Source of the DNA: an uncultured Brachyspira sp. | GTDB lineage: Bacteria; Spirochaetota; Brachyspiria; Brachyspirales; Brachyspiraceae | Length of the DNA: 37,320 bases | Direction of reading: 5' to 3' | Assembly (NCBI GenBank): GCA_944392715.1 | Contig: CALXXQ010000014.1 | Span: forward strand, 1-37,320 | In this document: piece by piece, positions 1 through 37,320 of the stretch | Numbering within the stretch: the first letter of the stretch is position 1 | How the letters are laid out: the number at the start of each line of letters is the position of its first letter | Notes under the pieces: model-generated | Told to the model about the DNA's origin: nothing | Databases searched by the model: none | What the model saw: only the letters and a program-made list of their open reading frames with translations | Position numbers and translations under genes: made by a program

Positions 1-1084
1 AGAGTATGCAGTATGAAAGTTTTTTTATATATAGGCATATGCTTCCAGTATTTATCATTTCAAGAGTTTCTTTAAGATTTATATAATCTTCATTATCAGA
101 GTTTCCTAAAAGCATTTTATTGATATAATATTCGCACAAATCAAAGCCGTAATGACAAGGCATACATTTACCACATGATATACTTTTAGCAAACTGAACT
201 ATTTTTAATATTACTCTCACCATACATCTGTCTTCTCTTATAAAGCATATTCCTCCGTTTCCAATATTCATATTAAAACTATTAAAACATTCATAGTCTA
301 ATGTCATATTTTGAAATGATATAAAGTCTATAGGCGGATTTAAAAAACCGTTTGTAAATACGCATTTTATACTGTAGTCTTTGATAGTACCGCCTGCTGC
401 TCTTATAATATTTTTGATAGGAGTGTACATTTCAAATTCGTATATATTAGTACTTATAATATCTCCAGACATAGAAAGTATATAAGTTCCTTTATTTTCA
501 TGAGCACCATAATTTTTGAAGCTGAACTCTCCTATATGTGCCAAGTATGTAATTTGAGTTATAGTTTCCAAATCAAATATGTATTTTTTATTTTCAAAAG
601 AGAGAGGAGTTATTCTCTCATGATTTTCGCTGTAGTATGTTTGTTCATCGTATATATTAATTTTTATATCGTATGCAAATCCTGCATCTTCAGCTTCTGC
701 TATAGCTTTTATTAAAATATTTTTTTCTTCGCTGTAGTAATCTTTAAGCACTATATTAATTATTTTAATGTTAAGAATTTTAGCTAAATATAATGCTCCA
801 TCTAATATGAGGTGCGGATTATTTTTTATTAAGAATCTGTCTTTGAATACCAAATAATCAAATGATGCTGCATTTACAATTATAGAATCTTCTTTAATGT
901 TTTTGTCTATAAGTATTTTGTATAGTGAATTTTGAAATGCATCTCTGGACATAACGGAGAAGTTACGAAGATTATTTATGAAACTCTCTTCTAAAGGTTT
1001 GGTAATTAGGTAATCTCCGAAATGATCCTTATATGATTGGATATTAACAATATTATATTCACTATGCAGTACAAATTTTTTCAT
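1..1084 (-). CDS. NuoF-like (NADH dehydrogenase 51 kDa-like) subunit, partial, degenerate flavin/NADH site
   Basis: I translated this minus-strand frame by hand. It starts at the ATG at 1084, stays open for 361 codons and runs off the left edge, so the C-terminus is missing. It follows the NuoF/HoxF/HndC family: an SLBB-like stretch near residues 199-232, then the 4Fe-4S ligand set at C304, C307, C310 (SCGKCMPC) and C350. The N-terminal flavin/NADH part is badly eroded. Where the family has the glycine-rich GRGGAGFP motif there is SVMSRDAF (residues 43-50), and where it has NADEGEPGTxKDR there is NAASFDYLVFKDR (71-83). It therefore probably binds an iron-sulfur cluster but may not bind FMN or NADH. 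Its start overlaps the stop of the NuoE-like gene by 4 bases (ATGA), which indicates translational coupling. A diverged hydrogenase or dehydrogenase electron-transfer subunit is an alternative reading. Confidence 0.8.
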   Translation of the reverse strand, partial: MKKFVLHSEYNIVNIQSYKDHFGDYLITKPLEESFINNLRNFSVMSRDAFQNSLYKILIDKNIKEDSIIVNAASFDYLVFKDRFLIKNNPHLILDGALYLAKILNIKIINIVLKDYYSEEKNILIKAIAEAEDAGFAYDIKINIYDEQTYYSENHERITPLSFENKKYIFDLETITQITYLAHIGEFSFKNYGAHENKGTYILSMSGDIISTNIYEFEMYTPIKNIIRAAGGTIKDYSIKCVFTNGFLNPPIDFISFQNMTLDYECFNSFNMNIGNGGICFIREDRCMVRVILKIVQFAKSISCGKCMPCHYGFDLCEYYINKMLLGNSDNEDYINLKETLEMINTGSICLYIKKLSYCIL

Positions 1085-1350
1085 CTTTTTCTTAGATGTA
1101 TAGCTTCTATATATTTAACAACACTTTTAAAAGACGATTTTGTACATTCCGTACCATTGATGAGGACTGGCACGGCGTTATGGCAATTATGCATACACTC
1201 CATCTCTTTGAGGAGCATACCATCAGAAGACGGTACGCCTATTTGCAAGTCATAATGTGAACGTATAGCTTCTAAGAGGGCATAAGAGCCTTTCATAGAG
1301 CAGTGAAGCCCAACGCAAACCTCTATGACTGTTTTAATATCAGATGCCAT
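1081..1350 (-). CDS. NuoE-like thioredoxin-fold [2Fe-2S] ferredoxin
   Basis: This 89-residue protein has the cysteine pattern of the thioredoxin-like [2Fe-2S] domain of NuoE (24 kDa subunit): C12-x4-C17 (CVGLHC) and C52-x3-C56 (CMHNC). It lacks the N-terminal helical domain of about 70-80 residues found in full NuoE, so it resembles the free-standing ferredoxins that accompany NuoF-type and hydrogenase subunits. It lies directly upstream of the NuoF-like gene with an ATGA overlap, so the two are very likely made together and passed electrons between them in an ancestral complex. The Shine-Dalgarno site before the ATG is weak (GGGA about 12 bases upstream). The fold and cluster are well supported. 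The electron partner is not visible in this window. Confidence 0.85.
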   Translation of the reverse strand: MASDIKTVIEVCVGLHCSMKGSYALLEAIRSHYDLQIGVPSSDGMLLKEMECMHNCHNAVPVLINGTECTKSSFKSVVKYIEAIHLRKR

Positions 1351-1428
1351 ACTTATATTATCCCATTAAATAACTTTTACATTCATAAGAGATGAAAAAA
1401 ACATTAATATGTATAATGTTAATTTATA

Positions 1429-1518
1429 TTATTTCTTTTTATGCCTATTTTTGCGTAAACGTTTTTTACGTTTATGCGTAGCCATCTTTTGACGAAGTCT
1501 TTTTCTTCCTGAAGGCAT
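1429..1518 (-). CDS. bS22/mS38 (AURKAIP1/COX24 domain) small basic ribosomal-type protein
   Basis: This 29-residue, extremely basic protein begins MPSGRKRLRQKM and continues with a Lys/Arg/His-rich tail ending RHKKK. The arrangement R-K-R-x-R-x-K-M followed by H-K-R-K-K-R-L-R-K matches the short C-terminal COX24/AURKAIP1 domain of mitochondrial mS38 and the small bacterial bS22-type proteins, which bind rRNA in the small subunit. A strong Shine-Dalgarno site (GGGAGTG) sits about 6 bases before the ATG, which supports real translation despite the tiny size. It stands alone between the NuoE-like gene and a divergent acetyltransferase. The family assignment rests on composition and a short motif, because the gene is too small for other evidence. 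Confidence 0.8.
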   Translation of the reverse strand: MPSGRKRLRQKMATHKRKKRLRKNRHKKK

Positions 1519-1659
1519 ATACACTCCCATTTTATCTAATTTGAACATTTATTATAGCATTTTATACAAATAATTTCAAGTTAAAACTAAAAACTAATTC
1601 TATTTTTTTACATTTATCATATAATTATCATAATAATTTAATAAAAAAGGAACAATTAA

Positions 1660-2256
1660 ATGACTGAATTAGAAAAAATGATTAAAGGTTTAGAATACAG
1701 TTCGGCTGATAAAGATTTGGAAATTATGAGAAATAAGGCAAAAGATTTATGCTTGGATTATAATCTACTAAAATCTAATCAATTAGAAGAAAAAGAAAAT
1801 ATTATTAAAAAATTATTCGGAAAAATTGGGCAAAATTTTGGAATTACAGCTCCTTTTTACTGTGATTACGGATTTAATATAGAAGCTGGAAATAATTTTT
1901 ATGTAAATCATAATTGTGTAATACTTGACTGTGCTAAAGTAAAATTTGGAAATAATGTATTTATTGCTCCTAATTGCGGTTTTTATACTGCAGGTCATCC
2001 TTTAGATAGAGAAAGAAGAAATAGCTATATAGAATATGCATATCCTATAACTATTGGAAATGATGTATGGATAGGAGCTAATGTCATTGTACTTCCAGGT
2101 GTAACTATAGGAAATAATTGTGTTATAGGAGCTGGAAGTGTTGTGGTTAAAGATATACCTGATAATACGCTTGCTTTAGGTAATCCATGCAAAGTTATAA
2201 GAGAAATAAATGATGATGATAAAATCAAAAATTTGAATTGGAAAGGCAGTATTTAA
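1660..2256 (+). CDS. maa: Sugar O-acetyltransferase, maltose/galactoside acetyltransferase family
   Basis: This 198-residue protein has the full layout of the Maa/LacA/NodL family. An N-terminal helical cap (residues 1-55) is followed by a left-handed beta-helix of hexapeptide repeats (for example GNDVWIGANVIVLPGVTIG, then NNCVIGAGSVV). The catalytic histidine is H113 in the motif YTAGHPLD. The family transfers acetyl from acetyl-CoA to a sugar hydroxyl and works as a trimer in the cytoplasm. Length is normal for the family (about 180-200). A clear AAGGA site precedes the ATG by about 8 bases. The gene stands alone and is divergent from the small ribosomal-type gene. The exact sugar cannot be told from sequence, so maa is used as a family-level symbol. 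Confidence 0.9.
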   Translation: MTELEKMIKGLEYSSADKDLEIMRNKAKDLCLDYNLLKSNQLEEKENIIKKLFGKIGQNFGITAPFYCDYGFNIEAGNNFYVNHNCVILDCAKVKFGNNVFIAPNCGFYTAGHPLDRERRNSYIEYAYPITIGNDVWIGANVIVLPGVTIGNNCVIGAGSVVVKDIPDNTLALGNPCKVIREINDDDKIKNLNWKGSI

Positions 2257-2452
2257 TTGAAAAGATTATTAATATTATTTGTAGTTTAAATTTTTATTAG
2301 TACATCATTATACATTTACGTGCAGTGTGAATCATAAAGTTAAATAACATTTTGTAAGGCTTTATTTTATAATTAAACTTGAAAAACAATTTTAATTAGA
2401 ATTGTATAAAAAGATTTAAAGGATATTGCGGAAAGAAAACAAAAATATTTTT

Positions 2453-2481
2453 TTGACATTTATAAGTTATTTCATTATAAT
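2453..2481 (+). promoter_or_regulatory. Consensus sigma-70 promoter abutting the Rpn-type gene start
   Basis: A perfect TTGACA (2453-2458) and a perfect TATAAT (2476-2481) are separated by 17 bases. Transcription should begin 6-8 bases past the -10 box, at about 2488, which is the A of the ATG of the next gene. There is no Shine-Dalgarno sequence between them. This predicts a leaderless mRNA. Confidence 0.8.
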
Positions 2482-2487
2482 GACATT

Positions 2488-3333
2488 ATGAGTAATATAA
2501 ATATTAATGTTTTAAACGATTATTTTGTAAGATATTTATTTGCGTCTTCCGATAGTAACGTATTATTGTTAGATTTTATCAATTCTACAATGCTTGACTC
2601 TGGAATGAAAACTTTTAGAGCGGTTGAAATTTTAACACCATTCAATTATAAAGAAAATTATGAAGATAAAGAAACAATTGTTGATGTAAAATGTATTACT
2701 CAAAACGGAACAGTTGTTATTATAGAAATACAATTACAGGGTAATTCTAGATTTCCAGAACGTATTTTATATTATTGGGCTTCAAACTATAGTAAACTTT
2801 TAAAGCACGGAGAGAAATATGATGCCTTAACTCCAGTAATTATCATCAATATGTTAGATTTTAACTTAGATGACTCAGATAATATTCATTCATGTTACAT
2901 GATTTATGATACTCTTAACAAAAGATTATTAACAGACCATTTACAAATACACATAATAGAGCTTATAAAATTTAAATACAATTCATTAAAACCAGACTTA
3001 AATTGCTGGCTTAAGTTTTTTACTATGAAAGAAAATGATGATAAGGAGGCTATTATGTCTGAATTAGTAAAAGAAAAACCAATAATGGAAGAAGTACAAA
3101 AAAGATACAATAATTTCATAAAAGATCGATTAATGATGAATGAATATGACAAAAGACAGGCTTATCTTTACGGTAATCAGATAATGTTAGAGGAAGAAAG
3201 AAGATTAGGAATGGAAGAAGGTATAAAACAAGAAAAATATTCATTAGCTAAAAATATGAAGAAAGAAAATATGGATTTACAACTCATAAGCAGATTAACA
3301 GGATTAGATATTAAAGAAATAGAAAACTTGTGA
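2488..3333 (+). CDS. Rpn-family recombination-promoting nuclease / PD-(D/E)XK putative transposase
   Basis: This 281-residue protein belongs to the Rpn/PDDEXK_2 (TIGR01784) family. The N-terminus NDYFVRYLFAS is the usual opening, the catalytic core is D66 (IVDVKC) followed by E80-x-Q82 (IIEIQLQ), and then comes the RILYYWASNYSKLL helix. The C-terminus has the typical EEG-rich helix and a short LTGLDIKEIENL tail. Family members such as E. coli RpnA are DNA endonucleases that raise RecA-independent recombination, and the genes are often scattered and mobile. Length is normal and no catalytic residue is missing. The gene is alone, with its own consensus promoter ending just before the ATG, and is closed by a shared terminator. 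No inverted repeats or target duplications are visible around it. Confidence 0.88.
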   Translation: MSNININVLNDYFVRYLFASSDSNVLLLDFINSTMLDSGMKTFRAVEILTPFNYKENYEDKETIVDVKCITQNGTVVIIEIQLQGNSRFPERILYYWASNYSKLLKHGEKYDALTPVIIINMLDFNLDDSDNIHSCYMIYDTLNKRLLTDHLQIHIIELIKFKYNSLKPDLNCWLKFFTMKENDDKEAIMSELVKEKPIMEEVQKRYNNFIKDRLMMNEYDKRQAYLYGNQIMLEEERRLGMEEGIKQEKYSLAKNMKKENMDLQLISRLTGLDIKEIENL

Positions 3334-3350
3334 ATATTATTATGTATATA

Positions 3351-3395
3351 AAAAAATAATCATAGTATTAAATATAAACACTATGATTATTTTTA
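3351..3395. terminator. Bidirectional intrinsic terminator between convergent genes
   Basis: The left arm AAAAATAATCATAGT and the right arm ACTATGATTATTTTT pair perfectly over 15 bases around a 13-base loop. The A-run on the left and T-run on the right let it work in both directions, for the Rpn-type gene (plus) and the aminopeptidase gene (minus). Confidence 0.85.
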
Positions 3396-3417
3396 TAATT
3401 TTTTATTTATTTAATTA

Positions 3418-4896
3418 TTAAAACTTATCTATATCAACTAATTTTTCTACTGTTTTAGCAAGCAAATATACACCTACTCCAGTACCACCTTTAGATATAT
3501 ATTTTGAATCGCTGTCGCTATAAGAAGTACATGCTATATCCAAATGAGCCCATCTAGCTCCTTCAGTAAAGTAGGATAAAAATTGAGCAGCTGTTATAGT
3601 TCCTGCATATATTCCGCCTGTATTTTTTATATCTGCTATATCTGATTTTATCTGCTCTTTATACTCTTCAAACATAGGAAGCTCCCATACTCTCTCATAA
3701 GTATCATCTCCAGCCTCTTTTAAAGCAGATGTTAATGCTTTATCATTAGACATTAATCCTGTAGCATTTTTACCCAATGCTATAGAACATGCTCCAGTTA
3801 AAGTGGCAATATCTATTACAAAATCAGGATTATATTTTTTTATACCATAAGAAAGTGCATCAGCAAGTATAAGTCTTCCTTCAGCATCTGTATTAACAAC
3901 TTCAACTGTAACACCATTATGCATTTTTAATACATCTCCAGGATTTATAGCGGCACTTCCTGTTTTATTATCAGTTAAAGGACATACAACTGTAACATTA
4001 GCATTTAAATTCATATCTGATATTAAAAATAATGCTCCGCAAACAGCAGCAGCTCCAGCCATATCATCTTTCATACCCAACATACTGTCTGCAGGTTTCA
4101 ATGACATTCCGCCTGTATCAAATGTTATTCCTTTACCAACCAATAAAACATTCTTTTTTGCCTTAGCTTTTTTATACTGTGCTATAAATACTCTAGGAGG
4201 ATTTTTACTTCCAGCATTAACACCAAGTATTCCGTTCATACCAGCAGTTTTTAATTCTTTTTCTGTAAGTACTGTAACTGAAAGTTTTCTCATTTCAGCC
4301 TGTTTTTTTGCTCTATCAACAAATGTTAATGAATTAATAACATTGCTAGGCTCATTTACCATATCTCTTGCCCAGAATATATTATTTGCTATTTGACTAG
4401 CTTTATCTATAGCATTCTCAGTATCTTTTTTATGCTCAGAAACTAAAAGTATATTCTTAATATTAGATTTTTCTTTTAATCTTTTATCTCCAAAATAATT
4501 ATCAAATCTATAAGAAGAAAGTATTATACCTAAACAAAATTGTATATATGATTCTTCAGATGCTATTTCAGAAAATAATTCAGCCATATCTACTTCTATA
4601 TCATCTATATGTAAATCTTTCATTATTTTTATTAATGAAGCTCCTGCATTTTTCCAAGTTTCATACATATAATTTTTTACTTCCTTATATGTAATAAAAA
4701 TAACTCTTGTATTACTTGCAAATGCGAAAGCAAAAGGAGTTGATATAGTATAATATTTATCTTTTACTAAAGTATTGAATAATTTTATATACTCTTCATT
4801 GAAAGTACAAACTTTAGGTTCTTCTTTTTCAACTTTTACAAATACAGCCACTGTATGTTTTTTAATAAAATTAATTGTATGTTTAAGCTTCATCAT
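3418..4896 (-). CDS. pepA: Leucyl aminopeptidase, M17 family
   Basis: This 492-residue M17 metallopeptidase removes N-terminal residues from peptides, using two metal ions in a cytoplasmic hexamer. All expected catalytic and metal residues are present at the family spacing: K255 and D260 (VGKGITFDTGG), K267, D278 (MKDDMAGAAAV), and D337, E339, R341 (NTDAEGRL). The N-terminal 170 residues form the more variable regulatory domain. An AAGGA site lies 4 bases before the first ATG and 7 before the second (4893), so the second methionine may be the true start. A good promoter lies upstream, and the gene ends at a terminator shared with the Rpn-type gene. It appears monocistronic. Confidence 0.95.
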   Translation of the reverse strand: MMKLKHTINFIKKHTVAVFVKVEKEEPKVCTFNEEYIKLFNTLVKDKYYTISTPFAFAFASNTRVIFITYKEVKNYMYETWKNAGASLIKIMKDLHIDDIEVDMAELFSEIASEESYIQFCLGIILSSYRFDNYFGDKRLKEKSNIKNILLVSEHKKDTENAIDKASQIANNIFWARDMVNEPSNVINSLTFVDRAKKQAEMRKLSVTVLTEKELKTAGMNGILGVNAGSKNPPRVFIAQYKKAKAKKNVLLVGKGITFDTGGMSLKPADSMLGMKDDMAGAAAVCGALFLISDMNLNANVTVVCPLTDNKTGSAAINPGDVLKMHNGVTVEVVNTDAEGRLILADALSYGIKKYNPDFVIDIATLTGACSIALGKNATGLMSNDKALTSALKEAGDDTYERVWELPMFEEYKEQIKSDIADIKNTGGIYAGTITAAQFLSYFTEGARWAHLDIACTSYSDSDSKYISKGGTGVGVYLLAKTVEKLVDIDKF

Positions 4897-4932
4897 TAGT
4901 TCCTTTATATAATTAAAAATAACTTTTAAATA

Positions 4933-4960
4933 ATTATATATAATGTTTGTTTTATGTCAA
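4933..4960 (-). promoter_or_regulatory. Promoter of the aminopeptidase gene
   Basis: On the minus strand TTGACA (4960-4955) is followed after 16 bases by TATAAT (4938-4933), about 36 bases before the start codon. Both boxes are perfect. Confidence 0.7.
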
Positions 4961-4988
4961 TTATAATAAAAAATTATAGTATAACATA

Positions 4989-5016
4989 TTGCAATATGAA
5001 ATCTAAGATATATAAT
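4989..5016 (+). promoter_or_regulatory. Promoter of the first LPP20-like lipoprotein gene
   Basis: TTGCAA (4989-4994), a 16-base spacer and a perfect TATAAT (5011-5016) lie 33 bases before the ATG. It is divergent from the aminopeptidase promoter. Confidence 0.6.
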
Positions 5017-5048
5017 TAAATTAGTTGAATATAGGAGGAAATGAAAAC

Positions 5049-5546
5049 ATGATAAAAAAAATATTCAATATCGCATTTGCTCTATCTGCAATAATATTTA
5101 TGATATCATGTGGAACTGGAGTTAGCAGAAACAGACCTGAAGGTTGGATCAATGATGATACATTCAGAGTAATGGGAATGGGTTCTCCTTCAAGAGATGT
5201 AGACGACAAATTTAGAAGAGAATTGGTATCTAAACAAGCAGCAGAATTAGATGCTAAAAATAAAATAGCTGCAAAAATAGTAGGTTCATATATAGAATCT
5301 TTAAGTTCTACTGAAAAAGGGATGATAGACGAGTATGTTATACAGGAAAGAGTAGCTGGAAGAATAAGAGGTACTTCTGTAGTAGAAACTAAATGGGATT
5401 CTCAGCAAAATTGTACAGTAGTTATGGAATTATACTCTAAAGGCTTGAAAAAACAGATGGATAGTCTAGTGAGCAAATACCTTAATGAAGTTGGTATGCA
5501 ATATACTGCACAAGATGTTGCTGGAATGGTTAGAACATATGAATAA
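5049..5546 (+). CDS. LPP20-like lipoprotein, first of a tandem pair
   Basis: This 165-residue predicted lipoprotein starts at the ATG at 5049, which has AGGAGGAA at 5033-5040 at ideal distance. An in-frame TTG at 5025 overlaps that site and is not the start. The signal peptide is MIKKIFNIAFALSAIIFMISC, with a lipobox MISC placing the lipidated cysteine near residue 21. The mature part begins GTGVSRNRPEGWINDD, then has a helical stretch KQAAELDAKNKIAAKIVGSY typical of LPP20-type envelope proteins, and ends MVRTYE. Function is unknown; an outer-membrane or periplasmic role is inferred from the signal only. It is followed by a strong terminator, so it is transcribed separately from its paralogue at 5732. 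Confidence 0.8.
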   Translation: MIKKIFNIAFALSAIIFMISCGTGVSRNRPEGWINDDTFRVMGMGSPSRDVDDKFRRELVSKQAAELDAKNKIAAKIVGSYIESLSSTEKGMIDEYVIQERVAGRIRGTSVVETKWDSQQNCTVVMELYSKGLKKQMDSLVSKYLNEVGMQYTAQDVAGMVRTYE

Positions 5547-5566
5547 TATTTAAATATACATTATTC

Positions 5567-5597
5567 TAAAAAAGAGGCTTTAAAGCCTCTTTTTTAT
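5567..5597 (+). terminator. Intrinsic terminator after the first LPP20-like gene
   Basis: A-run, GAGGCT, a TTAA loop, AGCCTC and a T-run form a long, perfectly paired hairpin followed by T residues. Confidence 0.9.
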
Positions 5598-5661
5598 TTT
5601 AAATAATAAAATAGAATTAATCGATAATAAAAATAAAGTAATAAATTTTGTATTTTGATTA

Positions 5662-5689
5662 TTGCATAAAATTATTTTTTTTATATTAT
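5662..5689 (+). promoter_or_regulatory. Probable promoter of the second LPP20-like gene
   Basis: TTGCAT (5662-5667), a 16-base spacer and TATTAT (5684-5689) lie about 43 bases before the start codon, downstream of the preceding terminator. Confidence 0.5.
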
Positions 5690-5731
5690 ATAGTAGTAAT
5701 ATATTAAATATATTTTTAAGGATTATGTATA

Positions 5732-6235
5732 ATGAATAAATTTATAAAATTATTTTTATTAACAATAATATCATCTATGATTTTTATATCATGCACAACT
5801 GGAGTAAGCAGAAATAGTCCTGAAGGATGGATTAATAATGATACATTCAGAGTAATGGGAATGGGAGTTCCTTCAAGTGATATAGAAAGTACAGATAAAT
5901 TCAGAAGAGAACTTACATCTAAACAAGCAGCAGAATTAGATGCTAAAAATAAAATAGTTGCAAAAATAGTAGGTTCATATATAGAATCTTTAAGTTCTAC
6001 TGAAAAAGGTATGATAGATGAGTATGTTATACAAGAAAGAGTAGCTGGAAGAATAAGAGGTACTTCTGTAGTAGAAACTAAATGGGATTCTCAGCAAAAT
6101 TGTACAGTAGTTATGGAATTGTATTCTAAAGGCTTAAAAAGACAGATGGATACTCTAATAAGCAAATATCTTAATGAAGTTGGAATGCAATACACTGCCC
6201 AGGATGTTGCTGGAATGGTTAGAACTTATGAATAA
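5732..6235 (+). CDS. LPP20-like lipoprotein, second of a tandem pair
   Basis: This 167-residue lipoprotein is the paralogue of the gene at 5049. The signal peptide MNKFIKLFLLTIISSMIFISC ends in a lipobox FISC. The signal peptides differ, but from the KQAAELDAKNKI helix to the final MVRTYE the two proteins are almost identical, and the DNA matches even at most silent positions. The second copy has two extra residues near position 50 (DIESTDKFRRE against DVDDKFRRE). AAGGAT about 11 bases upstream serves as the ribosome site. Only 39 bases separate it from the SDR gene, so those two may be co-transcribed. Function is unknown; the pair probably gives dosage or slightly different envelope lipoproteins. 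Confidence 0.8.
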   Translation: MNKFIKLFLLTIISSMIFISCTTGVSRNSPEGWINNDTFRVMGMGVPSSDIESTDKFRRELTSKQAAELDAKNKIVAKIVGSYIESLSSTEKGMIDEYVIQERVAGRIRGTSVVETKWDSQQNCTVVMELYSKGLKRQMDTLISKYLNEVGMQYTAQDVAGMVRTYE

Positions 6236-6274
6236 TAAAGAATAAACAAATAATAAATTTTAAGGAAATTAATT

Positions 6275-7051
6275 ATGTATGCAGAAAGTATTAAAGGAAA
6301 AACAGCTTTTGTATCTGGAGCTAGTGCTGGTATAGGAGAAACTGTTTCAAAAATGCTTGCATCTAATGGTGTTAATCTTATATTAGCTGCAAGAAGAATA
6401 GAAAAACTTGAAAATTTGAAATCTGAATTAGAACAAAAATATAATATAAAAGTAAAGACAATAAAATTAGATTTTTCAAAAGCAGAAGATATAAAAAATG
6501 CTGTGGAAAATCTTGAAGATAAAAAAATAGATATACTTATAAATAATGCTGGTTTAGCTTTGGGTAAAGATTTATATTATAATAATACGATTGAAGATTC
6601 TTTGCAAATGATTAGAGTAAATTGCGAAGGATTAATAGTATTAACAAGACTCCTTCTTCCTTTTATATTAAAAAGCGAACATGGACATATTGTAAATCTT
6701 TCTTCTACTGCTGCTGATGAAGCATATAGCGGAGGAGCTATATACTGTGCTACTAAATCTTTTGTAGAAATGTTTGGAGACAGCCTTAGAGTAGAATTAA
6801 TTGATAAGCCTGTAAAAATAACTAATATAAAACCTGGAGCTGTAAATACAGAATTTTCTACTGTTAGATTTAAAGGCGATAAAGAAAAAGCTGATAATGT
6901 TTATAAAGGTTTTGATCCTTTATATGCAGAAGATATAGCCGATAATATAGAGTATGTCTTAACTAGAAAAAGCCATGTACAAATATCAAGTATGACTATT
7001 ATGGCAGAAAATCAAGGCAGTGCTACTATAATACATAAAAATAATAAATAG
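6275..7051 (+). CDS. Short-chain dehydrogenase/reductase, YdfG-like
   Basis: This 258-residue classical SDR has the cofactor motif GASAGIG (15-21), NNAG (90-93), and the catalytic S144, Y157 and K161 (YCATK). R40 and R41 after the second strand (AARRIEK) favour NADP(H). The closest family pattern is the YdfG/serine 3-dehydrogenase group, which oxidises 3-hydroxy acids such as L-allo-threonine, but substrate cannot be read from sequence with confidence. The length is normal. An AAGGAAA site precedes the ATG. The gene lies between the lipoprotein pair and a large unrelated gene 27 bases downstream, which suggests co-transcription rightward. Confidence 0.88.
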   Translation: MYAESIKGKTAFVSGASAGIGETVSKMLASNGVNLILAARRIEKLENLKSELEQKYNIKVKTIKLDFSKAEDIKNAVENLEDKKIDILINNAGLALGKDLYYNNTIEDSLQMIRVNCEGLIVLTRLLLPFILKSEHGHIVNLSSTAADEAYSGGAIYCATKSFVEMFGDSLRVELIDKPVKITNIKPGAVNTEFSTVRFKGDKEKADNVYKGFDPLYAEDIADNIEYVLTRKSHVQISSMTIMAENQGSATIIHKNNK

Positions 7052-7078
7052 AAAACAAAATTATGGGGGTCATTATTT

Positions 7079-9082
7079 ATGGGAGATATAGATAACACTA
7101 GAGATAGATTAAAGTTGGATGAACTTAATAAAGATGCAAGAAAAGATTTATTTAATAAATTTGTAGATGCAGGCGGAGAAGTAGTATCTGAAAAGAAAAA
7201 GGCTAATACAGGAGTTATTGGAGGATCTTCAAGAAGAGGTTCTAATGTATTAGTAGGAGGAAATGAAAATAGAGGCTCAAGGGGTTCTGGTAATGGAGGT
7301 TCTAAAAGCGATTCTAAAGATGGCAGCAGCACAAAAAGTTCCTCTTTGAGTATTCCAAATAAAAAAAATACTGGTTTAATGTTCAATGTAAAATTATGGT
7401 TCAATGCCTTAAGTGCAGGAGTTATAACTTTTATGGGGGGTAATGTTAATCCTAAATTTTTAAACTTTATAGATAAAAATGTTATAGCTGCTCTTTTAGA
7501 AATGGATACATTAATTTTTAATGCTTTAAACCCTGCTGAATCTTCTAATATAGATGCTAAAGAAAAACACCAAAAAATAATAGCCCAGTTTTCTAAAGAA
7601 TTGGATGATTTAGAGCTTTTAGAGAGAATAAAAGATCAATATAATGAAAAAACTTATAAAGATTTTTTAAGACCTTATAAAGAATTAAATAGTAATGTTA
7701 TGGCTGAAAGCTATGTAAAAGAAATAAAAGCTATGTTCAGACCGCTTTATGTGCTTCATGCATACTCATCTAGAATAAAATTAGCAGGAGAAAAAGCTAT
7801 GCTTGCCTATGCTATGGTTGATAATATAAGCAAAGGTATAGCAAACTCTAGAATATCTGCTTTTAAAAGAGCCGTAGATTTAATATATTCAAAATACTAT
7901 CCTAAATTATTTGTACTTTTACAATATGCCTCAAAAGAATCATTAGAAACTATTAATGATTTTAATAGATATCTTAATATTACAGATGAAGATATATTAG
8001 GATACTATACTAAATTAAGAAAAGAAAAAGAAAAATTACAAGAAACTAAAATACAAGAAGCTAAAGAAAATATAGGAAAACAAAAAGATGATGAAGAAGA
8101 AAAACTAAGCAAAGTTGAATCTATAGGTGTAAAACTTATTAATAAATGCGTATCATTTAGAAAAGAAGATAATGGAATAGAATATGAGGCAGATCCATTT
8201 TTTATTGTATCTACTAAAGATAAAATATATAGAATAAAAGTTTTAATAGATTTCTTAGATAGAGAATATTCAGCAGTATTTGTTTCTAATAAAGTAAGAT
8301 ATAATTTAGTTTATGATAATCAGGTAAGAACAGATTATAAAAATGATTTTAATAATATATTCTTATCATTATCTGATACTAATTCAAGATTAAATGAATA
8401 TAGTGAACTTTATAAAACTATACAAAAAATAGAAGAAGATAAAACTATGCGTTTTGAGCAAAGAGTATCTATGCTTTCTGAAAAAAACGGACAGCGTTCT
8501 TATTTAGCTAAAAATTTAAGAAATACTTTTATATCAATAATCTCGCCTTTCAAGAAAAAATTAGATAAATTATTATTAGATAAAGAAGAAAGGGAAAGAA
8601 TCATAGAAAACCCTAATGATATATTAAGTTTCTCCGCAGAAATAGGAAAAGGCAAAAAAAGAGTACAGGGTTATAATGTAATGAAAGCTTTGACAGAGGC
8701 ATATTATTTTATTTCAGGATTTAACTATTTGATTACTCAAGGTGAATTATCAGGGGCTGGAATATTAATAGAGGGAGCAGATCCTGAAGAAGAATTATTA
8801 GAACAGCAAAAGGAAGCTGCTGCTGCTGAAGAAAATAAAAATGCTGATATGGAAAATGCAGGTAATGAAATTGAAGGCAGTACTGATAAAAATAATAATG
8901 CTGAAAATAATAATATATATATATCTAATAGTGAATTTAATGAATCTATAGAAGATAAGGATTTATTTGGAGAAGAAGAAGCTGAAGAATCAGAAACTGC
9001 TGTGTCTGAGGAAATATCAGAAACGGAATCAAGTCCTGAAGCGGAGGAGGAAAAAACAGATGAAGAAGATATTAAACAATAA
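7079..9082 (+). CDS. Large helical protein of unknown function with Gly/Ser linker and acidic tail
   Basis: I do not recognise a named domain in this 667-residue protein. It opens with a charged segment (LKLDELNKDARKDLFNKFVDAGG, residues about 13-35) of a type I associate with spirochaetal proteins, followed by a Gly/Ser-rich low-complexity linker (about 45-90). The long central region is mainly helical with coiled-coil character (IQEAKENIGKQKDDEEEKL). A further region around 520-570 contains GKGKKRVQGYNVMKALTEAY, and the last 100 residues are highly acidic (runs of Glu/Asp). No signal peptide and no membrane segment is visible, so it is probably cytoplasmic. GGGGGT 8 bases upstream supports the ATG at 7079. 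The acyltransferase gene begins 14 bases later, so the two are almost certainly one transcript, though no functional link is evident. Confidence 0.8.
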   Translation: MGDIDNTRDRLKLDELNKDARKDLFNKFVDAGGEVVSEKKKANTGVIGGSSRRGSNVLVGGNENRGSRGSGNGGSKSDSKDGSSTKSSSLSIPNKKNTGLMFNVKLWFNALSAGVITFMGGNVNPKFLNFIDKNVIAALLEMDTLIFNALNPAESSNIDAKEKHQKIIAQFSKELDDLELLERIKDQYNEKTYKDFLRPYKELNSNVMAESYVKEIKAMFRPLYVLHAYSSRIKLAGEKAMLAYAMVDNISKGIANSRISAFKRAVDLIYSKYYPKLFVLLQYASKESLETINDFNRYLNITDEDILGYYTKLRKEKEKLQETKIQEAKENIGKQKDDEEEKLSKVESIGVKLINKCVSFRKEDNGIEYEADPFFIVSTKDKIYRIKVLIDFLDREYSAVFVSNKVRYNLVYDNQVRTDYKNDFNNIFLSLSDTNSRLNEYSELYKTIQKIEEDKTMRFEQRVSMLSEKNGQRSYLAKNLRNTFISIISPFKKKLDKLLLDKEERERIIENPNDILSFSAEIGKGKKRVQGYNVMKALTEAYYFISGFNYLITQGELSGAGILIEGADPEEELLEQQKEAAAAEENKNADMENAGNEIEGSTDKNNNAENNNIYISNSEFNESIEDKDLFGEEEAEESETAVSEEISETESSPEAEEEKTDEEDIKQ

Positions 9083-9096
9083 TAGAGAGGCCTCAT

Positions 9097-10029
9097 TTGG
9101 CATATAAATCTCCAAAGGTTATAATGCTTGAATATATTCCGCTTCGTATATTAATGGAAATAATAGCATTTACACCTTATATCATAGTAATATTATTTGC
9201 TAAACTTATTGGTACTTTGATGTATTATTTAGTACCAAGTACTAGAAAAATTGCCTTGATCAATTTAAAACAAGCATTTCCTGAAAAGAGTTTTAAAGAA
9301 AGAAAAAGAATAGCAAAAAGGTCTATGAAATCTATGATTATGACTTTTGCTGAGTTTATAAAATCATCAAAAATGTCAAATGAACAAATCCTAAAGAGGA
9401 TAAAGATAGAAGGTATTGATATGTTTGATGAAGCAATACATAAAAGCAATAGAGGACCTGCTGTTATAACAGGTCATATAGGGAATTGGGAATATATTGC
9501 ATTTTATTTTGCTATTAAAGGATACAATCCTGGAGTAATATTCAGACCTCTTGATAATCCAAAATTAGATGCTTATATGCGTTCTTGGAGAGAAAAAAGG
9601 GGCATGAAATGTATTCCCAAAAAAGGCAATTTAAGGGATATATTTAATCTTATAAATGATAAAAAACCTATTGCATTTTTATGCGATCAAAATTATCTGG
9701 ATGGTGTTTTTGTTGATTTCTTCGGATATCCAGCCGCTACAGCAGTTGGACCTGTAGCTCTTGCTATGAAAACAAAATCTCCGATGATAATACTTTATAG
9801 TTTGCCTGATAGATACGGACATCATAAAATAATAGTAGATGATGTATTATATATAGAGGAAAAAGAAACTAAAGAAGAAACAATAAAACATAATGTTCAA
9901 AGATATACTAAAAAATTAGAGGAGATAATAAGAAAGTATCCTGAGAATTGGCTTTGGGTTCATCCTAGATGGAATACAAGACCAAATGGAGAGCCTGAAA
10001 TATTTTATAAAAATGATAATTATAGATAG
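9097..10029 (+). CDS. Lysophospholipid / Kdo-lipid A acyltransferase (LpxL/HtrB family)
   Basis: This 310-residue inner-membrane acyltransferase of the LpxL/HtrB family moves an acyl chain from acyl-ACP onto a lipid A precursor or a related lipid. The N-terminal hydrophobic anchor spans about residues 15-50. The catalytic H-x4-E is at H127 to E132 (GHIGNWE). The family motifs IFRPLDNP, FLCDQN and the C-terminal ENWLWVHPRWNTRP are all present. The start is a TTG at 9097 with GAGAGG 6 bases upstream. The next in-frame ATG (9124) would remove nine residues and has no ribosome site. Presence of this gene suggests acylated lipo-oligosaccharide in the outer membrane. The acceptor is not certain. 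Confidence 0.88.
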   Translation: MAYKSPKVIMLEYIPLRILMEIIAFTPYIIVILFAKLIGTLMYYLVPSTRKIALINLKQAFPEKSFKERKRIAKRSMKSMIMTFAEFIKSSKMSNEQILKRIKIEGIDMFDEAIHKSNRGPAVITGHIGNWEYIAFYFAIKGYNPGVIFRPLDNPKLDAYMRSWREKRGMKCIPKKGNLRDIFNLINDKKPIAFLCDQNYLDGVFVDFFGYPAATAVGPVALAMKTKSPMIILYSLPDRYGHHKIIVDDVLYIEEKETKEETIKHNVQRYTKKLEEIIRKYPENWLWVHPRWNTRPNGEPEIFYKNDNYR

Positions 10030-10275
10030 TTTTTTACTTTGCTTTTTTTTTATAGGTTTATATTATATATTAAATGTACTAAGAAATAATAATTGTCATA
10101 AGTTTATAATATATTTCTAAATTTATAATGCTATGAGGTAACACCTTCATATAATATTTTCACTATTATTTATAATTTTTTTATTTAAAAAAACAATATT
10201 TTTTACTATAATAAAGTTGTGGCAAATTATTAAAACCTAGTATAAAAAATACAATAAATCGGAGGTTATGAGTAT

Positions 10276-11787
10276 ATGGAGCAAAAAAAACGTTCATTTA
10301 TGTTCTTTTTAAACCTTGGGCTTACATTTACTTTGGTTGGTATAATTATTTCTTTCTTTATATTTTCATATGAAAAAAATTATAAAAAAGATGAGTTTTT
10401 GGTTCATGCCCAAGCGGCGCCAGAAAAAACTGCATTTTCTGGTTCTTTAGATGGTGCTTTAGCTGTTGAAGGTGCTATAAGAGAAGTAGTTGATAAAAAT
10501 ATGCCTGCTGTAGTTAATATCTCTACTGAAATAGAGGCAGGACAAACTGAAGAAGACAGATATGCCGATGAATTCTTTAGATTTTTCTTCGGAGATCAAA
10601 TGCCTAGACAAAAAAGAAGTCAGAAATCTTTAGGAAGCGGTTTTATTATTAATGAAGAAGGATATGTTCTTTCTAATTACCATGTCGTTAAAGGTGCTAC
10701 TAAAATAATGATTACACTTTATGGTGAAGATGGGGAACTTCCTGCCAAATTAATAGGATATGATGAAGCTTATGATTTGGCTTTATTAAAAATAGAATCA
10801 AATGACAGAACTTTCCCTTATGTGGCATTAGGAGATAGTGATGCAATAGAACCTGGAGAGTTTGCTATAGCTATAGGAAACCCTTATGGACTTAATAATA
10901 CAGTTACTTTCGGTATTGTAAGTGCTAAAGGAAGAAGCGATGTTGGTGCTAATAAATATCAAAGATATATACAAACTGATGTTGCTATAAACCCTGGTAA
11001 CTCTGGCGGCCCTTTATTTAATATTCATGGACAGGTAATAGGAATAAATACTTTAATATACTCTACTTCAGGCGGAAGTATAGGTATAGGTTTTGCTACT
11101 CCTATTAATCTTGCTACATCTGTTATGACTGACTTAAAAGAAAATGGAAAGGTTACAAGAGGATATTTGGGAATATACTTACAAGATATAGATGAAAATC
11201 TTTCAAGAGGTTTGAATGTAAGACAAAACAGCGGTGTATATGTAAGCGAAGTTATTCCTGATTCTCCTGCTTATAAAGGCGGTTTACAAGACGGAGATAT
11301 TATAATAGAATTTGACGGTGAAAGAATGACTAGATCTGGAGATTTATTCAATAAAGTAGCAACAACTAAAGTAGGAAAAGAAGTTAATATTAAATATTTA
11401 AGAAATGGAAGAGAAAGAACAACTAAAATAACTATAGAAGCTAGAGTAGAAGATGAAGCTGTTGTACCTACAAGACAGTCTCAGAATAATGCTCAAAATA
11501 GTACACGTTCTTGGATGGGATTAGATGTTTCTAATATTACTCCTGAAATATCTCAAAGACTTCAAATAAGAAGTAATGAAAGAGGTGTTGTAGTACTTAA
11601 TATGACTCAAAACTCTAAAGCTTATCAGTCAGGACTTAGACCTGGAGATGTTATTAAGGCTATTAATGGAATAACTATTTCTAATACTAGTGATTATGAT
11701 AATTTTGTTAAGTCTTATGGAAATGATAAGTCCTTTACTATAACAATAAAACGTGCAAGAATGACATACGTTATAATAATAGAATAG
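10276..11787 (+). CDS. htrA: HtrA/DegQ-type periplasmic serine protease with two PDZ domains
   Basis: This 503-residue Do/DegP-type protease handles misfolded envelope proteins. An N-terminal membrane anchor (about residues 10-32) holds it at the inner membrane with the body outside. The trypsin-like triad is H136 (NYHVVKG), D167 (YDLALLKI) and S243 (GNSGGPL). Two PDZ domains follow, at about 300-390 (GYLGIYLQDI onward) and 410-500 (SWMGLDVSNI onward), as in DegP and DegQ. A perfect GGAGGT site is 9 bases before the ATG at 10276. An overlapping ATG at 10268 is in another frame. The 246-base gap upstream has a TATAAT at 10207-10212 with no good -35 box, so regulation by an alternative or stress sigma factor is possible but not shown. 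A strong terminator closes the gene. Confidence 0.95.
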   Translation: MEQKKRSFMFFLNLGLTFTLVGIIISFFIFSYEKNYKKDEFLVHAQAAPEKTAFSGSLDGALAVEGAIREVVDKNMPAVVNISTEIEAGQTEEDRYADEFFRFFFGDQMPRQKRSQKSLGSGFIINEEGYVLSNYHVVKGATKIMITLYGEDGELPAKLIGYDEAYDLALLKIESNDRTFPYVALGDSDAIEPGEFAIAIGNPYGLNNTVTFGIVSAKGRSDVGANKYQRYIQTDVAINPGNSGGPLFNIHGQVIGINTLIYSTSGGSIGIGFATPINLATSVMTDLKENGKVTRGYLGIYLQDIDENLSRGLNVRQNSGVYVSEVIPDSPAYKGGLQDGDIIIEFDGERMTRSGDLFNKVATTKVGKEVNIKYLRNGRERTTKITIEARVEDEAVVPTRQSQNNAQNSTRSWMGLDVSNITPEISQRLQIRSNERGVVVLNMTQNSKAYQSGLRPGDVIKAINGITISNTSDYDNFVKSYGNDKSFTITIKRARMTYVIIIE

Positions 11788-11812
11788 TGCTTTAACTTTT
11801 ATAAGTTTAATT

Positions 11813-11850
11813 AAAAAAGAGGTTCAAATAATAATTTGTGCCTCTTTTTT
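11813..11850 (+). terminator. Intrinsic terminator after htrA
   Basis: AAAAAAGAGG pairs with CCTCTTTTTT, and inside it CAAAT pairs with ATTTG, giving a long hairpin with a T-run. Confidence 0.88.
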
Positions 11851-11894
11851 ATAATTATTAATAAATATTATGTTAACTATTTATTAATTTTAAC

Positions 11895-11923
11895 TTGCAT
11901 TCATAATTGATTTAATATATTAT
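11895..11923 (+). promoter_or_regulatory. Probable promoter of alaS
   Basis: TTGCAT (11895-11900), a 17-base spacer and TATTAT (11918-11923) lie about 73 bases before the start codon. No T-box or other leader structure is evident in that short leader. Confidence 0.5.
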
Positions 11924-11996
11924 TAATTAAATACAAATTTAAAAGTAAAACATTAAATTTTCGTATATATAAATGTTCTTAAAAATAGGAGTTATT

Positions 11997-14600
11997 ATGA
12001 CACATTTAGAATTGAGAGAAAAATTCTTTGAATTTTTTAAAAGCAAACAGCATGCTATAGAAAAATCATCATCATTAATACCAATAGATGATCCAAGCCT
12101 ATTATTTACAACAGCAGGAATGTTACAATTTAAACCTTATTATGCTGGAATAAAAAAAGCTCCGTATTCAAGAGTTGCCACAATACAAAAATGTTTCAGA
12201 CTTTCTGACTTAGAAAATATAGGAAAAACTGCAAGACATCATACATTTTTTGAGATGTTTGGTAATTTCTGTTTTATGGGTGATTATTTCAAAAAAGAGG
12301 CTATAGAATTTGCTTGGGAATTTTCTACTCAAGTTATAAAACTTCCTATTGAAAGAATATATGTTTCTATTTATGAAAAAGATGATGATGCTTTTAAAAT
12401 TTGGAATGAGCATATTGGAATACCGAAAGAGAAGATAGTAAGACTTGGAAAGAAGGATAATTTCTGGGGACCTGCTGGTGATTCTGGAGCTTGCGGGCCT
12501 TGCAGTGAGCTTTATATTGATATGGGTGAAGAAAAGGGATGCGATAATCCTAATTGTTTTGTTGGATGCGATTGCGAGAGATATTTAGAGTTTTGGAATT
12601 TAGTATTTAATGAATTTTTCCAAGATACTGAGGGTAATTTATCTCCTCTTCCTAATGTTGGTATAGATACTGGAATGGGACTTGAAAGATTATGCTATAT
12701 TACTCAAGGTGTAGAAAGCAATTATCAAACTGATGTAATGAAGCCTATAGTTGATGCTATAACTAAAAAATTGAATGTTAAATATGATGATAAAAATAAA
12801 ACTAAAATCAATTTAATAGCAGACCATTTAAGAGCATTAGTATTTGTAATATCTGAAGGCTGTACTCCTTCTAATGAAGGAAGAGGTTATGTTCTTAGAA
12901 GGCTTTTAAGAAGAGCTTTAAAAACTGCAAGCGATTTAGGACATAAAGGTGCTTTCTTAAATGAAATTACATCTTCTGTAGTTAATGTATATAAAGAAAT
13001 ATATGATTATCTTCCTAAAGAAGAAGAGAATGTAAAAAGAATATTAAAAGATGAAGAGAATAAATTTATAAATACAATATCTGCTGGTATGAATAAGCTT
13101 TATGCTGTAATTGAAGAAAATAAAGACAGCAAAGTAATATCAGGTAAAGATGCATTTATGCTATTTGATACTTATGGTCTTCCTATTGATATAACAGAAG
13201 AGGAAGCATCAGATCATGGATTTACCGTTGATAAGGCTGGATTTGAAGAGGCTATGGAAGAGCAGAAGAAAAGAAGCAGAGGTACTGGAGAGGATAAAAA
13301 ATCAAAATTCGGATATGTTGAAAATTATGAAACTAAATATGTAGGTGAAGAGACTGATAATCTAATAAACGGAGTAAATGCAAAAATTATTGCTGTATAT
13401 GATGATAATAGTAAAAAAGAAAAAGCATCATCTTCAAATGCTGTTATTATAACAGATGTTTCACCTTTCTATGGAGAGATGGGAGGACAGATTGGAGACA
13501 ATGGATATATAGAAAACAGCAAAAAAGAAATAATAAAAATAATAGATACTCAAAAGAAAGAAAATACTATTATACATATAGCAGACTGCAGCAGTCATTC
13601 TTTAAGTGTAGGCGAAGAAATAAAATTATTCGTTAATTTTGACAGAAGAAGTGCTATAAGAAAAAATCATACAGCTACTCATATACTTCAAAAGGTATTA
13701 GAGCTTACATTAGGAAGTCATATTAATCAGGCTGGAAGTTTTGTAAGCGATGAATATTTGAGATTCGACTTCACCCACCCTGATTCAATTTCTGAAGATA
13801 CATTAATAAGTATAGAAAATCAAGTTAATGAGGTGGTATTTAAATCAATGCCTGCTGTTATAAAATATATGCCTAAAGAAGAGGCTATTTCATGCGGTGC
13901 TAAGGCTTTATTTGGAGAAAAATATCCCGATACTGTAAGAATACTAGATATAGGAAATGGTTTTTCAGTAGAACTTTGCGGAGGAAGCCATTTGACAAAT
14001 ACATCGGAAGTTGGTTATTTCCATATAGTGAGTGAAGGTTCTGTGGCTAGCGGTGTGAGAAGAATAGAGGCTATCACAGGATTAAAAGCTGCTAATGAAG
14101 CTAGCAAATTATTCAGTAAAGTAAAAAATTTAGCACATATACTTAATGCTTCAAAAACAGATGAACTTACTGTAAGAGCTGAAAGCCTTCAAAATGAGGT
14201 AAAAAAGCTGCAAAAAGAAATTAAACAGCTTAAAACTTCAGGTGCTTCTGCTGTTTCATTTATGGATAATTATGAAGACTTAAAAGGCATTAAATTCTAT
14301 AATTTAGAGTTTAATGAAGATATTAAAGAAGTTAGACTATATGCTGATACTATAAAAGAGAGAGTAAAAGACAGTATTGCTGTAATGATAAGTAAAACTG
14401 ATTCTTCAAACTCTATACTTGTACAGATAACAGGAAATGCTTTAAAAGAAAAGAAATTATCAGCAAATAATATAATAAAAGATATTATAGCTGTAAGCGG
14501 AGGACGCGGCGGCGGAAAAGATACTTTTGCTCAAGGTTCTATTGAAAATGTAGAAAAAGCAAAAGAAGAAATTAATAAATTAAAGAGTAAATGGTTATAA
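11997..14600 (+). CDS. alaS: Alanyl-tRNA synthetase
   Basis: This 867-residue class II synthetase charges tRNA-Ala. The start is the ATG at 11997 (MTHLELREKFFEFF), with TAGGAG at 11986-11991. An in-frame ATG at 11973 lacks a ribosome site. In order: the catalytic core with TARHHTFFEMFGNF and GIDTGMGLERL, the tRNA-recognition helices, then the editing domain with the zinc ligands NHTATH (about 557-562) and CGGSH (about 661-665). A coiled stretch follows, then the C-terminal DHHA1-like domain with the glycine motif GGRGGGKDTFAQG. All parts are intact and the length is normal. It leads an apparent operon with two lipoprotein genes and a small gene, the first only 10 bases downstream. Confidence 0.98.
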   Translation: MTHLELREKFFEFFKSKQHAIEKSSSLIPIDDPSLLFTTAGMLQFKPYYAGIKKAPYSRVATIQKCFRLSDLENIGKTARHHTFFEMFGNFCFMGDYFKKEAIEFAWEFSTQVIKLPIERIYVSIYEKDDDAFKIWNEHIGIPKEKIVRLGKKDNFWGPAGDSGACGPCSELYIDMGEEKGCDNPNCFVGCDCERYLEFWNLVFNEFFQDTEGNLSPLPNVGIDTGMGLERLCYITQGVESNYQTDVMKPIVDAITKKLNVKYDDKNKTKINLIADHLRALVFVISEGCTPSNEGRGYVLRRLLRRALKTASDLGHKGAFLNEITSSVVNVYKEIYDYLPKEEENVKRILKDEENKFINTISAGMNKLYAVIEENKDSKVISGKDAFMLFDTYGLPIDITEEEASDHGFTVDKAGFEEAMEEQKKRSRGTGEDKKSKFGYVENYETKYVGEETDNLINGVNAKIIAVYDDNSKKEKASSSNAVIITDVSPFYGEMGGQIGDNGYIENSKKEIIKIIDTQKKENTIIHIADCSSHSLSVGEEIKLFVNFDRRSAIRKNHTATHILQKVLELTLGSHINQAGSFVSDEYLRFDFTHPDSISEDTLISIENQVNEVVFKSMPAVIKYMPKEEAISCGAKALFGEKYPDTVRILDIGNGFSVELCGGSHLTNTSEVGYFHIVSEGSVASGVRRIEAITGLKAANEASKLFSKVKNLAHILNASKTDELTVRAESLQNEVKKLQKEIKQLKTSGASAVSFMDNYEDLKGIKFYNLEFNEDIKEVRLYADTIKERVKDSIAVMISKTDSSNSILVQITGNALKEKKLSANNIIKDIIAVSGGRGGGKDTFAQGSIENVEKAKEEINKLKSKWL

Positions 14601-14610
14601 AAATTAAAAT

Positions 14611-15267
14611 ATGAAAAAAAATATAATAGCTTTTATATTCATTACAATATTTTTTATATCTTGTTCTGAAAAAGATGTTACTTTGCGAAGGCTTGATGAT
14701 GTTCATAAGGCAGAAAAAAAGCTTGCAAAAAATCCTGATAATGAAGAAGTTATATTAGAAGTTTTGAATGCTGCACAAAATGGAGGAAGAGAAGTAAGAG
14801 CTGAGGCTATATGGCTTTTAGGTAAAATAGAAGCAGATATTGCTTACAGCGATTTCCTTCGTGCTAGTGTTGAAGATCCTGACTTTAATGTACGCTGTTT
14901 GGCTATTTTAGGACTTGGAAGATTAGATGCCAAAAATCCTGAGGCCATTGACAGAGTAAAAAGAGCTATATCTGATACGGATTTGCAAGTTCAAATAGAG
15001 GGATTAAAAGTTGCTGGAAGAATGAATGCTAAAGAGCTTTTGAACTCTATACTTGATAGTTTATCAAGCAAAAATAAATGGGTAAGAATGGCTGCTGTTG
15101 AGGCTTTAAAAGATTATAATGATAAGAGAGTTGATAGATCTTTAAACTTACTCGCTTCTACGGATACTGATTATGCTGTAAAATCTATTATTAATCAGGT
15201 AATAGAATATAGAAAAAATAAAACAACTGAAAATAATGAAGAAGAAAAAAAAGAAGAAACAACATAA
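14611..15267 (+). CDS. HEAT-repeat lipoprotein
   Basis: This 218-residue predicted lipoprotein has signal peptide MKKNIIAFIFITIFFISC and lipobox FISC (lipidated cysteine at 18). The body is a set of about four HEAT/PBS-lyase-type helical repeats (for example EVRAEAIWLLGKIEAD, NVRCLAILGLGRLDAK, WVRMAAVEALKDYND), which form a curved protein-binding surface. The tail is charged (NNEEEKKEETT). It begins 10 bases after alaS with no clear Shine-Dalgarno, so translation may depend on reinitiation. The partner is unknown. Periplasmic or envelope location follows from the signal peptide. It is followed by a second lipoprotein gene 28 bases on. Confidence 0.82.
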   Translation: MKKNIIAFIFITIFFISCSEKDVTLRRLDDVHKAEKKLAKNPDNEEVILEVLNAAQNGGREVRAEAIWLLGKIEADIAYSDFLRASVEDPDFNVRCLAILGLGRLDAKNPEAIDRVKRAISDTDLQVQIEGLKVAGRMNAKELLNSILDSLSSKNKWVRMAAVEALKDYNDKRVDRSLNLLASTDTDYAVKSIINQVIEYRKNKTTENNEEEKKEETT

Positions 15268-15295
15268 TAATGTTATAGTAGGAAATATATTAGAT

Positions 15296-16072
15296 ATGAA
15301 TAATAAAATTATATTTATGATAATATTAGCTTTATTTATTACTGTGTCATGTGCTTCAAAATATTCTTATGTAAGAGTAGATGACATTATAGAAAAAAAT
15401 AGAACTATTGCAGTTGCTTCTTTTACTTTTCCAAAAAGTATGACTAATCAGTATTGGGACAGATTAAAATATTTAAATACTGAGATATATACTGATTTTG
15501 TACTGAATAGTTTTATCAGTAATTTTAATTCTCAAAATGAAATGGTTAAGCTTATCACTTTAGAAGAAGCTATAGGAAATAAAGAATTTGCAAAGCTTCC
15601 TAATCATTCAATATTAGGTGCTGATTATGTTGCTGCTACAGGAACACTTGCAACTAATAGATTAAGTCCTGAAACTTTATCAATGCTTACTGATAAGGTA
15701 GACGGAGTAATGTATGCTAAATCAGCTATGTCTTTTTGGTCGCAAAAGGTTAGTATAGATTTTGAAATTTATGATATAGATGGAAATTACTTATGGATAG
15801 ATACTTTAAATGGGGATTCTTATCATATAATAGGAGATACAGGAGCTCCTACTAGACAAACTGCTTATGAGATAGTTATTGCTGATGTAATGAAATATCA
15901 AAAAAGGCATGCTGAAGAATTATATATAGTTATAGATCAGGCTATATCAAATGGTGTAGGTAAGTTAAAAGGAAAGGCTCCTTATGCTTTCAATACTAAT
16001 GATATTATATTCACTCAGAAAACATTCAGTCTGACAAATGAAGATTATGCAAAAAAGGCGGGTATATATTAA
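15296..16072 (+). CDS. Putative lipoprotein, unknown function
   Basis: I do not recognise a family for this protein. The preferred start is the ATG at 15296, giving a 258-residue protein with signal peptide MNNKIIFMIILALFITVSC and lipobox TVSC. An in-frame ATG further upstream (15236) would add a poly-lysine stretch overlapping the preceding gene and is unlikely. AGGA at 15280-15283 is 12 bases upstream. The mature part reads as a mixed alpha/beta domain (TIAVASFTFPKSM, GADYVAATGTLATN), with FEIYDIDGNYLWIDTL near 185. The pattern faintly recalls lipoproteins that compute a component list and check for variants (CsgG/LPP20-like), but this is weak. It is co-transcribed with alaS and the HEAT lipoprotein. 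Confidence 0.75.
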   Translation: MNNKIIFMIILALFITVSCASKYSYVRVDDIIEKNRTIAVASFTFPKSMTNQYWDRLKYLNTEIYTDFVLNSFISNFNSQNEMVKLITLEEAIGNKEFAKLPNHSILGADYVAATGTLATNRLSPETLSMLTDKVDGVMYAKSAMSFWSQKVSIDFEIYDIDGNYLWIDTLNGDSYHIIGDTGAPTRQTAYEIVIADVMKYQKRHAEELYIVIDQAISNGVGKLKGKAPYAFNTNDIIFTQKTFSLTNEDYAKKAGIY

Positions 16073-16362
16073 TGGCACAAAAACAAAAACTAGAATTAAA
16101 TTTTAATGATGTAGATGATTTTCATTTTAAAAAACCATTAAAAGCTTATATGCTTAAAATAGCAGATGACCATTATGTTATAGGTAATGAAGATTTAGCT
16201 ATAAAATCAACAGGAAAAACACCTAAAGAAGCAGCAGAGATGTTAAAAGAGCAATTTATAGTACTTGCTAATGATATTATGTACAAATCTAAATATGCTC
16301 CTTTAAGTGAAAGAGAAAGGAAAAAAGTTAATATCATCAACTCTATATGTGATATTATTTGA
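16072..16362 (+). CDS. Small conserved-looking protein, possible HicB-like fold
   Basis: The ATG of this 96-residue protein overlaps the stop of the preceding gene (TAATG at 16070-16074), a strong sign of coupled translation. The middle YMLKIADDHYVIGNEDLAIKSTGKTPKEAAEMLKEQF has the strand-strand-turn-helix rhythm, including the GKTPKEA turn, of HicB-type partial RNase H folds. No DNA-binding tail and no HicA partner is nearby, so a toxin-antitoxin role is not supported. It is the last gene of the alaS operon and is convergent with the next gene, with only 2 bases between the two stops. Function is unknown. Confidence 0.7.
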   Translation: MAQKQKLELNFNDVDDFHFKKPLKAYMLKIADDHYVIGNEDLAIKSTGKTPKEAAEMLKEQFIVLANDIMYKSKYAPLSERERKKVNIINSICDII

Positions 16363-16364
16363 TA

Positions 16365-16784
16365 TTAATTTTTTCTTAAATCTTTATATTTTTCCATTAA
16401 TTCATCGAATATTTTAGCAGCTTCAAAAATTAAATAATCGCATCCTTTTTCAGGATCTCTGTATTTCTCTACTAAAGGATCGCAATTAATACTTCCCATT
16501 CTATCATTAAACTTAGTGATATATTCAGCTTCAATCTCTTTTAAAAGAGTTCCCTCATGCCCTCTGTCTTCTATAAAAGCTTTAGCAAGCGCCATTATAC
16601 CGCCTGTTAATATTCCGCAAGTTATACCAACAGCCATGCCTCCTCCGAAGCCTGCAGCCAATTTTAAATCATTCCTATTTATTCCAAGATCATAAACTTT
16701 ATTAGCTCCGTAAAGCATTTTCTCAGCACAATTTAAATCCTCTTGCTTACCAAATCCAGAATATAAATATTCATATAATGTCAT
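16365..16784 (-). CDS. C_GCAxxG_C_C family putative redox protein
   Basis: This 139-residue protein belongs to the small family named for its conserved cysteines. Visible here are C19 (NCAEKML), C56 in the glycine-rich segment GFGGGMAVGITCGILTGG, C101 (INCDPL) and C115 (KGCDYL). The family is thought to be redox-active or metal-binding, often with a membrane-associated glycine-rich helix, but its reaction is unknown. AAGGGG lies 11 bases before the ATG. It sits just downstream of fabH on the same strand (22 bases), probably in the same transcript. Length and cysteine set are intact. Confidence 0.85.
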   Translation of the reverse strand: MTLYEYLYSGFGKQEDLNCAEKMLYGANKVYDLGINRNDLKLAAGFGGGMAVGITCGILTGGIMALAKAFIEDRGHEGTLLKEIEAEYITKFNDRMGSINCDPLVEKYRDPEKGCDYLIFEAAKIFDELMEKYKDLRKN

Positions 16785-16806
16785 AATATAAAAACCCCTT
16801 ATATTA

Positions 16807-17784
16807 TTAAAATTTGATTAAAGTAGATCCCCAAGTAAGTCCAGCTCCAAAAGCTGTTAATAAAACATAATCGCCTTCTTTTACAGCACCAGACTCAAAA
16901 GCTTCTGTAAATGCTATTCCTACACTAGCAGCAGATGTATTTCCATACTTTTGTATATTAACATAAAATTTATCATCTGATAAACCTAAACTTTTAGCAA
17001 CTGCATTCATAATTCTAGTATTAGCCTGATGTGTTATTATAAGAGATAAATCATTTAATCCTAAATCAGCAGCTTTTACAGTTTTATTTATAGTTTCATC
17101 AAAAGTTTTAACCGCCTTTTTAAAAACTTCAGTACCAGCCATAAATATTGTATTAGTATTATCTTCAACATTTTCTTCTGTAATCGGGTTAACGCTTCCG
17201 CCGCCTTTTACTATAAGTATCTCATCATTAGGCTCTGAACCTATATCTGTAGAAATAATACCTTTATTATCATCTGAAGAAGCTTCTAATAAAGCAGTAC
17301 TTACTCCATCTCCAAATAATATAGCTGTTGTTCTATCATCCCAATTAAGTAAATCAGAACATTTTTCAGCAGCAACTATCAAAACCTTTTTACATTCTCC
17401 GCTTTCTATAAGAGAGGCTGCTGTATTTAAAGCATATATATATCCTGAACAAGCTGCAGATATATCAAAAGCAAGACATGAATTTTTTACATTGAATGCT
17501 TTTTGTATAAGTCCTGCAGTAGACGGAAATGTATAAGATTTTGTAGAAGTAGCAACTATTATGGCATCTGCATCTTCTACTACAGCTCCTTTAGATTTTA
17601 AATTCTCTACAGCTTTTATAGCCATATCTCCAGAACTTTCCTTCTCATCTGCTATTCTTCTCTCTTCTATTCCTGTCCTTGCAACTATCCAATCATTATT
17701 AGTATCTAATTTTTTTTCTAAATCATAATTTGTCATTATATTTTTTGGTAAATACGATGATAAATATTTTATACTAGCTTTCAT
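16807..17784 (-). CDS. fabH: Beta-ketoacyl-ACP synthase III
   Basis: This 325-residue thiolase-fold enzyme condenses acetyl-CoA with malonyl-ACP to start fatty-acid synthesis. The full Cys-His-Asn triad is visible: C112 (ISAACSGYIY), H252 (IITHQANTRI) and N282 (YGNTSAAS). The N-terminus DTNNDWIVARTGIEERR is classic for FabH. Length is normal. GAGAG precedes the ATG, and a TTGACA promoter lies about 40-65 bases upstream. It probably leads a two-gene unit with the C_GCAxxG_C_C protein. A single FabH is consistent with type II synthesis, but other fab genes are not in this window. Confidence 0.95.
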   Translation of the reverse strand: MKASIKYLSSYLPKNIMTNYDLEKKLDTNNDWIVARTGIEERRIADEKESSGDMAIKAVENLKSKGAVVEDADAIIVATSTKSYTFPSTAGLIQKAFNVKNSCLAFDISAACSGYIYALNTAASLIESGECKKVLIVAAEKCSDLLNWDDRTTAILFGDGVSTALLEASSDDNKGIISTDIGSEPNDEILIVKGGGSVNPITEENVEDNTNTIFMAGTEVFKKAVKTFDETINKTVKAADLGLNDLSLIITHQANTRIMNAVAKSLGLSDDKFYVNIQKYGNTSAASVGIAFTEAFESGAVKEGDYVLLTAFGAGLTWGSTLIKF

Positions 17785-17821
17785 AATAATTAACTCTCTA
17801 TTTTTATAATATTAGTTTTCA

Positions 17822-17850
17822 AAGATAACAATTATATTGCTTTATGTCAA
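17822..17850 (-). promoter_or_regulatory. Probable fabH promoter
   Basis: On the minus strand TTGACA (17850-17845), a 17-base spacer and TATCTT (17827-17822) lie in the gap between the transporter gene and fabH. Confidence 0.55.
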
Positions 17851-17881
17851 TACTTTTTATACCATTATTATATATAAATAT

Positions 17882-18514
17882 TTAGTTATTTTTCTCTTTT
17901 ACTAAATATATCATAGGCACGCTTATAACTGTAACAGCGTATTTTACTATAAAATTAAATATAAATATTCCAACTAAAGCATCAAAAGGCAAAGCTCCCC
18001 AAAAAGCTATAATAACAAAAAGCAAATTATCAACTGGTATACTTACAGCATTACTTATCAAAACTCTAAGCCATTGATGTTTTTTTGTAATTTTAGTTAC
18101 AAATAAATGATATATTTCAGTATCAACAAGCTCAGATAATGAAGAACCTACTATAGAAGCTATCGCTATTCTAAGTACGGGGCTTAATGTTAATTGAAAA
18201 GCTTCATTAAATTCCCAGCTTGCATCAGCAGGAATTTGAGATATTATATAGAAATATAAAGGGGAAAATATATTTATAATGGCAGAAACCAATATAAGTT
18301 TTTGAGTATTTTTCTTTCCTATAGTCTTATGCGCCATATCTCTAATTGTAAAGGCTAAAGGGTATAAAAATGTTCCTCCATCAACAGCAAGAGTTAATAC
18401 ATTAGCTATTTTTACGCTTGCTATGTTTGATATCATTTGACAGGCTATATACGAACATATTATAAATATAGCAGCAAATGAAATTTTGTATTCTTCTTCT
18501 TTTAAGTTATCCAT
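17882..18514 (-). CDS. Queuosine precursor transporter, VUT/YhhQ family
   Basis: This 210-residue polytopic membrane protein (about six hydrophobic segments) is of the VUT/ECF-like family that includes E. coli YhhQ. It has the family marks DGGTFLYPLAFTIRD near residue 45 and the helical segment ASIVGSSLSELVDTEIY near 120, followed by RVLISNAVSIPVDNLLF. The family imports queuine or preQ0/preQ1 for tRNA modification. Length is normal. No preQ1 riboswitch is evident before the gene: its leader is a short AT-rich stretch with a TTGACT/TAGCAT promoter. fabH follows 97 bases downstream under its own promoter. Confidence 0.85.
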   Translation of the reverse strand: MDNLKEEEYKISFAAIFIICSYIACQMISNIASVKIANVLTLAVDGGTFLYPLAFTIRDMAHKTIGKKNTQKLILVSAIINIFSPLYFYIISQIPADASWEFNEAFQLTLSPVLRIAIASIVGSSLSELVDTEIYHLFVTKITKKHQWLRVLISNAVSIPVDNLLFVIIAFWGALPFDALVGIFIFNFIVKYAVTVISVPMIYLVKEKNN

Positions 18515-18543
18515 ATTACAAATCCATTAATTTAATATATAAT

Positions 18544-18572
18544 ATGCTATATTTTTTTGTAATAAAAGTCAA
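18544..18572 (-). promoter_or_regulatory. Promoter of the queuosine-precursor transporter gene
   Basis: On the minus strand TTGACT (18572-18567), a 17-base spacer and TAGCAT (18549-18544) lie about 29 bases before the start codon. Confidence 0.55.
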
Positions 18573-18664
18573 TAATATAAAATATTATAAATAATATAAT
18601 TAATACATTATTTACATTTTTTTGTTATATTATATTATTTATTTAATTAATAAGGTTAGGATCA

Positions 18665-20302
18665 ATGATTTATATTATAATAGCTGCATTATTATTTATT
18701 CTTATAATAACACTCATAATGAAAATTTTTAATAATAAAAAAAATAAGTCAAATAAATACATAATGAAGCAAATTCAAGAATTGACAAATAAAGTAAGTG
18801 AAAATGAAAAAGATTATGTATCTCTTTATCAATTGGCAAAACTTAAAGAGCAAATAGGCGAAATTGAATATACTTTAAAAGTTTATGAAAAGCTGCTTAC
18901 TCTTTCTTTTTATAAGGAAAGAGAAGAATTAGATGTATGTATGAAGCTTGAAGAGTTCTATGAAAAGCTTGAGAACTATAGAGAAGCTTTTAAATATACA
19001 TTAAGAATTTCTAAATTAAACCCTAATGATATGTTTTATAATATTAAAGCAGGAACCATTCTTTGCCATGAAGGATATTATATGCTTTCATGTGATTATT
19101 TCAATAAAGCACTGCTTAATAAAAATGAATTTGATATATATAATCTAAAAGCAGCAGCATTTACTTTTTTTAAAACAAAAGATTATAAAAAATGTATTGT
19201 ATTTTTAGAAGAGATTCAAAAAAGATTGGTAAAAGAAAAAAATGAAAATGAAAATATAGATGATGTAAATAAAGCTTTAATATCAATGTATATGCTTTCA
19301 GATGAATTGAATATAGCAAAAGGTTTTATTGAACAGATAATTGCAGAGAAAAATATTAATAATCAATTATACATTGAAAGAATTTATTTGCATGTATTAT
19401 ATAAAGTACTTGAGAATGAAAAGTTCAAACAATTATATGACAATTTATACTCTAAATATCATATATTAAATCCTGATAGAAAAATTTCTGATTTAGTATT
19501 GGATTATTCTTTTTATTCATATTTTTTAAGAGATATATCTTTATCCATAAAATTATTTAATATAGTAAAAAATTTCAATTTAGCTGAATTTAATATTTAT
19601 AATTTTGATCATATAATAAAGTACTTATCAGCCATAAATAAAGCTACAGAACAGCTTAATAAATTAAGAAGTATGATGAAATTGGATAATTCTAAAAGTG
19701 ATAATTATGAGAAATATGTTGAAAAAGATGATATGGCAAATTGGGAGAAAGCTGTTGATTTATGGGAAGGTTCATTTATTGATATAGAATATTTAAATTC
19801 TTTAGTAGAAATTCAAAATACTATGGATGTTCAAAAAATATTAGATGAACTTAAAATAAATGAAACAAACAATTCTAATGAAATGAGTTTAAAGATAGTT
19901 CAGAAAGTAGATAAAATTTATAATATGAATATTATAGATTTTAAAAAATTATGTCAAAATTTAATACGTAATAAATTGGGACATTCTATAATACAAGAAT
20001 ATACTGAAGGTATAGAAAAAAGTGATTATGGAGATGAAGTTAATTATATAACATACAATATTAAAGGAAATAAAAAAGATACTACTTTAATATCTTTCAA
20101 AAGATGGAAAAAAGTTGAAATTGGAGAATTAATGATAAGAGATTTCTTAATGATGATAAATGAATCAGGTGCTAGAAATGGTATCTTAATAGTACCTGTA
20201 ACATTAAGTAATAGTGCTAAAAGCTATGTTTCATATAATGATAAAGTAACTGTATATTCAAGAAATCAATTTAATAATCTTCTTAAAGAAGAAAAACTAT
20301 AA
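18665..20302 (+). CDS. Membrane-anchored TPR-like protein with a degenerate Mrr-like C-terminal domain
   Basis: This 545-residue protein has an N-terminal hydrophobic helix (about 2-22) followed by a basic stretch (KNKKNKSNK), which fits a signal anchor with a cytoplasmic body. The middle (about 35-350) is helical with TPR-like pairs (VSLYQLAKLKEQIGEIEYTL, REAFKYTLRISKLNPND). The end (about 415-545) has the layout of an Mrr-type restriction-endonuclease fold. FKKLCQNLIRNKLGHSI stands for the FE-helix, ISFKRWKK for the QxK strand, and then come GARNGILIVPVTLSNSAKSYV and a NQFNNLL tail. The catalytic Q of QxK is replaced (S-F-K) and the expected D is unclear, so cleavage is doubtful. A binding role is more likely. 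AAGGTTAGGA precedes the ATG. Confidence 0.75.
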   Translation: MIYIIIAALLFILIITLIMKIFNNKKNKSNKYIMKQIQELTNKVSENEKDYVSLYQLAKLKEQIGEIEYTLKVYEKLLTLSFYKEREELDVCMKLEEFYEKLENYREAFKYTLRISKLNPNDMFYNIKAGTILCHEGYYMLSCDYFNKALLNKNEFDIYNLKAAAFTFFKTKDYKKCIVFLEEIQKRLVKEKNENENIDDVNKALISMYMLSDELNIAKGFIEQIIAEKNINNQLYIERIYLHVLYKVLENEKFKQLYDNLYSKYHILNPDRKISDLVLDYSFYSYFLRDISLSIKLFNIVKNFNLAEFNIYNFDHIIKYLSAINKATEQLNKLRSMMKLDNSKSDNYEKYVEKDDMANWEKAVDLWEGSFIDIEYLNSLVEIQNTMDVQKILDELKINETNNSNEMSLKIVQKVDKIYNMNIIDFKKLCQNLIRNKLGHSIIQEYTEGIEKSDYGDEVNYITYNIKGNKKDTTLISFKRWKKVEIGELMIRDFLMMINESGARNGILIVPVTLSNSAKSYVSYNDKVTVYSRNQFNNLLKEEKL

Positions 20303-20310
20303 AAAATAAA

Positions 20311-20343
20311 AAAGCAATAGTTATTTAATTAACTATTGCTTTT
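20311..20343. terminator. Bidirectional intrinsic terminator
   Basis: AAAGCAATAGTTA and TAACTATTGCTTT pair perfectly over 13 bases around a 6-base loop. A-rich and T-rich flanks suit both the plus-strand TPR gene and the minus-strand lipoprotein gene that converge here. Confidence 0.85.
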
Positions 20344-20369
20344 AAAAATCTAATTAAATTAAGCGGAAA

Positions 20370-21308
20370 TTATTTTAACATCTCTCTATCTACCAAATCA
20401 TTAGCAGGTACATAATCATTAACTACCTGTGAGAAAACCAATGTATCAACGAAACCGCCTCTTTTTATTGATAAGAACAATTCATTATATTCATTTTCAT
20501 GCATACCTAATTTTTTCATAGTTACAGCTTTATAGAATACAGCATCATTAGCAAATCTAGTTCTAGGATATTCTGTAATAACTCTGTCAAATAAAGCAAT
20601 AGCCTCCTGAAGCTCTGTACTATCAGTAGAATAAGTTTGATAAAGCATACCATTCCAAAGTAAAGAAAGAGGTTTAAATTTCTCTATCTTAGTTAATCCT
20701 TCTACTTTTTTGAAACATTCATCAGCTAAAGTTATATGATTTTTAGCTATAGCATTATTTGATTTTCCTTCTTTAGCTAGAAAATAATGAACTATACCTT
20801 TAAATTGATATAAATGTCCAACATCCACATCAGCAGGTAAATTATTAAAGTCTAATTTATTTATATAGTTTAAAGCCTGAGTATACTCTTTATTTGCTAT
20901 CATAACTCTTATTTCTCTAATCATTAGAGGGTCATTTTGAGAAGTCCATGGGCTATAAAAATTGTATATTGTAGCTTTCAAAGGTCTTCTTTTTGCAGGA
21001 GCAGCTGTATATGATGGTGTTGTATCTCCTTGTGAAATATTTTGATTAAATTGATTATTATTATTTGCTTGAGTATTATTATTATCCATTCCTGAAGGCA
21101 TATTATCTATAGTGTCCATATTATTATCTGTAGTAGATGACATACCATCATTAGTTTCCACGACAACATCATTACTAGATGAGTTTTGATATTCTTTTTC
21201 TATTTCATTAATATAATCATCTTCTATATTACCTTCTGCAGGTTTTTTACATGATATTGCAAAAGTTAATAATAAAACTATTAATATTGCTAAAGACTTC
21301 TTTATCAT
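20370..21308 (-). CDS. Lipoprotein with TPR-like helical domain (BamD/YbgF-like layout)
   Basis: This 312-residue lipoprotein starts at the ATG at 21308, with GGAG about 7 bases upstream. A TTG four codons earlier overlaps that site and is rejected. The signal is MIKKSLAILIVLLLTFAISC with lipobox AISC. A low-complexity Asn/Ser/Asp/Met linker (about 25-90) is followed by TPR-like helices (VMIANKEYTQALNYINKLDF, ELQEAIALFDRVITEYPRTRFANDAVFYKA). The ITEYPRTRFANDAVFYKA stretch is of the kind seen in BamD and YbgF/CpoB envelope proteins. It probably acts at the outer membrane or periplasm. A specific role cannot be assigned. It has its own transcript end at the shared terminator. Confidence 0.8.
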   Translation of the reverse strand: MIKKSLAILIVLLLTFAISCKKPAEGNIEDDYINEIEKEYQNSSSNDVVVETNDGMSSTTDNNMDTIDNMPSGMDNNNTQANNNNQFNQNISQGDTTPSYTAAPAKRRPLKATIYNFYSPWTSQNDPLMIREIRVMIANKEYTQALNYINKLDFNNLPADVDVGHLYQFKGIVHYFLAKEGKSNNAIAKNHITLADECFKKVEGLTKIEKFKPLSLLWNGMLYQTYSTDSTELQEAIALFDRVITEYPRTRFANDAVFYKAVTMKKLGMHENEYNELFLSIKRGGFVDTLVFSQVVNDYVPANDLVDREMLK

Positions 21309-21387
21309 TTTCAGCTCCAAACTTATTTTTATATTATTTTTTTTATTTTCGGAAATTCTAAAAAAATCGTTAGAATAATATTTATTA

Positions 21388-22323
21388 CTATAATATATAA
21401 TTTTCTATGTTTTTATAATATGACTTCTGCTTATATTCATTTTCAGCTCTATCAGCATAATTATGTATTTTTCTATCTGAATCTGAAAAATATCTGTCAT
21501 AAGCTTTTTTGCAATAATTATCATGCTTACTCTTTATACCTGTAGGAGGATTTTCAAACTTATAAGCTCCATTAACCCTCCAACCATTTAGTATACCTAT
21601 AGTTATAGCATCAACAGGACATCTAAAAGCACAGCTTGTACACATTACACATTTATTTTTGAACTTGATATCACCTTTTTCATCATTATAAATATTATTA
21701 ACAGGGCATTTTTTTACGCATAAATTACAATGAGTACAAAATTTTTTAACTTTAAATAGATGACCATTAACTTTCATAGCTGGATGCTCTATTCTAAATA
21801 AAAAGGCAATGAATCTGCCGAATGGAAATTTCTTTAAAAAACTCTCTTTTCCGTCTAAAACCTCATTAGCCTCTATAACGCATAAAGCCTTAGCAGTTTT
21901 CCACATCTTAGCAGCAAACTCATCAGTATGTCTGAACATTATATTATAAGGCATTATATAATGATATTCATTAGTAAGTATATAACCTTTTGGCTTTAAT
22001 CTCGCCATTAAAGGCTCTGAAGATATATTATTAATTGTTAAAGGCTCACCTGAAGTCTTAATAATAAATATCTTCTTATTACTAAGTTTTGGAAATAATT
22101 TTATTAAATCAAAAATAGGATAAGGAGCATTAAATCCATGTATAGGATAAGCGAGCCCTACATAATCATAATTTTCAGGATTAGGCATATCATCAAAATT
22201 ATCGCCTACATTATATAATAAAGTTTCAACACCATTTTCTTCAAATATTTTTTTATATTCCTTTGCAACCTTTTCAGTATTTCCAGTACCTGAAAAAGAA
22301 TATATTACAGCTTTTTTACTCAT
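21388..22323 (-). CDS. EFR1-family flavodoxin/ferredoxin fusion
   Basis: This 311-residue protein starts at the ATG at 22323, which has GGGGT about 8 bases upstream. An ATG at 22335 has no ribosome site and abuts the previous stop. The N-terminus is a flavodoxin-like domain with the FMN phosphate loop SFSGTGNTEKVA, and the C-terminal third holds two 4Fe-4S ferredoxin motifs, CTHCNLCVKKCP and CVMCTSCAFRCP. This is the EFR1 family, whose members pass electrons between flavin and clusters in anaerobes. The physiological partner is unknown. It is the last gene of a minus-strand run that begins with the epimerase gene and holds the restriction-modification pair. It may be the older neighbour of the epimerase gene. 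Confidence 0.88.
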   Translation of the reverse strand: MSKKAVIYSFSGTGNTEKVAKEYKKIFEENGVETLLYNVGDNFDDMPNPENYDYVGLAYPIHGFNAPYPIFDLIKLFPKLSNKKIFIIKTSGEPLTINNISSEPLMARLKPKGYILTNEYHYIMPYNIMFRHTDEFAAKMWKTAKALCVIEANEVLDGKESFLKKFPFGRFIAFLFRIEHPAMKVNGHLFKVKKFCTHCNLCVKKCPVNNIYNDEKGDIKFKNKCVMCTSCAFRCPVDAITIGILNGWRVNGAYKFENPPTGIKSKHDNYCKKAYDRYFSDSDRKIHNYADRAENEYKQKSYYKNIENYIL

Positions 22324-22335
22324 ATAATACCCCAT

Positions 22336-23013
22336 TTAAAATTTAATCATTTTTTTTAAATCATTAATGAAATTAGAAAATAATTTTACTTTATTACTTT
22401 CATCTACATCATTTTCTGTAAGTATATAACATCCATCTGTATCAATTTCAGCAATAGCGCGTCCCTTTTTAGCAGGTTTCTTTATAGATAAAGTTTCATC
22501 TTCATCAAGAGTAATAAATAATACTTTTATATCTTTCGTAACAGATGACTGCATAAGTTTTAGTTTCCAATAACCAGTTTGTGCTATTCTTTCTCTTAAA
22601 GTAACTTTTATTGAAAGCACTGCAATTATTTTATTATTTTTATCATCATAAATAATTATATCAACATCTGGTAAATGAAGTCCGCATTCTCCATAATCTA
22701 TACATAAATTTCTTTTTACTAAATCTAAAGTTTTATCTTCAAAATTTCTCTTTCTCTCCAATTTATTAGCATTTATTATTGATAATCCTAACTTCTTTAC
22801 TTCATCAGTAATAATATATTCAATCATTTTCTCAAGATTTTTACCCTTAAAAGCTCTCCATGACTGTTCAGTATCTATTATTCCATTTTTTAATGCATAT
22901 TGCCTATGATTCTCTTTAGCTTCTTTTAAAATTTCAGAAATATATTTATAAGTATTATTTCCATATACCTTCTTTTTATCTTCATAAAAATTTATTAAAT
23001 CTTCAAATGTCAT
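22336..23013 (-). CDS. Type II restriction endonuclease, BsaWI-like (CCGG group)
   Basis: This 225-residue protein has a PD-(D/E)XK core: P115-D116 (LPDVDII), then S134-I-K136. This is directly followed by V-T-L-R140-E-R142, giving the K-x3-R-(D/E)-R arrangement of enzymes that read the central CCGG (BsaWI, NgoMIV, Cfr10I, SgrAI group). The sequence IKVTLRERIAQTGYWK is especially like the BsaWI family. E61 (GKNLEKMIEY) may be the extra acidic residue. The start overlaps the methyltransferase stop by 4 bases (ATGA), the usual coupling of methyltransferase first and nuclease second. The predicted target contains CCGG; the flanking bases cannot be read. Confidence 0.85.
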   Translation of the reverse strand: MTFEDLINFYEDKKKVYGNNTYKYISEILKEAKENHRQYALKNGIIDTEQSWRAFKGKNLEKMIEYIITDEVKKLGLSIINANKLERKRNFEDKTLDLVKRNLCIDYGECGLHLPDVDIIIYDDKNNKIIAVLSIKVTLRERIAQTGYWKLKLMQSSVTKDIKVLFITLDEDETLSIKKPAKKGRAIAEIDTDGCYILTENDVDESNKVKLFSNFINDLKKMIKF

Positions 23014-24350
23014 GATTTCTCCATAATTAAAATATATTCTGTAGGATAAACCAATTTATCCGTAGATGATGTTTTGGCAAATCTTCCTGTAACTGAATCT
23101 CTAGTAGAAGGAAGCATTTTTGATGGTATTTCTCTATGAATAATATCAAAAACTTTAAATCCTATATTAATCATTTGTTCACAAAATATTTCAGCATTCA
23201 ATATATCTACATTTTTAAACTGAGTATTACCTATTACAATTGCAGCTTTTCCCTTATCTTTTAATACTCTTTTCATTTCAATAAAACTTTCAAGCATATC
23301 GGCATAATAATTTTTTATTTCTCTTATCTTCTTTTTATTTTTTTCAAATTTTTGTATAGTTTCAATAACTATATTACTTTTTAAATCTATTTTATCAATA
23401 TCATCTCTATTTTTATAACTGCTTCCTATAAATTTTTCCCTAAACTCAGGTAAAGTATTTAAATATCCAAACCATAATGATGGTAACTGATGTAAGTCAG
23501 CATACTCATAACTAGTTACATAAGGCGGACTAGTTACTATAAAATTAGCTTCACCATCTTCTAAAGGTATATACCTAGAATCTCCGCATTTTATTTTTCT
23601 ATACTTATCTATATTATCAAAAAAATCTTTATCAAGCATAGAATTATATATTTCATGTCTTTTTATCATTCTTTTTGCTTGAGCTAAAAATAAATTATAA
23701 GAATCATGCTCTTTTTTCTTCATATCTCTTGTAGGTTTTATGCTCTTTTGAAGCCATATAGAAGCTGTTTTTAATATTTGTCCAAAAGCTACAAGGTAAA
23801 AATCTCTTATATCTATATTTTCTATTTCAAATATAGAATAAAAAATTAAAGATAATTCCTCTTTTTGTTTAGGTTTAAACCAATAATCTATTCTATCATT
23901 ATCAGGTACAATATTTTTTGATTTTATTAAAATATCTTTTTCAGCAAATATACTATAATTTGTCAATTTTTCTTCTAATTTTAGATATTCTTTTTTTAGT
24001 AATTCAATATCAAGCGGAGTAGTTTTCACTTTTGATATAAGATATGCTATTTCATTTATATCAACTCCGCATGCATATCTTTTATTTACCATGCTCTCAA
24101 CAATAGTAGTACCGCTTCCCATAAAAGGATCAACCACAATTTCTTTTTCTTTTGTATATGTATTAATTAACCTTGAAACTAATTGAGGTATAAATTTAGC
24201 AGGATATGTATAATAATTATGTGTAATATATGCTGTATCTTTTATAGTTTTATCAGAAAAAGACCAAGAATAATCTAAATCAATAGAACTAAAATTATTT
24301 GCATTATAAGATACTATATCACTATATGATGAAATGATATCATTATACAT
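23010..24350 (-). CDS. Type II DNA methyltransferase (TSPPY, probably N4-cytosine)
   Basis: This 446-residue AdoMet-dependent methyltransferase has motif I, DPFMGSGTT, at 74-82 and the catalytic motif IV, TSPPY, at 273-277, with about 190 residues between them that would hold the target-recognition region. The order I-TRD-IV is the alpha-type layout. TSPPY is most often seen in N4-methylcytosine enzymes, which fits a partner nuclease predicted to cut a CCGG-containing site. AAGGTAG before the ATG lies inside the 3' end of the epimerase gene, only 4 bases separating the two genes. It protects host DNA from the nuclease encoded immediately downstream. N6-adenine activity cannot be excluded by sequence. 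Confidence 0.9.
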   Translation of the reverse strand: MYNDIISSYSDIVSYNANNFSSIDLDYSWSFSDKTIKDTAYITHNYYTYPAKFIPQLVSRLINTYTKEKEIVVDPFMGSGTTIVESMVNKRYACGVDINEIAYLISKVKTTPLDIELLKKEYLKLEEKLTNYSIFAEKDILIKSKNIVPDNDRIDYWFKPKQKEELSLIFYSIFEIENIDIRDFYLVAFGQILKTASIWLQKSIKPTRDMKKKEHDSYNLFLAQAKRMIKRHEIYNSMLDKDFFDNIDKYRKIKCGDSRYIPLEDGEANFIVTSPPYVTSYEYADLHQLPSLWFGYLNTLPEFREKFIGSSYKNRDDIDKIDLKSNIVIETIQKFEKNKKKIREIKNYYADMLESFIEMKRVLKDKGKAAIVIGNTQFKNVDILNAEIFCEQMINIGFKVFDIIHREIPSKMLPSTRDSVTGRFAKTSSTDKLVYPTEYILIMEKS

Positions 24351-24354
24351 AAAA

Positions 24355-25914
24355 TTAATCTACCTTTTTATAATGAGCCTTAAAATCCTCATCAAAATAA
24401 TAAAGCATATTCTCATCTTTTTCATGAGAATCATACCAAACCTGAGCAAAATAAGGATTTTTCTTAGCAAGCATATCAAAGTTCCAAGTATAATCAGGCA
24501 TACACTCTTCGCACCAATGTCCAGCCTTTATAACAGTAAATGGTGAAGCCTCAAATTCGTGACCTTCTGCACAAGCCCATTTTAATTTTGTATGCAAATC
24601 ACCTTTAGCCATGCTAGTACTTAGAAGTTTTCCTCCTCTAAACTCTGCAGCTTTTTTCAAATCTTCTAAATCTATTTCACTGTCTTTTTTACTTTCATCA
24701 TAACCATGATTAAGAAGTTTAGCATTCTTTATATCAAGCAAAGCTTTATAATCTATATAATTTCCTTCTGAGTCTTTATTTTCAAAAAGCAAATTGAAAT
24801 TCTCCCATTTTTTAGGAAGATTATCAAAAGCCTCTTCGCTTCCGAATGTAGCTATAACTTTTCCAGTCTCTCCGTTTCTTCTCCAATATGTAGGCGAATT
24901 AGGATGAGGTAAAAGCCTTTGTATAGCAAAGAATGATATTAAAGAAGGAGGCACTATTTTTCCAAATGAATAATACCAATGAGTCTTTCCTATTTCATTC
25001 CAATAGTCAGTAACAGATTCTTTCTGATAAGAGAATAATTCTTCTAATTTGTATCCGTCATAATACCAAAGTCCATGGAAATTTCTTGCAGCATTCCAAT
25101 TAGGCTTCATATATGTTTTAGTTGATCCGCCTATAAGTTTGAATCCATCATTAAATGTATCATAACCTATAAGTCTGTTTTCTGCCTTGCTTCCTAAATT
25201 GAAACAGCCTTTCCAGAAATAATCATCTAAATTGCCTTTTATATCCTCTTCAATGATCCTTTTCATCAAAAGTCCGCTGTCTCTTGCTGTTGCCCATTCA
25301 AGCGGTGCATTATAACAAGTATGGAACATTAATCCGTCGCTCATATTATCAGTAAGCATTCTGCTATGAAGCATTGCTGTTTGTCTTATAATAGCTCTAT
25401 TTTCTAATGATGAATCAAGAACATATCTTTCACCTTTTAATTTAGAAAAAGAATATGCATCATAAGGGCTTATTAATAAAGGATCGCCTACCCTACCCCA
25501 AGGATGTTTTTCATTTCTATTGCCATAAAGTGCTACAGTTGATATATGCACAAGTTTAGGGCGTTTATCTTTATCCATTGCCTCCAATATATCTACTATA
25601 TGCTTAACTCCTACAAAGTTTGTAAGATGCGCTAGTTTAGGATATTTATCAGATTTTGGAGGTATTACTGCTGCAAGATTAAGTACATAATGACTATCTT
25701 TAATTAACTTTTCGCAGTCTCCTCTTTCATATAAATAACCAGTAACTATCTCTACTCTATTTCTATATTGTTTTTTAATTTTTTCACCTATTTTTATGCT
25801 TTCTTTTCTTACAAGTACTTTTACAAGTTCAATATCTTCTATTTCCATTAATTGTCTTAATGTTTCCAGCCCCATATTTCCTGTAGCACCTGTTAAAGCT
25901 ATTGTATATTTCAT
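24355..25914 (-). CDS. NAD-dependent epimerase/dehydratase fused to a zinc-ribbon domain
   Basis: This 519-residue protein starts as an extended SDR (NAD-dependent epimerase/dehydratase family): nucleotide-binding GATGNMG (about 9-15), ALYGNRNEKHPWG around 145-157, and catalytic Y-x3-K in YDAYSFSKLKGE. The domain would end near residue 350. A C-terminal part (about 425-519) carries a treble-clef/zinc-ribbon pattern: CAEGHEF, then GHWCEEC after about 15 residues, a motif common in DNA- or RNA-binding zinc ribbons. Such a fusion is unusual for sugar epimerases. AAGGATTATGAT precedes the start. It leads the minus-strand run containing the methyltransferase, nuclease and EFR1 genes. Substrate is unknown. 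Confidence 0.85.
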   Translation of the reverse strand: MKYTIALTGATGNMGLETLRQLMEIEDIELVKVLVRKESIKIGEKIKKQYRNRVEIVTGYLYERGDCEKLIKDSHYVLNLAAVIPPKSDKYPKLAHLTNFVGVKHIVDILEAMDKDKRPKLVHISTVALYGNRNEKHPWGRVGDPLLISPYDAYSFSKLKGERYVLDSSLENRAIIRQTAMLHSRMLTDNMSDGLMFHTCYNAPLEWATARDSGLLMKRIIEEDIKGNLDDYFWKGCFNLGSKAENRLIGYDTFNDGFKLIGGSTKTYMKPNWNAARNFHGLWYYDGYKLEELFSYQKESVTDYWNEIGKTHWYYSFGKIVPPSLISFFAIQRLLPHPNSPTYWRRNGETGKVIATFGSEEAFDNLPKKWENFNLLFENKDSEGNYIDYKALLDIKNAKLLNHGYDESKKDSEIDLEDLKKAAEFRGGKLLSTSMAKGDLHTKLKWACAEGHEFEASPFTVIKAGHWCEECMPDYTWNFDMLAKKNPYFAQVWYDSHEKDENMLYYFDEDFKAHYKKVD

Positions 25915-26061
25915 ATCATAATCCTTTATTGATAGTAAACAAATTTAAAAAATTTACTATTTTTTTACATACTTTAAAAATAAACAGTTTTTATATTATG
26001 TAGTGTTATAATTATATAAGAGAATATAATTTTTGTAAATAATGTATTCAAAGGACCAAAA

Positions 26062-26889
26062 ATGAAATATTTTAAAACATTATATTTAATATTATTAAGC
26101 TTCATATTTATTACTCAAATATCTTTTGCTAAAAATAATGCTGAAGCATCTCAATTATTTAAATTAATAAATGATGAAAGGAAAAAATCAGGTCTTAATG
26201 AATACAAAACAGAAACTCAATTACAAAATGCCGCTGATCAAAGAGTAAAAGAAATAGCAAATGGAATAAGAAAATCAACTGCTTTGAAAGATAATAATAT
26301 ACAATTTGCTTCATACTCTGAGGGCTCTATTATAACAGATATGACAGTGGAGCAAGTATTTGCTCAAATGCTAAAATCTCAAAGAAATTTAATACTAAAT
26401 AATAAATTCACTCATGCTGCTGCTTCTGTATATGAAAGCAATGGTAAAAAATATTGGCTTATGATTTATGTAGTATCAAGAAATGACAGCATAATAAAAC
26501 AAGAATTAAATATACAAAAAGAGAGAGACAGAGTTGCTGAGTTATGCAATGAAGCTAGAAAACAAAATAATGTATCTGTATCTTTAATACTAGATGCAAA
26601 ATTAAGCGAAGCTGCCCAGAAAAGAGCTGAAGAATTAATAAAATTATTCTCTCATACAAGACCAAATGGTACATCATTTTCTACAGTATTAAAAGAATAT
26701 AATATAACTTATAAAGCATCAGGAGAGAATATAGCTAATGGACAATTTGATGCTGATGATGTTATGAAGTCTTGGCTTAATTCCCCTGGACATAGGGCAA
26801 ATATACTTCAGAAAAATTTTGTAAAAATTGGTGTCGGTGTATTTGAATATAATGGAAGATTATATTGGGTGCAGGTATTTACTGATTAA
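26062..26889 (+). CDS. Secreted protein with two CAP (SCP/PR-1) domains, the first degenerate
   Basis: This 275-residue exported protein has signal peptide MKYFKTLYLILLSFIFITQ followed by ISFA, probably cut after SFA. Residues about 30-145 look like a worn CAP domain (LFKLINDERKKSGLNEY opening, but without the conserved His and GENI motifs). Residues about 150-275 are a typical bacterial CAP domain: LCNEARKQNNVS, then FSHTRPNGTSF, GENIANG and SPGHRANIL, ending YWVQVFTD. CAP proteins are secreted or surface proteins of varied function, and some bind lipids. An AAGGACC site precedes the ATG. It is the last ordinary chromosomal-type gene before the repeat-rich region. Confidence 0.87.
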   Translation: MKYFKTLYLILLSFIFITQISFAKNNAEASQLFKLINDERKKSGLNEYKTETQLQNAADQRVKEIANGIRKSTALKDNNIQFASYSEGSIITDMTVEQVFAQMLKSQRNLILNNKFTHAAASVYESNGKKYWLMIYVVSRNDSIIKQELNIQKERDRVAELCNEARKQNNVSVSLILDAKLSEAAQKRAEELIKLFSHTRPNGTSFSTVLKEYNITYKASGENIANGQFDADDVMKSWLNSPGHRANILQKNFVKIGVGVFEYNGRLYWVQVFTD

Positions 26890-26910
26890 TAATACTTTTT
26901 ATCTTATTTA

Positions 26911-27230
26911 AAAACCCACCCTTTAGGTTTATTAATTATATCAACATTTTAAAATTTTATTTATATTAAATGCTTCAATTATAAAAGCATACCCACCCAA
27001 GTGATGATTAGATTTAGAATTTATCTAAACGCACGTTAAATGCATTTTAATATATTATTTAAATGTATTAATAATTAAACTTATATTTTTAGTTTTGTTC
27101 ACCGTGCGGTAAAAATATAACAAATTTAAATAGCACTTGGGCGGGTGCTATAATTTCTAATAATGCAATAAAGAAAATAAAAGTAACATTATTTATTTAG
27201 ATAAAATAGAATAAAGGGCGGGGATTTAAA
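26911..27230. repeat. Nested inverted-repeat element, copy A
   Basis: This 320-base intergenic element fills the 412-base gap before the Mrr-type gene. In an AT-rich background it carries six GC-rich clusters at 26915, 26992, 27030, 27103, 27139 and 27216: CCCACCC, CCCACCC, CGCACG, CGTGCG, GGGCGGG, GGGCGGG. The first pairs with the last, the second with the fifth and the third with the fourth, so the whole forms a long imperfect hairpin. Start-to-start spacing is mirrored: 77, 38, 73, 36, 77. The AT-rich arms between clusters also pair in part. It matches copies B and D in length, order and spacing. Confidence 0.88.
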
Positions 27231-27245
27231 ATAAAATAAAAAATA

Positions 27246-27274
27246 TTGTAAAAAAGCAATTATTAAAGTATGAT
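27246..27274 (+). promoter_or_regulatory. Probable promoter of the Mrr-type gene
   Basis: TTGTAA (27246-27251), a 17-base spacer and TATGAT (27269-27274) lie 27 bases before the ATG, just outside repeat copy A. Confidence 0.5.
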
Positions 27275-27301
27275 TTTTGTATACGGTTAGGAGTTTTATA
27301 A

Positions 27302-28189
27302 ATGGCACTTTTGAAATACAGAGATTATGATAAGTATGTATTAAAATTTTTCTATGAAATAAATAAACCAGCACATAGAAAAGATACTTATAACAAATTA
27401 AAAGAATATACAAATACAACTGAAGAAGATTTTAACTTAATAACAAAAAATGGATACAATAAATTTAATTCTAGAATTCATTGGTCTTTAGTTGTATTAA
27501 AAAAAGCCCAGTTAATAGAAAATATAGATAAGGGAATATATCAAATAACTGATTTCGTTAAAAAATTCTATGAAGAAAATCCTAATTTCGATTTTAAAAC
27601 ATTAAAAGAAAAAACGCCTTATTTAGAAAATAGCAAAAGTAATTCAGATGATGATGACATAGAAGAAATAGAAGATAAAAATAGAAATGAAATAGAAAAG
27701 AGTATTGAAGAATATTATGAGAGTGTAGAAAAAGATATACTAGACCGCTTGCAGTCTATGGGTGAAAGTAATGTCGATAAAGGTACTAAATTTGAAAATA
27801 TATGCTTAGAGCTGCTTGAGAAAATGGGTTATGGAAAAAAGTATAGAACAGGAGGAAGCGGAGACAGAGGAATTGACGGCACTCTTACTATGGATAAATT
27901 TGGTTTTGATATGATAGGTATACAATGCAAATGCTACAAAGAAAATAATAGAGTTAATGATACTGAAATAACCAAATTTGCACATGGTCTTAAAAATGTT
28001 AATGGTATAAACAGAGGAATTTTTATAACAACTTCAGATTATACTCCGCAGGCTAAAAAGGTTGTAGAAGAATTAAAAGATATAAAAATAATTTTAATTA
28101 ATGGATATAGGCTTGCTAAATATATGCGTGAATATGAAGTTGGAGTGAAAGTACTTGAAACAAGAAATATTTATGACGTTATAATATAA
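27302..28189 (+). CDS. Mrr-type restriction endonuclease
   Basis: This 295-residue protein has an N-terminal winged-helix domain as in Mrr (about 1-95), an acidic hinge (DDDDIEEIEDK, around 116-126), and a C-terminal Mrr catalytic domain. The nuclease residues are all present: E165 (KFENICLELL), D192 (GDRGIDGTL) and Q208-x-K210 (GIQCKCYK). The closing GIFITTSDYTPQAKKVV and NGYRLAKYM are family-typical. Mrr enzymes cut methylated DNA or act under stress. TTAGGAG is 8 bases before the ATG. It lies between repeat copy A and an ATPase/nuclease pair on the same strand, with a separate promoter for that pair. With a CCGG-type methyltransferase 3 kb away, it presumably does not cut that methylation. 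Confidence 0.92.
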   Translation: MALLKYRDYDKYVLKFFYEINKPAHRKDTYNKLKEYTNTTEEDFNLITKNGYNKFNSRIHWSLVVLKKAQLIENIDKGIYQITDFVKKFYEENPNFDFKTLKEKTPYLENSKSNSDDDDIEEIEDKNRNEIEKSIEEYYESVEKDILDRLQSMGESNVDKGTKFENICLELLEKMGYGKKYRTGGSGDRGIDGTLTMDKFGFDMIGIQCKCYKENNRVNDTEITKFAHGLKNVNGINRGIFITTSDYTPQAKKVVEELKDIKIILINGYRLAKYMREYEVGVKVLETRNIYDVII

Positions 28190-28315
28190 TATTTTTATAA
28201 ATTGTGCCTATATCTAAAAAATTAGATATAATTTTCATTCTTATATTATTTGAAGTAAATTTATGCATAATATGTTTACATAAGTATTATGTAATGATTT
28301 AAAATTTTTTTAATA

Positions 28316-28343
28316 TAGACAATTTTTATCTTTTAAGTATAAT
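28316..28343 (+). promoter_or_regulatory. Promoter of the ATPase/nuclease pair
   Basis: TAGACA (28316-28321), a 16-base spacer and a perfect TATAAT (28338-28343) lie 32 bases before the ATPase start. GGAG then sits about 7 bases before the ATG. Confidence 0.6.
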
Positions 28344-28375
28344 AAAATAGTTTTTACATAATTAATGGAGATAAT

Positions 28376-29656
28376 ATGCAGAAAATAATTATTAAAAATT
28401 TACTTATTGTGAAAGATTTTGAAATGGAAATTAACAAATTTAATTTAATTATTGGAGAACAATCTTCAGGCAAAAGCACAATAAGTAAAGCCATATTTTT
28501 CTTCAAAGAAATAAATACTCATATTAAATTTTATATATTCACTTATAAAAATAAAATACAATACAACATGAAAGAAATATATAATAATGTAATAAAAGAT
28601 TTTTTTATAAGCATATTTGGCAAATTAGAGAATATAGATGATGATTTATATTTGAAATATATATACAAATATAATACTTATATAGAAATCACAAAAAAAA
28701 ATAATAATTTATATATTAATTACAGTGAAAATATAATAATATTTTTTAATAAATTAGAAATTGATATAAAAAAACTTTTTGAAGAATATTTAAATGTTAA
28801 TAGTTCGATAAGATTTGAAGATATTTTTGAAGGAGGAATAGGTAGAGAAATAGACGATTTTTTTGACAATGAGTCAATGACCTATTATATACCTGCCTCA
28901 AGAAGTTCTATAGCATTATTAAATAATCAAAGAACCAGACTTGATTATGATACAATAGATTTTATATTTTATACTTTTATTGCACTCCTTGAAAGAATAG
29001 AATTTTTATTAAAAGACGGAACTAAAAATTTTATAAAGAATATTAATGATAGTAATAAAAAAATAATTCTCAATAAAATGAATAAAAAAATAGAAAAATA
29101 TATGGGCGGAGAATATTTTTGCGATGATAAATTTGGGTATATAAAATTAGAAAATAATAAAAAAATACCTGTAGATAAAATATCATCTGGACAGCAGGAA
29201 ATATTATGGCTTTTAAATGTTTTGCTAGGTATAACATGGCTAAATAAAAAAAATCAATTTGTTATAATAGAAGAACCTGAAGCTCATCTGTATCCAAAAA
29301 TGCAAAAAGAAATTATAGATTTTATTGTTAATTTTATGAATATGACTAATAGCAGTATTTTAATTACAACTCATAGCCCTTATATATTAACAAGTACAAA
29401 TAATTTGCTTTATGCTGGAAAATTAAAAGAAAATTACAAAGAAAAAATAGAAATAATTAATAATGTTGTAGGTAAATATGGTGCTATTAATCCTAATGAA
29501 ATAAATGCTTTTAAATTATACTTAAATGATTTTAGATATACAAATCTTATTAATGAGGAAAATGAAATTAACTGTGAAGAAATAGACGATGTATCTAATA
29601 CTATTAATGAAACATATACAAAATTGTTTGATATGGAATTGAATAATGGACAATAA
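28376..29656 (+). CDS. AAA/ABC-type ATPase of the OLD/AAA_15 group, probable defence component
   Basis: This 426-residue ATPase belongs to the SMC-like group seen in OLD, Septu and PARIS defence systems. It opens KIIIKNLLIVKDFEMEINKF with Walker A GEQSSGKST (27-35). The ABC signature SSGQQE is near 270, Walker B with the EEPEAHLYP signature near 298-306, and the H-loop TTHSPYIL near 330. The insert between them is helical, as expected for a short coiled coil. There is no TOPRIM domain after the ATPase core, unlike OLD/GajA, so the effector must be a separate protein. The next gene overlaps by 11 bases and encodes a nuclease-like protein. GGAG and a good promoter precede it. Confidence 0.9.
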   Translation: MQKIIIKNLLIVKDFEMEINKFNLIIGEQSSGKSTISKAIFFFKEINTHIKFYIFTYKNKIQYNMKEIYNNVIKDFFISIFGKLENIDDDLYLKYIYKYNTYIEITKKNNNLYINYSENIIIFFNKLEIDIKKLFEEYLNVNSSIRFEDIFEGGIGREIDDFFDNESMTYYIPASRSSIALLNNQRTRLDYDTIDFIFYTFIALLERIEFLLKDGTKNFIKNINDSNKKIILNKMNKKIEKYMGGEYFCDDKFGYIKLENNKKIPVDKISSGQQEILWLLNVLLGITWLNKKNQFVIIEEPEAHLYPKMQKEIIDFIVNFMNMTNSSILITTHSPYILTSTNNLLYAGKLKENYKEKIEIINNVVGKYGAINPNEINAFKLYLNDFRYTNLINEENEINCEEIDDVSNTINETYTKLFDMELNNGQ

Positions 29657-30155
29657 TTATGAACTATTAAAAAAAGATAATATAAAAACTTTATCAGATG
29701 CCCAAACAAAACTTTATATAAAAGCAGAAAATGATATTTTTATTATAAAAGTTGATAATGGTATATTTAAAGATGATGTAAAAAAATGCGATTACTTAAC
29801 ATATAGGGAAAAAGAAGTTTCTAATTTTATAGAATTAAAAGGTTCAAAAATAGATAAAGCATATATTCAAATTATAGAAACAATAAAAAATATTTCAAAC
29901 AATAATAAATTAAAACATTTAACAGATACGAAAGAATTAAAAGCTTATATAGTTAGTAAGGAAAAAAATAAAATTCCCAAAGGTATAGAAAATAAAGCTA
30001 AAGAATTAGCAAAAATTTTATATACTAAATCTAAAATAAGACCAGATAATATGATTGATTTAATTAAATATGTTCTTGTAGTTACTAATAATGATAAAAG
30101 ACAATCTAGCATAAATAGAATAATATGTTCATATAAAAATCCTCTAATATTATAA
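29646..30155 (+). CDS. Small PD-(D/E)XK nuclease-like protein paired with the ATPase
   Basis: I do not know a named family for this 169-residue protein, but its core reads as a PD-(D/E)XK fold: strand IFIIKVDNGI, D49 (KKCDYLTY), then E63-x-K65 (NFIELKG), followed by the helix KIDKAYIQIIETI. This D...ELKG-x3-KA-x2-Q layout resembles small nuclease-like proteins with an ELKG-type core. Residues 90-169 are helical and basic. The gene begins inside the ATPase gene (11-base overlap, weak Shine-Dalgarno), so the two are translationally coupled and probably form a complex: ATPase sensor plus nuclease effector. No signal peptide is present. Activity is inferred, not shown. Confidence 0.78.
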   Translation: MDNNYELLKKDNIKTLSDAQTKLYIKAENDIFIIKVDNGIFKDDVKKCDYLTYREKEVSNFIELKGSKIDKAYIQIIETIKNISNNNKLKHLTDTKELKAYIVSKEKNKIPKGIENKAKELAKILYTKSKIRPDNMIDLIKYVLVVTNNDKRQSSINRIICSYKNPLIL

Positions 30156-30275
30156 TATAATTGTCATTTTTTATAGTTACTATATATTACAATTTTAACT
30201 GCTATACTATACAACTTTCAATATTAAAATTAGTACAATGATATATCTTTTAAATTTGAATTTTATAAACAAATA

Positions 30276-32234
30276 TCAATTAAATAAATTTTCTAAAATC
30301 AAAATACTTCCATACATAAATCTATTTAATAAATGTTGATTATTTTCATTTTTACCTTGAATTGAAACTTTAATATTGATTTCATCTGTATAATTTATAT
30401 GTATATCAAATTGAGAATCTATATACAATGATAAACCGCTGTTATTGTCTAAATACTCATAACCATTTACAAATTGATAATCATTTGAAATCTCTTTAAA
30501 AGAAAACTTATTTATAAAATTTTTTAATTTAGATAATGTTATATTAATATCATTATATTTATAAAATTCTTTTTCTAAATTATCAATAATTTGAAGCTGT
30601 TTAATAGGCTGTACTATTTCATAATCATATAATTGTTTAATCCATTTTTTTATTAAATCACTGCTCATTTCTAAAGGAGAAGCCAAACTTACAAAATTAT
30701 TTTCATTTAATATTATATAATTATCATCAGAATCAATATAACTTCCATCACCTAAATATCTAAAAGTTGTTATAAAATTATTATTTTCATCATATAGATT
30801 CCAAATTAATTCTATAGAATAACAGCTCAAAAATGAATTATAAATATAAATATTTCTCCAAAATAAATAATTATATTTCCTTCCATTCATTATGAGTAAT
30901 AATATTTTCTCTCTTTCTCTCTTTATTACATTCTTTATTTCTTTTTTCATAAAACTGATTTCAGATTTTAATTCCTTAGGAAAAATTTTAGGAATAGTTT
31001 TTAGTATTTTATCTTTTTCAATTATATCAATATCCATATTTGAATTAAGAGATATCTTATATTCTTTATCTTCTATATGTATAATTCTCTCACCATTTTT
31101 ATCAAGTCCAAAATCAGGAATAAGTAAATCACTCAATTCTTCTCTGCTTACTTTCATTTTATCAGCTATTGTATCAAGAGCGAAATTTGAAGCATTTCTT
31201 ACACTTTTAATCTTTGATTTTCTTGTCATTTCATCTAATAAACTTAATGCATATTTTCCGTCATTTAAAGCAAGTATATAAATATAATAAGAACGAGGAT
31301 AAAATTCTTTGCCCTGAATACTTTTAGAATAATCTTTAATAATATTTCCATTTCCATATATACCGCATATTATTCTTGAAGCAATTTTACTCCTATCATT
31401 TTCAAATATTTTATACGCTGAATTTCTAAAACTATCAATATCTATTAAATCTATTATATTATCTATTGTTTTTAATCTTCTTACATTATCTTTGATTTTT
31501 AAATAACTGCCGTAAATAAACTTTATAATCTTTATATCAATTTTTTTATTTTTATCTTTTGTAAAAACATTATAATCATCTTTAATAAATTTTAAACTTT
31601 TATCAAAAGATTCTTCATAATTATCAGCAACATAATTTTCAGCTTCTTCTATATTTTTAAAACTAATTTCATTATCAGATTCTATACTTTCTCTATATTC
31701 TATTATACTTTTAAGTTCATTATAATATTCTTTTTCTAATTTTATTCTAAATGATATAATTCTTCTATTATTGGAATTAATTATTGATTTATATATATCT
31801 ATTATACTTATATCTTTTATTTTATTAAAATCCTCAAAATATAAATTAACTCTTAAATTAATAGGCAATTTTTTTATATCAATATCTTTATTAAAAACAT
31901 CATAAGCTTCTTTCACATTATCAAGATTCCATTTATTAGGATATTTATTAAAATTTGAAGCACCTAAAAACATATAATTAATTTTCTTTAAACTTTGAGT
32001 ATTCCAAGAGTTTAAATCACAATTAAAATATTGAGCATTATTAAACATCAAACTCATATCTGTAACTTTTGAAGTATTCCAAGTTTCAATACCTTCAAAA
32101 TTTTTTCTTTTACTATTTCTGAATAATTCGCTCATATTTGTGATATTACTTGTATCAATATCATAAAGAGAAATACTTTCATCATCTATTAATTTTTTTA
32201 ATTCTTCTTTTGTTTTAGGTTTATATTTTTGCAT
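30276..32234 (-). CDS. DUF285 repeat protein fused to a MolR/DUF4132 C-terminal region
   Basis: This 652-residue protein lacks a signal peptide, so it is probably cytoplasmic. It opens QKYKPKTKEELKKLIDD and has about three DUF285 (BspA-type) repeats in residues 15-110 (VTDMSLMFNNAQYFNCDLNSW). A helical region follows. From about 300 it matches the MolR/DUF4132 layout: LSLLDEMTRKSKIKSVRNAS, DLLIPDFGLDKNGER, then FRYLGDGSYIDSDD and the hallmark SPLEM...W...L.DYEIVQPIKQL (about 510-550). DUF4132 proteins usually carry a WGR or LRR N-terminus, and their role is unknown. The paralogue at the right edge matches the C-terminal region. It lies 19 bases downstream of the HAD gene on the same strand. 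Confidence 0.85.
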   Translation of the reverse strand: MQKYKPKTKEELKKLIDDESISLYDIDTSNITNMSELFRNSKRKNFEGIETWNTSKVTDMSLMFNNAQYFNCDLNSWNTQSLKKINYMFLGASNFNKYPNKWNLDNVKEAYDVFNKDIDIKKLPINLRVNLYFEDFNKIKDISIIDIYKSIINSNNRRIISFRIKLEKEYYNELKSIIEYRESIESDNEISFKNIEEAENYVADNYEESFDKSLKFIKDDYNVFTKDKNKKIDIKIIKFIYGSYLKIKDNVRRLKTIDNIIDLIDIDSFRNSAYKIFENDRSKIASRIICGIYGNGNIIKDYSKSIQGKEFYPRSYYIYILALNDGKYALSLLDEMTRKSKIKSVRNASNFALDTIADKMKVSREELSDLLIPDFGLDKNGERIIHIEDKEYKISLNSNMDIDIIEKDKILKTIPKIFPKELKSEISFMKKEIKNVIKREREKILLLIMNGRKYNYLFWRNIYIYNSFLSCYSIELIWNLYDENNNFITTFRYLGDGSYIDSDDNYIILNENNFVSLASPLEMSSDLIKKWIKQLYDYEIVQPIKQLQIIDNLEKEFYKYNDINITLSKLKNFINKFSFKEISNDYQFVNGYEYLDNNSGLSLYIDSQFDIHINYTDEINIKVSIQGKNENNQHLLNRFMYGSILILENLFN

Positions 32235-32253
32235 ATATCTAAATTATTTTTTA

Positions 32254-33096
32254 TTATAGTAAATTATATATATCATCTATTTTAACAATATTTTTCTTAT
32301 TTTCTATTTCATATACATCTGTTTCTATTAATAGAGTTTTAAGATAAGGAATTTTTACTATATCAGTATCTCTGTCCCCTATCATAAAAGAATTAAATAA
32401 ATCTATATTATATTTTTTTGATGCAAGCAAATGCATTCCAGCTTCAGGCTTTCTCAATACTGATAATATATTATAAGGTTCAACATGTCCCTTTATATGA
32501 TATGGACAATAATAAAAATCATCTATAATAGCACCATTATTTTTATATTCTTCGTATAAATAATTATGAACATTATTAACATCTTCATTAGTATAATAAT
32601 TATATGATACTCCAGCCTGATTTGTTGTTACTATTGTTATATATCCTTTTTCTTTAGCATACTTAATTATATTTATAAATTCTTTTTTTATTTTTACTCT
32701 GTCTATCGTTCCTATATATCCCACATCTTCCATTAATACACCGTCTCTATCTAAAAATAATGCTTTATTAATTTTCTTATTTTTATCAGCAAAATATGAT
32801 GGTATACCATATAATACATTCTTTTGAAATGCATTATCTATTAATTCATCTATATATTTTTTATTTTCTGATATTTCATTTTCTGTATATATTTTATTAT
32901 TATAAATTAAAATATTATTATTAAATGAATATCCAGATAAAATATTTTCTATATCATTTTTTATTATTTTATAATTTTTATCTATTGTGTATAATTTATT
33001 TCTAATTTTAGAATCAATATTAAAATCAAGAGCAATTAAAACAGAATCATTTTCAATATTATTATAGAAGTTTAAAAAGAAATTTTCTTTATTCAT
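32254..33096 (-). CDS. HAD-family phosphatase, GmhB-like, with lost zinc ligands and an N-terminal extension
   Basis: In this 280-residue protein residues about 110-280 follow histidinol-phosphatase/GmhB: nucleophile and acid D116, D118 (FLDRDGVL), TTNQAGVS at 157-164, K216 (RKPEAGM) and D241, D245 (MIGDRDTDI). GmhB removes the 7-phosphate of heptose 1,7-bisphosphate. The zinc site of GmhB (CPHH, then CxC before RKP) is mostly gone: here CPYH (197-200) and SVL (212-214). The first 110 residues are an unrecognised extension. All phosphatase residues remain, so activity on a different phosphate ester is possible. AGGAAA precedes the start. Upstream is repeat copy B, and 19 bases downstream is the DUF285-DUF4132 gene. 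Confidence 0.85.
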   Translation of the reverse strand: MNKENFFLNFYNNIENDSVLIALDFNIDSKIRNKLYTIDKNYKIIKNDIENILSGYSFNNNILIYNNKIYTENEISENKKYIDELIDNAFQKNVLYGIPSYFADKNKKINKALFLDRDGVLMEDVGYIGTIDRVKIKKEFINIIKYAKEKGYITIVTTNQAGVSYNYYTNEDVNNVHNYLYEEYKNNGAIIDDFYYCPYHIKGHVEPYNILSVLRKPEAGMHLLASKKYNIDLFNSFMIGDRDTDIVKIPYLKTLLIETDVYEIENKKNIVKIDDIYNLL

Positions 33097-33167
33097 AATA
33101 TTATTTCCTAAATAATTATTTTTAAGTTTAATTCAAAATAAAATTTTAATCAATAATACTATAAAAT

Positions 33168-33488
33168 AATCCCACCCTTTAAATTTAAAGTAACAATTTC
33201 AATTTAAAATTCTATTTATATTAAATACCTAAATTATTAAAGCATACCCACCCAAGTTCTTATTAAACTCATAATTTTTCTAAACGCACGCTAAATAGAT
33301 TTTTATATATTATATTAATTGCATTTATAATTAAATTTATATTTTGAACATCATTCTGCGTGCGATTAATTAAACAACAAATTTAAATAAAAACTGGGCG
33401 GGTGCTAAAATTTCTAATTAAGCTATAAAGATAATTAAAACTAAAAATTCAAAATAAAGTAATTGATTTTAAAGGGCGGGGATTTAAA
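33168..33488. repeat. Nested inverted-repeat element, copy B
   Basis: This 321-base copy fills most of the 446-base gap between two minus-strand genes. Clusters start at 33171 (CCCACCC), 33248 (CCCACCC), 33285 (CGCACG), 33359 (CGTGCG), 33396 (GGGCGGG) and 33474 (GGGCGGG). Spacing is 77, 37, 74, 37, 78. The ends read AATCCCACCCTTTAAATTTA and AAAGGGCGGGGATTTAAA and pair over about 16 bases apart from the central cluster position. On the minus strand it lies between the small exported-protein gene and the HAD gene, as a possible 5' leader of the HAD gene. Confidence 0.9.
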
Positions 33489-33542
33489 GTTATATGTTAA
33501 TTGAAATTCATTATATAAATTTTTTATTAACTATATGTTTAA

Positions 33543-34031
33543 TTATTTTTCATAATTGTATTTTAATATTTCAGAAAATATTTTACAAGTTTTGCTATTT
33601 ATCTTATATCTATTTGTATCATTTTCTGTAATATATTCCAAATAAACATTCCCATTATAAAAAAATTCTATAAGCTTATCTATATTATCAATATTATTAA
33701 GTCCTATAAAAACCAAACTATTTTCTGCATGCATTAAATTAATCTTAGGAATTATAAAAGTATCAACCTTATTGTTAAATTGTACTTCTTTTAAATCTTC
33801 TAATTGTTTATCAAATCTAATTATAGTTTGTATAACAAATAAATCATCTTCCATTTTTAGAGTACTAAAAGATAATGTATTAACTTTTTTTATATTAAAT
33901 ACATAACTGCTTGATTTTTTATCATAACTAAAATATTTTTTTAAAAAATTTTCATCAGCATGAAAAGTAATAGAATATCCTCTAAAAATAAAACTAAACA
34001 TAAAAATAAAAATTAGTAATATTCTTTTCAT
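33543..34031 (-). CDS. Small exported protein, unknown function
   Basis: This 162-residue protein has a signal peptide MKRILLIFIFMFSFIFRGYS, probably cut after GYS (type I; there is no lipobox cysteine). The mature part has alternating strands (VFNIKKVNTLSFSTLKMEDD, FVIQTIIRFDKQLEDLKEVQF) and no cysteine apart from one near the C-terminus (SKTCKIFSEI). I do not recognise a family. AAGG precedes the ATG. It lies between half copy C (upstream) and full copy B (downstream) of the nested repeat, in the accessory region. Location outside the cytoplasm is inferred from the signal peptide. Confidence 0.75.
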   Translation of the reverse strand: MKRILLIFIFMFSFIFRGYSITFHADENFLKKYFSYDKKSSSYVFNIKKVNTLSFSTLKMEDDLFVIQTIIRFDKQLEDLKEVQFNNKVDTFIIPKINLMHAENSLVFIGLNNIDNIDKLIEFFYNGNVYLEYITENDTNRYKINSKTCKIFSEILKYNYEK

Positions 34032-34112
34032 ACATAAACCTTAAATATATTTCTTTAATTATTATAGTTTATTATTAGTAAAATACAATTAAATAAGTTT
34101 TTTGTTTTATTT

Positions 34113-34210
34113 TTAATCCTACCCTTTTAAATTTATAGTTTTAATTTCAATTAAAAATTTTATTTATATTAAAAGCTTAAATTAGAAAAAGCACACTCGC
34201 CCAAAATTTA
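34113..34210. repeat. Left half of a nested inverted-repeat element, copy C (decayed)
   Basis: This stretch matches the left part of copies A, B and D: CCTACCC at 34118 and CTCGCCC at 34196, 78 bases apart as in the full copies, joined by the same AT-rich spacer (TTTTATTTATATTAAA and similar). The inner CGCACG and the whole right half are missing, so it cannot form the full hairpin. It lies directly upstream of the small exported-protein gene (minus strand). Confidence 0.72.
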
Positions 34211-34271
34211 TTTAAATTTATAATACATACTGTATATATATTGATTTTTTAAGTTTGTCAATTTTTTTATT

Positions 34272-34297
34272 CAACTTTTTCCCGCCGCAAAAAGTTG
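34272..34297. repeat. Perfect 9-base inverted repeat upstream of the TPR gene
   Basis: CAACTTTTT and AAAAAGTTG surround a GC-rich 8-base loop (CCCGCCGC). A related but looser structure (GTTCTTTT ... AAAAGAAC) precedes the second direct repeat at about 35300-35344, and both are followed by an ACGCTT ... CGnAAAAG segment, so the wider region is a second repeat family. Confidence 0.65.
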
Positions 34298-34320
34298 CTG
34301 CCACAGGCACGCTTCGCAAA

Positions 34321-34412
34321 AGTACAAGTGTTTAGCTTCATATATTCGGAATATATAAAAACTAAAATAATATTTATATTTTGTGTAAAAAATGCAGTTC
34401 TTTTGTTTTTTT
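34321..34412. repeat. Direct repeat, copy 1, left of the TPR gene
   Basis: A 92-base stretch from AGTACAAGTGTTTAGCTTC to the T-run matches 35349-35440 in the same orientation at roughly 85-90% identity by eye. The shared centre includes CTAAAATAATATTTATATTT and AAAAAATGCAGT. The two copies flank the TPR gene. Confidence 0.85.
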
Positions 34413-34435
34413 CTAAACCAATGCGCGTTTAGAAA
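34410..34435 (+). other. Hairpin before the TPR gene
   Basis: TTTCTAAAC (34410-34418) and GTTTAGAAA (34427-34435) pair perfectly around CAATGCGC, followed by TATATTTTTT. It sits 79 bases before the TPR start and could be a terminator for anything entering from the left or an attenuator in the leader. Confidence 0.6.
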
Positions 34436-34514
34436 TATATTTTTTACTAATTATTATGGTATTAATTTTTTTTTATACTATAATGATTTTCATAAATTTA
34501 TATTAGGAAATTTT

Positions 34515-35216
34515 ATGTCAGTTATTAATTACAATGATTCTAGTAGGGATTCAAAATATTATTTTGATAAGGCAAATATTTTTTGTCTTGAAGGAAAATA
34601 TAAAGAAGCCATAGTATATTATAATAAGACCATAGAGTTAGACCCTAATTATAGTGCTGCTTATTATAACAGAGGAAGTGTTAAAGCTGATTTAGGTGAA
34701 TATGAAGAAGCTATTAAAGATTATGATAAGGCTATAGAGTTAGACCGTAATTATACTTATGCTTATAACAACAGAGGGCTTGCTAAAGATTATTTAGGTG
34801 AATATGAAGAAGCTATTAAAGACTATGATAAGGCTATAGAGTTAGACTCTGATTACAGTGATGCTTATAATAACAGAGGACTTGCTAAATATTATTTAGA
34901 TAAATATGGAGAAGCTATTAAAGATTTTAATAAAGTAATAGAATTAACCCCTAATTATACTAATGCTTATTATGACCGAGGAAATGCTAAAAAAAATTTA
35001 GGTCAATATAAAGAAGCTATTAAAGACTATGATAAGGCTATAGAGTTAAACCCTAATAATGGAGCTTTTTATAATAACAGAGGAGTATCTAAAGAAAATT
35101 TAGGAGAGTACAATGAAGCTTTAAAAGATTATAAAAAGGCTTTGGAATTAGACCCTAACCATGATATTGCTAGAGAAAATATAAAAGAGATTCAAGATAA
35201 ATATGGCTTGAAATAA
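34515..35216 (+). CDS. Tetratricopeptide-repeat protein
   Basis: This 233-residue protein starts at the ATG at 34515 (MSVINYNDSS), with AGGAAA about 5 bases upstream. An in-frame ATG at 34392 would place a hydrophobic, Phe-rich stretch in front with no ribosome site and is rejected. It consists of six near-consensus 34-residue TPR units (for example SAAYYNRGSVKADLGEYEEA, then IKDYDKAIELDRNY), highly alike at DNA level too, so repeat number may vary by slippage or recombination. A short capping helix (ARENIKEIQDKYGLK) ends it. TPRs bind other proteins. There is no signal peptide, so it is probably cytoplasmic. The gene is enclosed by 92-base direct repeats and looks like a cassette. Confidence 0.9.
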   Translation: MSVINYNDSSRDSKYYFDKANIFCLEGKYKEAIVYYNKTIELDPNYSAAYYNRGSVKADLGEYEEAIKDYDKAIELDRNYTYAYNNRGLAKDYLGEYEEAIKDYDKAIELDSDYSDAYNNRGLAKYYLDKYGEAIKDFNKVIELTPNYTNAYYDRGNAKKNLGQYKEAIKDYDKAIELNPNNGAFYNNRGVSKENLGEYNEALKDYKKALELDPNHDIARENIKEIQDKYGLK

Positions 35217-35348
35217 AAGGCAAAGCCCAAACTATAAATTTAAAACACTAAATTTTTTAGTATATGCCATAAGTTTTTGAGCTTACAAAAAATTTTATTG
35301 TTCTTTTTCCCGTAGCTACGCTTTGAGGACTTCGTAAAAGAACCAAAA

Positions 35349-35440
35349 AGTGCAAGTGTTTTGCTTTATATCTTTGAAATATATAAAAGCTAAAATAATA
35401 TTTATATTTTGTATAAAAAATGCAGTCTTTTTGCTTTTTT
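35349..35440. repeat. Direct repeat, copy 2, right of the TPR gene
   Basis: This is the second copy of the 92-base repeat at 34321-34412, in the same orientation. It is preceded by a segment (about 35300-35345) that also resembles the left flank of copy 1. The following bases carry CCACAGGCAC (35450-35459), which also occurs left of copy 1 (34301-34310), so parts of the repeat are shuffled. Together with the palindrome at 35490 it accounts for most of the 371-base gap between the TPR gene and the broken DUF285 gene. Confidence 0.85.
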
Positions 35441-35489
35441 GGGTCATACCCACAGGCACTTCCTTAGGTCGCCAAAAGAAGTAGGGGTA

Positions 35490-35505
35490 CGGGGGCTAGC
35501 CCCCG
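35490..35505. repeat. GC-only palindrome
   Basis: A perfect 16-base palindrome, CGGGGGCTAGCCCCCG, preceded by GTAGGGGTA. It is by far the most GC-rich spot in the window. Neither side has a proper T-run, so it is not a standard terminator. Confidence 0.75.
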
Positions 35506-35587
35506 ATAACAATAAAAAAATTACAAACTTAAAAATTTTTAGTATATACAATTTATAAAGTATATTACAATCCAGTATAAATAACTT

Positions 35588-36280
35588 TTAATTTTTATAC
35601 CAATAAGGTGTATTATTTTCCATTGCTGAATTATTAAACATATATCTCATATAATTAGGCTCTACTTTGGATACATTCCAACTATTTAAAGGCTGATTAA
35701 AATTAGAACATGCATAAAAAACATAACGCATATCTTTCACATTAGATACATTCCAATTCTCTATATTTTGATTAAAGCTTTTATATCCATAGAATATACA
35801 ATATAAAGTTTCTGCATTTGAAGTATTCCAATTTTCTAAAGGCTTATTAAAATTAAAGCAATTATAAAACATAAAAGAAAAATTTGTTATATTAGAAGTA
35901 TCCCATTGTTCTATATCTTGATTAAATATTGAACAATTTCCAAACATAGCCTGAACATCGTTAACATTAGAAACCTTCCATTTATCAAGAGGCTGATTAA
36001 AATTTATACACTCCCAAAACATATAAGACATATTTTCAACTTTAGAAACGTCCCAGCTATTAATATTATAATTAAAATTTTCTGACAATTCAAACATACT
36101 GCTCATATTAACAACATTAGAAGTATTCCAAGTTTCAAGTCCTTCAAAATTTACTCTTTTACTTTATTTAAACAATTCGCTCATATCAGTAATTAAACTT
36201 GTATCTATATCGCCCAAATAAATATTTTCATCTTGTATTAAAATTATTAATTCTTCTCTTGTTTGAGGTTTATATTTCAT
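35588..36280 (-). pseudogene. DUF285 (BspA-type) repeat protein gene with one in-frame stop
   Basis: The frame starts at the ATG at 36280 with AAGGAAA at a good distance, and opens MKYKPQTREELIILIQDENI like the DUF285-DUF4132 protein. Codon 39 is TAA (36164-36166), inside ELFK*SKRVNFEGLETWNTS, where the paralogue has an Asn codon in ELFRNSKRKNFEGIETWNTS. After the stop the frame continues intact for 192 codons with about five more DUF285 repeats (NMSYMFWECINFNQPLDKW and similar), ending WYKN. Repeats of this type are usually surface proteins, but no signal peptide is present. A single nonsense change is the simplest reading. A downstream start at 36106, readthrough or a sequencing error are alternatives. 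Confidence 0.82.
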
Positions 36281-36346
36281 TATTATGTTTCCTTATTCTT
36301 TTTTATTATTCTATATTCTTTTTCATATTTTGCAATTTTATCAAAA

Positions 36347-36665
36347 AATCCCACCCTCTATATTTACAACTTTTATCTATTATTTTTATTTTATACTTCT
36401 TTAAAAATAATACTGCAATTATAAACCCCACCCAAAATTTTATTTAACTTTATAATCTATTCACCGCACGCAGAATGAAATTATAAATATATATTAATTA
36501 TGAATTATAATTTTTACTATATTTGAAATTTCACTTACCGTGCGTATAGTAAAGTATTAAATTTAAAAAAATCTTGGGCGGGTGCTAAAATTCCTGATAA
36601 AGCTATAAATATAATAACACTTAAATTACATAAAAAACTATAAAGAATAAAGGGCGGGGATTAAA
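36347..36665. repeat. Nested inverted-repeat element, copy D
   Basis: This 319-base copy fills most of the 405-base gap between two minus-strand genes. Clusters start at 36350 (CCCACCC), 36427 (CCCACCC), 36465 (CGCACG), 36539 (CGTGCG), 36576 (GGGCGGG) and 36652 (GGGCGGG). Spacing is 77, 38, 74, 37, 76. The inner stem is extended by a TGAAATT/AATTTCA pair not present in A or B. On the minus strand it immediately precedes the broken DUF285 gene. Confidence 0.88.
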
Positions 36666-36685
36666 AATAATTTTTTAGCATTAAA

Positions 36686-37320
36686 TTAAGAAAACATATC
36701 AGTAAGCCTAAAATCCCAAATCATTAAAATAAGTAAAGTATAAATAAATCTTTCTGATACTTTTTTGTTATATTCATTATGAAAGTTAATGTTTATTTTT
36801 ACTTTATCTTTATAATCAATATCATTATTGGCATCTATTTTTATTTCAAAACAATCTCCATTGTCTAGTTTTAAATTATAAGTTTCAACTACACCATAAT
36901 CTAAATAACTAGGATTCATTGAATACCTAGCACCGAAAGCCTTAAAAGTACCATAAGATATTTCAAGATTTTGTAATTTTTTTATTTCATTTTCCAAATT
37001 ATTTTTATCTAATTTTATTATACTTAATTGATTTATTGTTTGAGTAAGTTCATAATCTTCTAATTGTTTTTTCCATTTTGTAATAGTTTCATTATCCATT
37101 TCTATAGGGCTTGCCAAACTTATAAAGCTGTCATCATCAATATTTATTTCTTCATCATCGCAATTTGTATAACTTCCGTCACCTGCATATCTAAATGTAG
37201 TTAAAAACAAATTATCTTTATCATATAAATTCCAAATAAGCGAAGAAGAAAATTTATTCATTATAGAATTATCAATAAATACTTCTTTGAAAAAACTATA
37301 ATTATATTTCTTTTCATGCA
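36686..37320 (-). CDS. DUF4132 (MolR-type) protein, C-terminal part, runs off the right edge
   Basis: The minus-strand frame is open to the right edge, with no stop in the bases beyond the internal ATG at 37261. The residues there (HEKKYNYSFFKEVFIDNS) continue the match to the paralogue, so the true start is outside the window. The visible 211 residues match the end of the DUF285-DUF4132 protein: SLIWNLYDKDNLFLTTFRY, GDGSYTNCDD, SPIEMDNETITKWKKQLEDY, then ELTQTINQLS. It differs from the paralogue in the middle of this region (GTFKAFGARYSMNPSYLDYG). It ends 21 bases before repeat copy D. Function of DUF4132 is unknown. Confidence 0.85.
   Translation of the reverse strand, partial: HEKKYNYSFFKEVFIDNSIMNKFSSSLIWNLYDKDNLFLTTFRYAGDGSYTNCDDEEINIDDDSFISLASPIEMDNETITKWKKQLEDYELTQTINQLSIIKLDKNNLENEIKKLQNLEISYGTFKAFGARYSMNPSYLDYGVVETYNLKLDNGDCFEIKIDANNDIDYKDKVKININFHNEYNKKVSERFIYTLLILMIWDFRLTDMFS

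What the first reader, a model, noticed from the sequence alone, without database searches (positions are those of the whole stretch)
34272..35440. TPR gene as a cassette between 92-base direct repeats
The repeats (34321-34412 and 35349-35440) are in the same orientation, and a related hairpin-bearing segment precedes each. Recombination between them would delete the TPR gene cleanly. The TPR units themselves are also alike in DNA, so repeat number can change.
Basis: seen in the sequence. Interest (0 to 1): 0.5.

Follow-up and report, generated by a model that had tools for sequence, protein, structure and literature searches.

The report
Roaming TPR gene among hairpin repeats
A small helper-protein gene in a gut spirochaete sits among copies of a repeated DNA hairpin, and nearly identical copies of the gene lie at other chromosomal places in other species, so it appears to have travelled recently, although the two repeats first noticed are probably not what carries it.

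Summary
Observation confirmed: 34318-34412 and 35346-35440 are direct repeats, 88% identical. They are pieces of a ~235-nt element ("A"): two inverted hairpin modules whose arms stay complementary (133 of 141 units). A is dispersed through Brachyspira (0-178 exact module motifs per genome, 26 genomes) and rarely flanks TPR genes on both sides (2 of 34). The TPR gene is mobile, but the shared unit is 34437-35216 (leader plus ORF to the stop codon), not the DNA between the A copies. Units 92-94% identical lie at other places in other species. In all 10 pairs of five species its dS is 0.04-0.12, against 0.28-1.53 for three reference genes, so it spread recently between species. At one site, two species without the gene carry one copy of a second palindrome ("B") where species with it carry two: the footprint of gain or loss by recombination between direct repeats; three further gene-less species do not show it. 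Unit number varies (498, 696-702, 802 nt). No A-A deletion was found, and no RAYT/IS200 transposase in 26 genomes. Most likely: horizontal transfer plus repeat-assisted homologous recombination. Ectopic conversion between TPR paralogues is a serious rival.

The parts
34262..34423 (+). Left A element, cut inside its right hairpin module (profile 3-165 of 237)
   Evidence: profile match 86 bits; same A/TPR-leader junction in G022, 34386-34492 vs L067 4214-4324, 75%
34282..34292 (+). CCGCCGCAAAA, core of the left hairpin; identical to the 11-bp repeat reported to flank a B. hyodysenteriae prophage
   Evidence: one match in the window, 0 in 100 shuffles; PMC8845278 passage
34437..35216 (+). Shared (mobile) unit: leader with promoter-like sequence plus TPR ORF up to the stop codon
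   Evidence: blastn to L065-L068 92.5-93.6% ending at 35217 or 35218; dS 0.04-0.12
34515..35216 (+). TPR protein, 233 aa, six TPR units
   Evidence: PF00515 206 bits against cut-off 27.8, six stretches
35219..35272 (+). Possible right end of the left A element, displaced by the TPR unit (weak)
   Evidence: profile of A right ends, E=0.19, second-best place in the window
35292..35521 (+). Right, nearly complete A element (profile 5-232 of 237)
   Evidence: profile match 190 bits
34118..34225 (.). Half of a B palindrome left of the TPR locus
   Evidence: profile match 46 bits
33170..33487 (.). Complete B palindrome
   Evidence: profile match 249 bits, both strands
36349..36663 (.). Complete B palindrome
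   Evidence: profile match 176 bits, both strands

Best explanation
The TPR gene with its leader (34437-35216) is a recently spreading member of a large Brachyspira TPR gene family. It moves between species and chromosomal sites by horizontal transfer followed by homologous recombination. The dispersed palindromic repeats of the intergenic regions (A here, B elsewhere) supply homology by which it is gained or lost. Here it lies in or beside the first of a tandem pair of A repeats, so the 92-base direct repeats are two copies of a common repeat rather than cassette ends. Shown: A and B are dispersed families; the unit is near-identical at several sites in several species; its dS is far below that of reference genes; at one site presence or absence goes with double or single B in two of five gene-less genomes. 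Inferred: the recombination mechanism, its direction, delivery (for example by the gene transfer agent VSH-1), and insertion into an A tandem.
For: Shared unit 34437-35217/8 at 92.5-93.6% in L065, L066, L067, L068 with different neighbours. dS 0.04-0.12 for TPR vs 0.28-1.53 for GTPase-like, 177-aa and RND-like genes in 10 of 10 pairs. GTPase side: TPR in G012, G005, G010; not in G004, G008, G023, G024, G003; flank matches overlap by 226 nt (G005/G008), 134 nt (G005/G004), 339 nt (G012/G004), i.e. one repeat copy in the empty site. A or B within 150 nt on both sides of 13 of 34 TPR genes vs 4 of 414 others. Tandem direct A pairs without TPR, e.g. in L081 and L084.
Against: No overlap of the main flank matches for G012/G008 (52-nt gap) nor for G005 or G012 against G023, G024, G003. 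The unit ends at the stop codon with three different 3' flanks, which flanking-repeat recombination does not by itself explain. The RND-side site has no clean empty counterpart. At this site the A-tandem reading rests on a weak match. In one search orthologues were not merged and the profiles were partly trained on TPR loci.
Confidence: 0.55

Rival explanations
1. Ectopic gene conversion: resident TPR paralogues at fixed places are overwritten by incoming TPR DNA, so the sequence moves but the loci do not.
For: The shared unit ends exactly at the stop codon while flanks stay site-specific; many TPR matches per genome, 9-87; differences between copies come in short blocks; G030 has a different TPR gene at the place where G028 has its copy.
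Against: No TPR match at the GTPase side in G004, G008, G023, G024, G003 nor at the 177-aa side in G001, G007, G027, so whole genes also come and go.
Confidence: 0.25
2. Non-autonomous transposition: an unidentified transposase moves the unit with B-type ends, like a mobile insertion cassette.
For: B starts within 12 nt of the stop codon in 14 of 1016 ORFs, 9 of them TPR; B is self-complementary.
Against: No Y1 transposase in 26 genomes; the copies have at least three different right flanks. Other transposase families and target-site duplications were not examined.
Confidence: 0.1
3. One reading: the segment between the two A copies is the cassette and is excised by A-A recombination.
For: Direct orientation and 88% identity over 95 nt; comparable single/double repeat patterns with family B elsewhere.
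Against: Homology to other sites excludes both A elements; G022 has the left A junction but no A right of its TPR gene; A on both sides in 2 of 34 TPR genes, inverted.
Confidence: 0.07
4. Artefact: the window genome is fragmented and the repeat-rich contig end was wrongly joined.
For: 214 contigs, 86% complete; contig C14 is exactly the window and the locus lies 2 kb from its end.
Against: The left A/TPR junction and the downstream DUF4132 gene recur in G022, and the unit recurs in other genomes.
Confidence: 0.03

Closest known systems
REPINs / BIMEs with RAYT (TnpA-REP) transposases
   Same: High-copy, intergenic, short hairpin modules with a conserved tail, often as inverted pairs (A family)
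   Different: Much longer spacer, no Y1 transposase in 26 genomes, tail CAAAAAG..GCA rather than the GTAG or CGTC tag named in the title of PMC3733652
MITEs and mobile insertion cassettes (definition recalled)
   Same: B is a ~320-nt self-complementary repeat, and TPR genes sit between B copies
   Different: No related transposase identified, no target-site duplication shown, copies of the TPR unit have differing right flanks
Repeat-mediated gain and loss of genes by homologous recombination, with gene-transfer-agent delivery (VSH-1)
   Same: Single versus double direct repeats at empty and filled sites; low dS across species
   Different: Direction and delivery not shown; the repeats are genus-specific palindromes

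Membership tests
REPIN/RAYT | High-copy intergenic palindromic modules | tested here: met
   0-178 exact module motifs per genome, 22 of 26 genomes, reversed control 0-1; 133 of 141 units with complementary arms
REPIN/RAYT | Two modules in inverse orientation | tested here: met
   Of 45 neighbouring module pairs within 400 nt, 28 tail-to-tail, 12 head-to-head, 5 direct
REPIN/RAYT | RAYT (Y1 transposase) in the genome | tested here: not met
   PF01797 in 0 of 26 genus genomes; found in 5 of 14 control genomes
REPIN/RAYT | GTAG or CGTC tag at one end | tested here: not met
   Module tail is CAAAAAG(T or ACT/GCT)GCA in the aligned copies
MITE / mobile insertion cassette | Inverted ends | tested here: met
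   B profile matches both strands over its whole length
MITE / mobile insertion cassette | Parent transposase with the same ends | not tested
   Only the Y1 and tyrosine-recombinase families were searched
MITE / mobile insertion cassette | Target-site duplication | not tested
   No set of clean empty sites was available
Integrase attachment site | Hairpin module beside integrase genes | tested here: not met
   Module motif in 0 of 20 short-integrase, 1 of 20 long-integrase and 0 of 30 Xer-like loci; exact 11-mer in 0, 0 and 1. One published prophage is flanked by the 11-mer
Tetratricopeptide repeat protein | TPR motifs above the Pfam cut-off | tested here: met
   PF00515 206 bits vs cut-off 27.8

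The most novel reading that the evidence does not exclude
Brachyspira runs a transposase-free cassette economy: genus-specific palindromes act as portable homology arms, so promoter-plus-gene units delivered between species, for example by its gene transfer agent, can enter and leave many chromosomal sites, and the TPR family spreads and diversifies this way.
Probability: 0.2. Interest if true: 0.7.

Novelty: new variant of a known kind. Interest (0 to 1): 0.5.

Why it matters
If right, a host-associated genus with a known gene transfer agent carries its own sets of dispersed homology arms, which would make gene exchange in it partly predictable from repeat maps. It also gives a concrete test case: a gene with synonymous divergence of 0.04-0.12 between species whose reference genes differ by 0.28-1.53, placed at different sites.

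Tried and rejected
Transposase of the RAYT/IS200 kind: none in 26 genomes. Known RNA families: no match at gathering threshold in the window. Hairpin as a general integrase target: not borne out for 40 of the 113 PF00589 matches, plus 30 Xer-like loci as a comparison, although one published prophage repeat equals the hairpin core. A scan of IMG/VR for that core gave three contigs with no A or B match. Phage records: no match. Plasmid records: six, none covering 80% of the query; four match the TPR part (three annotated TPR), two weak Stammera matches fall in the AT-rich leader. Clean empty site at the RND-like gene: homology ends about 90 nt after the gene and other genes follow. Reading 35219-35272 as the right end of a split A: kept only as suggestive (E=0.19).

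Corrected on the way: the arm rule was wrong and its table is not used (redone); the pattern had the wrong spacing and was redone; a strict expression found only 26 units and is superseded. The 188-aa neighbour was too rare, found well in 2 of 26 genomes, to serve as an anchor.

Full report
WHAT IS THERE. The two direct repeats are real: 34318-34412 and 35346-35440, 88% identical over 95 nt (E=7.7e-16 for the left copy from the right one alone). They are parts of a larger element, here called A, about 235 nt: a left hairpin module (GTTCTTTT, CTTCTTTT or CAACTTTT, loop, complementary arm, tail CAAAAAG..GCA), an AT-rich spacer, and the same kind of module in inverse orientation (32 of 67 hits aligned). 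The right copy is nearly complete (35292-35521, profile 5-232) and the left one is cut inside its right module (34262-34423, profile 3-165).

A IS A GENUS-WIDE STRUCTURED REPEAT. DNA 35290-35510 matches 15 places in the window's genome and matches 12 of 12 other same-genus genomes in the relatives set, against 1 of 8 genomes outside the genus. An exact core was found in 77 stretches of GTDB genomes, 76 of them Brachyspira and one a Dependentiae MAG. An exact module motif occurs 0-178 times per genome, in 22 of 26 genus genomes, and the reversed control 0-1 times; G000 has 8. In 141 distinct module units with a recognised 5' arm, from 117 loci (960 kb), 133 have complementary arm variants; shuffled arms give 60.5 on average and at most 77. 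In the earlier count 8 of 149 units had no recognised 5' arm; units within 70 nt of a locus end and repeated contexts were dropped. Units share ancestry, so this shows at least a few compensatory switches, not 133. All three arm variants occur within G007 alone, where 33 of 38 match. Most loci were fetched with a pattern that selects one 3' arm variant, not the 5' arm.

A SECOND FAMILY. B is a ~320-nt self-complementary element (CCCACCC.., ACGCACG..CGTGCG..GGGTGGG) with complete copies at 26915-27229, 33170-33487 and 36349-36663 and a half copy at 34118-34225. An exact motif of it occurs 0-78 times per genome in 23 of 26 genus genomes, control 0-1. Shorter forms of about 200 nt are frequent.

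THE TPR GENE IS MOBILE, WITH DIFFERENT ENDS. DNA matches of the window to four TPR genes in other species run from 34437 (L066, L067, L068) or 34460 (L065) to 35217 or 35218, at 92.5-93.6%; two further copies with changed unit number (L069, L070) also start at 34437 and end at 35217, in two pieces each. The shared unit is leader plus ORF to the stop codon. The neighbourhoods differ: L066, L069 and L070 share one (beside a GTPase-like gene), L068 another (RND-like), L065 another (a 177-aa gene), and L067 resembles the window: same left A junction (34386-34492, 75%) and the same DUF4132 gene downstream at 84%. Gene labels are mine except those from Pfam. After the stop codon the copies have three kinds of flank: B in L066, L068, L069, L070; a different short sequence in L065 and L067; another in the window.

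RECENT SPREAD BETWEEN SPECIES. For all 10 pairs among G000, G012, G022, G028 and G030 the TPR gene has dS 0.04-0.12, while the GTPase-like (150 aa used), 177-aa and RND-like (400 aa used) genes have 0.28-1.53. Fourfold sites are 94-100% identical in TPR and 38-82% in the others. dN is 0.03-0.07, dN/dS about 0.4-1.2.

GAIN OR LOSS AT MATCHED SITES. GTPase side: TPR present in G012, G005, G010; no TPR match in G004, G008, G023, G024, G003, which keep B elements there. In G005 against G008 the left and right flanking matches overlap by 226 nt in G008: one B in the empty site for two around the insert. The same holds for G005/G004 (134 nt) and G012/G004 (339 nt; there the insert also holds a 188-aa gene). 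It does not hold for the main matches of G012/G008 (52-nt gap), nor for G005 or G012 against G023, G024, G003. By eye, G008's single B resembles the left copy at its left and the right copy at its right. In the other genomes the GTPase flank showed no TPR match within the 1500 nt or less held. 177-aa side, 26 genomes: TPR in G028, a different TPR gene in G030, B or A without TPR in G001, G007, G027; of the 21 others 20 have none of these within the flank held and one has A fragments. RND side: TPR in G030 only; several others carry B or A there. Which state is ancestral is not known; G010, the most divergent of the eight at the GTPase gene, has the TPR gene, so some absences may be losses.

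REPEATS BESIDE OTHER TPR GENES. A or B within 150 nt on both sides: 13 of 34 TPR genes against 4 of 414 other genes. ORFs near locus ends and identical proteins were dropped; orthologues were not merged; the profiles were trained partly on TPR loci. A alone on both sides: 2 of 34 (L061, L062, likely orthologues), in inverted orientation. B begins within 12 nt of the stop codon in 14 of 1016 ORFs, 9 of them TPR genes of two subfamilies. TPR unit number varies: 696-702 nt in five copies, 498 nt in G010 (two 102-nt units fewer) and 802 nt with a frameshift in G005.

READING. The best single account is horizontal transfer followed by homologous recombination at dispersed repeats; here the unit lies in or beside the first of a tandem pair of A elements. 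Tandem direct A pairs without TPR occur, for example in L081 and L084. The proposed split of the left A (35219-35272 as its lost right end) is weak (E=0.19). Ectopic conversion among resident TPR genes explains the sharp end at the stop codon well and may act too.

LITERATURE. Searches of the open-access library for Brachyspira with intergenic, palindromic, repetitive or repeat sequences and with tetratricopeptide and ankyrin listed no paper whose title or abstract start names such repeats. PMC3532143 was seen as 12 of 14 found passages and PMC2897892 as 5 of 5; none shown describes them. PMC8845278, seen as passages, reports a prophage flanked by CCGCCGCAAAA, which is the hairpin core at 34282-34292, lists a TPR protein among variable gene clusters, and says VSH-1 mediates transfer in vitro. 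REPIN papers were seen as a search listing only. Subscription papers were not searchable.

Noticed in passing
34515-35216 and homologues L065-L068: Amino-acid differences between TPR copies often come in short blocks, with dN/dS about 0.4-1.2, suggesting unit swapping, relaxed or diversifying selection.
   Followed up: partly
33543-34031: A 162-aa gene of no Pfam family sits between B copies here and in L072, L073 and L075, beside different neighbours; found in 5 of 26 genomes. Possibly a second travelling gene.
   Followed up: partly
27302-28189: A 295-aa gene is 98% identical in protein to a copy in G010 (L072) while the neighbouring 162-aa gene is 86%: perhaps another recent transfer.
   Followed up: no
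34282-34292: The hairpin core equals the 11-bp repeat reported around a B. hyodysenteriae prophage (PMC8845278 passages); a specific integrase may use this hairpin although most integrase loci examined lack it.
   Followed up: partly
34392-34514: The A repeat supplies an in-frame ATG that lengthens the listed TPR ORF to 274 aa; probably not the real start.
   Followed up: no
35588-37318: DUF285 piece followed by a B palindrome and a DUF4132 piece; in G022 one 796-aa gene shows similarity to both, so the window copy looks rearranged.
   Followed up: no
L143 1892-1913: The A core pattern has one exact match in a Candidatus Dependentiae MAG contig; chance or contamination not examined.
   Followed up: no
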